Source: Paracoccaceae bacterium (GTDB lineage: Bacteria; Pseudomonadota; Alphaproteobacteria; Rhodobacterales; Rhodobacteraceae). Taken from it: a stretch of DNA of 64,000 bases. The DNA lies in the NCBI GenBank assembly GCA_016744015.1, contig JADGFD010000001.1:310001-374000 (forward strand), read 5' to 3'. The notes beneath the pieces are model-generated. The model saw only the letters and a program-made list of their open reading frames with translations. It was not told the DNA's origin and did no database searches. Below are positions 1 to 64,000 of the stretch, in pieces (position 1 is the first letter of the stretch; every line of letters begins with the position of its first letter). The position numbers and the translations under genes are program-made.

Positions 1-941
1 CCCTGAGCCTTGACCAAATTTCTGATATTTTTGCTGGCAACATCAGAAACTGGCGCGAAGTTGGCGGGGTTGATGCCTCGATCAATGTGTATCGGCGCGA
101 TGGTAATTCAGGGGCGACACAGGTGTTTGAAACCTTGGTGATGGCGCCAACCCGCCGCGTTTTGGCCAATACGGCTTTTATTTTAGGCAGCAATGCTGCC
201 GTGTCTGATGCTGTGGCGCAAGACCCAAACGGCATTGGTATTACCAGCGTTTCAGAAGAGCGAAACGCAAAAGTGCTGGCATTGCGCTCGGTGTGTGGGC
301 AGGTTTCCACCGCCTCGGAATTTTCGATAAAAACCGAAGAATACCCGATTTCACGGCGCTTGTTTTTGTATACGGCAGGTGGTGCCATACCTGACAAAGC
401 CGTTGAACTCATTGAGTTTTTGGAATCAGACGCCGCACAAGACATTGTGGAGCAAGTGGGCTTTGTCAGCCAAAATGTGGCAGCCGCCTCGCTCAACGAT
501 CAAGGGCGGCGTTTGGCCCATGCGCTCACATCGGAGCGAGACCGGGCGTCTTTGGCCCTGCTTCAGGAAATGGTTGCAGGCTTGCTGGATGCCGAGCGCT
601 TATCCCTAACCTTCCGGTTCAAAAGCGGGTCGATTTCGCCAGATAACCGCGCAGTGGCGGATATTGCTCGCTTGGCAGAGATGCTCCGCAACGGTGATTT
701 TGATGGCAAGCGGCTGATGATTATCGGCTTTGCCGACAGCATTGGCGCGATCAACGAAAACCGGCGGTTAAGCCAAGCCCGTGCCGAGTCCATTCGGGAT
801 GTTTTGGTGGAAGCCGTGGGCGGGGAAACCGGCGCCGTGCAATTTACCCCCTTTGGCTATGGCAAGCTTTCTCCGCTTGGGTGCAACGAAACCGAAGATG
901 GCCGTGATACCAACCGGCGCGTTGAGGTTTGGGTGCGCTAG
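1..941 (+). CDS. PstS-like phosphate-binding domain fused to OmpA domain (5' partial)
   Basis: The reading frame is open from the window edge (first full codon at base 3), so the N-terminus lies outside. The first part resembles the C-terminal half of PstS-type periplasmic binding proteins: an 'I..IF.G.I.NW..VGG' stretch, then 'VYRRDGNSGATQVFE', the usual phosphate-binding S-G-A/T region. The last roughly 115 residues form an OmpA-like peptidoglycan-binding domain ('IGFADSIG', 'RRLSQARAESIRDVLV', 'NRRVEVWV'). The fusion suggests an exported protein anchored to peptidoglycan that senses or binds an anion. The ligand is inferred from the fold family, not shown. The GTG at 87 is an internal codon, not the start. 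The frame ends 160 bp before a hairpin terminator. Confidence 0.8.
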   Translation, partial: LSLDQISDIFAGNIRNWREVGGVDASINVYRRDGNSGATQVFETLVMAPTRRVLANTAFILGSNAAVSDAVAQDPNGIGITSVSEERNAKVLALRSVCGQVSTASEFSIKTEEYPISRRLFLYTAGGAIPDKAVELIEFLESDAAQDIVEQVGFVSQNVAAASLNDQGRRLAHALTSERDRASLALLQEMVAGLLDAERLSLTFRFKSGSISPDNRAVADIARLAEMLRNGDFDGKRLMIIGFADSIGAINENRRLSQARAESIRDVLVEAVGGETGAVQFTPFGYGKLSPLGCNETEDGRDTNRRVEVWVR

Positions 942-1103
942 CCAGCACAAGCTGCCACGAGCACTGGTTTTGGCGGGTAATGGCCGGAATCCGCTCACAT
1001 TTTCTTGAGTGGGCTTTAAATTTTAAAATTCGCGCCTACATTCAATAGGGAAGCAAGAACTGGAACACTCTGCTTCTGATTACTGTCCCTCGTTCCTACT
1101 TTA

Positions 1104-1132
1104 CGCCCGGCTTGCAAGCTGGGCGTTTTTTT
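1104..1132 (+). terminator. Rho-independent terminator
   Basis: CGCCCGGCTT and AAGCTGGGCG pair (one G-T) across a GC loop and are followed by seven T residues. It lies 163 bp after the PstS/OmpA stop codon, so the transcript would carry a long 3' tail, or a separate short RNA ends here (see findings). Confidence 0.8.
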
Positions 1133-1168
1133 GTGGCACAGGCGGCGCAGGCTTTGTAGCATAGGCAG

Positions 1169-1648
1169 ATGGATTATTCAGACACATATTTGCGCGCCAT
1201 CCTGACGGAAAGCAAAACCATAGCGGCGGTTGGCGTTTCGACCAATTCAATTCGGCCGTCATATTTTGTAACGCGCTACCTAAGCTTAAAGAAATATCGC
1301 GTGCTGCCGGTGAATCCGGTTTATGAAGGGCAGCGCCTATTTGGGGAGGAGATTTACCCCTCTATGGCGGCGCTACCGCGCGATGTTCAGGTCGATATGG
1401 TTGATATCTTTCGCCGTTCTGATCAGGTCGTCCCGGTAGTGGAAGAGGCGATTGCGGAGCTATTGCCGCGGGGGTTAAAATCCATTTGGATGCAAATTGG
1501 TGTGATTAATGATGAAGCCGCGGCGCTGGCAAAAGCGGCAGGGCTGAAGGTGGTGATGGACCGCTGTCCGAAGATCGAGCATCAGCGGCTATTTGGTGAG
1601 CTTAGGATGGGTGGTTTTAACACCGGCATTATTTCGTCAAAGCTATAA
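1169..1648 (+). CDS. CoA-binding domain protein (YccU family)
   Basis: This 159-residue protein is a single Rossmann-type CoA-binding domain of the YccU kind. Family marks are 'IAAVGVSTNSIRPSY' near the N-terminus, 'YRVLPVNPVYEGQ' and 'IWMQIGVINDEAA', plus a late 'VMDRCPKIEH' with the conserved Cys and His. The biochemical role of the family is not settled. Related domains sit in succinyl-CoA synthetase and bind CoA or a nucleotide. The next gene is metY, 155 bp downstream on the same strand. From memory this pairing is common in alphaproteobacteria, which hints at a link with sulfur amino acid metabolism. The ribosome-binding site is weak (AGGCAG). Length is normal for the family. Confidence 0.85.
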   Translation: MDYSDTYLRAILTESKTIAAVGVSTNSIRPSYFVTRYLSLKKYRVLPVNPVYEGQRLFGEEIYPSMAALPRDVQVDMVDIFRRSDQVVPVVEEAIAELLPRGLKSIWMQIGVINDEAAALAKAAGLKVVMDRCPKIEHQRLFGELRMGGFNTGIISSKL

Positions 1649-1803
1649 CACGCTGAACCTTCATTCCTGCTTTTGGACGCGCGTGGAACATTTGTTTGGG
1701 TTTTTACGCCGGTCTGGACAGGTGTTTTTATTTAAAATTGGCAATTCCCCTTAGGCTGGTTTGTGCTTAAGCTGCTGCAAACCATAACCAAACGGAGACC
1801 CCA

Positions 1804-3087
1804 ATGACTGAATTCGGCTTTGATACTTTGCAAATCCACGCAGGCGCGCGGCCTGATCCGGCCACGGGGGCGCGGCAAGTGCCTATTTATCAAACCACGG
1901 CTTATGTGTTTCGGGATGCCGACCACGCGGCGGCGCTGTTTAACCTGCAAGAAGTGGGCTATATTTATTCGCGCCTGACCAACCCGACGGTCGCCGCATT
2001 GCAAGAGCGCGTGGCCACGCTGGAAGGTGGTGTTGGAGCTGTGTGCTGCTCAAGCGGCCACGCGGCGCAGATCATGGCGCTATTTCCGCTCATGACCCCG
2101 GGCGATAACGTAGTGGTTTCCACGCGGCTTTATGGCGGGTCTATTACGCAATTCAGCCAAACCATTAAGCGCTTTGGCTGGTCGGCAACCTTTGTGGATT
2201 TTGATGATATCGACGCGGTGAAAGCGGCGGCGGACGAAAACACTAAAGCGATATTCTGCGAAAGCATTTCTAATCCGGGAGGGTATCTGACCGATATTCC
2301 GGCTGTGGCGGCGGTGGCTGATGGCCTCGGGATTCCGCTGATTGTAGACAACACCCTTGCCAGCCCCTACCTGTGCAAACCCATTGAAATGGGGGCGACG
2401 CTGGTGGTGCATTCATTAACCAAGTATTTGACGGGTAACGGCACCGTAACAGGTGGTGTGGTGGTTGATAGCGGCAATTTTGACTGGTCCGCCAGTGATA
2501 AATTCCCCTCGCTCAGCCAGCCAGAGCCTGCCTATCACGGACTAAAATTCCATGAGACCTTCGGCAACCTTGCCTTTACATTCCACGGCATTGCCATTGG
2601 CTTGCGTGACCTCGGGATGACCCTGAACCCGCAAGCAGCGCATTACACCTTGATGGGTATCGAAACCCTGAGCCTGCGGATGCAGCGCCATGTGGAAAAC
2701 GCTGAAAAAGTGGCGGCGTGGCTGGAAGCGGACCCGCGGGTGGACTATGTGACTTATGCTGGCCTGCCATCGTCACCCTATGCGGCCCGCAAGGCTGCGA
2801 TTTATCCGAAGGGCGCAGGTGCGTTGTTCACCTTTGCGGTGAAAGGTGGCTATGAGGCCTGTGTAAAGCTGGTGGATAGCGTCGAGATTTTCTCGCATGT
2901 GGCCAACTTGGGCGACACCCGGAGCCTGATCATCCACTCGGCTTCAACCACCCATCGGCAGCTAACGCTGGAACAGCAAGAGGCCGCAGGGGCAGGGCCA
3001 AGCGTGGTGCGGCTTTCAATCGGGATTGAAGATGCGGATGACCTAATTCGAGACCTCGATCAAGCCTTGGCAGCAGCGACCGCCTAA
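1804..3087 (+). CDS. metY: O-acetylhomoserine aminocarboxypropyltransferase (sulfhydrylase)
   Basis: The 427-residue enzyme belongs to the Cys/Met metabolism PLP family. It uses sulfide (or methanethiol) to convert O-acetylhomoserine to homocysteine (or methionine) in the cytoplasm. It starts with the family signature 'FDTLQIHAGARPDPATGARQ'. The PLP lysine lies in 'VVHSLTKYLTGNG', and 'SSGHAAQIMALF' and 'LGDTRSLIIHSAS' are also conserved. Length is typical of MetY and longer than MetB/MetC (about 390). An AACGGAG ribosome-binding site precedes the ATG. I looked for a SAM-II-type riboswitch in the leader and did not find one. A strong hairpin follows 29 bp after the stop. Confidence 0.93.
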   Translation: MTEFGFDTLQIHAGARPDPATGARQVPIYQTTAYVFRDADHAAALFNLQEVGYIYSRLTNPTVAALQERVATLEGGVGAVCCSSGHAAQIMALFPLMTPGDNVVVSTRLYGGSITQFSQTIKRFGWSATFVDFDDIDAVKAAADENTKAIFCESISNPGGYLTDIPAVAAVADGLGIPLIVDNTLASPYLCKPIEMGATLVVHSLTKYLTGNGTVTGGVVVDSGNFDWSASDKFPSLSQPEPAYHGLKFHETFGNLAFTFHGIAIGLRDLGMTLNPQAAHYTLMGIETLSLRMQRHVENAEKVAAWLEADPRVDYVTYAGLPSSPYAARKAAIYPKGAGALFTFAVKGGYEACVKLVDSVEIFSHVANLGDTRSLIIHSASTTHRQLTLEQQEAAGAGPSVVRLSIGIEDADDLIRDLDQALAAATA

Positions 3088-3116
3088 AGCTCTGAAAACG
3101 CGCCTCCTCCGGCGGC

Positions 3117-3147
3117 TGGGCCAACGGGGCTAACGCCCTTTGGCCCA
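3117..3147 (+). terminator. Strong hairpin downstream of metY
   Basis: TGGGCCAA pairs with TTGGCCCA, and an inner GGG/CCC extends the stem around CTAACG. There is no T-tract after it, so it may be a factor-dependent terminator or an mRNA 3'-stabilising hairpin. The remaining bases up to the LysE gene show nothing else I can name. Confidence 0.45.
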
Positions 3148-3324
3148 GACACTTCGTCGGCGCATTTTTAAAATGTCACATAGTTTGAGGTCTAGCGGCC
3201 ACTATCCTGAAATTCAGGCCTGATTTGGATTTGGAACTGGTTTGAGCGCTTTTAGAGGAGGCATTACAGTATCAGATGATTTCATCAAGTAAGGGATTTC
3301 ACTGCCGTTCACCCAGCAAGTGGC

Positions 3325-3954
3325 TCAACCATTCTTGGAGGCCGCAAGTCCAAAGCCGCTAACAACAAAAAGACCGCCGGTTACTTTGTAAACCCGCGTC
3401 ATGAATGATTTGGAAAGCTCCATTCCCCGAACCCATGCGCCAAGGCATCCATAGAGTAGCGCAACCACGAATGCCCCAAGCCCAACTAGAATAACCATCG
3501 TACCTAATTGCACCCAACCCGTACCACCAGCAGACATAAACTGCGGAAACAGGGCTGTGAAAAACGCGATTGCTTTGGGGTTGCTTATGGCGACAGTGAA
3601 GCCCCCAGCAAAGAGTTTCTGTGGGCGTCCATCTTGATGATTTCCCTTAGAACCAAGGGATACGCGTTGTGCTGCGCTGCGCCACATCTGAATGCCAACA
3701 TAAATTAGGTAGGCTGCCCCCGCGTATTTGACAGCAACAAATAGTGTTGCAGAGTTGGTAATTATCATACCAAGCCCCGCAGACGCGGCGGTGGCCTGTA
3801 GTATCGATGCGGCGCTGTTTCCAAGGGCCGTAAAGATAGACCGGCTCCATCCGTAAGTTGCACCATGAGCAAAAGCAATAAATGTACTCGGACCGGGGAT
3901 GAGTGACACACCAAGCACTGTTGCCATAAAAATAATCCAGTAATGTATATCCAT
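3325..3954 (-). CDS. LysE/RhtB family amino acid exporter
   Basis: A 209-residue inner-membrane protein with about six hydrophobic segments. The N-terminal 'GVSLIPGPSTFIAFAHGATYGW' region carries the family's PGP motif after the first helix, and 'YAGAAYLIYVGIQMW' and 'FTVAISNPKAIAFFTALFPQF' are the other conserved blocks of the LysE/RhtB superfamily. These proteins export amino acids such as lysine, homoserine or threonine; the substrate here cannot be told from sequence. The gene stands alone between metY and an intergenic repeat and looks AT-richer by eye than its neighbours, which could mean a more recent arrival. That is inference only. Confidence 0.88.
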   Translation of the reverse strand: MDIHYWIIFMATVLGVSLIPGPSTFIAFAHGATYGWSRSIFTALGNSAASILQATAASAGLGMIITNSATLFVAVKYAGAAYLIYVGIQMWRSAAQRVSLGSKGNHQDGRPQKLFAGGFTVAISNPKAIAFFTALFPQFMSAGGTGWVQLGTMVILVGLGAFVVALLYGCLGAWVRGMELSKSFMTRVYKVTGGLFVVSGFGLAASKNG

Positions 3955-4204
3955 TCAAACGCACCATTCGCTGTGTGTTTCAAACCTTAGGGGCGCAATG
4001 AAATAAGGTCAACCGAGCTCAAAGCGGCCTTTGCATAAATTGAATTGAGATTTACATGCCAAGTCCAATCTACCGGCAATAAATCCATTCAACTGCATGG
4101 GGGAGGGGGAATATCCAATGAGGTGCAACAAACCTTAAACTATGTGGCAAACCATACGTACGGCGCCTATCGCTTGCAGGGGGAGGTTACGAAGTTCGGC
4201 TTTT

Positions 4205-4292
4205 CTGCCGAGCGTAGCGAGGCCTGGGCCGTCGGCAAGCGCCGTTCAGCTTGCTGAAAAGGTGCCTTTGGCAAAACGGGGGGCTGGAAATG
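4205..4292 (+). repeat. Dispersed structured repeat, copy a (truncated)
   Basis: The copy contains the CCGAGCGTAGCGAGGCC core, then TTCAGCTTGCTGAAAA, then the left arm TGCCTTTGGC of the long hairpin. The matching right arm is degenerate and the copy ends at the rlmB stop codon. A small TCGGC/GCCGA hairpin precedes it. The rest of the gap from 3955 to 4204 holds no gene or other structure that I can recognise. Confidence 0.7.
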
Positions 4293-5096
4293 CTAAAACG
4301 ATTGCTTCCAGCTGCTCGCGGCATAAAGTGATACGGCCCCGGCATTGGAAACATTGAGCGATCCAAATTCACCGGCAAAAGGGATTTTGGCAACCCTGTG
4401 GCAGGTTTTTTTGGTCAGCTCCCGCAGCCCCGGCCCTTCGGAGCCAAGCGCAAGTGCCAGTGGCACGTTGGGCAGGTCGGCCATTGCGGCTGTGAGTGTC
4501 ATATCGGCCTCGCCATCAAGCCCGATAATAAAATACCCCATTTCGCGCAGGGCATTCATGGATTTGGCCAGATTTGGCACCCGCATATAGGGCTGACGCT
4601 CCAGCGCCCCCGAGGCGGTTTTGGCCAGTGCCCCGGTTTCTGGTGCCGAGTGGCGGTGCGGGGCGATGACGGCACGGGCCCCAAACACTTCGGCGCTTCG
4701 CAGAATCGCCCCCACATTATGCGGGTCTGACACACGGTCCAGCAGCACCAGCAAAGGAGCTTCGTCATGGGGCGCGCATAGCTCGGACACCGAGCCCCAG
4801 TTGAGCGGGCGGACTTCCAGCACGGCCCCTTGGTGCACCGATTGCGCATCAATCGGGGGTTTGAAATTGCGGGGGTCCACGACTTCCGGCTCAATACCGC
4901 CCGCCGCTATGGCCTCGCCCAGCCTGTCAGCCGCGTTTTTTGTCACCATCAGCTTCAGCTTTTCCCGCTTGGGGTTCATCAAGGCATCGCGCACGGCGTG
5001 AATACCAAACAACCAAAAGGTCTCGGCAGCATCGCCCCTTTTGGCACGCTCTTTTTCAACAATCCATTCGGGCTTTTTGTGTTTGCGCGGGGCCAT
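4293..5096 (-). CDS. rlmB: 23S rRNA (guanosine-2'-O)-methyltransferase, TrmH/RlmB family
   Basis: A SpoU/TrmH-type SAM-dependent 2'-O-ribose methyltransferase of 267 residues. The substrate-binding N-terminal domain begins 'FWLFGIHAVRDALMNP'. The catalytic knotted domain carries motif 1 'DRVSDPHNVGAILRSAEVFG', motif 2 'LALGSEGPGLREL' and motif 3 'FGSLNVSNAGAVSLY'. RlmB methylates G2251 of 23S rRNA, and a tRNA methyltransferase role cannot be fully excluded. I chose the ATG at 5096 because AAAGGA lies just upstream and the basic 'MAPRKHKKPEW' opening fits the family; the longer open frame upstream is low-quality sequence. It is divergent from the FG-GAP gene. Confidence 0.9.
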   Translation of the reverse strand: MAPRKHKKPEWIVEKERAKRGDAAETFWLFGIHAVRDALMNPKREKLKLMVTKNAADRLGEAIAAGGIEPEVVDPRNFKPPIDAQSVHQGAVLEVRPLNWGSVSELCAPHDEAPLLVLLDRVSDPHNVGAILRSAEVFGARAVIAPHRHSAPETGALAKTASGALERQPYMRVPNLAKSMNALREMGYFIIGLDGEADMTLTAAMADLPNVPLALALGSEGPGLRELTKKTCHRVAKIPFAGEFGSLNVSNAGAVSLYAASSWKQSF

Positions 5097-5225
5097 GGGG
5101 CATCCTTTAACTGGGTTTATCGCGGTGTAGTGCAAATGGCGGGCGCAGACAATAGCGGCATCAATTTGTTGTGCAGCCACTGGCGGGTTGCGCGCGGGTG
5201 GGTATACTGGCGAAAAGGAGTGACC

Positions 5226-5921
5226 ATGCTTAAAACCACTATTTTTGCCGCTTTTTACCTGTGGCCGCTTTTGGCAGTGGCACAAGGCATTACCTCAGCG
5301 CGCTATGCTGGCCCCACCCGTGCCTATGATCACGGCGTCCTTGGAGACAAGGTTGAATACACCAAGCTGATCTTGCGGGCTGGCGGGCGGCGGATTGTGA
5401 TAGGCGCTGGTGAGGGCTTTGTGTTTGAAGACCTCGCGCCGCGCTTGGCGGACCTCAATGGCGATGGCATGCCCGAGGTAATAACCGTGCGCACCGATAT
5501 GGAGCGCGGGGCATCGCTGGCGGTTTATGGCGTGGATGGGCTTATCACGCAAACGCCGCCAATTGGGCAGCGCAACCGCTGGCTGGCCCCTGTGGGCGTG
5601 GGGGATTTTGATGGCAATGGCCGTGTGGAAATTGCTTATGTGGAAACGCCACATTTGGGTAAGGTGCTGAAAATATACCACTACTTTAATCGAGAATTGG
5701 TGTTGGCCGCTGCGGTGCAAGGCTATAGCAACCACCGGATTGGCGAGGGTTTTATTTCGGGCGGGGTGCGCAATTGCGGGCAGGGTGACGAGATTATCAC
5801 CGCTGACGCGAGCTGGCAGCGCATTATGGCCACAAGGGTGCAAGGCGGCACTGTGAGTAGCCGTGTGGTGGGCACAACAGCTGAGGCCGGTAGCTTTGCG
5901 CGATTGATGGCCTGCCAATAG
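5226..5921 (+). CDS. Secreted FG-GAP/VCBS repeat protein
   Basis: A 231-residue protein with a clear signal peptide (hydrophobic core after 'MLKTT', cleavage probably after 'AVAQG'). Two calcium-binding-loop-like repeats are visible, 'LADLNGDGMPEVITV' and 'VGDFDGNGRVEIAYV', both with the D-x-N/D-G-D/N-G pattern of FG-GAP/VCBS blades. Such proteins form beta-propeller-like folds outside the cytoplasm; no enzymatic motif is visible, so the function is unknown. The ATG at 5226 has AAAGGAG 7-8 bases upstream. It is followed 59 bp later by a small lipoprotein gene on the same strand, so the two may share a transcript. Confidence 0.82.
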   Translation: MLKTTIFAAFYLWPLLAVAQGITSARYAGPTRAYDHGVLGDKVEYTKLILRAGGRRIVIGAGEGFVFEDLAPRLADLNGDGMPEVITVRTDMERGASLAVYGVDGLITQTPPIGQRNRWLAPVGVGDFDGNGRVEIAYVETPHLGKVLKIYHYFNRELVLAAAVQGYSNHRIGEGFISGGVRNCGQGDEIITADASWQRIMATRVQGGTVSSRVVGTTAEAGSFARLMACQ

Positions 5922-5980
5922 AGCGCTTGACTTTGCCAGTGCTTGCTGGCTTTCTGCCGGCCTGACAAAAGGGGACCGCG

Positions 5981-6313
5981 ATGCGCTATATCTTGATTTT
6001 TGCTGCCGTTTTGGCTGGGTGCACACCGGCTTCCTTGCCCCAGCTTCCTGATGGGCAAAACCGCGTGGTGGATATTGTAAACACCGCCAGTGCGCCTCTG
6101 CTATTTACCGCCATTAATGCTGAGCGACGAGGGCTTAACCGACAGCCAGCTGCTTTGGGTGAGGTGGCGGCTAATTATTACCATACCTTCAATTTTGATG
6201 ATGGCAGCGGGGCTTGCCTTTTTGATTTTCAGGCAGACTATGAAAATGGCCAAAGTGTTGAAGCCAAACGCTTTAACACCTGTGCTGGGGTGTCTTGGGT
6301 GGTGCAGCCTTAA
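5981..6313 (+). CDS. Small putative lipoprotein
   Basis: A 110-residue protein opening 'MRYILIFAAVLAGCTPAS', a textbook lipobox (L-A-G-C) with lipidation expected at Cys14. The mature part is polar and contains two further cysteines. I recognise no domain. It lies just behind the FG-GAP gene on the same strand with a GGGGACC element before the ATG. Its stop codon overlaps the end of the convergent rarD gene by four bases, so there is no room for a terminator between them. Confidence 0.75.
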   Translation: MRYILIFAAVLAGCTPASLPQLPDGQNRVVDIVNTASAPLLFTAINAERRGLNRQPAALGEVAANYYHTFNFDDGSGACLFDFQADYENGQSVEAKRFNTCAGVSWVVQP

Positions 6314-7227
6314 TTATTAACGGTCTGCTTGCGCATGCCACCTTCGCGCCGCTTGGTTTCAAAATAATAAAGCGCCAGCGCCGCCCAGATTAGCGGCAGG
6401 GCAATGGCGTGCCATCTTGTGAAAGCCTCGCCAAATATCAGGGCGGCGACCATAAATTGTAGAGTTGGGTTTAGGTATTGGATAAGCCCCACTGTTGAAA
6501 GCCGCACCCGCTGGGCGGCGTAGGAAAAGAAGATCAGCGGCCCGGCTGTCATTGGCCCTGTTAATATGAGCAGGAGCGAATCTTGCCAATTATTGCCAAA
6601 CCAGCCAGCAGGACGGGGCACCGTTGCCCAGCCATATTGATGCGCACCAAATAGCCAAATGCCTGCCAGCGGTGCCAGCAAAAGCACCTCAATAAAAACA
6701 GAAACCATCGGCCCTGCTGCGACTTTCTTTTTGATCACGGCATAAATGCCAAAAGTGCCTGCCAGCAAAAGTGCGATCCAGGGCGGGGCGCCCAAGCCAA
6801 GGGTGAGCACGGCCACGGCCAGCCCCATCAGCCCCAGCGCCCAGCCTTGACCGCGGCTAAAACGCTCGCCCAAGAAAAGCGCGCCCAATAGCACCACCAT
6901 CAGCGGAAAAAAGTAATATCCCAAGCTGGCTTCAAGTGCATATCCAAACTGGATAGAGGTGATGTAGCCGCCCCAATTGAGTGAGATCATAATCGCGGCC
7001 AGCGTCAGCGCGGCCACGCTGCGCGGCGTTTTGAGCACCTGCCAAACCGCCGCCAGACGCCCCCGAAACGCTAAGACCACACCAAAAAGCAGCAAGGACC
7101 ACAAGGTCCGGTGGGAAAGCACTTCCAGCGGCGGCACATGGGCCAAAGCCTTGTAGAACAGGCCGGAAAGCCCCCAGATAAGGGAGGCAGCCAGAATTGC
7201 CAAAATGCCGTAAGGTGGGTTTTTCAT
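6310..7227 (-). CDS. rarD: RarD protein, EamA/DMT superfamily transporter
   Basis: A 305-residue inner-membrane protein with ten predicted hydrophobic segments in two EamA repeats. RarD-specific features are 'GILAILAASLIWGLSGLFYKAL', 'LEVLSHRTLWSLLLFG', 'GYFFFPLMVVLLG'-like and 'LIQYLNPTLQFMVAALIFGEAF'. RarD was named for chloramphenicol sensitivity, but its natural substrate is unknown. The start has TGAGG upstream. It is convergent with the lipoprotein gene and followed at its 5' side by sodB, also leftward. Two further EamA-type genes lie in this window (8066 and 57201), neither closely similar by eye. Confidence 0.87.
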   Translation of the reverse strand: MKNPPYGILAILAASLIWGLSGLFYKALAHVPPLEVLSHRTLWSLLLFGVVLAFRGRLAAVWQVLKTPRSVAALTLAAIMISLNWGGYITSIQFGYALEASLGYYFFPLMVVLLGALFLGERFSRGQGWALGLMGLAVAVLTLGLGAPPWIALLLAGTFGIYAVIKKKVAAGPMVSVFIEVLLLAPLAGIWLFGAHQYGWATVPRPAGWFGNNWQDSLLLILTGPMTAGPLIFFSYAAQRVRLSTVGLIQYLNPTLQFMVAALIFGEAFTRWHAIALPLIWAALALYYFETKRREGGMRKQTVNN

Positions 7228-7301
7228 CGGGGTGCCTCATAAAATGTGCAACCCTGTGTGCAGAGGGGGGCGAGCCTCCCTCTGCTTTTCACGACGCCAA
7301 T

Positions 7302-7910
7302 TTAGGCGTTCGAAAGCCGCTCGGCTACATTTTCCCAATTGACCAGATTGTCAAGGAAATTGCTGAGGTATTTAGGCCGCGCGTTGCGGAAATCTATGTA
7401 ATAGGAATGCTCCCATACGTCACAACCGAGCAAAGCGGTTTGGTTAAAGCAAAGCGGGTTCACGCCGTTTTCGGTTTTGGTTACTTTCAAAGTGCCATCA
7501 GCCTCGGCCACCAACCAGCACCAGCCCGAGCCAAACTGCCCTGCGCCCGCCGCAGAAAACTGGGTTTTGAATTCGTCAACCGAGCCAAAGGCATCGGTGA
7601 TGCGGCTTTCCAGCTCAGACGGCATTGTGCGGCCATTTGGCCCCATCATTTCCCAGAATTGCGCATGGTTCCAGTGCTGCGAGGCGTTGTTGAAAATGCC
7701 GTTTTGCGCCACGGAGTCCGCCACGTAAGTGCCCCTAACGATGTCCTCAAGCGATTTGCCCTCCCACTCGGTGCCGGCAATCAGGTTATTGCCGTTGGCC
7801 ACGTAAGCATTGTGGTGCAGGTCATGGTGGTATTCCATGGTCTCTTGGGACATGCCACCAGCGGCCAGCGCATCATGGGCATACGGAAGATCAGGTAGTT
7901 CAAAAGCCAT
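7302..7910 (-). CDS. sodB: Superoxide dismutase, Fe/Mn family (Fe-type)
   Basis: The 202-residue cytoplasmic enzyme dismutes superoxide to oxygen and hydrogen peroxide. It starts 'MAFELPDLPYAHDAL'. Metal ligands are a His in 'YHHDLHHNAYV', the His of 'ASQHWNHAQFW', and the Asp and His of 'LGCDVWEHSYYIDF'. The 'NGIFNNASQHWNH' and 'GAGQFGSGWCWL' segments point to the iron type, although metal choice should be tested. Start at 7910 is chosen because AGAGGG precedes it and the family begins there; the frame is open a further 168 bases upstream but overlaps the divergent EamA gene. No Fur or OxyR site could be recognised upstream. Confidence 0.94.
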   Translation of the reverse strand: MAFELPDLPYAHDALAAGGMSQETMEYHHDLHHNAYVANGNNLIAGTEWEGKSLEDIVRGTYVADSVAQNGIFNNASQHWNHAQFWEMMGPNGRTMPSELESRITDAFGSVDEFKTQFSAAGAGQFGSGWCWLVAEADGTLKVTKTENGVNPLCFNQTALLGCDVWEHSYYIDFRNARPKYLSNFLDNLVNWENVAERLSNA

Positions 7911-8065
7911 TTTGGCCCCCTCTTTATTGGATTTAACGCGCGTGATTACGCGCTCGCTTTTGAAATACACGAGTTTTTCCCTTGGGTAAATGCAGCGGGC
8001 AAAATAATTGTGACGGCGGCCCAAATCGGTGCTATCGATGGCGCATACCCTTTCAGGATTTTTAG

Positions 8066-8941
8066 ATGAACGATGCAAGCGATAACCTTCGGGGCGCTAT
8101 CTTGATGATGGTCGCCATGGCTGTATATGTAATCAATGACGCCTTGATGAAGCTCGCCTCTGTTGATGTTTCGCTGGCGCAAGGCGTGTTTGTGCGCGGG
8201 ATGATTGCCAGCTCTATGATGATGGTTTTTGCGCATTACAAAGGCCACCTGTTCTTTCCGGCAAGCTGGGCCGAGATCAAAGTGATTGCCTTGCGGGCCG
8301 GGGCGGAAATCTCTGCAACTTTCTGTTATTTAACGGCCTTGTTTAACATGCCGCTCGCCAGCTCTACAGCTATTTTGCAATCTTTGCCGCTGGCCGTTAC
8401 GCTGGCGGGGGCGCTGTTTTTGGGAGAAAAGGTGGGCTGGCGGCGCTATCTGGCGATCTCGATCGGCTTTGCTGGCGTGCTGATTATCATTCGCCCCGGC
8501 GGCGATGATTTTAACGCTTTCGCCCTGTGGGCCGTAGCGGCGGTTGGACTTATTACGCTAAGAGATATGCTGGCCGCAAAGCTCAGCAAGCGGGTGCCGT
8601 CTATTTTTGTGGCTTTGTTTACCGCTGTTGGCGTGACGCTGGCCGCGGGGCTGGTGGCGGCTTTTCAGCCGTGGCAGCCGATATCGACGGGAAATCTTGC
8701 ATATCTGGCATCTGCCGCAGCGTTTATTTTGGTGGGGTATATCACTTCGGTTAGCGCTATGCGCTATGGCGAAATCGCTTTTGTGGCACCGTTTCGTTAC
8801 ACGATATTGGTCTGGGCACTGCTGCTGGGTGTTTTTGTGTTTAAGGATTACCCCGATTTTTGGACAATTGTTGGCACGGGTATTGTTGTGGGCACGGGCG
8901 TGTTTACTTTTTACCGGGAACAGCGGATGCAAAAAACTTAG
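8066..8941 (+). CDS. EamA family (DMT) transporter
   Basis: This 291-residue membrane protein has ten hydrophobic segments arranged as two EamA repeats; repeat one includes 'NMPLASSTAILQSLPLAVTLAGALFLGEKVGWRR'-type sequence in pieces, and repeat two ends 'YTILVWALLLGVFVFKDYPD'. Members export metabolites or drugs; S-adenosylmethionine-type transporters belong to the same superfamily. Substrate unknown. It is divergent from sodB (155 bp apart), with AGGA about ten bases before the ATG. It converges on the Lrp-type regulator, with a strong AT-rich hairpin between the two. Confidence 0.85.
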   Translation: MNDASDNLRGAILMMVAMAVYVINDALMKLASVDVSLAQGVFVRGMIASSMMMVFAHYKGHLFFPASWAEIKVIALRAGAEISATFCYLTALFNMPLASSTAILQSLPLAVTLAGALFLGEKVGWRRYLAISIGFAGVLIIIRPGGDDFNAFALWAVAAVGLITLRDMLAAKLSKRVPSIFVALFTAVGVTLAAGLVAAFQPWQPISTGNLAYLASAAAFILVGYITSVSAMRYGEIAFVAPFRYTILVWALLLGVFVFKDYPDFWTIVGTGIVVGTGVFTFYREQRMQKT

Positions 8942-8982
8942 AGCGGGATTTATCTGTTATAAAGCAATGAGGTAGATGCAAT

Positions 8983-9012
8983 TTTATTAACCTATTTACC
9001 TAGGTTAATAAA
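8983..9012. terminator. 12-bp perfect inverted repeat between convergent genes
   Basis: TTTATTAACCTA and TAGGTTAATAAA are exact reverse complements separated by TTTACC. The position between the convergent EamA and Lrp-type genes suggests a bidirectional terminator, but the stem is AT-rich and no long T-tract follows on either strand. A dyad operator is the alternative. Confidence 0.45.
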
Positions 9013-9051
9013 CAAATAGATGCGCTTGCGCGCGGTGCATTTTTGACGGTG

Positions 9052-9516
9052 TTAAAGCGGAATAGGCCGCTGCTCCTCAATCGCTTCCATGGCGAAGTAT
9101 GAGGTCACGGAGTCAAGCTCCACGCGCTCGATGAGGCGTTGATAAACGCTGTCATAGCTTGCCATATCATGGGTCACGACTTTAAGCATATAGTCATAAT
9201 CGCCGCCAATGCGGAAAAAATCCATCACCTCGGGCAGGTTTGAAACATGCCGCCGGAAGGTTTTAAGCCAATCCGCTGAGTGATGCCGCGTGCGCACCAT
9301 GACAAAAACCACCAGCCCCAGCCCGAGCTTTTCGCGGTCCAACTGCGCAGTGGAACCTTTGATGATCCCGCTTTCCCGCAGCGCCTTTAGCCGCCGCCAG
9401 CACGCATTTTGCGAAAGGCCAACCTTTTCAGCGAGGTCACGCTGGGAAAGGGCGGCATCAGCTTGTAGAGCTGTAAGAATGAGGCGGTCAATATGATCTG
9501 GATTATTGGTTTTCAT
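9052..9516 (-). CDS. Lrp/AsnC family transcriptional regulator
   Basis: A 154-residue regulator with an N-terminal winged helix-turn-helix ('DRLILTALQADAALSQRDLAEKVGLSQNACWRRLKAL') given here only as family description, and a C-terminal RAM (ACT-like) ligand domain with 'GDYDYMLKVVTHDMASYD'. Family members sense amino acids. The gene is divergent from a class V aminotransferase with 99 bp between, so that enzyme is the likely target (inference). I chose the ATG at 9516, because the longer frame to a GTG at 9549 would add eleven residues not typical of the family. Two 12-bp direct repeats flank the shared promoter region. Confidence 0.88.
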   Translation of the reverse strand: MKTNNPDHIDRLILTALQADAALSQRDLAEKVGLSQNACWRRLKALRESGIIKGSTAQLDREKLGLGLVVFVMVRTRHHSADWLKTFRRHVSNLPEVMDFFRIGGDYDYMLKVVTHDMASYDSVYQRLIERVELDSVTSYFAMEAIEEQRPIPL

Positions 9517-9577
9517 TGGGTCAAATGACACAGTATTTGGGAAAAACACAAGGAAAAAGATAGTAATTATTGGTTTT
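9502..9577. promoter_or_regulatory. Two direct repeats in the Lrp/aminotransferase divergent region
   Basis: ATTATTGGTTTT occurs at 9502-9513 and again at 9566-9577, 64 bp apart (about six helical turns) and on the same face of the DNA. One copy lies in the first codons of the regulator, the other just before the aminotransferase promoter. This is a plausible operator arrangement for an Lrp-type octamer, which wraps DNA. Confidence 0.4.
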
Positions 9578-9615
9578 TGCTGGGGTATTGTCTCGAAACT
9601 TATAAGGAGCTCTTC

Positions 9616-10986
9616 ATGCTGACCGAATTTCGCAAATCGTTACTTTCCGATAATCCAACCGAAACCATCCGCAATGGTTTGATCGGTGAGGGCCTTAGCT
9701 ACCCCGGCCGCAATGGCGATGTGCCGATGATCTATGCAGACTATGTCGCCTCGGGCCGCGCGTTAAAACAGGTAGAAGACTTTATGCTGGCGCGTGTGCT
9801 GCCTTTTTATGCCAATCCTCACACAGAGGATTCCTACTGTGGCGCTTATGTTAATAAGCTGCGGGCGCAATCCCGCGCTGAAATTGCGCGGCTTACCAAG
9901 GCTGAGGGTTGTGCGGTGGTGTTTACCGGCAGTGGCGCTTCGGCGGGGCTCGGGCGGTTGCCCGCGCTTTTGGGCGTGGAGGAGGCTGAAAACCCTGTGG
10001 TGCTGCTCGGGCCATACGAGCATCATTCCAACCTGCTGCCATGGCGGGAAAGCAAAGCTTTGGTGATCGAGATCCCTGAAGGGCCGGATGGCGGGCCGGA
10101 TTTGGCGCTGCTGGAAGAAACCCTGCAAAGGCATAAGGGGGCCGACTTGCTCATTGGCAGCTTTTCGGCAGCTTCAAATGTAACGGGTATCTTGACAGAT
10201 GTGGGCCCCGTTACCCGGCTGATCAAAGCACATGGCGGGGTGTCGGTTTGGGATTATGCGGGCGGCGCGCCTTATCTTAGCATTGATATGGCCACGGGAA
10301 CGGATGCTGAAAAGGATGTGGTGGTCGCCTCTGCCCATAAATTTGCGGGTGGGCCTGGTGGTTCGGGCGTGATGATCTTGCGGCCGTCGGTCGTGCGGCG
10401 GCAAACACCCACCCAGCCGGGCGGCGGCACGGTGCGGTTCGTGTCACCTTGGGGGCATGATTATTTGGAAGATGTGGTGGCGCGTGAGGAAGCGGGGACG
10501 CCCAACCTTTCGGGTGATATCCGCGCGGCGCTGGCGTTTATCGTAAAGGATGTGATCGGGCAATGCACCATTGACACGCGCGAACGGGAGTTGAACGTGA
10601 TGGCCAAAGCAGGGCTTGGCGGCTTGGAGAATCTGACGATTTTGGGCGTGGATAGCCAGCACCGCTTGCCGATATTTTCCATGCTGGTCCGCGATCGAGC
10701 TGGTAATGTCGTTAGTTCCGAGCAGATCACCCGTGACTTGAGCGAGGTTTACGGTATTCAGGCGCGCGGTGGCTGTGCTTGTGCCGGGCCATATGGGCAC
10801 CGGTTGCTGCATGTGGATAAGGAAAACTCTGCCGAATTGCGCTGCCAGATATTGGCGGGGCATGACCAGTTAAAACCGGGCTGGGTGCGGTTGAATTTTA
10901 GCTATTTGATGAGCGACGAGACGGTTCGCTATATTATTCAGAGCCTGCAAGCCCTCGTGCGCTCCTATGCGCAGACGGCAGCCTAG
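9616..10986 (+). CDS. Class V aminotransferase / cysteine desulfurase-like enzyme
   Basis: A 456-residue PLP enzyme of fold type I, class V. The PLP-binding lysine is in 'VVASAHKFAGGPGGSG', preceded by 'SVWDYAGGAPYLSIDM' with the Asp that contacts the pyridine nitrogen. The C-terminal domain includes 'GIQARGGCACAGPYGHRLL', whose Cys resembles the mobile catalytic Cys of desulfurases. Whether it releases sulfur or transaminates is not decidable by eye. AAGGAG lies eight bases before the ATG at 9616; a longer frame to 9577 has no ribosome-binding site. The divergent Lrp-type gene probably regulates it. Downstream lies a large repeat block. Confidence 0.82.
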   Translation: MLTEFRKSLLSDNPTETIRNGLIGEGLSYPGRNGDVPMIYADYVASGRALKQVEDFMLARVLPFYANPHTEDSYCGAYVNKLRAQSRAEIARLTKAEGCAVVFTGSGASAGLGRLPALLGVEEAENPVVLLGPYEHHSNLLPWRESKALVIEIPEGPDGGPDLALLEETLQRHKGADLLIGSFSAASNVTGILTDVGPVTRLIKAHGGVSVWDYAGGAPYLSIDMATGTDAEKDVVVASAHKFAGGPGGSGVMILRPSVVRRQTPTQPGGGTVRFVSPWGHDYLEDVVAREEAGTPNLSGDIRAALAFIVKDVIGQCTIDTRERELNVMAKAGLGGLENLTILGVDSQHRLPIFSMLVRDRAGNVVSSEQITRDLSEVYGIQARGGCACAGPYGHRLLHVDKENSAELRCQILAGHDQLKPGWVRLNFSYLMSDETVRYIIQSLQALVRSYAQTAA

Positions 10987-10994
10987 AGGCCTGC

Positions 10995-11100
10995 GCACCG
11001 AGCATCGTGAGGCTACGGCCAGCGGCAGGCGTTTTTCAGCTTGCTGGAAAATGTGCTTTTGTCGAGTGGGGCTTTAGCCCCGCAGAGACAAAAGCAAGCT
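10995..11100 (+). repeat. Dispersed structured repeat, copy b
   Basis: This is a complete copy. It has the core CCGAGCATCGTGAGG (diverged), the TTTTTCAGCTTGCTGGAAAA hairpin, and a long hairpin with arms TGCTTTTGTC (11054-11063) and GACAAAAGCA (11087-11096) around an inner GGGGCTTTAGCCCC. It starts nine bases after the aminotransferase stop codon. Confidence 0.75.
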
Positions 11101-11150
11101 CGGGGCTGCCAGACAGCTCCGGCGTCGCGCTTCCTCGGGGAGCCTACCGA

Positions 11151-11222
11151 AGCAATTTGTATGCAAAATTGCGCTTTAAAGTCGCCAGCAATTTGTATGC
11201 AAAATTGCGCTTTAAAGTCGCC
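11151..11222 (+). repeat. Tandem duplication of a 36-bp palindromic unit
   Basis: Two identical 36-bp units lie at 11151-11186 and 11187-11222. Each contains GCAATTT-GTATGC-AAAATTGC, an inverted repeat. A homologous single unit in inverse orientation occurs inside repeat copy d near 30660-30695, with 8 differences in 36 that partly preserve the pairing. The tandem sits in, and disrupts, the reading frame of the hydratase remnant at 11224-11398. The stretch 11399-11661 shows no gene that I can support. Confidence 0.8.
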
Positions 11223-11223
11223 C

Positions 11224-11398
11224 CCTCGTCAGCGCGTGCGGCGCCTTCGCCTTGAAAGCGGGCGTTTTCATCGGGGAACACAGGGTTACCAAAGCTAAGG
11301 TTAACCGTGCCGGTCTTGCCAGCCGCATAGGCGGGCAGGCGGTAATGGCCAGCTTTCGGGGAGGGTAATGTCCGGACTTTATCGCCTAGTTGAAGAGG
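11224..11398 (-). pseudogene. Nitrile hydratase beta-subunit remnant
   Basis: On the minus strand the frame reads 'LGDKVRTL', 'KAGHYRLPAYAAGKTGTV' and 'FGNPVFPDENARFQGEG', matching the C-terminal SH3-like domain of nitrile hydratase (or thiocyanate hydrolase) beta subunits, whose usual pattern is 'VGD.VR......GHTRLP.Y.RG..G.V......VFPD.NA...GE'. A stop codon lies immediately before it, no start or N-terminal domain is present, and the C-terminal end runs into the tandem 36-bp repeats. It is a fragment of a once longer gene. The assignment is by motif memory. Confidence 0.65.
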
Positions 11399-11661
11399 CT
11401 AAGCCATCAAGGCGGAGAATGTCGGATAAGCAACAGGTGGTATAGGCGCTTGCGGCTAACATAAGCTTATGGATATTGAAGAAGCTGACCTCGGAAACTC
11501 AATCGCGCGCACATGTCTGCAAGGCGTGGGGTGCTTTGACGAGTATAAAAGCGTTGCAACCTAAGGCTACTCTATCGGGGGCCTTGCGGCGCTGGGTGTA
11601 TCAGGCCCTGCGGGCGCGTCGGGACACAACGCCCTATCAAAAGAGCCTGAAAGCCGCGCTA

Positions 11662-12726
11662 TCACGCCGTGGCCAGCCGAAAGGTGCGGTTGTCTAGCAC
11701 GGCATCAGCCAGCTTGGCCCCAACCCAAAAGCAAAACAGCGCGATCCAAGCGGTGAGCGAGAAAACCGAGGTGCCAGTGACGCCGTTACCAATGGCACAG
11801 CCCCCAGCGAGCATGCCGCCAAAGCCCATGAGCGCCGCGCCTGCAAGATAGCGCCGCATGGAACTGGCCCCTTCAAAGCCTTGGCATTTATAGGTGCGGG
11901 TGATTTGCGCGGTGGCAAAAGAGCCGAGAAACACACCGGGCACAAGACCAATGGCAAAGGTCGGGACGGCGCTGGTTTTGAGGAAATACATCAGAGTATT
12001 GGCTGAGGGACCGGTGAAAGTGAGGCTCTCGATTGAGGTCGGCTCAAAGCTGACAGCCGCTAGCGAATAGGTGGCAAACCAGCCAAGCGCCACGGCAAAA
12101 CCAACGCCTGCGCCAAAGAACAACATACTAAACCCAACGCGGTTTTTATAAGCGATATAGATAGCATAAAGCGCAAAGCCCACGCCCATGAGCATGCCGA
12201 AACCGCCGGGGAGGCCAAGGGCATCCAGCAAGTTTACGTTGCGCCCGTCAGGGGTGACCCACAGGCTGGCGAGGGAGTCTCGCAACGGCGAAAGCCAGCC
12301 ATGCAGGCTCATTTGCGCAAAAATCGCAAATACGAGGCCGGAAATCATTGCCCGCAAATTGCCCGTGGCTGCCAGCACCAAAAGCCGCCCCGAGCAGCCG
12401 CGCGCCATTACCATGCCAACGCCAAAAAGTAGCCCGCCAATAATAGCCCCCGAGATGGAGCCGGGCACGGCCAGAATACGGGCCTCCGAGAGGTCAATAT
12501 AGTTGAAATAGACAGCAAATTGCGTCCAGAAAAGTGCGGTGGCAAAGGTGAGCAGCCACACCGCTGTGCGGGGGCCAATTTGGCCACGGGCAAATTCAAC
12601 CGCCGAGGCCCGCAGGCAAAACTGCGAGCGCTGGGCGGCGATGCCAAATATCACACCAATAATAAGCCCCGCGAGGGCTTTTGTATTGGCTTCACCAAGC
12701 CCGTCCATCAGGCTTACGATATCCAT
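11662..12726 (-). CDS. YeeE/YedE family sulfur-compound transporter
   Basis: This 354-residue inner-membrane protein has about nine hydrophobic segments. The family's conserved cysteines are visible in 'QRSQFCLRASAVEF', 'VMARGCSGRLLVLA' and 'GGMLAGGCAIGNGVTG'; in the thiosulfate transporter TsuA/YeeE such cysteines line the substrate path. The protein therefore probably imports thiosulfate or a related sulfur species. The start has AAGGA upstream. An FNR-like dyad (TTGACCTAGATCAT) lies 59 bp upstream of the start, suggesting oxygen-linked control. It is divergent from a class V PLP enzyme, which fits a sulfur theme. Confidence 0.85.
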   Translation of the reverse strand: MDIVSLMDGLGEANTKALAGLIIGVIFGIAAQRSQFCLRASAVEFARGQIGPRTAVWLLTFATALFWTQFAVYFNYIDLSEARILAVPGSISGAIIGGLLFGVGMVMARGCSGRLLVLAATGNLRAMISGLVFAIFAQMSLHGWLSPLRDSLASLWVTPDGRNVNLLDALGLPGGFGMLMGVGFALYAIYIAYKNRVGFSMLFFGAGVGFAVALGWFATYSLAAVSFEPTSIESLTFTGPSANTLMYFLKTSAVPTFAIGLVPGVFLGSFATAQITRTYKCQGFEGASSMRRYLAGAALMGFGGMLAGGCAIGNGVTGTSVFSLTAWIALFCFWVGAKLADAVLDNRTFRLATA

Positions 12727-12784
12727 ACCGCGAATCCTTATAAGTATTGCAATTATCGAATATGATTGAAGCTTTCGGCTTTCA

Positions 12785-12798
12785 TTGACCTAGATCAT
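12785..12798. promoter_or_regulatory. FNR/FnrL-like binding site
   Basis: TTGAC-CTAG-ATCAT matches the FNR/CRP-type dyad TTGAT/C-N4-A/GTCAA at nearly every position and lies 59 bp before the YeeE/YedE start codon and 291 bp before the divergent class V gene. The rest of the 362-bp gap (12727-13088) shows AT-rich stretches but no other signal I can name. Confidence 0.5.
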
Positions 12799-13088
12799 GA
12801 TGCAGTGAGCAAATTCGTGCGCGTGGTCTTTTCGTTGGAAAAAAGGGGGGTTGCGGTCGCGCGCTGTCGGTTATGGGTAGAATCTCGTCGATTAACCCTC
12901 ATAGAAACTCAATAAAAAACTACAGAATGTATTTATAAATAAGTTTTAGCATTTCGTCTCTCTTTTGAGTTGATAACTGTAACAGGCGCGGTTCCAATTG
13001 ATAGCTGAAAGCAAAGCCGTTTTGAGCTTGACCTTTGGCGGCCTCTGAAGTCCTATTTCGGTAGATTTTAGCTTTTCAGGATACGCCC

Positions 13089-14306
13089 ATGCTCGATATT
13101 AGTTTCATCCGCGCCCAGTTTCCAGCCTTTACCGAGGCCCCGCTGCAAGGGCAGGCGTTTTTTGAGAATGCCGGCGGGAGCTATACCTGCGGACCGGTGA
13201 TAGACCGGCTCACGCGGTATTATAAGCAGCGCAAGGTGCAGCCATACTATCCGTTTGAGGCCAGCCGATTGGCCGGCGAGGAAATGGATGAGGCGCGGGT
13301 GCGGCTTTCGGCGGTGCTGAATATTAAGGCGGATGAGTTGAGCTTTGGGCCGTCAACAACGCAAAACACCTATGTTTTGGCGCAGGCGTTTGGGCAAATG
13401 CTCAGCGAGGGTGACGCGATTATTGTGACCAACCAAGACCATGAAGCCAATACCGGCCCATGGCGGCGGCTGGAAGCCCGCGGCATTGAGGTGCGGGAAT
13501 GGCAGGTGAATGAGGTGGGGCATTTGGACCCGTCGGCCCTATCGGCGATGCTGGATGATAAGGTGAAACTGGTGTGCTTTCCTCATGTTTCTAACCTTGT
13601 GGGAGAGATTAACCCCGTGGCGGAGATATGTGAAATGATCCGCGCGGCGGGGGCCTATTCTTGCGTAGATGGTGTGAGTGCGGCGCCCCATGGGCTGCCA
13701 GATGTGGGCGGGCTCGGGGCAGATATATACCTGTTTTCGGCTTATAAAACCTATGGCCCGCATCAGGGCATTATGGCGATAAAGCGCGCGCTGGCGGATG
13801 CGCTGCCAAACCAAGGCCACTATTTTAACGAGGCCGTTCGTTATAAGCGCTTTACCCCCGCTGGGCCGGACCACGCACAGGTGGCAGCCTGCGCGGGCAT
13901 GGTGGATTATCTTGATGCTGTGTATGCGCACCATTTTGGAGTTGAGCCGGATGCCGCTGCGCGAGGCAGGGCTGTGCACAGCTTAAGTCTCACACACGAG
14001 CGCCGTTTGCTGGCGCCGCTGATAGATTATTTGCGCGGGCGAAATGATGTGCGGCTGCTGGGGCCACAAAGCGCCGAAGGGCGGGTGGCCACTGTTTCTG
14101 TGGTTGCCAACCGGCCCGGCTATGAGCTGGCGCAAGCCTTGGTGCCTGAGGGGATTATGGCGGGGGGTGGTGATTTTTATGCGGTGCGGCTGCTGGAAAC
14201 GCTGGGGATTGCGCCCGAACACGGCGCGCTAAGGCTGAGCTTTGTGCACTATACGCATGAGGATGAAGTGCAAAAGCTGATTGGGGCGCTGGATAAGGTT
14301 TTATAG
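13089..14306 (+). CDS. Class V aminotransferase, cysteine desulfurase-like
   Basis: A 405-residue PLP enzyme related to selenocysteine lyase/cysteine desulfurases (NifS-like group of the class V family). It opens 'MLDISFIRAQFPAF' and has 'FFENAGGSY', where desulfurases have 'YLDNAAT'. The PLP lysine is in 'YLFSAYKTYGPHQG', and 'AYSCVDGVSAAPHG' supplies the Asp. No clear C-terminal catalytic Cys loop is seen, so an aminotransferase or lyase role other than sulfur release is possible. TCAGGA precedes the ATG. It is divergent from the sulfur transporter and stands upstream of a repeat block. Confidence 0.8.
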   Translation: MLDISFIRAQFPAFTEAPLQGQAFFENAGGSYTCGPVIDRLTRYYKQRKVQPYYPFEASRLAGEEMDEARVRLSAVLNIKADELSFGPSTTQNTYVLAQAFGQMLSEGDAIIVTNQDHEANTGPWRRLEARGIEVREWQVNEVGHLDPSALSAMLDDKVKLVCFPHVSNLVGEINPVAEICEMIRAAGAYSCVDGVSAAPHGLPDVGGLGADIYLFSAYKTYGPHQGIMAIKRALADALPNQGHYFNEAVRYKRFTPAGPDHAQVAACAGMVDYLDAVYAHHFGVEPDAAARGRAVHSLSLTHERRLLAPLIDYLRGRNDVRLLGPQSAEGRVATVSVVANRPGYELAQALVPEGIMAGGGDFYAVRLLETLGIAPEHGALRLSFVHYTHEDEVQKLIGALDKVL

Positions 14307-14333
14307 CCCGATTAAGCGCTGCCCCTTCATTTT

Positions 14334-14460
14334 CCGGTGCTACGCACCGGACCGCGCCTCGCCTTCGGCTCGGCAGCGGCGCGTCAACCCTTGCGCGTTT
14401 GGCGAGTTTTTGCCCGCGCCGCGCTGCGAGCTCAGCGCTTGTGGCGGGTGCTGAAAGGTG
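14334..14460. repeat. Palindromic intergenic repeats, copy f
   Basis: CCGGTGC-TAC-GCACCGG (14334-14350) is a perfect hairpin. Next comes the dispersed core in reverse orientation (GCCTCGCCTTCGGCTCGGC, i.e. CCGAGCCGAAGGCGAGGC on the minus strand). AGCGCTTGTGGCG at about 14434-14446 is shared with the inverted repeat at 22740. The bases between this block and copy c show no gene. Confidence 0.55.
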
Positions 14461-14605
14461 CAGCTTTGATAGGCAGGCGGTTTAACGATGGCTGGTTATA
14501 TTAACAGCATTTAGCCGCGAAATACCTTTTCAGGTGCGACAAGAGGCTCGTTCGTTTCAGTGCGGCGCGGGCGGAATCTCGCCATGCAATGCCAACCTCA
14601 ACGCG

Positions 14606-14715
14606 CCGCCACCGAGCGCAGCGAGGCCACGGCCGGCGGCAACCCGTGTTTTCAGCTTGCTGACAACCGTGCCTTGGCCAAGGGGGGCTTTAGCTCCCCG
14701 CAGCCAAGGCAGGCT
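14606..14715 (+). repeat. Dispersed structured repeat, copy c
   Basis: Core CCGAGCGCAGCGAGGCCACGG, then TTTTCAGCTTGCTGACAA, then a long hairpin with arms TGCCTTGGC (14670-14678) and GCCAAGGCA (14703-14711) around GGGGGGCTTTAGCTCCCC. The arms differ in sequence from copies b and d, yet remain perfectly complementary. Confidence 0.75.
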
Positions 14716-14764
14716 CGGCGGGTAGCTATGTGCAAACGCAAATTTTTAGATCTAGGCCCTGCTG

Positions 14765-15100
14765 TCAGCCCTTGCGGTGAGCCCATAATATGGGCGCGGC
14801 GGCTATAAACAGCAGTTTCAACCCAAAGATGGCGTAGCCTTGGCCTTCGCTAACGGTAATGGATCCATAGCCCAAATAGGCGCCCCATGCTGCCAGCACG
14901 GCTACGTTAATAATGAGGGCACGTTTTGAGGTGCTAAAAGGGGTGGCAACGATGTTTTGCAGGGAAAATACGGTAACGCCGCCAACAAGCAGCATCGCAA
15001 CGTCAAAATCAACATAGGTCCCTTGCCCATTGAAGATAACGCCTAATATTCCATCCCAATAATGATAGGCAAACCAGACGGTGGCCAAAACTAAGGACAC
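14765..15100 (-). CDS. Hypothetical small membrane protein
   Basis: At least 111 residues with three to four hydrophobic segments ('LVLATVWFAYHYW', 'VDFDVAMLLVGGVTVFSL', 'ALIINVAVLAAWGAYLGY', 'IFGLKLLFIAAAPILW'). I do not recognise a family. The start is uncertain: the first canonical codon is a GTG at 15100, but the frame is open, with a sensible hydrophobic lead ('LQKIWQPFCVSLVLA'), back to the stop codon of the upstream DUF6134 gene. An ATT at 15139 directly after that stop is the only earlier initiator-like codon. The two genes are therefore probably co-transcribed and translationally coupled. Confidence 0.55.
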   Translation of the reverse strand: MSLVLATVWFAYHYWDGILGVIFNGQGTYVDFDVAMLLVGGVTVFSLQNIVATPFSTSKRALIINVAVLAAWGAYLGYGSITVSEGQGYAIFGLKLLFIAAAPILWAHRKG

Positions 15101-15139
15101 ACAGAAGGGTTGCCATATCTTTTGAAGGGCAGTCTCAAT

Positions 15140-15823
15140 TTACCCTCGCCAAATTCGGTTCAGTGAGCCCCCGCGGCTAGACATAGCAATGCGGGCGGTG
15201 CGGCCCGCCACGCTGAAGCTGCTGCCCATCCATTCAAAATTGCTATCATAGTAGAGATCAGTGTTTACCCCCCCGCGGAGCGCATAGCGGGTGCAGGGGG
15301 TCTCGCCTTCGTTTGTTTGGAAATTTGCAGCGCCAACGCGGCCAATTGTGGGGGTGAAAACCTTGCCGTTTTGGGTATTGATCCATGTGCGACGCTCCAG
15401 AAAATCGGTCGTGAAATAGCTGGTGGTTGCAGGGTTGCCCTCAACAAGGCCTTGATAGCCGCTGCCATCCATTTCCAGCCCGCGCCCTGTGCGGGTGGCA
15501 TTGGCATGCTCAATAGGGCCATTATTATTGGTGCGTGAGCGGATTTCTTGTAGCGCGCCACCCCGCCAGCTTTCACGGTTGCTGAGCTGGTAATTAAAAT
15601 TAATGATGCCCAGAATGCTGACACGAAGGGAAACCTCGATTTCGGCATCCACGCGGCTGCCACTGCGGCTTAGGCGCACGCTGGACTCCCCCACTTTTTT
15701 GCGGCCAAGATACACGGCAAATTGCCGCGTGGCCGAGGCCGCAGAGGCCGGGCCAGCAGGCAGGCTGGCTATGGTTAGGCTGGCACCGGTGAGAGCCAAA
15801 AACTGGCGGCGATCAGGAAACAT
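15140..15823 (-). CDS. DUF6134 family exported protein with Tat-like signal
   Basis: A 227-residue protein beginning 'MFPDRRQFLALTGASLTI' followed by an alanine-rich cleavage region ('PAGPASAAS'), a twin-arginine signal (R-R-x-F-L). The mature part is beta-rich ('RQFAVYLGRKKVGESSVRL', 'NRESWRGGALQEIRSRTNNNG') and matches what I remember of the DUF6134 proteins, which are exported proteins of unknown function. AAGAGG precedes the ATG. The downstream small membrane protein gene shares its reading frame after a single stop, so the pair is likely one operon. Confidence 0.7.
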   Translation of the reverse strand: MFPDRRQFLALTGASLTIASLPAGPASAASATRQFAVYLGRKKVGESSVRLSRSGSRVDAEIEVSLRVSILGIINFNYQLSNRESWRGGALQEIRSRTNNNGPIEHANATRTGRGLEMDGSGYQGLVEGNPATTSYFTTDFLERRTWINTQNGKVFTPTIGRVGAANFQTNEGETPCTRYALRGGVNTDLYYDSNFEWMGSSFSVAGRTARIAMSSRGGSLNRIWRG

Positions 15824-15980
15824 ATTAGACCTCTTATTCGTAAATCAATATTGCGCTTGTAACAGGCTATTTCCGCCATGGGTAGACGGATTTGTGATTT
15901 TGCAAAAGCTGGCAAATCCTTGCTTATCTGCGCCAAATGTATAACTACAATAGTGACGCCTCGTATTAAGGAACCACACC

Positions 15981-17018
15981 ATGAATCTGTATAATGATCT
16001 ACCCGCCGCTGTGGGGAACACGCCGCTTATCCGGCTCAATGCCGCCTCAAAGGCTACGGGTTGCGAGATTTTGGGCAAGGCGGAGTTTATGAACCCCGGC
16101 CAATCGGTAAAAGACCGCGCGGCGTTGTTTATTATCAAGGATGCCGTGGCACGTGGTGCGTTGCGCCCGGGCGGCACCATTGTGGAAGGCACGGCGGGGA
16201 ATACCGGCATTGGGCTGGCGCTGGTGGGCGCGGCAATGGGCTATAAGGTGGTGATCGTAATTCCAGATACGCAGAGCCAAGAGAAAAAGGATATGATCCG
16301 GCTGGCGGGGGCCAGTTTGGTGGAAGTGCCAGCGAAGCCCTATAAAGACCCAAACAATTTTGTGCGTTATTCTGAACGGCTGGCAGAGGCTATGAACAAA
16401 ACTGATCCAAACGGCGCGGTCTGGGCCAATCAGTTTGATAACGTGGCCAACCGCCAAGCACATATTGAAAGCACCGCCCCCGAGATTTGGGCGCAAACCG
16501 AGGGCAAGGTCGACGGCTTTATCTGCGCCGTGGGCTCGGGTGGGACGCTGGCGGGCATGGCTATGGGCCTGCGCGCACGCAACCAAGATGTGAAAATCGG
16601 TCTGGCAGACCCAGACGGCGCGGCGCTTTATAGCTATTATACCAAGGGCGAGCTTTCCTCGGCAGGCAGCTCCATAATGGAGGGCATCGGGCAGGGGCGC
16701 ATCACCAAAAACCTTGAAGGGCTAGAGGTGGATATGGCTTATAACATTCCGGATTCAGAGGCCGTGCCGCTGGTGTTTGACCTGCTTCAGCATGAAGGCC
16801 TTTGCCTTGGCGGCTCTAGCGGCATTAACATTGCAGGGGCCATGCGGATGGCGCGGGAAATGGGGCCGGGCCACAGGATTGTGACCATTCTGGCCGATTA
16901 TGGCACCCGCTATCAAAGCAAGCTTTTTAACCCCGCTTTTCTGCGCGAAAAAGCGCTACCGGTGCCAAGCTGGCTGGATGAAGCCAAGGAAGCGCTACCG
17001 GATGTGCGCATAGGCTGA
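15981..17018 (+). CDS. Cysteine synthase family protein (O-acetylserine sulfhydrylase)
   Basis: A 345-residue PLP fold-type II enzyme. The PLP lysine is in 'NPGQSVKDRAALFI', the substrate loop is 'EGTAGNTGIGLALV' (T-x-G-N-T-G), and the phosphate-binding glycine loop is 'AVGSGGTLAGMAMG'. It would form cysteine from O-acetylserine and sulfide in the cytoplasm. It is longer than CysK of E. coli (about 320), and the 'MNPGQSVKDR' variant is that of the CysK-like group found in alphaproteobacteria ('cysteine synthase A'). I leave the symbol blank because several paralogues exist in such genomes. GGAACC lies near the ATG. The next gene, mscS-like, follows after 33 bp. Confidence 0.88.
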   Translation: MNLYNDLPAAVGNTPLIRLNAASKATGCEILGKAEFMNPGQSVKDRAALFIIKDAVARGALRPGGTIVEGTAGNTGIGLALVGAAMGYKVVIVIPDTQSQEKKDMIRLAGASLVEVPAKPYKDPNNFVRYSERLAEAMNKTDPNGAVWANQFDNVANRQAHIESTAPEIWAQTEGKVDGFICAVGSGGTLAGMAMGLRARNQDVKIGLADPDGAALYSYYTKGELSSAGSSIMEGIGQGRITKNLEGLEVDMAYNIPDSEAVPLVFDLLQHEGLCLGGSSGINIAGAMRMAREMGPGHRIVTILADYGTRYQSKLFNPAFLREKALPVPSWLDEAKEALPDVRIG

Positions 17019-17051
17019 TAGTTTACGCCCGAATCAACTTCGGGAGTTACT

Positions 17052-19394
17052 ATGGCTTTTCTCAGGTCTTTTGTTGCGGTGCTGGCCACAGCTTTCATGC
17101 TGGGCTTGCCTGCACTGGCGCAGGAATCCTTTAGTGCCGAAATGGCGCAAAACTGGGCGGCTACGGCCACGCGGGCCGAAGGGGTTTTGGAAGATAACCG
17201 GGCATCGACCCCCGCGCTGGAAAACCTAAGAGCAGACCTGAATATCCAGCGGGCCGAGGCGCTGTCGGTTGAGGAGGAGGCCCGCACAAAAGTGGAGGCG
17301 ATCCAGGCGCAGCTTGAAGCCCTTGGCCCGGCCCCGGAAGAGGGCGCATCTGAGGCGCCCGAGCTGGCCAGCCGCCGGAGCCAGCTAGAAGCGAGCATTC
17401 TGCTGGCGCAGGTGCCGCTTGCGGTGGCGCAAGAAGCTTTCCGGCGGCTTGATCGGCTGATAAATGAAATAAACGCCCTCATCAGGGAGCGGTTTTCAAA
17501 GCAGCTTGTTGAGCGTGGCCCCACGCCGGTAAATCCGGCGCTTTGGGGCGCGGCCCTTGGGGACGTGGCGGATTATACTGGCCGCATGTGGGGCGAGGTG
17601 CTGGGCCACCTGGAAAATGATGCCAGCCGGCAGGTGCTGGCACAAAAAGCCCCGATGGCCCTCTTTATTGGCCTGCTTGGGTTGATCATGCTGTTTTGGC
17701 TCAGGGCGCGGTTTACCGGCCTTGTGCGCATGGTGCTGCAAGCGGGGGAGGCCGCGTCTAGCTGGCAATTGGCGCTTTTGAACCTGTCCAAGCTTGTGGC
17801 CCCAAGCCTTGGCGCAGCGGCGCTTATTTTTGCAATCTACTGGGCAGATATCCTTGGTTTGCGCGGCAATACGATCTTAAATGCGTTACCTATGGCGGCT
17901 TTTGCGCTGATCGCGGCTCCATGGCTTGGACGCTCGGTGTTTGGCAGTAAAAGTAACCCGGTAGACCTGATCGGCGTGAGCGTGCCTACAACCGGCTATA
18001 AAATCAGCCTTGTGCTTGGCATTCTGTTTGCGCTTTCGGTGCTGATAGATGCCATGGCTGTGCAAGGCAATTTTTCAACCGAGACCCGTGCCGTGCTGTT
18101 CTTTCCGCTCATCCTTGTGGCCTCGCTTTCAATTTTTCGGCTGGCGCGCATTACCCGCGCCAAGCCCCCCGTGCCAGAAGACGAGCCAGAGCCCGCCGCG
18201 CATAGCTTTGCGGCTTTGCTGGCGCAGGCGCTGTTTCTCACTTCGATCTCTGCACCCATTCTGGCGGCGCTGGGCTATTTTGCAGCGGCGCGCTACCTCA
18301 CCTTCCCCACCATCATGACGCTGGGCTTTTTGGCATCGCTGCTGGTGCTGTTTGACCTGTTTCGCGCCTTTCTGGAGCGCTGGGTGGACGGCCAATCCGA
18401 GACGGGGAGCCGCAAAGACCAAGCCCGCCTGATCCCGATATTTGTTGCCTTCCTGATGATCCTCGCCGCTCTGCCGGTGTTGGCCCTGATCTGGGGCGCA
18501 AGCCATAGCGAGCTGCTCAACATTTGGGAATGGCTGAATGCAGGGGTTTCTATTGGGGAAAGCCGGTTCTCAATCACGGATCTGCTGGTTTTTGTGCTGG
18601 TGTTTGGTGTGGGTTACACCATTACTCGCCTTGTGCAAAAAACCGTGCGCAGCTCGGTGCTCCCGCGCACCAAAATGGACACGGGTGGCAAAAATGCGAT
18701 GCTGGCAGGCATTGGCTATGTTGGTATTTTCCTCGCCGCGCTGGCGGCGATATCCGCCACAGGGCTTGATCTCTCCAGCCTTGCAATCGTCGCGGGTGCG
18801 CTCTCTGTTGGTATCGGTTTTGGCTTGCAAAACATTGTGTCCAACTTTGTGAGCGGCATCATTTTGCTGATCGAGCGGCCTATTAAAGAGGGCGACTGGG
18901 TGGAGGCTGGTGGCATTGAAGGCACGGTCCGCAAGATATCTGTGCGTGCCACGCTGATTGACACATTTGACCGCTGCGCTGTGATTGTGCCCAATTCAGA
19001 CCTAATCGCCAGCAGCGTAAAAAACTGGACAGCACCTGATATTACAGGGCGGCTTAAGGTTTCAGTCGGGGTCGCTTACGGCACCAACCCTGAAAAGGTG
19101 AAAGACATTCTCACCGAGATCGCCACTGCACACCCGCAAGCGCTGCTTTACCCCGCGCCCTCGGTGGTGTTTGTGAATTTTGGTGCCAGCTCACTGGATT
19201 TTGTCGTGCGGATATTCCTGCGCGACGTGAATAAATCCCTCGGGGTGCGCTCGGATATTAACTTTGCCATCGCCAAGCGGTTTGAGGAAGAGGGCATTGA
19301 AATTCCGTTTAACCAAAGTGATGTAAGCCTGCGCAATGTCGGCGAAATAGGCGAGGCCCTGCGCATGGCCCTGCACCCAAAGGCTGATACATGA
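17052..19394 (+). CDS. DUF3772 and MscS-domain mechanosensitive ion channel
   Basis: The 780-residue protein begins with a signal peptide ('FMLGLPALAQ') and a periplasmic DUF3772 region rich in Glu/Ala that looks coiled-coil (residues about 30-160). About ten transmembrane segments follow, then the MscS core: pore helix 'LSSLAIVAGALSVGIGFGLQNIVSNFVSG', quoted in two parts as 'LAIVAGALSVGIGFG' and 'LQNIVSNFVSG', and the beta domain 'IEGTVRKISVRATLI' and 'VIVPNSDLI'. These large MscS homologues open under membrane tension during osmotic downshock. The gene overlaps alaX by ATGA, which suggests translational coupling. Confidence 0.9.
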   Translation: MAFLRSFVAVLATAFMLGLPALAQESFSAEMAQNWAATATRAEGVLEDNRASTPALENLRADLNIQRAEALSVEEEARTKVEAIQAQLEALGPAPEEGASEAPELASRRSQLEASILLAQVPLAVAQEAFRRLDRLINEINALIRERFSKQLVERGPTPVNPALWGAALGDVADYTGRMWGEVLGHLENDASRQVLAQKAPMALFIGLLGLIMLFWLRARFTGLVRMVLQAGEAASSWQLALLNLSKLVAPSLGAAALIFAIYWADILGLRGNTILNALPMAAFALIAAPWLGRSVFGSKSNPVDLIGVSVPTTGYKISLVLGILFALSVLIDAMAVQGNFSTETRAVLFFPLILVASLSIFRLARITRAKPPVPEDEPEPAAHSFAALLAQALFLTSISAPILAALGYFAAARYLTFPTIMTLGFLASLLVLFDLFRAFLERWVDGQSETGSRKDQARLIPIFVAFLMILAALPVLALIWGASHSELLNIWEWLNAGVSIGESRFSITDLLVFVLVFGVGYTITRLVQKTVRSSVLPRTKMDTGGKNAMLAGIGYVGIFLAALAAISATGLDLSSLAIVAGALSVGIGFGLQNIVSNFVSGIILLIERPIKEGDWVEAGGIEGTVRKISVRATLIDTFDRCAVIVPNSDLIASSVKNWTAPDITGRLKVSVGVAYGTNPEKVKDILTEIATAHPQALLYPAPSVVFVNFGASSLDFVVRIFLRDVNKSLGVRSDINFAIAKRFEEEGIEIPFNQSDVSLRNVGEIGEALRMALHPKADT

Positions 19395-20095
19395 CCGAAA
19401 AACTGTTTATGGCAGATGCTTATCTGCAAGAAGCTGAAGGCACTGTGCAGGCCCATACGCCAGAGGGCGGCATAGTGCTGGACCAAAGCATCTTCTATCC
19501 GACTGGTGGCGGGCAAATGGGTGACCAAGGCCGGTTTGGCGATGTTGAAATTGCCACAACTGTTAAGGCGGAGGGCGGCACCATTGTGCTGGTGCCCTCT
19601 GAGGGCCAAACGCTGCCAGCCATTGGCAGCACTCATTTGCAACAGCTGGATTGGGAGAACCGCCACCGCATGATGCGCCTGCACACGGCCTTGCACTTGC
19701 TTTCGGTTGTCATACCCTTGCCCGTAACCGGCGGGCAAATTCGGGCTGAGAAGGCGCGGTTGGACTTTGCTATGCCGGACCCATTGGAAGACAAGCAATC
19801 GGTTGAAGATGCATTGAATGCGTTGGTTGCGGCTGACCATTTGGTAAGCACGCAATGGATTTCAGAGGACGAACTCGACGCCAAACCCGAACTCGTAAAA
19901 ACAATGTCTGTTCAACCGCCCCGTGGGGCTGGCCGTATTCGGCTTGTGCGAATAGGCGATAGCAATCAAATAGATTTGCAACCTTGCGGCGGAACGCATG
20001 TGCGCCGCACTCGCGAAATTGGACGACTCCGTCTGGGCAAGATGGAAAAGAAAGGCCGTGTAAACAGGCGGCTAAACGTATTTCTGGATGAGTAA
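19391..20095 (+). CDS. alaX: Alanyl-tRNA editing protein AlaX (AlaXM-like)
   Basis: A 234-residue free-standing homologue of the AlaRS editing domain. It hydrolyses mischarged Ser-tRNA(Ala) (or Gly-tRNA(Ala)). Zinc ligands are the two His of 'RLHTALHLLS' and Cys/His of 'LQPCGGTHVRRT'. The N-terminal 'FYPTGGGQMGDQGRF' block marks the type with the extra N-terminal module. The start codon overlaps the end of the mechanosensitive channel gene by four bases. It is followed by an orphan gene and then tRNA-Ser; the link between AlaX and that tRNA is positional only. Confidence 0.9.
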   Translation: MTEKLFMADAYLQEAEGTVQAHTPEGGIVLDQSIFYPTGGGQMGDQGRFGDVEIATTVKAEGGTIVLVPSEGQTLPAIGSTHLQQLDWENRHRMMRLHTALHLLSVVIPLPVTGGQIRAEKARLDFAMPDPLEDKQSVEDALNALVAADHLVSTQWISEDELDAKPELVKTMSVQPPRGAGRIRLVRIGDSNQIDLQPCGGTHVRRTREIGRLRLGKMEKKGRVNRRLNVFLDE

Positions 20096-20135
20096 ACCTA
20101 ACAAAGCTTTTCACAAATAATTTTGAGGTTCTAAT

Positions 20136-21164
20136 ATGTCCGCATGTTGCTGCAATGTATCGCCGTCTGCCATGGCAAGTATGTCAGCTATGGCTCAGGT
20201 CAAAATCGCACCACCCGTTGTACCGCTTCAACTTACCGCCCTTGCATCCATTTGTGCTGGGCAACCCGGCCCAGCAGGGCGAAATGATTTGAACTTGGCC
20301 GCGCTGCTCCCGCGCCTGCCTAAAGTCAACATGAAGATCAATGGCCAGCTGGCGCAACTGGCCGCTAAGCTGACAATTGGCCCGTTCGCCATTGCCGACC
20401 CGATCAAACTCGCTGCGCAGGCACAGATTATGGCCAACAGCCTAAACGGCTCGGTTGCGCCGATGTTGCAAGCATCAATGAAGGCAGACATTTCGGCAAT
20501 TATGAAGCTTGCGGTCGTTGCCAAACTAATGGCACAGTTGAAAATCGCAGGACTAGACCCGCTTGCGCCCGGTTTTGCAGCCTCCGCCATGGCAATGCTA
20601 CAAATGCCGGCCCCGCCGAAAGTGATCTTACCGCCTCCGGCTCATTTGCCAAATATTACTTTGCTCGCGACCCTCCCCACGTTGGTCAAGCTCTCGGCCG
20701 CGCTCAATATCCCCCTTGGAGATCCTGCGGCCGCATCTATGATCAGCGCAAAGCTAAGCGCAATGGCCAGCATCAAGCCACCCACATTGTCGGTCAAGCT
20801 TTCGGTGCTCCTAAAAATGGCGGCCGTGGTGAGTGCAGTGGCGACGATCACTGAGACGTTTGGCGCAGATGCTTTTTCGCCCGCTGGAATGATGCGAGTT
20901 AGTCTTATGGTGAAAGCTGTTGCGGCGCTGCCACCCTTTCCAGCCATCGATTTAAGTGCGCTAGATGTGTTGCCCAAGGTGGATGATGTGATCATGGGGG
21001 CCGACATTGCCAGCAAATCTATGATATCTGCCTCGGTCGCTGGCTTGAAGCCGCCGAGCATTCCGATCACAGCAACGTTGTCGGCGAGTATCGCCATGCA
21101 AGCAGCCCTCAGCGGTGCGGTAAAAATCCCGCCGCTGGCATTTTGCACAAACTGCGGAATGTAG
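20136..21164 (+). CDS. Ala/Leu/Met-rich protein of unknown function
   Basis: A 342-residue protein that I do not recognise. It has no Trp and no Tyr, one His, very few Glu and Arg, and is dominated by Ala, Leu, Met, Pro, Ile, Ser and Lys. Cysteines cluster at the ends: Cys4-5-6 and Cys40 near the N-terminus, and Cys337 and Cys340 in the C-terminal 'FCTNCGM'. The middle is a run of amphipathic Ala/Leu helices broken by Pro, without a strong transmembrane segment or signal peptide. TTGAGG precedes the ATG. It follows alaX by 40 bp. A metal- or membrane-associated structural role is only a guess. Confidence 0.75.
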   Translation: MSACCCNVSPSAMASMSAMAQVKIAPPVVPLQLTALASICAGQPGPAGRNDLNLAALLPRLPKVNMKINGQLAQLAAKLTIGPFAIADPIKLAAQAQIMANSLNGSVAPMLQASMKADISAIMKLAVVAKLMAQLKIAGLDPLAPGFAASAMAMLQMPAPPKVILPPPAHLPNITLLATLPTLVKLSAALNIPLGDPAAASMISAKLSAMASIKPPTLSVKLSVLLKMAAVVSAVATITETFGADAFSPAGMMRVSLMVKAVAALPPFPAIDLSALDVLPKVDDVIMGADIASKSMISASVAGLKPPSIPITATLSASIAMQAALSGAVKIPPLAFCTNCGM

Positions 21165-21175
21165 CGTTTATTGGC

Positions 21176-21203
21176 TTGATCTACACAATCGTTTGGTTAT
21201 AAA
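21176..21203 (+). promoter_or_regulatory. Promoter of tRNA-Ser
   Basis: TTGATC, 16 bp, TATAAA. Initiation would be about ten bases upstream of the mature tRNA 5' end at 21214. Confidence 0.6.
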
Positions 21204-21213
21204 GACGCTTCGT

Positions 21214-21303
21214 GGACAGGTGGCCGAGTGGTCGAAGGCGCACGCCTGGAAAGTGTGTAGGCGGGGAACCGTCTCCAGGGTTCGAATCCCTGTCTGTCCG
21301 CCA
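21214..21303 (+). tRNA. tRNA-Ser (GGA)
   Basis: A 90-base tRNA with a long variable arm. The acceptor strand GGACAGG pairs with TCTGTCC (one G-U), the discriminator is G and CCA is encoded. The anticodon stem CACGC/GTGTG holds the loop CTGGAAA with anticodon GGA (21248-21250), and the T-arm is AGGGTTCGAATCCCT. A decayed integrase lies directly downstream, which marks this tRNA as a former attachment site. Confidence 0.97.
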
Positions 21304-21449
21304 CCTCATCTTTTTTACAATTGTTAACGGCCCCTTTGGCGTGGTTATATGTTTTATTTTACTGACCAAACCCACCCAATTCGATTTATCTCTATCTTGT
21401 TCGCTTTGCCCTGCATGTTTTCCTTGCGTGATAGATAAGGTGGTATTTT

Positions 21450-22370
21450 GGGATGGCACATATTGGCGGAAAGTTGACAAAGAAGCTGGTGCAGAATCTT
21501 GGCGCGGGCGACATGGGGATGGCAACGGGCTGCATTTGGTTGTTGACCGGCCGGGGGCGGGTGTTGGAATATTGACGCGTGGCGCGGCAGAGGCTCAACC
21601 CGCGCTATAACGCACAGGGCGAAATCCCGACCTTTGAAGAGATTTGCCAACTGGTACATATTGAGCGGCTTCCACCATGGAGGGAGGCCAAGCACGGCCA
21701 GCAGTGGATTAACACTTCGTGCAATTACGCTTTCCCAAAAATTGGCCGGATGCCAGTGGATAGCATTGCTGAACCCGAGGCGCTTATCGCCAATCTGGAC
21801 AGAAAAGCACGAATTCGCGCGGCGATTTGCGCAACGCATTCAGGTGGTGCTGGATGTGGCCAAATCAAAAGGCTTTCGCTCCGGTAAAACCCTGTAACGG
21901 CGACAAAAGACGGGCAGGTATTGCTCAAGGTGAAGGCCAAGCCCAAACACCATGCGCAGGCAGGATATTCAAGCCTTTTGGCAAAACCTTTCAGGCCGCA
22001 ATGCGATGTCCGCCAAAGCGCTGATGTTCACCTGCCTAACCGGAAGCCAGATCAGTGAAGTGTTGGGGCCAAATAGGAAGCGTTTGGCTCCATAGATAAT
22101 ATCTGGACGGTCCCTGAAGCGCGCATGAAGCCTGATACCATCCACCGCGTCCGCTTACACCCGAAATGCTGGCTATTATTGATCCTCTACAAGTCATGCA
22201 AAGCGAGTACGTTTTTGAGGGGCGGAAACCCCATAAGCCGCTTTCCAATGTGTCTAACTTGATCTGTCGCGGTCTCAGAATTGCCACCAACAGGGTGGAC
22301 CAACGATCTATTTCCAAAGCATGGGCCAACGCTTTCGGGACTTTGCGCTGGTAGTCGTAGCGACCGCGCT
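21450..22370 (+). pseudogene. Decayed tyrosine integrase downstream of tRNA-Ser
   Basis: Pieces of a phage/island-type integrase can be read in order but in different frames. They are an N-terminal 'DGNGLHLVVDRPGAG' (about 21515-21560), a core-binding part with 'QWINTSCNYAFPKIGRMPV' (21588-21800), 'RFAQRIQVVLDVAKSKGFR' in another frame, and a catalytic part with 'SAKALMFTCLTGSQISEVLG' (about 21990-22065) followed by a stop. The first catalytic Arg of the family (usually T-A/G-S-R-x-x-E-V) is Gln here. Several frameshifts and stops make it clearly dead. Size and position fit an integrase that once used tRNA-Ser as attB. Confidence 0.8.
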
Positions 22371-22505
22371 CTTCTAGCAAATATCGGATTTTGATGAGCT
22401 ATCATTTCTGTAATCCTCAGGACAAAAATACAGAAAATGGCCCGAAAAAATGTGTAAGAATGTTGTTCCGGGTAATCGCCAATAAAATAGGGGAGAGTTC
22501 AGAAG

Positions 22506-22589
22506 TGGTGGGCGACCCTGGAATCGAACCAGGCGTGAGTCGCCTCGAGGGAGTTACAGTCCCCTGCCACACCTTGCGGCCTGTCGCCC
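22506..22589 (-). tRNA. tRNA-Tyr (GTA)
   Basis: An 84-base minus-strand tRNA with a medium-long variable arm. The 5' acceptor strand GGGCGAC pairs with GTCGCCC, A is the discriminator and CCA is encoded. The anticodon loop ACTGTAACT gives anticodon GTA, and the T-arm includes TGGTTCGATTCCA. No other tRNA shares its transcript. Confidence 0.96.
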
Positions 22590-22606
22590 AAACACTTCTG
22601 TGGGGT

Positions 22607-22635
22607 TGGATAATCTGCCCCGCGGGCGGCGTCAA
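22607..22635 (-). promoter_or_regulatory. Promoter of tRNA-Tyr
   Basis: Read on the minus strand: TTGACG, 17 bp, TATCCA. The -10 box ends 17 bp before the mature tRNA 5' end. Confidence 0.6.
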
Positions 22636-22739
22636 TGGGCAAATGAACATGGGTTGAGAAAAAAACAAAAAGTTCTGGAGCGGCGCGCCTGGCGTTGCAT
22701 GGCTTTGCGGTATCTTGTTCGCGCCGCGCGAGGAGGTTT

Positions 22740-22778
22740 GCGCTTGTGGCGAGGCTCCTTGGTGCGTGCCACAAGCGC
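22740..22778. repeat. 11-bp perfect inverted repeat (copy e)
   Basis: GCGCTTGTGGC and GCCACAAGCGC are exact reverse complements around a 17-base loop. AGCGCTTGTGGCG recurs near 14434, and a diverged GCCACGAGCACTGGTTTT follows the first gene near 953, where this copy has GCCACAAGCGCTGGTTTT. It is apparently a second, smaller repeat family. The flanks (22636-22825) hold no gene. Confidence 0.55.
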
Positions 22779-22825
22779 TGGTTTTCAAGCGTGGCGCGGA
22801 TGCAAGCGCGACGGTGCGCGCCGCA

Positions 22826-23290
22826 TCAGGGCTTTTGGCGGCCACCGGATTTGAAGGCAAACAACCACATGGCGGCCAATCCTATGGATACAATTCCGTT
22901 CCAACCCGCCATGGAAATGCCAAACAGGCTCCACGGGATATCGTCACAGCGCACAACAGGGCGGGCGAAAAGATCCTCTACTGTGAGGGTGCCGGTAAGG
23001 CTGGGCAAGCCGGTGCAGGTATCGGGGCCATCCCAGAATTTTAGCTCCACGCCCGCGTGGTAAAAGGCAATCCCAGCACCAACTAGCACTACAAGCCCCC
23101 CAAAAAGCGCAATCCAGCGGCTGGGCAGGAAAAACATCACTAAGCCAAGCGCAATGGCTATTGTATGCGGCCAGCGCTGCCACAGGCACAACTCACAGGG
23201 GGCCATATCACCGATATACTGAAAGCCCCAAGCGCCCAGCATCATACCCAAAGAGCCAAGTGCGGCCAGCAGCGTGATATTTTTTGCCAT
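22826..23290 (-). CDS. Disulfide bond formation protein B (DsbB family)
   Basis: A 154-residue inner-membrane protein with four hydrophobic segments. The first periplasmic loop has the redox pair in 'MAPCELCLWQRWPH' (C-x-x-C), and the second loop has the other pair, Cys in 'DTCTGLPS' and Cys in 'VVRCDDIPW'. DsbB oxidises DsbA and passes electrons to quinone. The start is taken at 23290, where AAGGA sits eight bases upstream, rather than the ATG nine bases earlier. It lies 11 bp behind the YqaA/VTT gene on the same strand, so the two are probably co-transcribed. Confidence 0.88.
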   Translation of the reverse strand: MAKNITLLAALGSLGMMLGAWGFQYIGDMAPCELCLWQRWPHTIAIALGLVMFFLPSRWIALFGGLVVLVGAGIAFYHAGVELKFWDGPDTCTGLPSLTGTLTVEDLFARPVVRCDDIPWSLFGISMAGWNGIVSIGLAAMWLFAFKSGGRQKP

Positions 23291-23301
23291 TTTTTGCATC
23301 C

Positions 23302-23880
23302 TTAAAGGAATTTAACGGCCACAAAGCCGCCTATAAGCAGGGCAAGGGCGAGTGTAAACATGAGCCCCAGCCGCTTTTCTATGAAGGTTCTAATCGGAAC
23401 GCCAAATTTCCACAACAGCGCCGCGATGACAAAAAAGCGAGCAGCCCTTGCCAGCACCGAGCTGAGCACAAACACGCCAAAATCAAGCCCTGTGGAGCCG
23501 GAAAGAATAGTGATAACCTTATAAGGAAACGGAGTGACGCCCGCGACCAGCACGGCCCAAGCGCCGTATTCGTTATAGGTTTCTTTAAACTGGTCAAATT
23601 GTGAGGCTTTGCTATAAAAATCCAGCAAGGGCTGGCCGATGCTTTCAAACAGCACCGCGCCGATATAATAGCCAAACATGCCGCCCAGCACCGAGGAAAT
23701 GGTGGCGATGAATGCGATCAAAAAGGCCCGGCGGGGCAGGGCGATGATCATAGGGATCAAGAGCACATCTGGCGGGATAGGAAAGACCGAGCTTTCAATA
23801 AAAGCGATAGCCGCGAGTGCATAAAGCGCGTATCGGGATTCGCCAAGGCGCATTGTCCAGTTATAAAGGCCACGTATCAT
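23302..23880 (-). CDS. YqaA/VTT-domain membrane protein (DedA superfamily)
   Basis: This 192-residue membrane protein has the 'FIESSVFPIPPDVLLIPM' opening of the YqaA branch and the VTT/SNARE-associated core 'LGGMFGYYIGAVLFE' and 'GVTPFPYKVITILSGSTG'. DedA-superfamily proteins are linked to lipid flipping and envelope homeostasis, but the activity of this branch is not known. GGAG stands before the ATG at 23880, and the longer frame to 23931 has no such signal. It heads a probable two-gene unit with dsbB. Confidence 0.85.
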   Translation of the reverse strand: MIRGLYNWTMRLGESRYALYALAAIAFIESSVFPIPPDVLLIPMIIALPRRAFLIAFIATISSVLGGMFGYYIGAVLFESIGQPLLDFYSKASQFDQFKETYNEYGAWAVLVAGVTPFPYKVITILSGSTGLDFGVFVLSSVLARAARFFVIAALLWKFGVPIRTFIEKRLGLMFTLALALLIGGFVAVKFL

Positions 23881-23934
23881 AAATGCTCCCGTGTTTGGGT
23901 AGAGGTGCCCTATAATACGGGGGCTGGTCAAGGA

Positions 23935-25485
23935 TTAACCGCCTGCCGTGGCACCGTAAGCACGATCAAAACGCCGTGCATCCAGGTCTTCCTTTGATAT
24001 CCAGAAATCAGCGATGCCGGCATCACAAAACATAAACCCGTTGGCGCGGTCACTATCAAGCTGCAAAAGCTTGATACCTTGCCCACCTGTTGGATTTGTT
24101 TTATTAGATTTTGCACCAAAAATCATGTGCTCGGCCTCCGTAGGGGTGGAGAGAAGCTGGGCTGTAAAATGGCTTGTAAAACCCTTTGGAAGCTGGGCTT
24201 TTATCTCGTTGTCCCAAGCTGCACGGCGCGCGAGATCTATGAGAAGTTCATTGATCGTGTTGGCAAAGTTTTGGGTCGTGAGATTGGCCGTGATCCACTC
24301 ATTATAGCGATGCAGCACATCCTTTGGTAAAGGCGCGCTTTCTTGGACGCTATCCACGGCTATTTTAAGCGTTAGCAGCGCTTCTAGCTCGGTTTTGCCT
24401 GATTTCAGCGCTTCGTGATAATCCTCAATGATAGAGGCTTTGCTCGGCGGTTTGTTTTTGTAATAGGCAATCATGCGCTTGGCAGATAGCTCTTTTTGCT
24501 GCAACTGATCGATGAATACGCCCAGCACAAAGCTGGCGATATTGCGCGAATAGGGGAAAACGCCGCCAAACTTGTCGGGCGTAAAAACTGTGCGAGACAG
24601 CCTGCGCCGCCCCGCCTGTTTGTGGGCCTCGATTTCAGCATTACTCAGCCGCAGGGCGGTTATCAGCTTTGGTGACTGTGATGTGTCCAACACAGGAAGG
24701 ATAGCGTTAATTTGCTCGGTTTGTTGCTTTGAAACGGCGTCGAAATACCCGGGGCTATTGGCTGGCACATTCTGGGGGGCTTCGACCTCATAGGTTTGGA
24801 TGATATGTGGATCAACGGGCCAGAACGGATAGGTTTTTAGCGTGTTATTGTTATAGCCGCCACTCATTTGCTCAAGCTCGTGGCCGATATAAGGGAGCGT
24901 GTCTGGTAGGGGCACTGCCTTCAGGGTGCCGGTCTCCTCTTTCGTATAAAGCACTTTTGTGCTTTCGCCGGGCGCGTCTTCCCAGAGCATTTCCTCGTTT
25001 ATATCAGCAAAGAAAAACAGAGTGCCGGAGTCGGGGAGCTGAGGTCCGCCCGGTAGTTTTGGCATATCGGCGCAATATATTTGCGCTAAAAAGTGCAACG
25101 GAAAGCCAGTTTCGCCGGAAACTGGCCAAGCCAAACCCTTGGGCAAGGTCGGTGTGCCGCCAAAATAGGATCGCACATTTGTGGTGGCGTTTATGGGCCA
25201 GCGGCGGCGTAGAAAAATGGCGGACGCTTTGTTGTCATCCAACAGTTTGTCAATTTGGGTGGGGGAAAGCTCCACGGGTTTAAGGGTCCGCTTCTGGCGC
25301 GGGTTTGCTTGCTGCTGCCCCGCATTTCCGCCTATTGCCTTCCTGAGGCCAGCCAATAGGTTATTGGTTGCTCTTCGGGAAAAAATGATGGCTACAAGGA
25401 AGGGCAAAAATATTCTGATAGCTGGGGAGGCATCAAGCCGATCCAGCAGGAAAAAAAGTGCCAAAAAACAGGCTATAAGCGACAA
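23935..25485 (-). CDS. DUF1963 (YwqG-like) domain protein
   Basis: About 516 residues. Two hydrophobic segments stand at the N-terminus ('SLIACFLALFFLL' and 'IFLPFLVAIIFS'). The DUF1963 part follows from about residue 90, with 'SYFGGTPTLPKGLAWPV', 'LHFLAQIYCADMPKLPG' and 'GTLFFFADINEE'; the end has 'LLQLDSDRANGFMFCDAG', typical of YwqG. The function of this family is unknown. The frame has a stop just upstream of a TTG at 25485, and no ATG occurs in the membrane region, so a TTG or GTG start must be used and its exact place is uncertain. It is divergent from the broken sulfotransferase with almost no gap. Confidence 0.75.
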   Translation of the reverse strand: MSLIACFLALFFLLDRLDASPAIRIFLPFLVAIIFSRRATNNLLAGLRKAIGGNAGQQQANPRQKRTLKPVELSPTQIDKLLDDNKASAIFLRRRWPINATTNVRSYFGGTPTLPKGLAWPVSGETGFPLHFLAQIYCADMPKLPGGPQLPDSGTLFFFADINEEMLWEDAPGESTKVLYTKEETGTLKAVPLPDTLPYIGHELEQMSGGYNNNTLKTYPFWPVDPHIIQTYEVEAPQNVPANSPGYFDAVSKQQTEQINAILPVLDTSQSPKLITALRLSNAEIEAHKQAGRRRLSRTVFTPDKFGGVFPYSRNIASFVLGVFIDQLQQKELSAKRMIAYYKNKPPSKASIIEDYHEALKSGKTELEALLTLKIAVDSVQESAPLPKDVLHRYNEWITANLTTQNFANTINELLIDLARRAAWDNEIKAQLPKGFTSHFTAQLLSTPTEAEHMIFGAKSNKTNPTGGQGIKLLQLDSDRANGFMFCDAGIADFWISKEDLDARRFDRAYGATAGG

Positions 25486-25487
25486 AA

Positions 25488-26501
25488 ATGAAGATCAGTA
25501 TGGAAAAGAAATTTTGCAAATTGGCACCTCGTGCTGTTAGCGTAAATGGTAGCACACCAAAATGGGTTTTCAAGCCACTCCGGAAATATTCTCGGGTACA
25601 AATCTCAACAAGCCCTAGCTTTGGCAGCCAAAAAAACGATCAGTTTCATGATCTCGAACTCATACGGGTTCGCACTTTGGGGCAGGCCGCTGATAAATTG
25701 CATCTGGAGGCGGAAGCCATGGCGCATTTTGCGCAGGCCAAAGTGCTCAACCGCAGCTTCCATCAAAACCCGCCGCCGCCAGAAGCTTTTTGGGACGACT
25801 GCGAGATGTGTGCGGCTGACTACCAGCATGACGTTGCCAATAGCTGGGTTTACCCTTCGCTACACCGTGATGAACCTGTTTTTCTGGTGGGCTTCCCGCG
25901 ATCAGGCACCACATTGTTAGACACGTTTTTGCGCTCGTTGGCACGAAAGTCCTATTATGAGGAAGTGCGCGGGCATAAGCCAAAAGGGTTGGTGATAGAC
26001 AGGCTGCCGATGAACTTGGTGTATGCGGGCGAAATCCTGCGGGTTTTCCCGCGCGCTAAGTTCATTTTGGCACTGCGAGACCCCGCTGATGCCGTGCTGA
26101 GCTGCTTTATGCAAAGTGTCAGGCTCAACCCGCCGATGGCCACGCTTGATACCCCGACAGACGCGGCCAAAACCTATGCGTTTTCGATGGGTATCTGGCA
26201 GAAGACCGTTAAGGCGCTGGCACCGGCGGTGGTGACCACCCGGTATGAAGACCTGAGCGTCAATCCGGAAGAGACCCTCCGGACGATTCTGTGTTTTTTA
26301 GGCATCGAATGGGAGGGGGCCATGCTGGACCATCAGCGTACGGCTTAAGCGCGCGGTCGCATTAATACCCCAAGCCGCACACACGTGGTGAAACCGCTTT
26401 ATCAATCCGCCGTGGCGCGTTGGGAGCGTTATCAGCAACTGATGTCCGAGGCGGTAGAAATTTTTGCCCCGTGGCGCAAGGAATTTGGTTATTGCGATTG
26501 A
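25488..26501 (+). pseudogene. Broken sulfotransferase-family gene
   Basis: The frame carries the PAPS 5'-phosphosulfate loop 'VFLVGFPRSGTTLLDTFLR' and the 3'-phosphate region 'FILALRDPADAVLSCFMQ'. It stops at a TAA (26346-26348) after 'LDHQRTA', yet the same frame continues with 'GRINTPSRTHVVKPLYQSA', then 'ARWERYQQLM' and 'FAPWRKEFGYCD', ending at 26501; this is the expected C-terminus of TPR-type sulfotransferases. Sequence between 'FLRSL' and 'ARKSYYEEV' also looks deleted, since the usual acidic stretch after the P-loop is missing. The N-terminal TPR repeats are largely absent. It is most likely inactive and adjoins tRNA-Leu. Confidence 0.75.
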
Positions 26502-26526
26502 CCTTTTTTGAGCGCTTCGCTAAACG
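26498..26526 (+). promoter_or_regulatory. Promoter of tRNA-Leu
   Basis: TTGACC, 17 bp, TAAACG. It overlaps the stop codon of the sulfotransferase remnant, and the mature tRNA begins 13 bp after the -10 element. Confidence 0.5.
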
Positions 26527-26538
26527 GGGCCTGCGTGT

Positions 26539-26623
26539 GCCCGAGTGGCGGAATTGGTAGACGCAGGGGATTCAAAATCCCCCGCCGCAAGGTGTGCCGG
26601 TTCGAGTCCGGCCTCGGGTACCA
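26539..26623 (+). tRNA. tRNA-Leu (CAA)
   Basis: An 85-base class II tRNA. The acceptor strand GCCCGAG pairs with CTCGGGT, A is the discriminator and CCA is encoded. The anticodon stem GGGGA/TCCCC holds the loop TTCAAAA, anticodon CAA (26573-26575). The T-arm is CCGGTTCGAGTCCGG. An integrase gene starts 153 bp downstream in the same orientation, so the tRNA is a likely attachment site. Confidence 0.97.
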
Positions 26624-26652
26624 AAAAGCACTTTTCTAAAGTCCAGTGACAC

Positions 26653-26684
26653 CCTTAATCTCCTTATATATAAGGAGATTAAGG
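26653..26684. repeat. 32-bp perfect palindrome
   Basis: CCTTAATCTCCTTATA is followed directly by its exact reverse complement, with no loop. It lies 30 bp behind tRNA-Leu and in front of the integrase remnant. A further dyad, GGGGTATC (26738-26745) and GATACCCC (26765-26772), stands immediately before the integrase ATG. These could be integrase or regulator binding sites of the lost element. Confidence 0.7.
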
Positions 26685-26776
26685 TGTTGTTGCGTCCAAT
26701 GCCGTCCGACGCCGTGGGGGTACATCCTGATGAATTGGGGGTATCGGAGGGAAGCTAGAAAAGAGATACCCCTAGT

Positions 26777-27543
26777 ATGGCCCTTACTGATGCCAAAATT
26801 AGGAATCTAAAACCCAAAGAGCGGCCCTACAAGATTGCCGATTTTGATGGGCTTTATGTTCACGTAACGGCTCAAAGCTGTGGCGCATGAAGTATCGCAT
26901 TTCTGGAAAAGAGAAGCTGCTGGCAATTGGCACCTACCCAGCAGTGAGCCTTTTGGCGGCGCGAAAAGCGCGTGACGATGCTAGAACGCAGATTGCCAAC
27001 GGTGTAGACCCTAGCCAGCTTAAGCGTGAAAACGCATTTACACATAAAGATTTGCAAAGCCGAACATTCAGCAAGGTTGCTGAAATGTATCTTGTTAAAA
27101 TCGAGAAAGAAGACCGAGCGGAAGCCACACTGAAAAAGAATCGTTGGTATCTGGATATGGCTATCGCCGATTTCGACAAAAGACCGTTAAATGAAATTAC
27201 GTCGCCTATCGTGTTGCAATGCCTAAGAAAGCCAGAGGGCAGGGGTAATTATGAAACGGCACGCCGGTTGCGCTCGTCAATTGGGGCTGTTTTTCGCCAC
27301 GCTATCGCAATCGGCCTTGCCGATAATGACCCAACCTACGCTTTGCGCGATGCACTAATACGGCCCACAGTAACGCACCGAGCGGCTATCACTAGTCCAA
27401 AGGCGCTGGGCGCGTTGTTGGTGGCTGTGGACGGTTTTGATGGGCAGGTAACGACAAAAATAGCACTTCACCTTTTGGCAATTCTTGCACAGCGCCCCGG
27501 CGAATTACAAAACGCCCGCTGGGATGGACTTGTTCCGTTTTAG
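26777..27543 (+). pseudogene. Tyrosine integrase, frameshifted and truncated by IS3-like element
   Basis: The ATG at 26777 opens 'MALTDAKIRNLKPKERPYKI' and 'DFDGLYVHVTA', the N-terminal DUF4102 arm-binding domain. A one-base loss near 26870 shifts the frame, which continues as 'KLWRMKYRISGKEKLLAIG' and 'YPAVSLLAARKARDDA'. The core-binding domain follows, and the catalytic domain begins with the first catalytic Arg in 'LAQRPGELQNARW' before the sequence breaks off at the IS boundary. The H-x-x-R and Tyr boxes are missing. This was the integrase of an element inserted at tRNA-Leu. Confidence 0.85.
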
Positions 27544-27558
27544 TGCCGCTTCTGTTGC

Positions 27559-28462
27559 TCATTTAAGCGACCTTTGTTTCGCAAGCCAAGGGATTTTCCA
27601 GCCTGATGTTGAGTGTCTACGGCGTGGATTATAAAAGCCATTGATGTATTCGAAGATAGCTATCTCAGCGTCCCTGCGTGTTTGCCATGAATGCCGCCAG
27701 ATCAACTCGGCCTTGATCGTCTTGAGGAAGGTTTCCATTGCTGCATTGTCATAACAATTTTCTTTGCCACTCATAGACGCGTTAAAGCCATGTTCGCGCA
27801 GAATCTTCTGGTAATCGTGTGAACAATATTGGCTGCCTCGGTCTGAATGATGGAGGCAGCCTTTGGTCGGTCTGCGCAGAGCTATCGCCATTTCTAACGC
27901 CCTAATTGCCAAATCCCTCTTCATTCTGTTCGACACAGCCCAACCGATCACGCGGCGCGAATACAGGTCCAGAACCACGGCCAGATATATAACCAGCCTT
28001 CGCGTGTCCAGATGTAGCTAATATCACCCACCCACTTCTGATTGGGCTGATCTGCTGTGAAGTTACGATTCAGCAGGTTCGGTGCGATGTTGAACTTGTG
28101 ATTACGGTCCCCCTCTCGGCAGATTGCTGTGCAATCGCCTGCCGGGCAATGGTTGTCACCTTATGTTTGCGGGTTCTCACAACAGCAATACCGTTTTGGC
28201 GCATCAGCCTGCCAATACGGCGATGCCCAACATCAAAGCCCAGCTCCTTTAGTTCTTCGGTCATCCTGGGGCGGCCATAGCTGCCCAGAGACAACGTGTG
28301 TTGTTCTCTAATATGGGCCAGCAATACCATATCCTTGTGGTGGCTTTGACGGATCGGGCGTGACTGGAAGGCTCGAAAGCCACGTGAACTGACATTCATG
28401 ATACGGCACAATCGTTCGGTTGGGACTACCCTACGATTTTCTTCGACAAACTGGAACCTCAT
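27559..28462 (-). pseudogene. IS3-family transposase OrfB, frameshifted
   Basis: The DDE (rve) transposase can be followed from 'MRFQFVEENRRVVPTERLCR' through 'SYGRPRMTEELKELGFDVG' to 'NQKWVGDISYIWTREGWLY', then, in another frame, 'AVVLDLYSRRVIGWAVSN', 'LHHSDRGSQYCSHDYQ' and 'NCYDNAAMETFLKTIKAEL'. The catalytic Asp residues and Glu (D-D-E) are visible. Two indels break it: one at a run of five G near 28110, and a two-base insertion in a TATATAT run near 27988. With both corrected the protein would have the usual IS3 length. Confidence 0.85.
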
Positions 28463-28804
28463 GGCTTTTGGTTCGCGAAGAATACGGTTGCCTTTTTTAG
28501 GATGTCCCTCTCGCAGAAGACGGTTCTCTTTTCGCAGCTCCGCAATCTCTCACTCCAGATCAGATTGAGCAGTAGGTTTCTCAGGGGTCTTTCGATCTTG
28601 CTGTATCCAGTTGCTCAATGTTGAAAACCCCCTTCTCGGGCATGTAAACATGCCCTGCCAGGCAGTGGATGCCAAAATCGGCGGCCATCTGCTTGCGCCC
28701 CTCTCATCGATACTGCGTATCGACTACCGGGCAGTGGTCAGCCCACTGGTTAGGGCAACCCTAACCGCCTCCTGCCTGAATTCTACTGTGCGTTTCGTTC
28801 CCAT
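28463..28804 (-). pseudogene. IS3-family OrfA with stops and palindromic insertions
   Basis: The start 'MGTKRTVEFRQEAVRVALTS' at 28804 and later 'MAADFGI' and 'FSTLSNWIQQDRKTPEKPT' show the HTH protein OrfA (IS3-type). It is interrupted by about 35 bases containing CGATAC-GCA-GTATCG with a TAG stop, and by about 36 bases containing the dyad GGGCATGT-TT-ACATGCCC. A TGA further on separates the leucine-zipper-like 'EIAELRKENRLLREG'. An AAGGAG ribosome-binding site remains before the ATG. Confidence 0.75.
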
Positions 28805-28849
28805 AGTCGTTCTCCTTTTGCGCATAATACGCGGTTAAAGGAGCGGCAC

Positions 28850-29097
28850 AATTCCGCGACAGGTCCAGATGACCAACTTAACGGAAAATAATCCTGATGA
28901 GGCTTAAAGGTTTTTCTGACTGACACAGCAGCCCTACTCGTCAACCTAATTGCAAAAGCCTTGCCCACGCCATTTGGTTTTGCCCAAATACGCAGCCCAA
29001 ACCCACGTATAGAGGTATCGGCAATCCAACGTTCAGATTTATCTGTTAACGAAGCCTCATCGACAAAGCTTTGCGTCAGGGTGCGCCGCTCAACCAA
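28850..29097 (-). pseudogene. N-terminal fragment of a second tyrosine integrase
   Basis: Reading from a TTG at 29097 (GGAG eight bases upstream) the frame gives 'MVERRTLTQSFVDEASL', 'WIADTSIRGFGLRIWA' and 'GKAFAIRL'. This is the arm-type DNA-binding domain of island integrases ('LT..FVD...P......WD....GFGLRV'). The IS3-like element cuts it after about 80 residues. It starts nine bases after the lpd stop codon and points towards the tRNA-Leu integrase, so two integrase remnants face each other across the IS. Confidence 0.65.
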
Positions 29098-29106
29098 TCA
29101 CAACTC

Positions 29107-30483
29107 CTAAAAATGGATGGCGCGGCCATAGGCGTCGAGCACACTTTCATGCATCATCTCAGACAGCGTAGGGTGTGGGAAAACCGTGTGAAACAGGTCT
29201 TCCTCAGTGGTTTCCAACTGCCGCCCGATCACATAGCCCTGAATGAGTTCTGTCACCTCAGCTCCCACCATATGCGCGCCCAAAAGCTCGCCGGTTTTGG
29301 CGTCAAAAATGGTTTTCACCAAGCCCTCCGCCTCGCCCAAAGCAATGGCTTTGCCGTTGCCCATAAAGGGGAACCGGCCCACCTTTATGTCCAGCCCTGC
29401 CTCTTTCGCTTTTGCCTCCGTCATCCCCACGCTCGCCACCTGCGGCTGGCAATAGGTGCAGCCGGCAATGCTTTCCGGCTTCACCGGATGCACCTTTTGG
29501 CCCGCAATCTTCTCGGCCACCATCACCCCTTCATGGCTGGCTTTGTGCGCAAGCCACGGAGCCCCCGCGATATCACCAATCGCATAAATTCCTGGGATTT
29601 TGGTGGCACAGTATTCATTGGTCACAATATGGGTTCGGTCAATTTCCAGCCCCAAGGCCTCCAGCCCTAACCCCTCGGTATTGCCAATAATCCCGACTGC
29701 CGAAATGACGGTGTCAAATTCCTCAGCAATCGTCTTTCCACCAGTCTCAATATGAGCCGTGACCTTGCCTTGGCCACGGTCCAGTTTCTTAACCATGGAT
29801 TTCTCCATAACCTTCATGCCCTGCTTTAGGAATTGCTTCTTGGCAAAACCCGCAATTTCGGCGTCTTCCACTGGCAGCACGCGGTCCATAACCTCAACCA
29901 CGGTTGTGTCGGCCCCCAGCGTGTTAAAAAAGCTGGCAAATTCAATGCCAATGGCGCCAGAGCCTATAACAAGCAGCTTTTTGGGCATTCGCACAGGGTC
30001 AAGCGCGTGCCGATAGGTCCAAACCAAGTCACCATCCGCCTCCAGCCCCGGGAGTTCTCGCGCCCGCGCGCCCGTTGCAATAACAATGTTTTTGCCAGTA
30101 AGCGTATCCTTACCAACCTTAACCTGCCCAGCGGCGGGAATGCTGGCTTCGCCCATAATGACATCAACTTTATTCTTTTTAAGCAAGTGTTTTACGCCCG
30201 CAGATAGCTGAGACGCCACCCCGCGAGACCGCTTCACAACGGCCTTCAGGTCATAAGAAATCGCATCCGCCTTCAGGCCAAATTCCCCCGCGCGCTGCAT
30301 CAGGTGAAACACTTCTGCCGAGCGCAAAAGCGCCTTTGTAGGAATGCAGCCCCAGTTGAGGCAAATGCCCCCCAAATGCTCCCGCTCAACAATGGCTACT
30401 TTCAGGCCAAGCTGCGCACCACGAATGGCCGCCACATAGCCGCCCGGGCCAGCGCCGATAACGATAAGATCATAAGTAGGCAT
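29107..30483 (-). CDS. lpdA: Dihydrolipoyl dehydrogenase (E3)
   Basis: A 458-residue FAD-disulfide oxidoreductase that reoxidises dihydrolipoamide in 2-oxoacid dehydrogenase or glycine-cleavage complexes, passing electrons to NAD. FAD-binding 'DLIVIGAGPGGYVAAIRGAQ', redox pair 'GGICLNWGCIPTKALL' (C-x4-C), NAD-binding 'LLVIGSGAIGIEFASFF', second FAD motif 'GIYAIGDIAGAPWLAHKAS', and the active-site His-Glu in 'FHTVFPHPTLSEMM' are all present. The start is set at 30483, because the 15 codons upstream are not family-like. No E1 or E2 gene is in the window. Mobile DNA begins directly after its stop codon. Confidence 0.93.
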   Translation of the reverse strand: MPTYDLIVIGAGPGGYVAAIRGAQLGLKVAIVEREHLGGICLNWGCIPTKALLRSAEVFHLMQRAGEFGLKADAISYDLKAVVKRSRGVASQLSAGVKHLLKKNKVDVIMGEASIPAAGQVKVGKDTLTGKNIVIATGARARELPGLEADGDLVWTYRHALDPVRMPKKLLVIGSGAIGIEFASFFNTLGADTTVVEVMDRVLPVEDAEIAGFAKKQFLKQGMKVMEKSMVKKLDRGQGKVTAHIETGGKTIAEEFDTVISAVGIIGNTEGLGLEALGLEIDRTHIVTNEYCATKIPGIYAIGDIAGAPWLAHKASHEGVMVAEKIAGQKVHPVKPESIAGCTYCQPQVASVGMTEAKAKEAGLDIKVGRFPFMGNGKAIALGEAEGLVKTIFDAKTGELLGAHMVGAEVTELIQGYVIGRQLETTEEDLFHTVFPHPTLSEMMHESVLDAYGRAIHF

Positions 30484-30570
30484 GGAAAATCCCTTCACAA
30501 TTGCTCGCCTGCGACAATAGCGCACCACGCCGCAGGTGCAAGGGGGGCAAATGCATGGCAGTTATGCACA

Positions 30571-30715
30571 ATGCGCGCCGAGCGAAGCGAGGCCACGGCC
30601 AGCGGCAGGCATTTTCAGCTTGCTGAAAATGTGCTTTTCCCGAGTGGGGTGGTTTTATCGCGCAGTTTTGCGCACAAACTGCTGTGGTAGCTCCGCAGAG
30701 GGAAAAGCAAGCCCG
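30571..30715 (+). repeat. Dispersed structured repeat, copy d (with inserted unit)
   Basis: Core CCGAGCGAAGCGAGGCCACGG, perfect hairpin ATTTTCAGC-TT-GCTGAAAAT, then a long hairpin with arms TGCTTTTCCC (30632-30641) and GGGAAAAGCA (30700-30709). The loop holds a 36-bp palindromic unit (GCAGTTTTGCGCACAAACTGC is split by its own symmetry) homologous, in inverse orientation, to the tandem at 11151. The gap 30484-30826 holds only this copy and copy h. Confidence 0.75.
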
Positions 30716-30797
30716 TTGGAAATGCACATAATCCCTAAGCAAGCAAGGAACCCTCCGTCAGAATTGCTTTTGCTACGCAAAAACATTCCTAACGTTT

Positions 30798-30826
30798 GGG
30801 CGGTGGCCTCGCTACGCTCGGCGGTT
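30798..30826 (-). repeat. Dispersed repeat core, copy h (reverse orientation)
   Basis: Minus strand: CCGCCGAGCGTAGCGAGGCC followed by ACCGCC, the same core as copy d but in inverse orientation, ending at the sufS stop codon. Copies d and h therefore face each other across about 80 bp. Confidence 0.6.
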
Positions 30827-32047
30827 CTAGCCAAAAAGCTCGTGGCAAAGCTCCAACGCTTCCACCAGCTTATCAACCTCTTCCACCGTGTTATATAATC
30901 CAAAACTGGCGCGGCACGTCGCCGAAACGCCCAAATGCTGCATCAGCGGCTGGGCGCAGTGGTGCCCTGCCCGCACGGCTATGCCTTTCTGGTCAACGAT
31001 TGTTGAAATATCATGCGGGTGCGCCCCCCCCGCCATTGTAAAGCTAAAAATGGCGCCTTTTCCAGCGGCGTTGCCCTGAATATTTAGCCAGTTCAGCCCG
31101 CTCAATTTCTCGTCGGCATAGGCTTTTAGCTTGGCCTCATGGGCGGCGATGTTTTTCATCCCGAGCCCCATCATATAATCCAGCGCCACCCCAAAGCCAA
31201 TCATCTGCACAATGCCTGGCGTGCCGGCTTCAAACTTGTGCGGCGGCACGTTATAGCTCACAGCATCGCGCGTTACGTCGGCAATCATATCGCCGCCCCC
31301 CATAAAGGGGCGCATCTCGTCCATGCGCTCTTTGCGGATAAATATCGCGCCCGAGGCCGAAGGGCCATAAAGCTTATGGCCGGTAATCGCATAGAAATCG
31401 CAGCCAATATCGGCCACATCTACGGGCATATGCACCGTGGCCTGAGAGCCATCAATGCAAGTGGCAATGCCGCGCGTGCGGGCCTCTTGGCAGATGGTTT
31501 TTACATCCACCACCGTGCCTAGCACGTTAGACATATGGGTGATTGCAATCAGCTTGGTTTTATCACTAATCGCATCAATCACACTTTCCGCGCTTAAGGA
31601 TCCATCCGACGCAGGCTCAACCCATTTCAGCACCACACCATAACGCTCACGCAAAAAGTGCCACGGCACAATATTGGCGTGGTGTTCCATCACTGAAAGC
31701 AAAATCTCGTCGCCCGCCTTCAGGTTTTCCACGCCCCAGCCATATGAAACCAGATTCAGCCCGTGGGTAGAGCCGGTGGTAAATAGCACTTCTTCCTCAG
31801 AAGGCGCGTTTAAAAACCGCTTGATGGTGCCGCGAACGGCCTCGTATTTGTCAGTCGCCAAATTGCTTAAAAAATGCAGCCCACGATGCACATTGGCATA
31901 TTCCTCAGCATAGCCCTTGGTGACCGCATCAATTACAGCCTGTGGTTTTTGCGAAGACGCGCCATTGTCAAGGTAAACCAAAGGTTTACCGTTCACTTGG
32001 CGCGCCAAAATAGGGAAATCCTTCCGGATTTCGTTAACACTATACAT
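30827..32047 (-). CDS. sufS: Cysteine desulfurase SufS
   Basis: A 406-residue class V PLP enzyme that takes sulfur from cysteine for Fe-S cluster assembly. PLP Lys225 is in 'YAITGHKLYGPSASG'; the catalytic Cys378 is in 'SATCRASFGLYNT', as in group II desulfurases. 'YLDNGASSQKP' and 'RAGHHCAQPLM' are further family marks. It is the last gene of the iscR-suf operon, 12 bp behind a YIP1-domain gene. No sufE or sufA gene is near, so its sulfur acceptor is encoded elsewhere or sulfur passes directly to SufBCD. Confidence 0.94.
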   Translation of the reverse strand: MYSVNEIRKDFPILARQVNGKPLVYLDNGASSQKPQAVIDAVTKGYAEEYANVHRGLHFLSNLATDKYEAVRGTIKRFLNAPSEEEVLFTTGSTHGLNLVSYGWGVENLKAGDEILLSVMEHHANIVPWHFLRERYGVVLKWVEPASDGSLSAESVIDAISDKTKLIAITHMSNVLGTVVDVKTICQEARTRGIATCIDGSQATVHMPVDVADIGCDFYAITGHKLYGPSASGAIFIRKERMDEMRPFMGGGDMIADVTRDAVSYNVPPHKFEAGTPGIVQMIGFGVALDYMMGLGMKNIAAHEAKLKAYADEKLSGLNWLNIQGNAAGKGAIFSFTMAGGAHPHDISTIVDQKGIAVRAGHHCAQPLMQHLGVSATCRASFGLYNTVEEVDKLVEALELCHELFG

Positions 32048-32059
32048 GAGCTAAGGCCC

Positions 32060-32761
32060 TTAAATAATCCCGTTTACTCTCATATAAAGCGCAAAGAACC
32101 ACATTACCATGGCCACAAATGTCATCCCTGCAAAAACAGGGTAGATTTGCTTGGTATGATGGGCTTCAGCAATCCCTGCCGAGATAAAATAAACAAAGGG
32201 AATCAAGCTCATCCAATAGGGAGCTTGAGAAACGAAGGTATCTTGCAAAATTGGAAACTGTGTTTCAAGGGACGCAAATAACACGGTTACGAGCGCAAAA
32301 AACAGCCCAAAAGGTGCGGCTACGAGGCTGCCCCAAAACACCCCCGCACGGGTAGATTTCCAGCTACCTGTGCCGCCAAATAGCCGCATAGCAAAGCCCA
32401 ATACGAGCGAAAAGATGTAGACCGACGCCGTGCGCGCAAACAACGCCACCACCAGCCAAATGCCAATTTCAGCGGGCAGCATATTTTTGGCACCAAGGGT
32501 TGGGGCCACCACAGCCTTAAGCGCCCATGACAGGAAAAACACCATGTCAGACAGCAGAATATAAAACAGCAACCGCCCCTCGGACGGGTTTTCATTGATA
32601 ATGCGCCGGGTTGATGCGCGCATATCTTTCCAGGCATCAAAAATACGCATCGCCAAGCCAGAATGCTTGGTTTGATACGTGCCTATTTCGGTGGTGAATT
32701 CTCTATCTTCTAACGTTTCAAGCGGCTCAGTCGAGCCTTCTTCGCTTGCTTCCATGGTCAT
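32060..32761 (-). CDS. YIP1-domain membrane protein (first copy)
   Basis: A 233-residue protein. It has an acidic cytoplasmic N-terminus of about 40 residues ('MTMEASEEGSTEPLETLED'), then 'MRASTRRIINENPSEGRLL' and five hydrophobic segments of the YIP1 type ('LFYILLSDMVFFLSWAL', 'WLVVALFARTASVYIFSLVL', and others). The function in bacteria is unknown. A shorter paralogue lies directly upstream (32781-33350) with the shared phrase pattern 'MRASTRRI.NE.P.E.RLL' versus 'PRASMQRRLDERPGEERLL'. It lies inside the suf operon, between sufD and sufS, which suggests, but does not prove, a link to Fe-S assembly at the membrane. Confidence 0.8.
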   Translation of the reverse strand: MTMEASEEGSTEPLETLEDREFTTEIGTYQTKHSGLAMRIFDAWKDMRASTRRIINENPSEGRLLFYILLSDMVFFLSWALKAVVAPTLGAKNMLPAEIGIWLVVALFARTASVYIFSLVLGFAMRLFGGTGSWKSTRAGVFWGSLVAAPFGLFFALVTVLFASLETQFPILQDTFVSQAPYWMSLIPFVYFISAGIAEAHHTKQIYPVFAGMTFVAMVMWFFALYMRVNGII

Positions 32762-32780
32762 AATTACGTCTCGTCTATTA

Positions 32781-33350
32781 CTATCCGATGATTAATACTC
32801 TGAATACAATAGTTAACGCAAAAACTGTCAAAACTATGGCCATACTTGGGAGATACGGTGATCTAAACCCCTCAGCCACGCTCAAACAGGCACCCCATAC
32901 AAAGGCAAATAGTAAAAACATGCCAACAGGTAATGCTGTGGCCAACCATAGCACAGGAAACAATGATTGCAATATAGTTGACAGTAAAGCGAAGGGTGAA
33001 ACAACAAGTAACGCCCAAAAAAGCGCCAGACGTGCCGAATAGCCGTTGCCGTTGCCACTAAATATTTTAGAGACGATCCGTGATATTGAAGCCACGGCAT
33101 AAAACAACAAGGGCGCAAAAAAGAACGACGCCACAAGATTGGTGACAATAATTCCCGTGCTGCTGATCTCCTCGGAATCTTGCGCAGAAGCGCTTGCAAG
33201 CAAGTTCGGAATGCGCGCCACAAAAAACAACAGGATAGCCACGATAAGGAAGATGAGCAGCCGCTCTTCGCCCGGTCGCTCATCAAGCCGACGCTGCATT
33301 GAGGCGCGCGGGCCTTTATAAGCCCGCAAAATCTCCCCCGCTATGCTCAC
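32781..33350 (-). CDS. YIP1-domain membrane protein (second copy)
   Basis: A 189-residue protein with a short N-terminal cytoplasmic part ('MSIAGEILRAYKGPRASMQR') and five hydrophobic segments. It is a paralogue of the adjacent 233-residue gene. The GTG start at 33350 overlaps the sufD stop codon as GTGA, so translation is coupled to sufD. Low sequence conservation but shared topology and the same 'RxSxxRxxxExPxExRLL' entry motif support a tandem duplication. Its role in the suf operon is unknown. Confidence 0.78.
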   Translation of the reverse strand: MSIAGEILRAYKGPRASMQRRLDERPGEERLLIFLIVAILLFFVARIPNLLASASAQDSEEISSTGIIVTNLVASFFFAPLLFYAVASISRIVSKIFSGNGNGYSARLALFWALLVVSPFALLSTILQSLFPVLWLATALPVGMFLLFAFVWGACLSVAEGFRSPYLPSMAIVLTVFALTIVFRVLIIG

Positions 33351-34633
33351 GTTTTATGCCGCTCCGCCCAGCCTGAAAGCCGTGCCCGAATATCATCGGC
33401 AAGCACCTCGTCCTCGATTTCTTGAATTGCTTCATCCAGAAATGCGATGATCATCATATTTTGCGCCTCTGCCCGCGGCACCCCGCGCGACATCAGGTAA
33501 AACAACGAGTTTTCATCAACCGCGCCGCAGGTGGAGCCATGTGAGCAGGCCACATCATCGGCATAAATCTCCAGCTCTGGTTTGGCGAGGAAATTGCTGT
33601 CGTCGTCTAGCAATAGCCCTTGGCTGATCTGGTAGCCATCGGTTTTTTGCGCATCGGGCTGCACCAAAATTTTCCCTTGGAAAACCCCCGTAGCACCGTT
33701 TTTCAGCACCTTCTTAAACACCTGACGGCTTTCGCAGTTAACGGCGTCATGGGTTATAAAAATCGTGTCATCATGCAGGAAATCACCGTCACCCAAGCAG
33801 GCTCCGGCCACGCTGGCCTTGGTGTCATCGCCATTAATGTCGATCACCACCTCGTTGCGTGTCAACACACCGTTCACCGTCAGCGTAAAGCTCTTGAAAT
33901 GGCTCTCAGCGCCCAAGCGAGCAAAAATAGCCGTGGCCGCAAGGCGCGCGTGGTCCCGCCCTTGTGCGCGCAAATGGTGGAAAGTGCCGCCTTTCGCCAC
34001 GTCTACTTCCATCACCGTATTCAGCCTAGAGGCCCCCGCGCCATTTTCCAAAATGTTCAAGTCCGCGCCGCTTTCAACCCGAACCACATGGTGCAAAACC
34101 GCGTCCGAAGTCGTATTCTCACGGCAATACCGCAAGGCAACCGGCTTAGAAACCTTGCCCGTTGCCCGAATAACGACGCCCTGCCCCGCCAGCGCTGTAT
34201 TCAGCGCCGCAAACGGCCGCTTCACAGGCGATTGGCCATTGCCCTCCAACACGCCAAACACGTCAGACGCCCAGTGGATATCCGCGCTCAGCGCCTCCTC
34301 AAGCGTAGAAATTTCAAGGCCTTCCCCGCTCAAATCGTCAGATTGCTCGGGCGCATAAACCCCATCTACAAACGTAACCAGCAGCTTCTCAACCCCGTCA
34401 AAAACCGGAACTTCCTCAAGCTGCATAATCTCCACATCCGGCGCCTCAGCCGCGTTCAGCGCTGTCGGATTGGTATAACGCCAATACTCGTCCCGCCGAC
34501 CAGCCGCGCCCATACCCAGAGTCCGCTCCCGCGCCGCGTGGCGCGTAGCCTCAGCCCAATCAGACCCTTTGCGCGGCGCGCTATGGCGCGCCAGCAGGGC
34601 CTCAGTGGGGTTGTCAAACTTAGCTTCGCCCAT
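33347..34633 (-). CDS. sufD: Fe-S cluster assembly protein SufD
   Basis: The 428-residue SufBD-family protein partners SufB and SufC in the scaffold complex. The C-terminal beta-helix ends with 'EIYADDVACSHGSTCGAVDENSLFYLMSRGVPRAEA' features, quoted in parts: 'YADDVACSHGSTCGAV' and 'LFYLMSRGVPRAEAQNM'. It overlaps sufC by one base (TAATG) and the following YIP1 gene by four. The N-terminal half is diverged, as is usual for SufD. In the SufBC2D complex the conserved His of the 'CSHGS' loop helps form the nascent cluster. Confidence 0.92.
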   Translation of the reverse strand: MGEAKFDNPTEALLARHSAPRKGSDWAEATRHAARERTLGMGAAGRRDEYWRYTNPTALNAAEAPDVEIMQLEEVPVFDGVEKLLVTFVDGVYAPEQSDDLSGEGLEISTLEEALSADIHWASDVFGVLEGNGQSPVKRPFAALNTALAGQGVVIRATGKVSKPVALRYCRENTTSDAVLHHVVRVESGADLNILENGAGASRLNTVMEVDVAKGGTFHHLRAQGRDHARLAATAIFARLGAESHFKSFTLTVNGVLTRNEVVIDINGDDTKASVAGACLGDGDFLHDDTIFITHDAVNCESRQVFKKVLKNGATGVFQGKILVQPDAQKTDGYQISQGLLLDDDSNFLAKPELEIYADDVACSHGSTCGAVDENSLFYLMSRGVPRAEAQNMMIIAFLDEAIQEIEDEVLADDIRARLSGWAERHKT

Positions 34634-35388
34634 TACGCAACCTCATTCAGCAGGTCAGCATAGCCGTTGTTTTCAACTTCCAACGCCAGTTCCGGCCCAC
34701 CAGATTTAATGATCTTCCCATCGGCCATAATGTGCACGACATCCGGCTTAATATGGTCCAGCAAGCGCTGGTAGTGCGTGATCACAAGAAAAGACCGCTT
34801 GCCATCGCGCAGCGCGTTCACACCTTCTGACACCAGCTTCATCGCGTCCACATCGAGGCCGGAATCCGTCTCGTCCAAAATGCACATCTTTGGCTCCAGC
34901 ATCGCCATTTGCAAAATCTCATTGCGCTTTTTCTCACCACCAGAAAAGCCCACATTCACAGGGCGCTTCAGCATATCCGCATCAATCTTCAGGCTCTTCG
35001 CCTTTGCCCGCACAATCTTCAGGAATTGCGCCGCGTTCAGTTCCTCTTCCCCGCGCATTTTGCGCTGAGAGTTCACCGCCGTGCGCAAAAACGTCATGTT
35101 GCCAACCCCCGGAATTTCCACCGGATACTGAAACGCCAAAAACAGCCCCGCCGCCGCGCGCTCGTCTGGCTCCATGTCCAACAGGTCCGCACCGTCCAGC
35201 AGCACTTCGCCCTCGTCTACCACATAGCCTGATTTACCAGCCGCTACATAAGACATCGTCGATTTACCAGAGCCATTCGGCCCCATAATCGCGTGCACTT
35301 CACCCGGGTTGATCTTCAGGTCCATCCCCTTCAGGATTTGCTTATCTTCATCCTCAAGCGAGGCCTTCAGGTTTTTGATTTCAAACAT
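34633..35388 (-). CDS. sufC: Fe-S cluster assembly ATPase SufC
   Basis: A 251-residue ABC-type ATPase. Walker A 'IMGPNGSGKSTMSYVAAG', Q-loop 'LFLAFQYPVEIPGVGN', signature 'NVGFSGGEKKRNEILQMA', Walker B 'PKMCILDETDSGLDVDA' and the H-loop 'FLVITHYQRLLDHI' are intact. SufC dimerises within SufBC2D and drives conformational change during cluster assembly. It is a soluble protein despite the ABC fold. It is placed between a small membrane protein gene and sufD in the leftward operon. Confidence 0.95.
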   Translation of the reverse strand: MFEIKNLKASLEDEDKQILKGMDLKINPGEVHAIMGPNGSGKSTMSYVAAGKSGYVVDEGEVLLDGADLLDMEPDERAAAGLFLAFQYPVEIPGVGNMTFLRTAVNSQRKMRGEEELNAAQFLKIVRAKAKSLKIDADMLKRPVNVGFSGGEKKRNEILQMAMLEPKMCILDETDSGLDVDAMKLVSEGVNALRDGKRSFLVITHYQRLLDHIKPDVVHIMADGKIIKSGGPELALEVENNGYADLLNEVA

Positions 35389-35402
35389 TTATTTATTCCT
35401 TT

Positions 35403-35714
35403 TTATTCGTTCAGCGCAGTTTTTTTGCGGTCGTTGATTAGCATTTTTCCGATCTTCGCAGCGACAACAAGCGCTTTTCTTTTTTCTATTCGTTTGATGA
35501 TGTGAAGTGTCAGCAAAGATAAACTCATCGACACCGCAAACGAAATCACCAATACCAATTCGATACCTATGATATCGCCAAAGAGAAAACCAATTCCGAA
35601 ACTCAATCCGATCCAACAGCCGATCAAAACACTCAAAAATACGACCGTTTTCCAACTAAAAATAACGGTCTTAAGCGGCGGCCTATAAAGAGGTGGATTT
35701 ATGCGTCTTCTCAC
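35403..35714 (-). CDS. Small two-TM protein between sufB and sufC
   Basis: A 103-residue protein with a basic N-terminus ('MRRRINPPLYRPPLK'), two hydrophobic segments ('VVFLSVLIGCWIGLSFGIGF' region and 'LVLVISFAVSMSLSLLTLHI') and a basic tail with 'KRIEKRKALVVAAKIGK'. No known family is recognised. It starts three bases after sufB and ends 14 bases before sufC, so it is surely co-transcribed. Its position is one where Rhodobacterales suf operons, from memory, often have an unnamed gene. It looks AT-rich compared with sufB and sufC. Confidence 0.7.
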   Translation of the reverse strand: MRRRINPPLYRPPLKTVIFSWKTVVFLSVLIGCWIGLSFGIGFLFGDIIGIELVLVISFAVSMSLSLLTLHIIKRIEKRKALVVAAKIGKMLINDRKKTALNE

Positions 35715-35717
35715 GTC

Positions 35718-37226
35718 TTATCCCACGCTCCCCTCAAGTGAAATCGCCACAAGCTTCTGTGCTTCCATCGCAAATTCCATTGGCAGGGATTGCAGCACTT
35801 CCTTGGCAAAACCGTTCACGATCAAGGCCACAGCCTCTTCCTCGCCCATGCCGCGCTGGCGGCAATAGAAGAGCTGCTCATCATCCACCTTGCTGGTGGT
35901 AGCTTCGTGCTCTATCCGGCTGGAATTGTTGCGACATTCCATATACGGCACCGTGTGCGCCCCGCATTTATCGCCGATTAGTAGGCTGTCACACTGGGTG
36001 TAGTTCCGGCTGTCTTTGGCCTTCGGGTGCATCGAAACCAGCCCGCGATAGGTGTTCTGCGCTTTACCCGCTGAAATACCCTTAGACACAATCCGCGACT
36101 TGGTGCGCTTACCCAAATGCACCATTTTGGTGCCGGTATCCGCCTGCTGCATGTTGTTGGCAATCGCGATCGAATAAAACTCGCCCTGAGAGTCATCCCC
36201 GCGCAAAATGCAGCTTGGGTATTTCCACGTAACGGCGCTACCGGTTTCAACCTGCGTCCACATCACCTTGGCGCGGTCACCACGGCAATCAGCCCGCTTG
36301 GTCACAAAATTATAAATCCCGCCCACGCCGTTTTCATCACCCGGATACCAGTTTTGCACCGTCGAATACTTGATGTCCGCATCTTCCTGGATAACCAACT
36401 CCACCACCGCGGCGTGCAGCTGGTTTTCATCCCGCATCGGCGCCGTGCAGCCTTCCAAATAGCTCACCTGCGCGCCTTTTTCCGCCACAATCAGCGTCCG
36501 CTCAAACTGGCCGGTATTTTCAGCATTAATCCGGAAATAGGTGCTCAGCTCCATCGGGCATTTCACGCCTTCCGGGATATAAACAAACGAGCCGTCCGAG
36601 AACACCGCGCTATTCAACGTGGCATAAAAATTATCGGTCGGCGGCACCACGGTGCCTAGGTATTTTTTTACCAGCTCAGGGTGGTCCTTAATCGCCTCGG
36701 AGATCGAGCAAAAAATCACGCCCGCCGCTGCCAGTTCTTTCTGAAAAGTCGTGCCCACAGACACAGAATCAAACACCGCATCCACCGCAACCTTGCGGCC
36801 CTCTTCAGCGCCCTCAACGCCAGCCAGCAGCGCTTGCTCTGCCAAAGGGATACCCAGCTTATTGTATGTTTCCAAAAGCTTAGGGTCAACTTCGTCAAGG
36901 CTTTTGGGCTTTTCTACCATGCTTTTCGGGCGGGCATAATAATAGATATCCTGAAAATCAATTTCAGGATAATTTACCATTGCCCAGTCCGGCTCCACCA
37001 TCTTTTCCCAGCGGCGAAAGGCATCCAGCCGCCATTCCAGCATCCATGCTGGCTCATCATTCTTCTCTGATATCAGCCGCACGATGTCCTCATTCACGCC
37101 CTTGGGCGCATATTCCATCTCGATATCGGTCTCAAAGCCATATTTATACTTCTCGCCAACCGTTTTCACCGCATCAACGGTTTCCGCGTCAACGCCTTCT
37201 TTGGCGATGCTTTCTTGCGTAGACAT
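35718..37226 (-). CDS. sufB: Fe-S cluster assembly protein SufB
   Basis: A 502-residue scaffold protein of the SufBCD complex. The long C-terminal beta-helix includes '[20 protein letters not shown]', '[20 protein letters not shown]' and '[20 protein letters not shown]'. The cysteine in '[19 protein letters not shown]' is the conserved one proposed to hold sulfur or the cluster. It is preceded directly by the IscS-like gene with no spacer. Length is normal for alphaproteobacterial SufB. Confidence 0.95.
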
Positions 37227-38246
37227 TTATTTCCCCTTTTGCCGCGCCTTATAGCGCTTGTATTCCTTCAGCCACGCATCCGCGAAGCTGTCTAGTTCTG
37301 CTGCCGTGGTGCTTGGGCCAATGCTGACCCGTATCGCACTTCCCGCTGTTATCTCATCATACCCCATCGCCCTTAACACCCGAGACGCCTTAACCTTGCC
37401 ACTTGAGCAAGCCGATCCCGCTGACACAGCAAACCCCGCCAAATCCATCTGCATCACCTGCGTTTCCGCTTTCCAGCCCTTTACGGCAAAATAACTCGTG
37501 TTCGGTAGCCTAGGCACATCTTTGCCAAATATGATCAATTCAGGCACCTCATTCAAGAGCCGCGCCTCAAATACATTACGATTTTTCTCGACTATTTGCC
37601 ACACCCCGTTGGCGAGGTCTTTAGCCGCAGCCTCAGCCGCCGCCCCCATGCCCGCAATGCCCACCACATTTTCCGTGCCAGAGCGCCGCCCCATCTCCTG
37701 CCCGCCGCCCTTTAGCGCGGCCACAAGCTCAATACCCTGCTTAACAATCAACGCCCCCGCGCCCTTTGGCCCGCCAAATTTATGCGACGAAATAATAGCG
37801 CGTTCAACGCCTGACCAGGCAAAACTGTAGGGGATCTTGCCAAACGCTTGCACAACATCGCTAAAGCCAGTGCCTTGCACGACCTCATAAATTTCGCCAG
37901 TTTCATTATTCGCCAACTGCTGCGCCACCTTCGCAATAGCGCGCGTTTCATCACCTGTCCAAACGGATACACAGTTATGCTCAAGTTCAGAGCCAAAATA
38001 GCCATGCCCAGCCAGTGCAAGCGCCGAAGCTTCCGTCGCACTGCTGGTAAATACGATATCAGCCCCCGAAGCGCCCACGGCCTCCGCCACCTGCCCCCGC
38101 GCCTTCTCCACAATCGCCTTGGCTGCCCGCCCTTCGGTATGCACACTCGAAGGATTCCCAAAGCAATCCATCGCCGACAGCATCGCCGCCCGCGCTTCTG
38201 GCCTAAGCGGCGCAGTTGCATTCCAGTCTAGGTAGACTCGTTTCAT
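37227..38246 (-). CDS. Cysteine desulfurase, short NifS/IscS-like
   Basis: This class V PLP enzyme has 339 residues, about 50 fewer than typical IscS. The PLP lysine is Lys156 in 'AIISSHKFGGPKGAGAL', and the catalytic Cys280 is in 'VSAGSACSSGKVKAS', as in group I enzymes. The entry motif is 'YLDWNATAPLRPEAR' rather than 'YLDNNATT'. Residues seem to be missing in the region between 'SATEASALAL' and 'LANNETGEIYEV', so the enzyme is compact. The gene overlaps iscR by ATGA and abuts sufB; together with sufS the operon holds two different desulfurases. Confidence 0.88.
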   Translation of the reverse strand: MKRVYLDWNATAPLRPEARAAMLSAMDCFGNPSSVHTEGRAAKAIVEKARGQVAEAVGASGADIVFTSSATEASALALAGHGYFGSELEHNCVSVWTGDETRAIAKVAQQLANNETGEIYEVVQGTGFSDVVQAFGKIPYSFAWSGVERAIISSHKFGGPKGAGALIVKQGIELVAALKGGGQEMGRRSGTENVVGIAGMGAAAEAAAKDLANGVWQIVEKNRNVFEARLLNEVPELIIFGKDVPRLPNTSYFAVKGWKAETQVMQMDLAGFAVSAGSACSSGKVKASRVLRAMGYDEITAGSAIRVSIGPSTTAAELDSFADAWLKEYKRYKARQKGK

Positions 38247-38737
38247 TTCTGCTCGCCGCCACGCGCTTCTGAGCGAAAATCTTCGTCAACCACGTCAATA
38301 AAGCTCGGCACCGCGGCACAGGGTGCCATCGCATCACTTGCAATGTCACACAGCCGGGTTTGGTGCAAAAACACATACACATGTGCCGAAAGCTGCTCCC
38401 ACAGTTTATCCGTTAACTGCTGCGCATGGGTTCCCGCCTGTGCGCCGCTCACCCCCGCGCCCCGCGTCATCGCATCCATGTTTTCATCTACCGCGCCGAG
38501 AATTTCCGCGATCCGAATACTCTCACAGGACCGCGCGAGGCGATACCCGCCCCCCGGCCCGCGCACCGATTCCACAATGCCCGCCCGCCGCAGCTTCACA
38601 AAAAGCTGCTCAAGGTAGGCCAGCGAAATATCCTGCCGCTCTGAAATTTCTGAAAGCGAAACCAGCTCATCATCGCCGGCATTGGCCAAATCCGTAAGCG
38701 CAATCATCGCATACCGGCCTTTTGTGCTGAGTTTCAT
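38243..38737 (-). CDS. iscR: Rrf2-family regulator IscR
   Basis: A 164-residue winged-helix regulator that heads the suf operon. 'MKLSTKGRYAMIALTDLA' and 'ISLAYLEQLFVKLRRAGIVE', 'GPGGGYRLARS' form the DNA-binding domain. The three cysteines that hold the [2Fe-2S] cluster in E. coli IscR (positions 92, 98, 104) are absent; this stretch reads 'TRGAGVSGAQAGTHAQQL'. Only Cys71, Cys130 and Cys140 occur elsewhere. From memory other Rhodobacterales IscR proteins show the same loss and use different ligation. The start at 38737 follows GGGGGA; ten extra codons upstream are not family-like. Confidence 0.9.
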   Translation of the reverse strand: MKLSTKGRYAMIALTDLANAGDDELVSLSEISERQDISLAYLEQLFVKLRRAGIVESVRGPGGGYRLARSCESIRIAEILGAVDENMDAMTRGAGVSGAQAGTHAQQLTDKLWEQLSAHVYVFLHQTRLCDIASDAMAPCAAVPSFIDVVDEDFRSEARGGEQK

Positions 38738-38890
38738 GCCCATTCCCCCATGTCGCGGTTGACGCAAGCGCCGTTAAAACTTAACTACGCTTGAGACGCG
38801 GGAAATCCCCGCCTTGTTCAAAGTCTTTTAAAAAACCCGAGTGAAAAGGTCAAACTTTAACGCACGGGTTAAACACGCGGAGAAATATAT

Positions 38891-39541
38891 ATGCCCGAGG
38901 TTATTTTCCCTGGTCCAGAAGGGCGGCTTGAGGGCCGTTACCATCCGCAAAAAGCCAAAGATGCGCCGATTGCGATCATCCTGCATCCGCACCCTGAAAT
39001 GGGCGGCACGATGAACAATAAGGTGGTCTACAATCTGCACTACAAATTTTTTGAAATGGGCTTCACGTGCTTACGATTCAACTTCCGCGGCGTGGGCCGC
39101 TCACAAGGCGAGTTTGACCAAGGCATAGGCGAGCTGTCAGACGCCGCCTCAGCATTGGATTACCTGCAAGCCATGAACCCCAGCGCCAAGTTCTGCTGGG
39201 TCGCCGGCTTTTCCTTTGGCGCATGGATCGGCATGCAGCTCCTCATGCGCCGCCCCGAAATCACCGGTTTCATCTCCGCTTCGCCCCCCGCCAATATCAA
39301 TGATTTCACCTTCCTCGCGCCCTGCCCGGCCTCGGGCCTCATCATTAATGGCTCAGCCGACCGCGTAGTGCCGCCTTCATCTGTGGTTGACCTTTCCGAC
39401 AAGCTCAAAGAGCAAAAAGGCATCACCATCACCCATAAAGAAATCGAAGGCGCAGGCCACTTTTTTGACCCGGGGATGGACGAAATGCTTGGCAACGTAG
39501 ATGAATACGTGCGCCGTCGGATGACAGAAACCACCCGCTAA
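38891..39541 (+). CDS. Alpha/beta hydrolase (dienelactone hydrolase-like)
   Basis: A 216-residue single-domain hydrolase. '[17 protein letters not shown]' supplies the oxyanion-hole region, '[15 protein letters not shown]' is conserved in the family, the nucleophile elbow is '[12 protein letters not shown]' (G-F-S-F-G), the acid lies in '[13 protein letters not shown]', and the His in '[11 protein letters not shown]'. The family is common in alphaproteobacteria with unknown substrate. It is divergent from iscR, with 153 bp between. The ATG follows a weak GGAG (CGCGGAGAAATATAT). Confidence 0.85.
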
Positions 39542-39574
39542 TTCCAAATATCCTAGGGGGGTGGCGCAGCCAAC

Positions 39575-39591
39575 GGGGGATGAAATCCCCC
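39575..39591 (+). other. Hairpin in the tyrS leader
   Basis: GGGGGAT-GAA-ATCCCCC, a perfect seven-base-pair stem, lies 42 bases before the tyrS ATG. No T-tract follows. It could be the 3' hairpin of the hydrolase transcript or an mRNA leader element; nothing resembling a T-box is present. Confidence 0.4.
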
Positions 39592-39633
39592 TCCGCCCTC
39601 ACCCCAATCCAAAACCGAACTGAAAGCGACCAA

Positions 39634-40884
39634 ATGACCTATAAACCCAAATCCGAGTTTCTGCATATCATGCAGTCCCGCGGGTTCATGTCCGATTGCA
39701 CCGACCTTGAGGGGCTTGATGAAGCACTGATTGCGGGCGTCGTGCCGGGGTATATCGGCTTTGATGCGACGGCGGACAGCCTGCATGTTGGCTCGCTGAT
39801 CCAGATCATGATGCTGCGCTGGCTGCAAAAAACCGGGCATAAGCCGATCACGCTTATGGGCGGCGGCACGACCAAAATCGGCGACCCGTCCGGCAAAGAC
39901 GAATCTCGCCCGCAGCTCACCACCGAGAAAATTAACGAAAACATCGCGGGTATCCGTAAGGTTTTTAGCAAGTATCTTGAGTTTGGCGATGGCGAAACCG
40001 ATGCCGTGCAGCCCAACAATGCTGATTGGCTAGAGCAGCTCAACTACATTGATTTCCTGCGCGATTATGGCCGCCATTTCACCATTAACCGGATGCTAAG
40101 CTTTGATAGCGTTAAGCTTCGGCTTGACCGTGAGCAGCCGCTGACCTTCCTTGAGTTCAACTACATGCTCTTGCAAGCCTATGATTTCATGGAGCTAAAC
40201 AACCGCTTTGGCTGTATGCTCCAGCTCGGTGGCTCTGATCAATGGGGCAATATCGTAAACGGGGTGGACCTCACACGCCGCATTAATCGCACGTCGGTTT
40301 TTGGCCTCACTACGCCCTTGCTCACTAAGGCTGATGGCTCCAAAATGGGCAAATCAGCCGCGGGCGCGATTTGGCTGAATGAGGACCGCCTGAGCGCCTA
40401 TGAGTTCTGGCAATTCTGGCGCAACACGTTGGATGCCGATGTCGGAAAATTCCTCAAGCTCTTTACCGAGCTGCCGCTAGACGAGTGCGAACGCCTCGCC
40501 GCGCTTGAGGGTGCCGAGATTAACGATGCCAAAATTGCGCTGGCCAATGCCGCCACGGCCATGGCTCATGGTGAGGCCGCCGCACAAGCCGCCGAAGCCA
40601 CCGCCCGCGAGGTTTTTGAAAAAGGCGGCGTGGGGGATGACCTGCCCACCATCACGCTTTCCAGCGAAGATATCGGCGATGGAATCAGCCTCGTGCAGCT
40701 TTTTGTAAAATCCGGCCTGTCCAAATCAGGCAAAGACGCTAAACGGCTTATTGCCGAGGGCGGTGCCAAACTGAATGATGAAGCGGTGAAGGAATCTGGG
40801 CGGATGGTCTCGGCCATTGAAATTGCCGCCACCATTAAGCTTTCAGCAGGCAAAAAACGCCATGCTTTGGTGAAAATCGACTAA
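39634..40884 (+). CDS. tyrS: Tyrosyl-tRNA synthetase
   Basis: A 416-residue class I aminoacyl-tRNA synthetase. The HIGH motif appears as '[18 protein letters not shown]', and the KMSKS loop as '[17 protein letters not shown]'. '[13 protein letters not shown]' and '[17 protein letters not shown]' are tyrosine-specific blocks. The C-terminal S4 RNA-binding domain is '[17 protein letters not shown]' onwards. ATG at 39634 was chosen because the 18 codons upstream show no family likeness; the ribosome-binding site is weak. A hairpin follows 20 bases after the stop. Confidence 0.94.
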
Positions 40885-40903
40885 CATTCAACAAAAACAA
40901 TGT

Positions 40904-40929
40904 GTCGCACTTGCCTTTGCCAGTGCGAC
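40904..40929 (+). terminator. Hairpin after tyrS
   Basis: GTCGCACT and AGTGCGAC pair perfectly around TGCCTTTGCC. Only CCTTAAATATG follows, so there is no T-tract. It separates tyrS from the permease gene and may be a weak terminator or a processing signal. Confidence 0.45.
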
Positions 40930-40937
40930 CCTTAAAT

Positions 40938-41939
40938 ATGTCCAAATCAAAGATCGGACGTATCATGCAACAAATCATCATCATCGTGGCCGCCATTGCG
41001 CTTGGCCTGACTACAGGCGCGCTAACGGGCGGTTTTGCCTTTTCCTCAGCCGTTTGCCTTGTGGCGGGGATATTCCTCGTCACCCCAAGCCTTTTTAAAT
41101 TTCACCTCAAAGATCTAGCGATGGTGAAAAACCACCTGCCCGCTTTTGGTAAAAACCTCTGGATCAACTATCTGTTGCTCACCATAGCCGCGCTCGCCAT
41201 CGGTTATGCGAGCCAAGATATCGGCATTGCTGGCGCGCTCTTTTTGCTGGCGCTCTTGCCCGGTGGCGGCATGGTGATGATGTGGATCAAAACCAGCAAA
41301 GCCAATGTAAAGCTCGGGTTTATCATCTTTATGCTGAACCTCGCACTTTTGCTGCCGGTTACCCTGATATTCAGCCAATATTTCAACCTCGCGGCGCCAT
41401 TTTTTCCGCCCGTTGACCTCAGCGCCGTGAGTGCCGTTGAGGCCGGAGCCGAAATAGCCCCCATGGGGCCCTTCATGATTTTAATCGTGATCCCGTTTAT
41501 CCTCAGCCGCATCATCCTCAAGTTTTTTCCCAAGCTGGTTGAGCTTACGGGCCAGCACCAGCAGCTGATCTCAAAAGCCACAATGTTTGGCATTGTGTTC
41601 TACCTGTTTGCGCTCTCCACCTCGCAATTGCTGTTCGATGTATCCGTTATGGAGCTCGTGAAAGCCTTTGCCGCCACCGCAGTTTTCTATGCCATTGTGG
41701 TTATCGTTGCCGTGCTGTTCACAGATCGCTCGCCCGAAGGCAAAGCGGTGTTTTGGCATATCGCCACGCGCTACATCACACTGGCTCTAATTTTGGCGGT
41801 GTTTAGTGTAGACACCTTTGGCGCAACGTTCATCCTGCCCATCATGTTTGCCTATTTCATCCAAATTGGCGGCGCGGGTTTTTTGCGTGACTGGCAGCAA
41901 AAAGCCGATATTAAAATGACAGCATCAGCAAGGGAGTAG
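40938..41939 (+). CDS. Bile acid:sodium symporter / ACR3-like permease
   Basis: About 333 residues with ten hydrophobic segments. The pattern 'LFLLALLPGGGMVMMWIKTSKANVKL' (quoted as 'ALLPGGGMVMMW' and 'TSKANVKLGFI') and the later 'ALSTSQLLFDVSVMEL' and 'RYITLALILAVFSVDTFGA' resemble the BASS/ArsB-ACR3 superfamily, whose members move bile acids, organic anions or arsenite. No arsenic operon is near, and the catalytic Cys of Acr3 is not seen, so arsenite is unlikely. The start could also be the ATG at 40965, directly before the first membrane segment. Confidence 0.7.
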   Translation: MSKSKIGRIMQQIIIIVAAIALGLTTGALTGGFAFSSAVCLVAGIFLVTPSLFKFHLKDLAMVKNHLPAFGKNLWINYLLLTIAALAIGYASQDIGIAGALFLLALLPGGGMVMMWIKTSKANVKLGFIIFMLNLALLLPVTLIFSQYFNLAAPFFPPVDLSAVSAVEAGAEIAPMGPFMILIVIPFILSRIILKFFPKLVELTGQHQQLISKATMFGIVFYLFALSTSQLLFDVSVMELVKAFAATAVFYAIVVIVAVLFTDRSPEGKAVFWHIATRYITLALILAVFSVDTFGATFILPIMFAYFIQIGGAGFLRDWQQKADIKMTASARE

Positions 41940-41985
41940 CTTCCGCGCAAAATACCGTCAAAGTTGCATACCTATGTAAAACGCC

Positions 41986-42014
41986 TTGATTAGCAATCAT
42001 TTATTTACTATATA
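41986..42014 (+). promoter_or_regulatory. Promoter of outer-membrane protein gene
   Basis: TTGATT, 17 bp, TATATA, ending 33 bp before the ATG of the next gene. The -35 region includes TGATTAGCAA, which also occurs 48 bp before the other outer-membrane gene at 45250. Confidence 0.6.
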
Positions 42015-42047
42015 CATGCCATAAAGATATTATTAAGGATTTATGTT

Positions 42048-42875
42048 ATGAAACACTCCCTATTTGCAACCACTGGCGCTCTAGCCCTTCTCGCAGGTTC
42101 GGTTTCAGCTCAAGGCCTTTCTGGTACCATTGACCTAAGCTATGGCTATGTAGATGCCTCAAACGACAGGACCTACACCGAAAACCTGCTTGGTGCCGAT
42201 GTATCGGTAGATTTCGAAACCGCCAGTGGCTGGTATTTTGGCGGTGAAGCCGCTTATGAAGAAGCCACAGGCATTGTGGGTAGCACTCACTACTTGCGCG
42301 GCACCACCCTTACTCTGCGGGCGGGTAACAGCTTTGGCTGGGGCACCGGCGAAATATTTGCGGGCTACCTAAATGGCGAAAGCAACGACGGCGCTGCCGA
42401 GCGGTTTTTTGTTGGGCTGAGTGCTGGTAAAGCCCTTTCCAACAAATTCAGCCTAAATGGCCAGATCGGATATCTGGATGGGGAAGATGATAACGGCATC
42501 GCCACCTTTGAGGACATGCTATCCCAAGCGGTGTTTGCCAGCTTTGGCGGCCGTTACAACATCAATGATGCTTTTAGCCTTGATATGGCGGTAAGTGGCG
42601 CCATCGGGGTCATGGACCAAGATAACGAGCGCGGCGATATTGGCGAGGTCTCACTCGGCCTGAACTATACGCTGCCAAACAGCCCGGCATGGACCCTCTA
42701 TACCGATGCTAAATATACCTATTATTTCCAGCACAATGAAAATGATCAGGAAGATATTATGACATTGGGGTTGGGAGTTTCTTATAGCTTTGGTGCGCCA
42801 AGCCCGCGGGATGTGCTTGGTGACAGCCTGCCACTTGCGCAATGGGCTTCGGTTATGGAAGGCGTGCTTGAATAG
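42048..42875 (+). CDS. Outer-membrane beta-barrel (porin-like) protein
   Basis: A 275-residue protein. The signal peptide 'MKHSLFATTGALALLAGS' is followed by a probable cleavage after 'VSAQG'. The mature protein shows alternating beta strands with aromatic girdles ('GTIDLSYGYVDASNDRTY', 'SGWYFGGEAAYEEAT', 'WTLYTDAKYTYYFQHNEN') and acidic turns. The last strand is 'IMTLGLGVSYSFGA', followed by an unusual tail of about 27 residues, whereas most barrels end in Phe. No specific porin family is recognised. It has its own promoter and a strong bidirectional terminator. Confidence 0.8.
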   Translation: MKHSLFATTGALALLAGSVSAQGLSGTIDLSYGYVDASNDRTYTENLLGADVSVDFETASGWYFGGEAAYEEATGIVGSTHYLRGTTLTLRAGNSFGWGTGEIFAGYLNGESNDGAAERFFVGLSAGKALSNKFSLNGQIGYLDGEDDNGIATFEDMLSQAVFASFGGRYNINDAFSLDMAVSGAIGVMDQDNERGDIGEVSLGLNYTLPNSPAWTLYTDAKYTYYFQHNENDQEDIMTLGLGVSYSFGAPSPRDVLGDSLPLAQWASVMEGVLE

Positions 42876-42894
42876 CACCTGCACTTCAGAAACA

Positions 42895-42928
42895 GGAAAA
42901 GGGGCGCAACGTTTTGCGCCCCTTTTTT
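42895..42928. terminator. Bidirectional Rho-independent terminator
   Basis: GGGGCGCAA and TTGCGCCCC pair around CGT-T and are followed by TTTTTT; the other strand has an AAAA-derived U-tract. It serves the porin-like gene and, in reverse, the convergent DUF3179 gene, whose stop codon overlaps the edge. Confidence 0.9.
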
Positions 42929-43889
42929 AATCCCCCAGCATCCACTCGGCATTGTCTGCAAAGGCATTAAAAGCAAAAGCAAAAACCACTTCGTGCGCTA
43001 CGTCATTGCCGTTGGCATCATACACCCGAATGCTGCCAATATCACGGCTGGTGGCAATGGTGCGGCCATCAAGGGCGCTGGCCATCCCAGCCCGCCATAC
43101 AATCCTAAAGCCCGCTTCTTCCAGCACCTCTGCATGTTGCAACCGCTCCAAGGGCCACGCCTTATTGCCCACACGAATAACGCGGGAAAGCGGCGGGATG
43201 CCATGGGGCGGCGGGTCTCCGCTATAAAGAAACGGACGGGCGGCGGTGTCATAACCGCTATAAGGGTTTTGGCCGTAGCGGCGATTATAGCCCTCTGGCC
43301 GCGCCATAATCAGCCCTTCAGGGTTGCGCTGGGTGAATTCCTCCAGCGATTCCGTCCAGCTCACCACCACCGTCAGCATGTTGCCCAGTTGGCTGCCCAC
43401 AATCGCCTCGCCGGTAAATTGCTGCCACCAGCTCTCGGTTTGCCGGTCAAACATGATCATATCTGAATAGCGCAGCTTGCCCGACACGCCAAATTCCAAC
43501 ACCTTACCATTGACCCGACGGTCAAACACAATGCCTGAATTGCACAATGGGCAAAAGGTGACGGCCACGGGCACATCGCCCACAATGTCATTAGCAATTT
43601 CGTGCCATGTCAGGTAGCGCAGCGGGTAGGCACGCGGAGTTTCCCCTTCAATTTCAAGCGCGATTACAGGCTCTCTTAGCGGGATTTCATTGTCGCTCAC
43701 GGCCAAAAATGCCACGCTCGCCAGCGCCGGAATACCGTCTTTTGGTGGCCCGCCCGAAATCACATCCACAAAGTTGATGCTTGATTTGTCAAAATCGGTA
43801 ATTGGCCATTCGTTTTCCCAAAAGGTTACTTGGGCGATGGCGGGGGCCGCGGTAAATACTGCGGCCACTAAGGCGAGAGATTTGAGCAT
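42927..43889 (-). CDS. DUF3179 domain exported protein
   Basis: A 320-residue protein with signal peptide ('MLKSLALVAAVFTAAPAIAQ'). The DUF3179 domain has the hallmark 'VAVTFCPLCNSGIVFDR' with C-x-x-C, and 'GVSGKLRYSDMIMFDRQTES' and 'WWQQFTGEAIVG' typical of the family. The function is unknown; the C-x-x-C pair could bind a metal or be redox-active in the periplasm. It is convergent with the porin-like gene and shares the terminator. No operon partner is apparent: 86 bp separate it from the cyclophilin gene on the same strand. Confidence 0.85.
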   Translation of the reverse strand: MLKSLALVAAVFTAAPAIAQVTFWENEWPITDFDKSSINFVDVISGGPPKDGIPALASVAFLAVSDNEIPLREPVIALEIEGETPRAYPLRYLTWHEIANDIVGDVPVAVTFCPLCNSGIVFDRRVNGKVLEFGVSGKLRYSDMIMFDRQTESWWQQFTGEAIVGSQLGNMLTVVVSWTESLEEFTQRNPEGLIMARPEGYNRRYGQNPYSGYDTAARPFLYSGDPPPHGIPPLSRVIRVGNKAWPLERLQHAEVLEEAGFRIVWRAGMASALDGRTIATSRDIGSIRVYDANGNDVAHEVVFAFAFNAFADNAEWMLGD

Positions 43890-43975
43890 CTTGGCCCCCT
43901 TTTCAGTTTGATACTGGAAAGATGGGCCAAAATGAAAGTTTTATCCAGCCCGCTTCACGGGCTTGTGACGGCGCG

Positions 43976-44578
43976 TCACTCTGGCGCGCCATCGGCCTTG
44001 ATATAAGCGCGGGCAATATAATCAGGGTCCGCCGCAACCGAGCCATTGGCGCTGCGGCTGCCAAGCTTAATGGCGTTCACCACGTCCATGCCCTCAATCA
44101 CGCGGCCAAAAACGGTGTACTGGCCGTCGAGCGAAGCATAGTCCGTAAACATGATGAAAAACTGCGAATTGGCAGAATTTGGATCATTGGAGCGTGCCAT
44201 GCCCACAATACCGGGGCCAAAGTGGATGTCAGAGAATTCCGCTGGAATGTTGGGCAGATCAGAGCCACCACGGCCAGCCGAGGCAGACTGATAGCCTTCA
44301 CGTTTGCCAAACTGCACGTCGCCGGTTTGCGCCATAAAACCCTCAATCACACGGTGGAAAACAATACCATCGTAAGCCCCTTCCCGCGCCAGCGCGGAAA
44401 TTTGCGCCACATGTTTTGGGGCAATGTCAGGCCGCAGCAAAATCTCGACGGTGCCATTAGCCTCGCCCGCAATTTCAAGAACCAGCACGTTTTCAGGGTC
44501 AATATCCTGCGCCATGGCAGGGGCGGCAAATGCCAACCCTGCCACTGCCAAAACCTTCAAAAAGCTCCGGCGAATCAT
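43976..44578 (-). CDS. Periplasmic peptidyl-prolyl cis-trans isomerase (cyclophilin)
   Basis: A 200-residue protein with a signal peptide ('MIRRSFLKVLAVAGLAFAAP', cleavage near 'AMAQ'; the R-R-x-F-L-K also fits Tat). The cyclophilin core has 'GIVFHRVIEGFMAQTGD' with the catalytic Arg, 'NSQFFIMFTDYASLDGQ' and 'YTVFGRVIEGMDVVNAI'. It would assist folding of exported proteins. The start overlaps the upstream cytoplasmic cyclophilin gene by ATGA; the two are evidently duplicates with different locations. Confidence 0.92.
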   Translation of the reverse strand: MIRRSFLKVLAVAGLAFAAPAMAQDIDPENVLVLEIAGEANGTVEILLRPDIAPKHVAQISALAREGAYDGIVFHRVIEGFMAQTGDVQFGKREGYQSASAGRGGSDLPNIPAEFSDIHFGPGIVGMARSNDPNSANSQFFIMFTDYASLDGQYTVFGRVIEGMDVVNAIKLGSRSANGSVAADPDYIARAYIKADGAPE

Positions 44579-45081
44579 ACGTCTGCTGCCACTTTAACCG
44601 AAATCATCCGGCCCGGTGCCGCAGGTGGCTCGCCCTTAGGAATGGCGTCTACATGCTCCATGCCCTCAAGCACGCGGCCATAAACCGTGTATTGGTTGTT
44701 CAAAAAGTGGCCATCAGCCAGCATAATGAAAAACTGCGAGTTGGCAGAATCAGGGCTTTGCGAACGGGCCGCGCCCAGCACGCCACGGTCAAACGGCAGG
44801 CTTGAAAACTCCGCCTTCAGGTTTGGCTTATCAGAGCCACCGGTGCCTGCCATGCGCAGGTTAAAATTGTCTTCCATGTCGCCATTGGCCACATCGCCGG
44901 TTTGCGCCATAAAGCCATCAATTACACGGTGGAAGGTCACGTTGTCATATTCGCCTGCGCGAGCTAGCTCCTTCATGCGCTCCACATGGCCGGGGGCCAC
45001 ATCTGGCAGAAGCTCGATAACGACATTGCCACCTTCCACTTCAATAATAACAGTATTTTCCGGGTCTTTGATATCAGCCAT
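44575..45081 (-). CDS. ppiB: Cytoplasmic peptidyl-prolyl cis-trans isomerase (cyclophilin)
   Basis: A 168-residue cyclophilin without signal peptide, opening 'MADIKDPENTVIIEVEGG'. Catalytic 'NVTFHRVIDGFMAQTGDV', 'NSQFFIMLADGHFLNNQ' and 'YTVYGRVLEGMEHVDAI' are intact. Start at 45081 has AAGGAG upstream; the longer open frame to 45165 has no such signal. It is the first gene of a two-gene unit with the exported paralogue. The 168 bp to the divergent beta-barrel gene at 45250 hold the promoters. Confidence 0.92.
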   Translation of the reverse strand: MADIKDPENTVIIEVEGGNVVIELLPDVAPGHVERMKELARAGEYDNVTFHRVIDGFMAQTGDVANGDMEDNFNLRMAGTGGSDKPNLKAEFSSLPFDRGVLGAARSQSPDSANSQFFIMLADGHFLNNQYTVYGRVLEGMEHVDAIPKGEPPAAPGRMISVKVAADV

Positions 45082-45249
45082 TTTGCTCTCCTTTTTTGCG
45101 TTTGCGCTAGGGTAATGGTGAAGGGAGCAAAGGAAAAGGGGAATATTCCATTTTTTCATTTTCACGTAATGCCAATAATCCCTTGTTAATGGGTTAATGA
45201 GTGATTAGCAAAGCTGTATGTTTTTTGAAAATCGGAACGGAGTATTTCA

Positions 45250-45990
45250 ATGAAACTAGCTCTTCTCACAGCGTCCCTATTGTCGCTATCTGTGGCTGCG
45301 CAAGCGCAAATGGTATTTGATGGGGCGGATATAACAGTAGATGCTGTCTTCCCACTCACGGGTGGATTTACAGATTCAACGAAAATCGGTGTTACCGGCA
45401 GAGCTGCCATATCCTTCGGGAGCATCGGTATTCAGGCCGATATAGGCTATGACACAGCGACTGGCAGTGTTCTTCCGCCCTCATTTTATACATGGGATGC
45501 AGGATTGCACACCTATTATAAGATCAGTGAGACTGTAAAAGTCGGCGCCTTTTATACGAGCGAAAACCTGGAGCTTTTAGGCCAGTATTCAACGTTTGGC
45601 GTGGAAGCCATGCTTGGGTTTGGCAAGCTTGATGTTGAACTTTCAATTGCTGGTTCAGAAGATATTGGGGCCGATTTGGTTATTGTTACAGCCGACGGCT
45701 ATTACCAGATCAATGACACCCTTGAGGTAAGCGCAGGCGTTTCGTCCTATATAAATGAGTTTGGGCACATATCAATCGCGTCGATCGGTGCCGATTATAC
45801 GTTAGCTAATCTTCCTGTATCTTTAGGCGCGGCTTATACACATGGCTTTTCAAGCAACGGCAACGGAAGCGGTGATAGTATTTCTGTCAATGTTTTTTAT
45901 AGCTTTGGTGGAACCGGCGGCCAGCGTCTATTTCAAAACCGCAATATGGACTATTTGAACCTACTTTATTCGTTTGGTGTTAATCCGTAA
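45250..45990 (+). CDS. Putative outer-membrane beta-barrel protein
   Basis: A 246-residue protein with signal peptide ('MKLALLTASLLSLSVAAQAQ'). Repeated amphipathic strands such as 'IGIQADIGYDTATG', 'VKVGAFYTSENLELLGQY', 'SIGADYTLANLPVSLGAAYT' and 'ISVNVFYSFGGTG' indicate a barrel of about ten or more strands. The C-terminal 'DYLNLLYSFGVNP' ends in Pro, not the usual Phe, as in the barrel at 42048, which also has a non-standard tail. It looks like a distant relative of that gene in design, not in detail. A terminator follows the stop. Confidence 0.72.
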   Translation: MKLALLTASLLSLSVAAQAQMVFDGADITVDAVFPLTGGFTDSTKIGVTGRAAISFGSIGIQADIGYDTATGSVLPPSFYTWDAGLHTYYKISETVKVGAFYTSENLELLGQYSTFGVEAMLGFGKLDVELSIAGSEDIGADLVIVTADGYYQINDTLEVSAGVSSYINEFGHISIASIGADYTLANLPVSLGAAYTHGFSSNGNGSGDSISVNVFYSFGGTGGQRLFQNRNMDYLNLLYSFGVNP

Positions 45991-46020
45991 CTCTGCCTTT
46001 GCAATATAAGATCCCCAAAA

Positions 46021-46045
46021 AGGCGCTGGTTTCAGCGCCTTTTTA
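46021..46045 (+). terminator. Rho-independent terminator
   Basis: AGGCGCTG pairs with CAGCGCCT around GTTT, followed by TTTTT, 31 bases after the barrel gene. It separates that gene from trmFO. Confidence 0.9.
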
Positions 46046-46093
46046 TCTGGTGTGGGCTTTCCATTCGCCTGTAAATCCCTTACCCCCAGCCCT

Positions 46094-47428
46094 ATGACTG
46101 ATCCTATACATATTATCGGCGGCGGCATGGCCGGTTCCGAGGCCGCTTGGCAGGTTGCGCAGGCGGGCCTTCCCGTAGTGCTGCACGAAATGCGGCCCAC
46201 AGTGGGCACCTTTGCACACCAAACCGGCGATTATGCGGAGCTTGTCTGCTCCAACTCCTTCCGCTCGGATGATGACGAGGCCAATGCCGTGGGCTTGCTG
46301 CATTGGGAAATGCGGCAGGCGGGTGGGTTGATTATGGAGATGGCCGATGCGCACGCCCTGCCTGCGGGGTCGGCTCTGGCGGTCGATCGCCACGCGTTTT
46401 CGGGCGCGGTTACTGAACGCTTGCGTGCCCACCCCAATATCAGCTTTGAAAGCGGTGAAATCACAACCCTGCCCGATTGGAGTAATACCATTATTGCCAC
46501 GGGGCCGCTGACCACCACAGCGCTAGCAAAGGCCATTATGGCGGCTGGCGGAGAAGACGGACTGGCATTTTTTGATGCCATCGCGCCGATCGTTTACGCT
46601 GAAAGCGTGGATATGGATAAAGCGTGGTTTCAGTCTCGGTATGACAAGGGCGAAACGGAAGAAGACCGCACGGCCTACCTAAATTGCCCTATGGACGAGG
46701 CGCAGTATAACGGCTTTATTGATGCGCTGATTGCCGCCGAAAAAACTGAGTTCAAGGATTGGGAAAAGGACACGCCCTATTTTGACGGCTGCCTGCCGAT
46801 CGAAGTGATGGCCGAACGGGGCCGCGAAACCCTGCGCTTTGGCCCAATGAAGCCTGTGGGCTTGACCAACCCGCATGCGCCCGATGTGAAAGCCCACGCC
46901 GTGGTGCAGCTTAGGCGCGATAATGCGCTTGGCACACTGTTTAACATTGTCGGCTTTCAGACAAAAATGAAATACGGTGCGCAAAAAGAGGTGCTGAGGA
47001 TGATTCCGGGCCTTGAAGATGCCGAATTTGCGCGCCTAGGGGGCATTCACCGCAATACCTTCATCAATTCACCAAGCCTGCTCAATGCGCAAATGCAGCT
47101 GAAATCCGCGCCCAATATCCGCATGGCAGGGCAGATCACGGGCGTTGAAGGCTATGTGGAAAGCACGGCCATGGGCCTGCTCGCGGGTCGCATGGCCGTG
47201 GCGCAAGCGCGTGGCGAAGAGCTGCCCGTGCCACCAAATACCACCGCTATGGGCGCGCTCGTCACCCATATTACTGGTGGCGCAGCCGCCAAAACCTTCC
47301 AGCCAATGAACGTAAATTTTGGCCTCTTCCCTGAGGTTGACGCCAAAAAAGGCCGCCGGAATCGCAAGGTCCGCTACAAAGCCTATACAGACCGCGGCAA
47401 AGCGGATTTCAAAGCATGGCTCATGTAG
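46094..47428 (+). CDS. trmFO: Methylenetetrahydrofolate-tRNA (uracil-5-)-methyltransferase
   Basis: A 444-residue FAD enzyme that methylates U54 of tRNA using methylenetetrahydrofolate. The FAD-binding start is '[19 protein letters not shown]', followed by '[20 protein letters not shown]' and '[12 protein letters not shown]', with the conserved catalytic Cys. '[19 protein letters not shown]' and '[14 protein letters not shown]' complete the family pattern. The ATG at 46094 lacks a clear ribosome-binding site, while a GTG upstream (46052) would add 14 poor residues. It overlaps gluQ by 13 bases. Confidence 0.93.
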
Positions 47429-48306
47429 AACGCTTCGCGCCCTCCCCCACCGGCCCCTTGCATTTAGGCCACGCTTTTAGTGCGCTTACGGCATGGGACA
47501 GGGCGGTGGAAAACGGTGGCGAGTTTCTGCTCAGAATCGAAGATATTGACCAAACCCGCTGCCGCCCCGAATGGGAAGCGCAGATATTTGACGATTTGGA
47601 GTGGCTTGGAATTTGGTGGCCCAAGCCGGTGCTGCGGCAATCAGATCGGATAGTATCCTACCAGAAAACACTCCGAGATTTGTGGGCAAAAAACCGTCTC
47701 TACGCCTGCACCTGCACTCGCCAAGATATCAAGCAAGCCACCCAAGCGCCGCAAGAAGGTGCGCCTGTATCAGGGCCGGATGGCATCGTATACCCCCGCA
47801 CCTGCTTTCCCGATTCTCCCTACATGAGTAGATGGCCGTTCCCCGAGAGCCAAACGCTCCGACTGGATATGTGGGCATGCACCAGCACGCTTGGCGCACC
47901 AAGATTAGGCTGGGAGCGATACTTTAGCTTCGTTGAAACCGGAACGGGGCCAAATGGCGAAACGGGGTTGATCGAGTTTACCGCCAAGGAGGTTGATAAA
48001 TCCATCGGCGATATCGTCCTTGCCCGCCGTGATATGGGCACATCCTATCACCTATCCGTGGTGTTGGACGACGCTTTTCAGGGCGTTACCCATGTTACCC
48101 GTGGGCAAGATCTGTTTGAAGCCACCAAAATCCACGTTATCCTGCAAAAACTGCTCGGATTGCCAACGCCGGTTTACCACCACCATGCGCTGATCCGCGA
48201 TGACAGCGGAAAGCGCCTAGCCAAGCGAGACGATGCACGGGCGATATCAAAGTATCGCACGGAGGGCGCTACGCCGGAAGACATCCGGCGGATGGTCGGG
48301 CTTTAG
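47416..48306 (+). CDS. gluQ: Glutamyl-queuosine tRNA(Asp) synthetase
   Basis: A 296-residue truncated GluRS-like enzyme that attaches glutamate to queuosine at the wobble base of tRNA(Asp). HIGH motif as '[19 protein letters not shown]', KMSKS-like '[19 protein letters not shown]', and a zinc-site region with '[12 protein letters not shown]' and 'YPRTCFPD'. The anticodon-binding domain of GluRS is absent, as expected. It overlaps trmFO, so two tRNA-modifying enzymes are translationally coupled. Its stop overlaps that of the convergent hisI by four bases. Confidence 0.92.
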
Positions 48307-48677
48307 GCCTCGGGTTGGCTCAACTCAATTTCTTCCCCATCCCGCACCGCCGTATAAAAACAGCTCCGTCGGTTGGTATGGCAGGCAGGCCCAACCTGTT
48401 TAACCAATGCCAGCAGGCAATCCCGGTCACAATCAAGCCGCATATCTAAGAGCGTTTGCACATGGCCCGAGCTTTCGCCCTTGCGCCAAAAGGTTTGGCG
48501 GGAGCGGGACCAATAGGTCATCCGGCCTGTTTCAAGCGTCTCGGAAAGGCTTTCGGCATTCATCCATGCCAGCATCAGAACTTCGAGCGTTTCGGCGTCT
48601 TGCGCAATGACAGAAATGAGACCTTGATCGTTGAATCTCACGCTTGTGATGTCAAATTTTCCCATTTCTCTTTTCAT
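48303..48677 (-). CDS. hisI: Phosphoribosyl-AMP cyclohydrolase
   Basis: A 124-residue enzyme for the third step of histidine synthesis (opens the adenine ring of PR-AMP). 'SVIAQDAETLEVLMLAWMN', 'GRMTYWSRSRQTFWRKGESS' and 'LLDMRLDCDRDCLLALV' hold the metal-binding Asp/Cys ligands, and 'GPACHTNRRSCFYTAV' the final Cys pair. HisE (the pyrophosphohydrolase) is not fused. An alternative start is the ATG at 48665. It stands alone, away from other his genes in the window, and is divergent from the IscU-like gene (53 bp). Confidence 0.93.
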   Translation of the reverse strand: MKREMGKFDITSVRFNDQGLISVIAQDAETLEVLMLAWMNAESLSETLETGRMTYWSRSRQTFWRKGESSGHVQTLLDMRLDCDRDCLLALVKQVGPACHTNRRSCFYTAVRDGEEIELSQPEA

Positions 48678-48730
48678 TCCCTACCGGAGTGCTTAACTGT
48701 TTTTACAGCCATAGCTAGCGGAGCCGGGAA

Positions 48731-49183
48731 ATGCCAGATGATAGTGAACTGATCGCGCTTTATTCAGGGCAAATATTGGCTTTAGCCGCCGATATTCCGC
48801 ATGCCGAGCTGATTGATGAGCCCATGGCTGAACTGCGCAAACGCGCGCCGCTTTGTGGCTCTAATCTGGCCGTAGGGCTGGATTATGACGGTGAAAAAAT
48901 CACGCGCTTTGGGCAGGATGTGAAGGCATGTGCGCTTGGTCAAGCTTCGGCCTCTATCTTGGGTGCGCAGGTATTGGGCCTAAGCGAAGCACAGATAACT
49001 TCCGCGCGTGACCAGCTTTTGGCGTTGCTTAAAGCTGACGGGCCAACGCCCGACGCCCCTTTTGAAGGATACGAAGTTCTGCGCCCTGCCCGCGGTTTCA
49101 AAAACCGCCATGCCTCAATTATGCTGGCACTAGAGGCTACGCTGGCCGCCGTCGCTGAGGCCAAAAAAAAGGCGCAGCCCTAA
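48731..49183 (+). CDS. Fe-S cluster assembly scaffold protein (IscU/NifU N-terminal-like)
   Basis: A 150-residue protein related to IscU/SufU. Scaffold cysteines are seen in 'ELRKRAPLCGSNLAVGLDYD' and 'DVKACALGQASASILGAQ', equivalent to the first two ligands of IscU. The third (in IscU 'C.L...LA..A') is replaced: the C-terminal part 'GFKNRHASIMLALEATLAAV' has His at this place. So the ligand set is Cys/Cys/His or reduced. It lies far from the suf operon (10 kb) and is alone here. The role as scaffold is inferred from similarity. Confidence 0.75.
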   Translation: MPDDSELIALYSGQILALAADIPHAELIDEPMAELRKRAPLCGSNLAVGLDYDGEKITRFGQDVKACALGQASASILGAQVLGLSEAQITSARDQLLALLKADGPTPDAPFEGYEVLRPARGFKNRHASIMLALEATLAAVAEAKKKAQP

Positions 49184-49238
49184 GGCCGCGCCCAGGTGGT
49201 GCATCTACCCCGAGGCAGATCGGGCTAGACGAGCAGAC

Positions 49239-49349
49239 TTAAAAAGACAAAACCACAAGCACCATAACAAAGATTGCGCCCAATGAAAGCGCGTCTTCGA
49301 TCAGCTCTTTAGCCGGTGAAGCCTCGAATTTCCGAATAAGCGTTGCCAT
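49239..49349 (-). CDS. 36-residue single-TM small membrane protein
   Basis: A minus-strand frame from an ATG at 49349 with GGAG seven bases upstream reads 'MATLIRKFEASPAKELIED' followed by 'ALSLGAIFVMVLVVLSF' and a TAA stop. It consists of a short amphipathic basic/acidic N-terminus and one hydrophobic helix, ending in the membrane. No known small protein family is recognised. It is the only content of the gap 49184-49438 besides the 89 bp between its start and the end of recG. Confidence 0.6.
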   Translation of the reverse strand: MATLIRKFEASPAKELIEDALSLGAIFVMVLVVLSF

Positions 49350-49438
49350 GAGTATCTCCGTGGTTACATTTCGTTAAGTTTCCTTAATGTTCTTCATTTG
49401 ACCTCAATAGTCAAGAACATTTGCGGAACATTAACGAA

Positions 49439-51526
49439 TTACCCAACCTTAAGCATCAAAAACGCTTTGTCTCTGTCCATCAAATAGAGCAGCGCCCGAG
49501 CAGCTTTTCCCCGTGGTTCCAGCAGGTTAGGGTCTCGCTCCAGCAATAATCGCGCATCATCCTGCGCGATATTCATTAGCGGTTCCTGCACCTCCAAATC
49601 CGCCACTCTAAATTGTGGCAAGCCCGATTGCTTAACCCCTAGCAGGTCTCCGGCCCCGCGCAGCCGTAAATCCTCATCAGCGATGCGGAACCCGTCTTCG
49701 GTTTCCCGCATGATCCCCAGCCGTGCATTGCCGCTTTGGGTCAGCGGCGGATCATACATGAGCAAGCAGGTGGAGGCCTTGCTGCCACGCCCAACCCGCC
49801 CACGAAGCTGGTGCAGCTGCGCCAGCCCGAAGTTTTGCGCGCCCTCAATCACCATAATCGTGGCATTGGGCACATCCACGCCCACCTCGATCACCGTTGT
49901 GGCGACCAAAACACTAGTTTTCCCGGCTACAAAATCGGCCATGGCGGCGTCTTTTTCGAGCGGTTTAAGCTGCCCATGCACAAGCCCTACGGCCCCCTCC
50001 CCAAGCGCCAGCCGCAGGGACCGAAAGCGTTCTTCAGCGGCTGTCAGCGCCATCACTTCGCTTTCTTCCACCAACGGACACACCCAAAAAACCTGCTGCC
50101 CACCGGCAATGGCCCCCCGCAGTTTTTCCACCACCTCCGCCATGCGGCCCGAGGACACCACCACCGTTTCAATTGGCAGCCGCCCCGCCGGTTTTTCGTC
50201 CAGCACGGAAACATCCATATCGCCAAAATGGCTAAGCGCCAGTGAGCGCGGAATGGGTGTGGCTGTCATGACTAAGCTATCTACCGCGCGGCCTTTGCCG
50301 CTTAATTCCATACGCTCAGATACGCCAAACCGATGCTGCTCGTCCACAATTGCAAGGCGCAAATCCTTGTAATGCACATCTTTTTGAAAGACAGCATGGG
50401 TGCCAAGCAAAATGTCAAGGCCCCCACTTTCAAGCGCCGCAAGCTTAGCGGCGCGGGCTTTGCCTTTGTCGCGCCCCGTTAAAATCTCCATCCGCAAGCC
50501 AACAACCTCAGCCATTTCCCGCAGGCTTTCCATATGTTGGCGCGCTAAAATCTCGGTGGGAGCCATCATCGCCGCCTGCCCGCCCGCCTCAACCACAGTG
50601 CACATAGCCAGCATCGCAACGAGCGTTTTCCCCGCGCCCACGTCACCTTGCAACAAGCGATTCATGCGTGTTTCTGCCGCCAAGTCGGCCACTATTTCCG
50701 CTACCGCACGGTTTTGCGCACCCGTTGGCAAAAACGGCAAACTCGCCACCAGCTTAGCCCCCAAACGCCCCGCAGCAATTGTCGATATCCCTTTGCTGGC
50801 GCGCCGCTGCGCACGCGCTAAAGCCAGGGTTAGCTGGTGGGCAAAAAGCTCGTCATAGGCCAGCCGTTCCCGCGCCAGTGATGAGGGCAGCAAATCAGAG
50901 GTTTCTGCCGGGTTATGCGCAGCCTCCAGCGCTGCTTTCCACGCAGGCCAGCCATGCTTTTCAAGCAGGCTCGGCTCAATCCACTCCTCCAAATCTGGTG
51001 CAATGTGCACAGCCGCCACTGTTGCTTTGCGCATCGCGCGCTGCGTAATACCCTGTGAAAGCGGATAGGACGGCTCAAAGGCCGGTAGTTTTCCAGCCTC
51101 ATCGGGCTTTAAAATATGGTCGGGGTGTTGCATCTGCGCAATCCCGTCATAAAGCTCGACTTTCCCAGAAACGATCCTGCGCTCACCCTCGGGTAGCTGC
51201 TCTTTTAACCAGCCCGTATTTGGTCGAAAAAACACGAGCTGAAAATCAAGTTCAGCATCCGAAACCAGCACCCTGAAAGGCCCGCGCGTGGCGGCATTCC
51301 GGTGGGCATTTATCGTGACCTCAACCGTCGCCACCGTCGGGAATGTCAGCCCCTTTAAGGTTTTGCGCAAACGGCGGTCTACCCCCGAATGAGGGAGCGT
51401 GAATAGCAAATCCTTGGGTCGCGTCAGCCCCGCCTTGGCCAGCGCCTCGGCACCTTTGGGGCCAATACCGCTGAGCTTGCGGGTATCACCAAATAGCGGA
51501 AACAGGATTTCGGGGCGGGCAGACAT
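49439..51526 (-). CDS. recG: ATP-dependent DNA helicase RecG
   Basis: A 695-residue branch-migration helicase that remodels stalled forks and Holliday junctions. It has an N-terminal wedge/OB domain (about 50-190), then the helicase core: Walker A in 'MNRLLQGDVGAGKTLVAMLA', motif Ia 'MAPTEILARQHMESL', DExH-type 'LAIVDEQHRFGV', 'VMTATPIPRSLAL', and motifs in 'VLVATTVIEVGVDVPNAT' and 'QLHQLRGRVGRG'. The C-terminal 'GAGDLLGVKQSGLPQFRVADL' is RecG-specific. ligA lies directly upstream (nine bases), forming a repair operon. Confidence 0.95.
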   Translation of the reverse strand: MSARPEILFPLFGDTRKLSGIGPKGAEALAKAGLTRPKDLLFTLPHSGVDRRLRKTLKGLTFPTVATVEVTINAHRNAATRGPFRVLVSDAELDFQLVFFRPNTGWLKEQLPEGERRIVSGKVELYDGIAQMQHPDHILKPDEAGKLPAFEPSYPLSQGITQRAMRKATVAAVHIAPDLEEWIEPSLLEKHGWPAWKAALEAAHNPAETSDLLPSSLARERLAYDELFAHQLTLALARAQRRASKGISTIAAGRLGAKLVASLPFLPTGAQNRAVAEIVADLAAETRMNRLLQGDVGAGKTLVAMLAMCTVVEAGGQAAMMAPTEILARQHMESLREMAEVVGLRMEILTGRDKGKARAAKLAALESGGLDILLGTHAVFQKDVHYKDLRLAIVDEQHRFGVSERMELSGKGRAVDSLVMTATPIPRSLALSHFGDMDVSVLDEKPAGRLPIETVVVSSGRMAEVVEKLRGAIAGGQQVFWVCPLVEESEVMALTAAEERFRSLRLALGEGAVGLVHGQLKPLEKDAAMADFVAGKTSVLVATTVIEVGVDVPNATIMVIEGAQNFGLAQLHQLRGRVGRGSKASTCLLMYDPPLTQSGNARLGIMRETEDGFRIADEDLRLRGAGDLLGVKQSGLPQFRVADLEVQEPLMNIAQDDARLLLERDPNLLEPRGKAARALLYLMDRDKAFLMLKVG

Positions 51527-51535
51527 GGCGCTATT

Positions 51536-53656
<2,121 letters not shown>

Positions 53657-53682
53657 TTACGTGAGGATTAGGCGAAATTCAC

Positions 53683-54390
53683 CTAAACAGCAATGGGTTG
53701 CGGCTCTTCCGCTGCCATAGGCTCCCGTAATACATAGCCACGCCCCCATACCGTTTCGATATAGTTTTCCCCACCTAGCGCGGTAGAAAGCTTTTTACGC
53801 AGCTTGCAGATAAACACATCTATGATTTTCAATTCAGGCTCATCCATGCCGCCATAAAGGTGGTTAAGGAACATCTCCTTGGTCAGCGTTGTGCCTTTAC
53901 GCAGGCTCAAGAGCTCAAACATCTGATATTCTTTGCCCGTCAAGTGCACCGGCCGGCCATTGGCCTCTACCGTTTTTGCATCAAGGTTCACCACAATATT
54001 GCCTGTCGTAATCAGAGATTGCGCATGACCTTTGGAACGCCGCACAATGGCATGAATGCGCGCCACCAACTCTTCGCGATGGAAAGGTTTGGTCATGTAG
54101 TCATCAGCCCCGAAGCCAAATCCTTTAATCTTATTCTCGGTATCATCCATGCCCGAGAGAATCAGGATCGGTGTGTCAATTTTGGAAAGCCGAAGCTGGC
54201 GCAGCACCTCATGCCCATTCATGTCAGGCAAGTTGATATCCAGTAATATCAGATCATAATCATAGAGTTTGGCGAGGTCGATCCCCTCCTCCCCCAAATC
54301 GGTGGCATACACGTTAAGGTTCGCGCTCGCCAGCATCATTTCGATGCTTTTAGAGGTCATTGGGTCATCTTCAACAAGCAGAATTCGCAT
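53683..54390 (-). CDS. ctrA: Cell-cycle response regulator CtrA
   Basis: A 235-residue response regulator of the OmpR type. Receiver domain: '[20 protein letters not shown]', phospho-acceptor Asp51 in '[18 protein letters not shown]', Lys in '[19 protein letters not shown]'. Winged-helix output: '[19 protein letters not shown]', '[21 protein letters not shown]' shown only partly, and '[15 protein letters not shown]'. In alphaproteobacteria CtrA controls cell cycle, motility and, in Rhodobacterales, gene transfer agent genes. Start at 54390 matches the conserved MRILLVEDD. Two CtrA half-sites precede it, and sciP lies upstream. Confidence 0.96.
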
Positions 54391-54426
54391 GGTTAATCCT
54401 TTTTCGGCCATCCCGTCGCAACTTGG

Positions 54427-54454
54427 TTAACCATTACCCAAAAAGGTTAACCAA
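54427..54454. promoter_or_regulatory. CtrA half-sites in the ctrA-sciP interval
   Basis: TTAACCAT at 54427-54434 matches the known CtrA half-site exactly, and TTAACCAA at 54447-54454 is one base off, 20 bp (two helical turns) apart. Both lie 37-64 bp upstream of the ctrA start, so they probably mediate autoregulation. Confidence 0.55.
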
Positions 54455-54488
54455 TTGTTACGTCTGCGCAATCTATATCATATTTTCG

Positions 54489-54764
54489 CTATTGGCGATA
54501 CTCCTGAAGCTTGGTAACCCTTAAGCCGCTGCGGCCATGGCTTGTCATTGCTTTCACCCAGCCCTCAAATTCTTCGCCAGAAAGGCCATACATATCAAGC
54601 GCTTCTTCGCGCGAAAGCATGCCCGCCGCCACAGCTGTTACCACCGTAGCTTTACGCCGCGCCACCCAGCGCCGCGTATTTACTGATGGAAGGTCGGATC
54701 TCGAAAGAATGGTGCCATCGGGCAGCGCTACATAGGCCGGCCCCTTTTGTCGTCGAATATACAT
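54489..54764 (-). CDS. sciP: SciP, CtrA inhibitor (DUF1153)
   Basis: A 91-residue helix-turn-helix protein ('VALPDGTILSRSDLPSVNT', 'RRWVARRKATVVTAVAAGML', 'EALDMYGLSGEEFEGWVKA'). In Caulobacter SciP binds CtrA and blocks its activation of target promoters. The length and the whole sequence agree with DUF1153. It lies directly upstream of ctrA on the same strand with 98 bp between, holding CtrA half-sites. Divergent from mnmA. The neighbourhood sciP-ctrA is typical of Rhodobacterales. Confidence 0.93.
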   Translation of the reverse strand: MYIRRQKGPAYVALPDGTILSRSDLPSVNTRRWVARRKATVVTAVAAGMLSREEALDMYGLSGEEFEGWVKAMTSHGRSGLRVTKLQEYRQ

Positions 54765-54885
54765 GTTCCCTCACATTGATAATTCCCACAAAACAACCTT
54801 GCGCTTCGCCCCTTAACGAATTATGAAGCCTCCCCTTGGAAGTGCTTAAAATTCGCTTATATTACGAGCTAAAATGGAGCCGAAT

Positions 54886-56019
54886 ATGCCTGAAACCAGC
54901 CTCAACAGCCTCGGATTTGCCAAGCCTCCAAGCGAAACCCGTGTAGTGGTCGCGATGTCCGGCGGCGTGGATTCTTCAGTAGTCGCGGCCATGCTGGCGC
55001 GCGAGGGTTATGACGTGGTCGGCGTCACCCTCCAGCTTTACGACCACGGCGCGGCACTTGCCAAAAAAGGCGCCTGTTGCGCGGGCCGTGATATCCACGA
55101 TGCCCGGCGCGTGGCCGAAGAAATGGGCTTCCCACATTACGTGCTGGACTATGAAAACATCTTTCAAGACGCCGTGATTGACGAATTTGCCGATGCTTAC
55201 CTCGCGGGTTCTACCCCCGTGCCCTGCATCCGCTGCAATGAGCGCGTAAAGTTCAAAGACCTACTCGCCACAGCGAAAGACCTTGGCGCAGATTGCATGG
55301 CCACAGGCCACTACATACAGCGCAAAACGGGCAGAGATGGCCCAGAGCTGCACCGTGCGGCCGACTTTGACCGTGATCAAAGTTACTTCCTATTTTCCAC
55401 TACACCAGAGCAGCTGTCCTACCTGCGCTTCCCGCTAGGGCACCTGAAATCCAAGGCCGAAACCCGCGCCCTTGCGGCTGAGTTCGGCCTGAGCGTGGCC
55501 GATAAGCCCGATAGTCAAGATATTTGTTTCGTGCCCAATGGTTCCTATGCCGACGTGATTGAAAAACTCCGCCCCAACGCGGCGGAGCCCGGCGATATTG
55601 TCGACCTTGAGGGCAATGTTCTTGGCCAGCACAAAGGCGTGATCCGCTATACCATCGGCCAGCGTCGAGGCTTGGGCATTGGCGGTGGAGACCCGCTTTA
55701 CGTGGTCAAGCTCGACGCGGATAAACAACAAGTCGTGGTTGGCCCTGTTGAGGCGCTCTCCACCCGCTCGGTCAGCCTGAAAGAAATCAACTGGCTAGGG
55801 GGCACGACCTTCGAATCCGTGCCAAGTGATGGCTGGGATATCTCGGTAAAAATCCGCTCCACTCGCCCGCCGATTCCTGCGCGGCTCGTGCCTACGGGGC
55901 CAGACACAGCGCGGGTTGACCTGCTCAGCACCGAAGCCGGCGTTTCCCCAGGCCAAGCCTGCGTGTTTTACGCCAATGAGGGCAGTCGCGTGCTCGGTGG
56001 AGGCTGGATAACGCCTTGA
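54886..56019 (+). CDS. mnmA: tRNA-specific 2-thiouridylase MnmA
   Basis: A 377-residue enzyme that thiolates U34 of Lys, Glu and Gln tRNAs. The PP-loop is '[20 protein letters not shown]', the first catalytic Cys is in '[19 protein letters not shown]', and the second in '[18 protein letters not shown]'. '[20 protein letters not shown]' is also conserved. Sulfur comes from a cysteine desulfurase via carriers. The ATG at 54886 has TGGAG seven bases upstream; an ATG at 54874 would add four residues. It is divergent from sciP, so a CtrA-linked promoter region (TTAACGAATTATGAAG near 54813) may be shared. Confidence 0.94.
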
Positions 56020-56181
56020 TGGCCAACCATGCAGCGCGTCAAGCGTAGCGCTATTTGGCAATATCGCACCCGCGCCGCACTGCACCACCTGTGCCCGTGG
56101 CCGCGCATCAACTTCATTCTTCTTTGCCAAATACTCTGGGGTGAATGCGCTTGCGCAGAGGGGCAAAGCCCCTTTGTTACA

Positions 56182-56300
56182 TTTCCGGTTCAGTTGAATT
56201 TCAATTCACTGTCTTTCGCTGCGCTCAAACGCAAATTGAAATGAGCCTATTTTTTGAGAACCGGAAAACGTGGTCGCCGAGCCGCAGGCGAGGCCACGCC
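56182..56300 (+). repeat. Nested inverted repeat plus dispersed core, copy g
   Basis: TTTCCGGTTC (56182-56191) and GAACCGGAAA (56258-56267) are perfect complements. Inside them ATTTCAATT (56198-56206) pairs with AATTGAAAT (56234-56242). The core CCGAGCCGCAGGCGAGGCCACG follows (from about 56278), with an extra C-G pair compared with copies a, c and d. A GGGGCAAAGCCCC hairpin stands just before it (about 56160-56172). The rest of the gap 56020-56325 is empty. Confidence 0.7.
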
Positions 56301-56325
56301 CAAGCGAAGCGCGGGAGCACTAGCT

Positions 56326-57201
56326 TCAGCCTCTTGGCCGCACCAGCGCAACCCCGACCAACATAAGCCCCATCGCTAGCCACACCCAGCTTGAGTAAGT
56401 TTCCCCAAGAAACACCATCGAAATAGCCACGCCCCAACCCGTTACCAAATACGCCACCTGCGAGGAAAATACCGGCCCCGCGCGGTGGATAAGCCAGACA
56501 TAAAGTATGTAGGCAATAATATTGAGCACCGCTCCCGCCGGGACTGCCCATTCTGGCGGCCCCCATGGCTGGAGAGGATTTATCCATTGGCCAAGCCCTA
56601 AGGCAAGTGGCACGGCAAATATCAGGGCAATTATTGTAGCCCCAAATAGGGTCTGCGTCGCATCCAGCCCGCGCTCGCCCATATAAGTGAGAAAGTTCCC
56701 TTCTAAGCCATAAAGCAGCGGGGCCACGGCCATGATCAGCACAAATATATATTTCGTAGGGTCCGGCAAGCTGGCCTCGGGGCCAATTAGAAGCACCAGC
56801 GCCATGGCCCCGCAAAGCGCGCCCAGCAGGCGCAACCAGTTAAACTTCTCAAAGCCCATCAGCAAGGCGATTGGCATTGAAAACAGCGGCACCAAGGCTA
56901 TGAGGATTGAAATAATACCGGCGGGCAGTTCGGCGCTGGCGGTATAAGAAAAATAATTGGGCAGCACGGTCCCCAGCATAGCCACGCCAAAATAAACCGG
57001 CAGGTTTTTGCGGGCAAAATTCAACTTTTTGCCACGGAGCAGTAGAAAAGCTGCCGAAAGTGCCCCCCCAATCAGCATCTGCCAAACCATTATCCCAAAG
57101 GGTTTATACCCCGTGGAAACAGCAATTTTGGTTATGGGAAAAACCGCGCCCCACACCAGCCCCATAAACACCAATGCGCCATAATTCAGCAGGGTTTTCA
57201 C
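56326..57201 (-). CDS. EamA family (DMT) transporter
   Basis: A 291-residue membrane protein with ten hydrophobic segments in two EamA repeats. The first has 'LVFMGLVWGAVFPITKIAV' and 'NYFSYTASAELPAGIISILI'; the second 'AVPAGAVLNIIAYILYVWLI' and 'GWGVAISMVFLGETYSSWVW'. Substrate unknown. The GTG start overlaps the stop codon of the YmdB-like gene by GTGA. It is not similar enough to the EamA genes at 6310 or 8066 to be a recent duplicate. Confidence 0.85.
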   Translation of the reverse strand: MKTLLNYGALVFMGLVWGAVFPITKIAVSTGYKPFGIMVWQMLIGGALSAAFLLLRGKKLNFARKNLPVYFGVAMLGTVLPNYFSYTASAELPAGIISILIALVPLFSMPIALLMGFEKFNWLRLLGALCGAMALVLLIGPEASLPDPTKYIFVLIMAVAPLLYGLEGNFLTYMGERGLDATQTLFGATIIALIFAVPLALGLGQWINPLQPWGPPEWAVPAGAVLNIIAYILYVWLIHRAGPVFSSQVAYLVTGWGVAISMVFLGETYSSWVWLAMGLMLVGVALVRPRG

Positions 57202-58013
57202 AGCGAGGAAGGCCCTTGCTGCTGGAGCAACCCGCCAACGCGCACAGGCTCTATGCGCGTAGCTTTGCCTTGTTCGGTTTCAATATAAACCCCGCTCAGC
57301 GTCGCCTCGCCCGCCGCCGGTGTAAATCGTCCCTTGCTCATGCCTGTTAAAAATCGCCGCATCGGTTCCAGTGGCTCCATGCCGATCACCGAGTTATAAT
57401 CCCCACACATGCCCGCATCCGTTAGGCAGGCTGTGCCCTTTTCCAGAATGCGTGCGTCAGCCGTAGGCACATGGGTATGGGTCCCGACCACCAATGATGC
57501 GCGGCCATCCAACCAATGACCCATGGCCATTTTTTCAGAGGTCACCTCAGCATGAAAGTCCACAATCACCGCATCGGCCCCCTGCCCCAAAGGCGCGACC
57601 TTTAAGGCGGCATCGAGTGCGGAAAACGGGTCCTCAAACGGGCGCTTCATAAAAACCTGCCCTAGCGCTTGCGCCACAAAAACCTTTTGGCCATTCGCTG
57701 CAGTATACAGTCGTGCGCCCATACCCGGGGCAGTTTTGGCATAGTTCAGCGGGCGAATAATCCGTGGCTCGGCCCCAATGGCCTTGAGCATATCGCGCTG
57801 GTCAAACGCGTGGTCGCCCAAGGTTACCACATCGGCCCCGGCCTCAAAAAAGCCCTGTGCATGTGCGCCCGTAAGCCCCATGCCACCGGTGGCGTTTTCG
57901 CCATTTACCACAATAAAATCAAGCGCCCACGCGCGCTTAAGCTCCGGCAAACGCGCGGCAATTGCCTTGCGCCCTGCCCGCCCCATTACATCACCAAGAA
58001 ACAGTATTTTCAT
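57198..58013 (-). CDS. YmdB-type metallophosphoesterase (TIGR00282 family)
   Basis: A 271-residue calcineurin-like phosphoesterase of the YmdB group. Metal ligands are in 'MKILFLGDVMGRAGRKAI' (Asp), 'FIVVNGENATGGMGLTGAHA' (Asn/Glu), 'VVTLGDHAFDQRDM', 'VDFHAEVTSEKMAMGHWLDG' (His) and 'VVGTHTHVPTADARIL' (His-x-His). Bacillus YmdB hydrolyses cyclic nucleotides (2',3'-cAMP), so RNA or signal turnover is likely. Start at 58013 was chosen on family length; the frame extends 42 bases upstream. Confidence 0.88.
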   Translation of the reverse strand: MKILFLGDVMGRAGRKAIAARLPELKRAWALDFIVVNGENATGGMGLTGAHAQGFFEAGADVVTLGDHAFDQRDMLKAIGAEPRIIRPLNYAKTAPGMGARLYTAANGQKVFVAQALGQVFMKRPFEDPFSALDAALKVAPLGQGADAVIVDFHAEVTSEKMAMGHWLDGRASLVVGTHTHVPTADARILEKGTACLTDAGMCGDYNSVIGMEPLEPMRRFLTGMSKGRFTPAAGEATLSGVYIETEQGKATRIEPVRVGGLLQQQGPSSL

Positions 58014-58118
58014 GGGGGTGAGGGATAGCGGCGAAAAACACGCTTCACAAGGCAATCTTTACCTCGCGTTCAGATTTATCTGCGATGTAGGGATAAGTTT
58101 ACGAAAAATAGCGAAGAT

Positions 58119-59165
58119 ATGAACCAGCAATCTCCCCTTTCCCAACAGGCCGCCGTAGCCAGCCTGACCCAGCGCCAAAAGGCCGCGATCATCGTAAAGC
58201 TGCTCGTGGGCGGCGGAGTTTCCCTAGATGATCTGGAGTTGGACGCCGATGCGATCTGGAAAATCACCAATGCCATGACAGGGCTAGGTGTGGTCGGCAA
58301 AGATATTGTAGACGGTGTTACGGCTGAGTTCATCCTTGAGATGGAGCGGATGGGGCTGGTTTTTGAGCGGGATATTGATGGCTCACTTAAGGCAATGGAA
58401 GATCAAATGCCCGCTGATACCATGAGTAAGGTAAAAGCCCGCCAAAGCGGCTCGGCGGAAGCCAGCGCCTGGGGGTATATCTCCAAAACCGAAGCCGAAG
58501 TGCTAGCGCTGCGCATTGCGGCCGAAAACCCTCGGGTTGGCGCAGTAATTCTTTCCAAGCTCTCCCCCACCAAATCAGCCGAAATTGTCGGGTTAATTTC
58601 TACTGAAGCGGCAGAGGCCATTTTGGGAGCCATTTCCAAAACCACCTCCGTGAAGCCCGAAATCGTAAATCGTATCGGCATTGCGCTGGCGGAGTCCTTG
58701 CAAGACAAAGGCGATGCTGGCGCGTTTGAGGAAAGCGCAGCAGAGCGGATTGGCGCCATCCTCAACATGTCTCCCAGCCAGTTCCGCGATGAAATTCTGG
58801 GCAGTTTCGAGAAGAAAGACCCAGAGGCTGCGGGCCAGATTCGCCGCTTAATGTTTACCTTTGAGGATATCCCGAGCCGGATCACGGGCCGCGATATTTC
58901 CAAAATTCTGCGCGGTGTTGATGATGAAACCCTCGTTATGGCGCTTTCTGGTGCCGCTGAAAATGCGCCTGCGGTTAAAGAATTTATCATGTCCAATATC
59001 TCTTCGCGCCTAGCCGAGCAGATAGAAGAGAGCATTGGTGAGCGCGGGGCCGTTAAGGAAAAAGACGCCGACGCCGCCATGACCCAAGTGGTGATAGCTA
59101 TCAAGGAATTGGAAAAGGCTGGCGAGCTAACTTTGATAGAGCAAGAAGAGGAGGAAGAGGCCTAG
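58119..59165 (+). CDS. fliG: Flagellar motor switch protein FliG, divergent Rhodobacterales type
   Basis: A 348-residue protein. The N-terminal region 'SLTQRQKAAIIVKLLVGGGV' resembles the FliG start. The FliG-M and FliG-C patterns appear as 'RVGAVILSKLSPTKSAEIVG', 'RLMFTFEDIPSRITGRDISK' and 'ILRGVDDETLVMALSGAAE', then 'GERGAVKEKDADAAMTQVVI'. It would couple the MS ring to the C ring and act with the stator. The charged torque helix is modified relative to E. coli ('SNISSRLAEQIEESIG'). The stop is directly followed by the FliM-like start, and no other flagellar gene is in the window. Confidence 0.8.
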   Translation: MNQQSPLSQQAAVASLTQRQKAAIIVKLLVGGGVSLDDLELDADAIWKITNAMTGLGVVGKDIVDGVTAEFILEMERMGLVFERDIDGSLKAMEDQMPADTMSKVKARQSGSAEASAWGYISKTEAEVLALRIAAENPRVGAVILSKLSPTKSAEIVGLISTEAAEAILGAISKTTSVKPEIVNRIGIALAESLQDKGDAGAFEESAAERIGAILNMSPSQFRDEILGSFEKKDPEAAGQIRRLMFTFEDIPSRITGRDISKILRGVDDETLVMALSGAAENAPAVKEFIMSNISSRLAEQIEESIGERGAVKEKDADAAMTQVVIAIKELEKAGELTLIEQEEEEEA

Positions 59166-60101
59166 ATGACGGAAAGTGTTCTCAAAAAAATGCTACGCCC
59201 TGCTGCGCCCCCTGCTGAAGCAGACCCGGCGGTGGATGGCCTTGCAGGCGTGCTCGGCAAAGCGGCCTCAGTGGTTGGGCTTTCAGCGCTTGAGGTGCAG
59301 CTTGAAAACAAAAGCCGCGCCGCAAAGCAATGCGAGCCCGCAGGATTTTTGGAATCATTGCCCGAAAATGGTCTCAGTTTCAGGATTGAGTGCGAGACCG
59401 AGGGCCAATTTGGCCTGCTCACCCTCGCGCCTGATCTTATCGAATCCATCAATAACGTGCTCACGGGGGAGTTGGAAAAAGAAAGCGCACCCTCACGCGC
59501 GCCCACGATGATAGATGCCGCTATGTGCCGCCCTTTTATGGATGATATGTTTGTTGAATATGCCGAAATTCTGCAAGAATTGCGCGAGGGGAAGTTCACG
59601 AACACCTATCATCTAACACAGGTTGAAAAAGAGCCTTCGCCGCATCTGTTTCCAGACATTCCCTACCTGCAAATCGGCATTGAATTTGACTTTCTGGGCG
59701 GAAAAGGCACAGGCCAGCTTTCCTTGCTGATCCCTGCGGCCAATACAGAATTTACCAGCGCCCTGCCGCGCCCCGGCGAAAGCGCGAGTGCATGGCGTGA
59801 GAGCTTTGGCAAATCTCTGGATATGGCCCCCGCCAGTTTTGACGTGGTGCTGCATCGCAAAAAAATGCCGATCGGGCAAATACTGAAGCTCAAAACCGGC
59901 GATGTGCTGGAAGTGCCGGCACGCGCCTTGGAAAGCCTTTCGATCGAAACCCGTAAAGGGCCGGTGAGCCAGAGTCTAATGCGGGCACGACTGGGGGAAT
60001 ATCAAGAAATGCGCGCGGCAAAGATTACCAGAATTGGCAGTGAAGACGCTTCAAGTGACGAGCCAAAACTGCTAGAATCCGCCGACCCGTTTGATATTTA
60101 G
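59166..60101 (+). CDS. FliM/FliN-family flagellar motor switch protein
   Basis: A 311-residue protein whose start codon directly follows the fliG stop (zero bases). The C-terminal SpoA domain is visible ('ASFDVVLHRKKMPIGQILKL', 'KTGDVLEVPARALESLSIET', 'MRARLGEYQEMRAAKI'). The middle part with 'GTGQLSLLIPAA' fits FliM-M. The N-terminal CheY-binding motif of FliM (L-S-Q-x-E-I-D-x-L-L) is absent, so either CheY binds elsewhere or regulation differs. Function inferred from domain and pairing with FliG. Confidence 0.75.
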   Translation: MTESVLKKMLRPAAPPAEADPAVDGLAGVLGKAASVVGLSALEVQLENKSRAAKQCEPAGFLESLPENGLSFRIECETEGQFGLLTLAPDLIESINNVLTGELEKESAPSRAPTMIDAAMCRPFMDDMFVEYAEILQELREGKFTNTYHLTQVEKEPSPHLFPDIPYLQIGIEFDFLGGKGTGQLSLLIPAANTEFTSALPRPGESASAWRESFGKSLDMAPASFDVVLHRKKMPIGQILKLKTGDVLEVPARALESLSIETRKGPVSQSLMRARLGEYQEMRAAKITRIGSEDASSDEPKLLESADPFDI

Positions 60102-60166
60102 CTGAAAAATGGCGCGCATTTCCGCCCGTCACATCTATTGTTTGCCACGGCTAAGTTGACGCAAAA

Positions 60167-62062
60167 TTAGTCCTTAGTCCATTCCCATGGATGGGCAAAA
60201 TCTCCCAACACGGCAGTAACGGCTTCATCGGTGATAGACACATCTTCGGTTTTCACCTGTGCCACCAACCCACGTTTTTTGTCTTCGGTTGCCATAGGCA
60301 CCGTGGCATCTAGCCCTGCCTCTTTCAGCGCTGCCGTATAAACCCGCGCAATCGCGAGCTTGCGCAGTTCATTTTTCAAGATTTTACCAACTGCGGTTTT
60401 AGGCAATTCGTCAAGAACTTCTACATATTTTGGACGAGCCGCACGCTCTTCCACATGCTCTTTCATGTGGGCGAGAAGCTCATCTTCGGACACGGTCGCG
60501 CCGTCTATCAGCTCTACATAAACGCAAGGGATTTCACCCGAATGGGCGTCGGGCTGGCCAATGGCACCAGAAAGCGCAATCTCAGGATGGCTGGCCAGTG
60601 CTTCCTCAATTTCGGCGGGGTCAATATTATGGCCTCCACGGATAATCAAATCTTTGGCGCGGCCCGTAATCCAGAGGAAACCGTCCGCATCTATTCGGCC
60701 CAAATCACCGGTGCGCAGGTGGGTTTTGTTGGCAAAAAGGCCTTCGTTTTTGTCAACCTCGACATAAGTGGCACCCACTATAACGCCGGGGTTCGCCACA
60801 CAAATCTCACCAATTTCATCCACTGCACGCTCGGTGTTCACGCCGCCCTGAGGGTCACAATCATAAATTTTCACATCCGAATAAGGGAATGGCAGCCCGA
60901 CCGAACCGATTTTGCGCTCGCCTGCGACGGGATTAATAGAGATCAGGCAGGTGGCTTCGGTCATGCCGTAGCCCTCTAAAACACGAATGCCCGTCGCGGC
61001 TTCAAACTTTTTAAACAACTCTACCGGCAGTGGGGCTGAGCCGCAAAGCGCGTATTTGAGCGTGGAAACATCAGCGTTCACCTCGCGCTGCATTAGCGCG
61101 GCCACCGCCGTGGGCACTGTGACCATAAAGCTGGCTTTATGGCGCTCGATCAGCTTCCAGAAATTGTCAAACACGCCATCTCCGCGATAGCCCTGCGGCG
61201 TGGGCATAACCATTTGCGCACCAGAGGCAATGCACGCCATCAAAATTGGGTAGGCGGCAAAAACATGGAACATTGGCAACGGGCAAATCAACACATCTTT
61301 ATGGGAGAGTATTTGGTATTCCGAGCACCAACCGTTATATATCATACCCGAGAACTTGTGCTGCGCGACCTTGGGCATGCCCGTGGTGCCGCCCGTATGG
61401 AAGTAAGCTGCCACACGGTCATCCGCGGCTTCCACCCATCCCAATGTTTTGCTTTGCTTTTCTATTTCTGCATTAAAATTCAAAACCTTAGCCGAGTGCT
61501 TTACTTCAACTTTTGGCCGCAATAACGGGATAAGCCACGCCAAGGGTGGCTTAAGGTAGCGCTTGAGGTCCACTTCTAGAATGGTTTTAACATCCGGTGC
61601 CAACGCCACAGAATCTGCGGCCAGCTGCGCCAAATCCGTTTTGGGAAATGGCGCGAGAGTTACCACCACTTTAGCTCCGGTTTCCCGTAAGATAGAGCCG
61701 ATTTGTTCGGCCGAAAGCAGGGGATTAATCGGGTTAACAATGCCCGCTGTAGAGCCAGAAATAAAGGTCAGAACGGCCTCATTACAATTCGGTAAAATAT
61801 AGGCAATTACGTCATTTTCTTCCACTCCGAGTGAGCGAAAAAGATTGGCGCTTTGCGCTACACGCTCACGCAGGCCTGTCCAAGTAAAGGTTTCTTCTGG
61901 GTCCGTTGGCCCCGATTTGAGCATAAACGTCAGCGCTTTTTGGCTCGGGAACTTATCGGCGGTTTGGGAAAGCAGCTCAAACAGAGTGTTGGCACTCCAG
62001 CGACCAGATACGTCCATTTCCTGCTCTACGGATATTTTTTCTTTTATTGTCGCAACTTCCAC
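60167..62062 (-). CDS. Acyl-CoA synthetase (AMP-forming)
   Basis: A 631-residue ANL-superfamily enzyme that activates a carboxylic acid to acyl-AMP and then acyl-CoA. P-loop 'AYFHTGGTTGMPKVAQHKFS', 'LEGYGMTEATCLISINPVAG' (motif 5), 'LRTGDLGRIDADGFLWITGR' and the catalytic Lys in 'LPKTAVGKILKNELRKLAIA'. The 631 length and domain order match the 'acyl-CoA synthetase' group near FadD. The start is the GTG at 62062, with GGAGG eight bases upstream; the longer frame overlaps the ABC transporter gene and is not real. Substrate chain length cannot be told. Confidence 0.88.
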   Translation of the reverse strand: MEVATIKEKISVEQEMDVSGRWSANTLFELLSQTADKFPSQKALTFMLKSGPTDPEETFTWTGLRERVAQSANLFRSLGVEENDVIAYILPNCNEAVLTFISGSTAGIVNPINPLLSAEQIGSILRETGAKVVVTLAPFPKTDLAQLAADSVALAPDVKTILEVDLKRYLKPPLAWLIPLLRPKVEVKHSAKVLNFNAEIEKQSKTLGWVEAADDRVAAYFHTGGTTGMPKVAQHKFSGMIYNGWCSEYQILSHKDVLICPLPMFHVFAAYPILMACIASGAQMVMPTPQGYRGDGVFDNFWKLIERHKASFMVTVPTAVAALMQREVNADVSTLKYALCGSAPLPVELFKKFEAATGIRVLEGYGMTEATCLISINPVAGERKIGSVGLPFPYSDVKIYDCDPQGGVNTERAVDEIGEICVANPGVIVGATYVEVDKNEGLFANKTHLRTGDLGRIDADGFLWITGRAKDLIIRGGHNIDPAEIEEALASHPEIALSGAIGQPDAHSGEIPCVYVELIDGATVSEDELLAHMKEHVEERAARPKYVEVLDELPKTAVGKILKNELRKLAIARVYTAALKEAGLDATVPMATEDKKRGLVAQVKTEDVSITDEAVTAVLGDFAHPWEWTKD

Positions 62063-62123
62063 GTTCAACCCCTCCAAGTTTTTCAAGAGGATACCGCAAA
62101 AGCGCTTTAGAGCAAGAAAAAGA

Positions 62124-63905
62124 TTAACCGAGTTGACCCGCGGTAAACTGAAGCTTGGCAAGGCGGGCATAGAGGCCGTTATCGGCGACCAGTTCGTCAT
62201 GTGTGCCTTCAGCCACCACTTTGCCTTCGTCAAAAACCACTATCCGGTCAGCTTTTTTTACTGTGGCCAAGCGGTGTGCGATAATCAACGTTGTGCGCTC
62301 AACTGCCATAGCCTCCACGGCTTGCTGCACCGCGCGCTCGGATTCAGCATCCAGCGCCGAGGTGGCTTCATCGAGCAACAGCACCGGGGCATCGCGCAAA
62401 ATGGCCCGCGCAAGGGCGATGCGCTGCTTTTGCCCGCCCGAAAGCATGACCCCGCGCTCGCCGACATAGCTATCATACCCCTCGGGAAGCTTGCTGAGGA
62501 ACTCATGCGCAGCGGCGGCCCTGGCGGCTTCGATCACTTCGTCGTCGGTCGCATTTGGCCGGCCAAAGCGGATGTTTTCCATCGCCGAGGTGGCGAAGAT
62601 CACCGGTTCTTGCGGCACCAGCGCCATTTGTCGGCGCATGTCCTCGCGGCTCAGGTCCGCCAAGGCGTGCCCTTCAAGGGTTATTACGCCATCGGAAGGT
62701 TCATAAAATCGCATAAGGAGCTGGAATATGGTCGATTTACCCGCGCCCGACGGCCCGACCAGCGCTACAGTTTCACCCGCTTTGATGCTAAGATTCAGGC
62801 CGCTCAATGCTGCAATTTTCGGACGCGCAGGGTAATGGAAAGTCACATCCTTAAAGACTATTTCGCCATGAATGGGAGATGGCAGCGCATCCGGTGACAC
62901 CGGATCCTGGATCGGGTCCTCCGCGTTTATCAGCTCGACTAGCCGCTCCGTGGCCCCTGCCGCGCGCTGTAGCTCGCCCCAGATTTCAGAAAGCGCCCCA
63001 ACTGCCCCCGCAACCATCACGGAATAAATGACAAACTGCACCAGCTGCCCTGCCCCCATTTCACCGCGCTGCACCACGCCGGCGCCCATCCACAGCACGG
63101 TTACGATGCCAGTAAACACCAGAAAAATGATCGACGCCGTCATGATAGATCGGGTCAAAATCCGCTTTTTCGCGGTTTCAAAACTCGCCTCGATCAGCCC
63201 GTCATATTTGTCGCGGCTCTGGGTTTCATGAGTATAGGCCTGCACGGTTTGCGCGGCCAACAGCGTTTCAGACGCCATGCCCGAGCTATCAGCGATACGA
63301 TCTTGGCTTTCACGCGAGAGGTTACGCAAGCGGCGGCCAAACACCACGATCGGCACAATAATCAGCGGCACGGTGAGCAGCACGAGGCCTGTAAGATAGG
63401 CCGAGGTAAACAGCATAAAGCCCAGCCCGCCAATAAACATCAGCACATTGCGCAGGGCCACCGAAATAGACGAGCTGATAACCGAAAGAATAAGCGTTGT
63501 GTCTGTGGTGAGGCGCGAAAGCACCTCGCCCGTCATGATTTTCTCATAAAACACCGGCGACATGCCGATCACTTTGTTATAAACGACCTGCCGTATGTCT
63601 GCAATTACCCGTTCTCCAAGGCGGGTAACAAGATAAAAGCGCAGCGCTGTGCCAATGGCGAGCGCGCCCGCGATCAAAATCGCATAGATGAAAACCTGAT
63701 CAATATCGGCAAGATTATCCTTGGAGAACCCATCAATAACCCCACGCACAACCAGCGGGAAGCTCAGCGACAGCCCGGCCGTTAGCACAAGCGCCCAAAG
63801 TGCGCCCCACATCAGCCTGGCATAGGGCTTCAAAAATGGCATTAACTGCCGCAATGGCCCCACATTTTTGGACTTGGCGCGGTTTTCAGGATTGTCATTC
63901 GCCAT
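62124..63905 (-). CDS. ABC exporter (MsbA/lipid A-type), fused permease and ATPase
   Basis: A 593-residue half-transporter with six membrane helices (about 30-320) and an ATPase: Walker A 'VALVGPSGAGKSTIFQLLMR', Q-loop 'VPQEPVIFATSAMENIRFG', signature 'GVMLSGGQKQRIALARAIL', Walker B 'VLLLDEATSALDAESERAV', H-loop 'RTTLIIAHRLATVKKAD'. Fused exporters of this kind act as homodimers on lipids, peptides or drugs; the substrate is open. Start at 63905 has AAGGGGG upstream. It is followed after 61 bp by the acyl-CoA synthetase gene, suggesting a lipid connection, as inference. Bases 63906-64000 hold no feature I can name. Confidence 0.9.
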   Translation of the reverse strand: MANDNPENRAKSKNVGPLRQLMPFLKPYARLMWGALWALVLTAGLSLSFPLVVRGVIDGFSKDNLADIDQVFIYAILIAGALAIGTALRFYLVTRLGERVIADIRQVVYNKVIGMSPVFYEKIMTGEVLSRLTTDTTLILSVISSSISVALRNVLMFIGGLGFMLFTSAYLTGLVLLTVPLIIVPIVVFGRRLRNLSRESQDRIADSSGMASETLLAAQTVQAYTHETQSRDKYDGLIEASFETAKKRILTRSIMTASIIFLVFTGIVTVLWMGAGVVQRGEMGAGQLVQFVIYSVMVAGAVGALSEIWGELQRAAGATERLVELINAEDPIQDPVSPDALPSPIHGEIVFKDVTFHYPARPKIAALSGLNLSIKAGETVALVGPSGAGKSTIFQLLMRFYEPSDGVITLEGHALADLSREDMRRQMALVPQEPVIFATSAMENIRFGRPNATDDEVIEAARAAAAHEFLSKLPEGYDSYVGERGVMLSGGQKQRIALARAILRDAPVLLLDEATSALDAESERAVQQAVEAMAVERTTLIIAHRLATVKKADRIVVFDEGKVVAEGTHDELVADNGLYARLAKLQFTAGQLG

Positions 63906-64000
63906 TATGGCCCCCTTGTATATTGCCAATGCAAATAAGCGCGGACGGGTCAAACCACAAGGGACGAATGGTCAATTTTGAATGTTTGGAGCGGGCGACG

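Follow-up and report, generated by a model that had tools for sequence, protein, structure and literature searches.

The intergenic region between lpd (29107-30528) and sufS (30827-32047), both on the minus strand, harbours a composite repeat element of 244 bp at positions 30578-30821 of the window, a 64,000-nucleotide stretch of DNA (G000:C11:310001-374000) from a genome of 3.14 Mb in 52 contigs. This element, designated d and read on the plus strand, consists of two inward-facing halves with inverted cores at the ends, and under RNA parameters it is predicted to adopt a single closed multi-hairpin fold of -120.2 kcal/mol. Its left half opens with a 5' core, CCGAGCGAAGCGAGG (30578-30592, plus strand), built from CC/GG and GC/GC pairs, tandem G.A and a GAA loop. 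The short hairpin H2 follows (CATTTTCAGC-TT-GCTGAAAATG, 30610-30631, plus; helix 2 of the 94-copy alignment described below), and then the long hairpin H3 (30632-30709, plus), where a GA/AGA internal loop (30642-30643 and 30697-30699) separates the outer arms (30632-30641 and 30700-30709) from an inner helix (30644-30649 and 30691-30696). The loop of H3 carries an insert of about 40 nt, itself a hairpin (GCAGTTTTGCGCACAAACTGC, 30650-30690, plus). Inner parts of the element also come and go: the insert is missing from the G004 ortholog, which has a simple CTTTAG loop, and related hairpins recur in further copies and, in tandem, at 11152-11224. The right half lies on the minus strand as a separate module of core, GCCCAA, GTA-loop hairpin and GGAGGG; the hairpin, recognised from its sequence (TTTTGCGTAGCAAAA, 30768-30782), has its GTA loop on the minus-strand reading, and the inverted core is CCGAGCGTAGCGAGG (30807-30821). 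The same succession of core, GCCCAA, hairpin and GGAGGG stands behind many single cores, and other genera have a similar module behind their cores. The earlier note had located copy d correctly but placed its end at 30715 (30571-30715), short of the inverted partner core, and so missed that the unit is a two-sided 244-bp composite.

Three other copies, a to c, lie on the plus strand of the window. A covariance model (R1), seeded with other copies of the same genome and with a-d left out, recovered all four where the earlier note had placed them: copies b (10995-11096; 109 bits, E = 3.6e-22) and c (14609-14711; 86.3 bits, E = 3.4e-17), each with core, H2 and H3, the degraded copy a (4205-4300; 43.9 bits, E = 6.1e-08), described as truncated, and d itself (E = 7.3e-18). 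The order of core, short hairpin and long hairpin proposed for b, c and d was borne out; in an alignment of the copies these three parts are conserved in the left half, with alternative 3' modules behind them. The arms are as quoted there, but b (GCTGGAAAA) and c (GCTGACAA) have imperfect short hairpins. Copy a adjoins the stop codon at 4293 of rlmB, a gene assigned by TIGR00186 above its cut-off, and additional 3' modules extend copy b to about 11250. Two additional cores complete the set, one with the variant stem CCGAGCCGAAGGCGAGG (14357-14373, minus), followed by a different hairpin module, and one (CCGAGCCGCAGGCGAGG, 56277-56293, plus) with a short GCCCAA..GCGGGAG module. Rfam returned only two tRNAs at the gathering threshold in the whole window; its best match over element d was RT-18, at 17.3 bits against a threshold of 41.3 and a sub-threshold E of 2.1, in agreement with the earlier statement that the element is not known as a named family.

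Further mosaic structures were noticed around these copies. A second hairpin repeat of about 37 nt (GCAATTTTGCATACAAATTGC) occurs in both orientations in many copies, either in a loop or in a 3' module, and acts like one nested inside other hairpins at their tips; it stands twice in tandem behind copy b (11152-11224) and recurs in the loci L242, L245, L246, L247, L249 and L254. A different mosaic unit at 14321-14454 combines a GCGGCGCG..CGCGCCGC stem, a minus-strand core and then GGTCCGGTGCGTAGCACCGG. This unit is amplified above all in the congener G011; which module has been amplified seems to vary between congeners. Copy c and a small ORF (14765-15100) fall within a variable island (14299-15133), where 834-838 bp lie between two conserved genes; in G005, G008 and G002 the corresponding interval measures 15 to 164 bp.

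The element is abundant beyond the window. A BLAST search with d gave 48 matches in its own genome, of which roughly 40 include the core and the short hairpin, and the claim of a dispersed intergenic element thus holds with about 40 further copies. Exact cores number 108 (66 of CCGAGCGNAGCGAGG and 42 of CCGAGNNGNANNCGAGG) with none for the reversed patterns, and the window alone holds four matches to the core pattern against 0.01 expected. These counts, which derive from genome searches, exclude chance. Pairs of cores within 400 bp are likewise in excess, with 15 observed against 1.4 expected, of which 7 face inward, 8 outward and none in the same direction; most cores are nonetheless single, not paired. 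The seven inward pairs have 229-266 bp between core starts and define units of 244-281 bp (247-281 bp for the six besides d). In several units the two ends are unlike in stem type and loop base (e.g. GCGCAGC with GGCGAAGCC), which indicates that each end keeps its own hairpin and is not conserved for pairing with the other. One outward pair, C44:218330 and C44:218608, holds the only two exact cores with a GGA loop in this genome; in all others the middle loop base is A, C or T.

The core forms a covarying hairpin of its own, with a GNA loop and tandem G.A, a point that had gone unnoticed in the earlier note. It can be written CCGA-stem-GNA-stem-GAGG, with a CC/GG pair, GA opposite GA, an inner stem of 2-3 pairs and a GNA triloop. 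The inner stem is a short GC/GC in 66 cores of the genome and longer in 42; when the stem bases were left free in the pattern, all 42 longer stems proved complementary (28 GGC/GCC, 14 GCC/GGC). Leaving the GA positions free gave GA/GA in 64 of 93 candidates and Watson-Crick NN/NN in only 5, and leaving the loop free gave GCA 27, GAA 22 and GTA 15 times (64 cases), every other triplet appearing once. The mismatches and the loop are therefore conserved, while changes in the stem are compensated.

The same holds for the larger helices. Across 94 distinct copies aligned to the model, standard pairs make up 96.4% of the pair cells, and double changes occur in 22 of 31 pairs; the covariation score reaches 0.370, compared with 0.139 for shuffled alignments and no more than 0.070 for slid controls, and none of 500 shuffles scored as high. 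By helix, pairing amounts to 94.4% of cells in H2 (double changes in 8 of 10 pairs), 97.4% in the outer helix of H3 (8 of 10) and 95.7% in its inner helix (5 of 7). The copies being related, the cells in all these counts are not independent events. Since that alignment was fitted to the model, counts were also made on a sequence-only MAFFT alignment of 24 copies: it gave 94.4% paired cells and a score of 0.284 against 0.129, surpassing all 500 shuffles and all slid controls in four of five measures, with 34 of 500 shuffles matching it in the fifth, the number of further pair types. The arms, in other words, still compensate across 94 sequences instead of drifting apart, as the earlier proposal of selection for pairing implies. 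That proposal had missed that the pairing signal is particular to one strand. Among non-Watson-Crick cells, G.T outnumbers A.C by 174 to 17 in the model alignment and by 54 to 10 in the sequence-only one, and the element strand has the more stable fold of the two in 76 of 94 copies under RNA parameters and in 84 of 94 under DNA parameters. The G.T excess and the difference in stability show that one particular strand is kept foldable, an asymmetry that fits RNA and single-stranded DNA equally well.

The two parts of the element differ greatly in their reach, the core being far more widespread than the long hairpin, which had also escaped the earlier note. The consensus module is present in 11 of 13 genomes of the genus, several with 34 to 41 matches, whereas the H2/H3 model found nothing convincing under strict filters in 198 other Rhodobacteraceae, with one weak match; on this search the long-hairpin module is confined to the genus. 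The core alone appears in 104 of the 397 genomes of the family. Most of these have one or a few, and single matches may be due to chance; four genomes have 40, 22, 17 and 14. Core-bearing relatives include the Rhodobacteraceae MAGs GLR160 and NORP78, a type of relative that we take to be marine, and in other Rhodobacteraceae the core is accompanied by other hairpin modules. Several of these genera (loci L214-L239) show a TTTCATCTTTCCAAAAATACTC-like motif some tens of bases upstream of the cores and, behind the core, a second GNA hairpin motif, CGACGCC-GCA-GGCGGCGCAA, which is in tandem in L236 and L237. The contigs of G363 carry all 14 of its cores on the forward strand, in contrast to the balanced counts elsewhere. 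Other alphaproteobacterial families contain up to 156, 66, 53 and 38 copies of the core; several genomes have it within inverted dimers that bear a TGTC-ATC tag and are spaced about 40 bp, and tag and AT accompany 17 of 27 cores from these families. The genome with 156 exact cores is G472 (C1), where many form GTGTCATCCCGAG..CTCGGGATGACAC dimers with that same spacing of about 40 bp. A search for relatives on plasmids gave no match, and viral contigs yielded at least 120 stretches with the exact core, near the number estimated by chance for so large a collection. The core sequence had only two matches in the open-access literature, both unrelated.

The presence of the element at orthologous sites varies from one congener to the next. 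The whole of d is present in G000 and G004, its site is empty in G001, G005, G008 and G009, and in G002 it is partly replaced, the right end being kept behind unrelated sequence; the empty sites may also reflect loss in those species. Around 57 copies with both neighbours called, the flanking genes are oriented (+,-) in 28 cases, (-,-) in 18, (+,+) in 9 and (-,+) in 2, with orthologous sites counted repeatedly and genes taken from simple longest-ORF calls. Divergent promoter regions are avoided. Where the neighbouring genes run in tandem, 18 of 27 copies have their folding strand antisense, an argument against a general role as a sense 3'-UTR RNA. Many copies begin 3-25 nt behind a stop codon. 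A TAG stop as insertion target was considered and set aside: the stops by cores comprise 25 TAG, 21 TAA and 7 TGA, against 36, 37 and 28% in the genome, which is suggestive only. The replication-strand bias in the genome is not significant (about 24 against 15-19).

How does the element relate to known repeat families? Its high copy number, extragenic position, asymmetric palindromes and mosaic inverted arrangement are shared with GTAG REPs and BIMEs, and palindromic units that alternate in orientation around structured spacers, as in BIMEs, are seen in the 7 inward and 8 outward pairs, though most cores are single. Unlike in the REPtrons, in which GTAG REPs accompany a RAYT, none of the RAYT or Y1 loci examined is flanked by the repeat, and the core is mostly preceded by CCCA, GCCA or ATAG, not by GTAG. 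The CGTC-tagged REPs are predominantly alphaproteobacterial, occur mostly as dimers between convergent or unidirectional ORFs and end in a CCA tail; their tag is often TGTC, with AT first in the stem (PMC3733652). The likeness to our element lies in the placement between convergent and unidirectional ORFs, in the CCA that follows the core in 56 of 85 copies, in the cores not flanking a tyrosine transposase (27 Y1_Tnp loci), and in the identical core inside TGTC-AT-tagged dimers of other alphaproteobacterial families, dimers which fit the published description of CGTC-type REPs (PMC3733652). However, an unpaired CGTC, TGTC or CCTC end tag was found within 10 nt upstream of the core in none of 85 copies, the outer stem extends only 0-2 bp beyond CC/GG, as opposed to 8-9 bp with A-T as the first two pairs, and large genus-specific hairpins stand behind the core. 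We do not file the copies as CGTC REPs because the tag and the outer stem are absent. With MITEs and ERIC-like or BOX-like repeats the element shares its non-coding, modular character, its length of 100-300 bp and its inverted ends, the inverted cores of the seven units corresponding to the terminal inverted repeats of MITEs; it differs in that its ends are separate GNA hairpins which do not covary with each other, and in that the seven full units show no consistent direct repeat, and hence no target-site duplication of constant length, at their ends. Neither is a target duplication visible in the empty-site comparison at d.

No transposase flanked by CGTC repeats was found by Di Nocera, De Gregorio and Rocco (2013; PMC3733652). 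Our survey of mobilisers, which covered Y1_Tnp (PF01797), detected the domain in 3 of the 13 genomes of the genus and in 39 of the 397 of the family; G004 lacks it despite at least 41 copies of the module, and a match is present in only 3 of the 13 family genomes that carry at least six cores. No core lies near any of the 27 Y1_Tnp loci inspected (7 from the genus, 20 from the family). A RAYT or Y1 transposase was accordingly rejected as a linked mobiliser, the loci being few, degraded or unflanked.

The observed element is real and genus-specific, a mosaic of REP/BIME type that covaries strongly and whose core reaches across alphaproteobacteria. The element is probably a non-autonomous repeat of this type, its single-stranded hairpins serving as a recognition signal. 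The hairpins would act as single strands exposed during replication or repair, and the core would be recognised by a putative enzyme copying or moving the element, which need not be encoded beside it; positions just behind stops and away from divergent promoters may simply be those where insertions are tolerated. GNA loops with sheared G.A pairs are exceptionally stable in DNA, and for this reason, together with the more frequent antisense placement of the folding strand in tandem contexts, we prefer folding of DNA to that of RNA. Counting against a mobile element of this type are the lack of a linked Y1_Tnp and of a clear target duplication, as well as the missing replication-strand bias, which an IS200/IS605-like route predicts. 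We also entertain, as an unlikely extension, that the GNA mini-hairpin with tandem sheared G.A is one signal common to the untagged Rhodobacteraceae elements and the TGTC-tagged REP dimers, all of them spread by one putative, unlinked enzyme acting on single-stranded DNA.

Could the folding be selected in RNA instead, as a cis element of transcripts or a small-RNA family? RNA often contains tandem G.A and tips resembling G(CUUG)C, and both the G.T excess and the greater stability of one strand fit a transcript. Many REPs have, moreover, been argued to be transcribed and to act as RNA (Di Nocera 2013; PMC3733652). Yet the orientation to genes is inconsistent, the 18 of 27 tandem pairs being antisense, both genes flanking d lie on the other strand, one transcript of a full unit would present only one of the opposed cores in its GA/GNA form, and Rfam has no such family, so that we judge a structured RNA rather unlikely. 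A more specific role between convergent genes, as a bidirectional transcription terminator or a stabiliser of mRNA 3' ends, would agree with nearly half of the contexts being convergent and with the many starts 3-25 nt past a stop codon. It appears very unlikely, given that L008, L014, L029 and L033 lie downstream of a separate terminator-like hairpin with T run, that d lacks a terminator-like site, and that the d site is empty in congeners.

Complementary arms need not reflect selection at all. Intrastrand template switching during replication corrects imperfect palindromes, and this known mechanism would yield matched double changes like those of H3. Such correction should, however, erase the tandem G.A, which persists as GA/GA in most core candidates (64 of 93, against 5 Watson-Crick), and it does not predict the preponderance of G.T over A.C; as the sole explanation it is highly improbable, although it may contribute alongside selection. 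If a DDE transposase recognised the terminal inverted cores and moved the element as an ordinary MITE, this would account for the inverted cores at both ends, the narrow length range of 244-281 bp, the non-coding sequence and the empty sites. Against this stand the ends, which mismatch each other where they vary while each keeps its own hairpin, the predominance of single cores and the target-site duplication that was not found, and we regard such a MITE as quite unlikely.

These repeats bear on two wider matters. The covariation seen here is a clean case, in a bacterial interspersed repeat, of a pattern that might wrongly be taken to prove an RNA gene. How alphaproteobacterial REPs without a transposase spread is a question left open in the literature (PMC3733652). 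The present family offers many diverged copies, filled and empty sites, a strict signal of sequence plus structure and a strand-specific record of covariation, which together make this signal directly testable.
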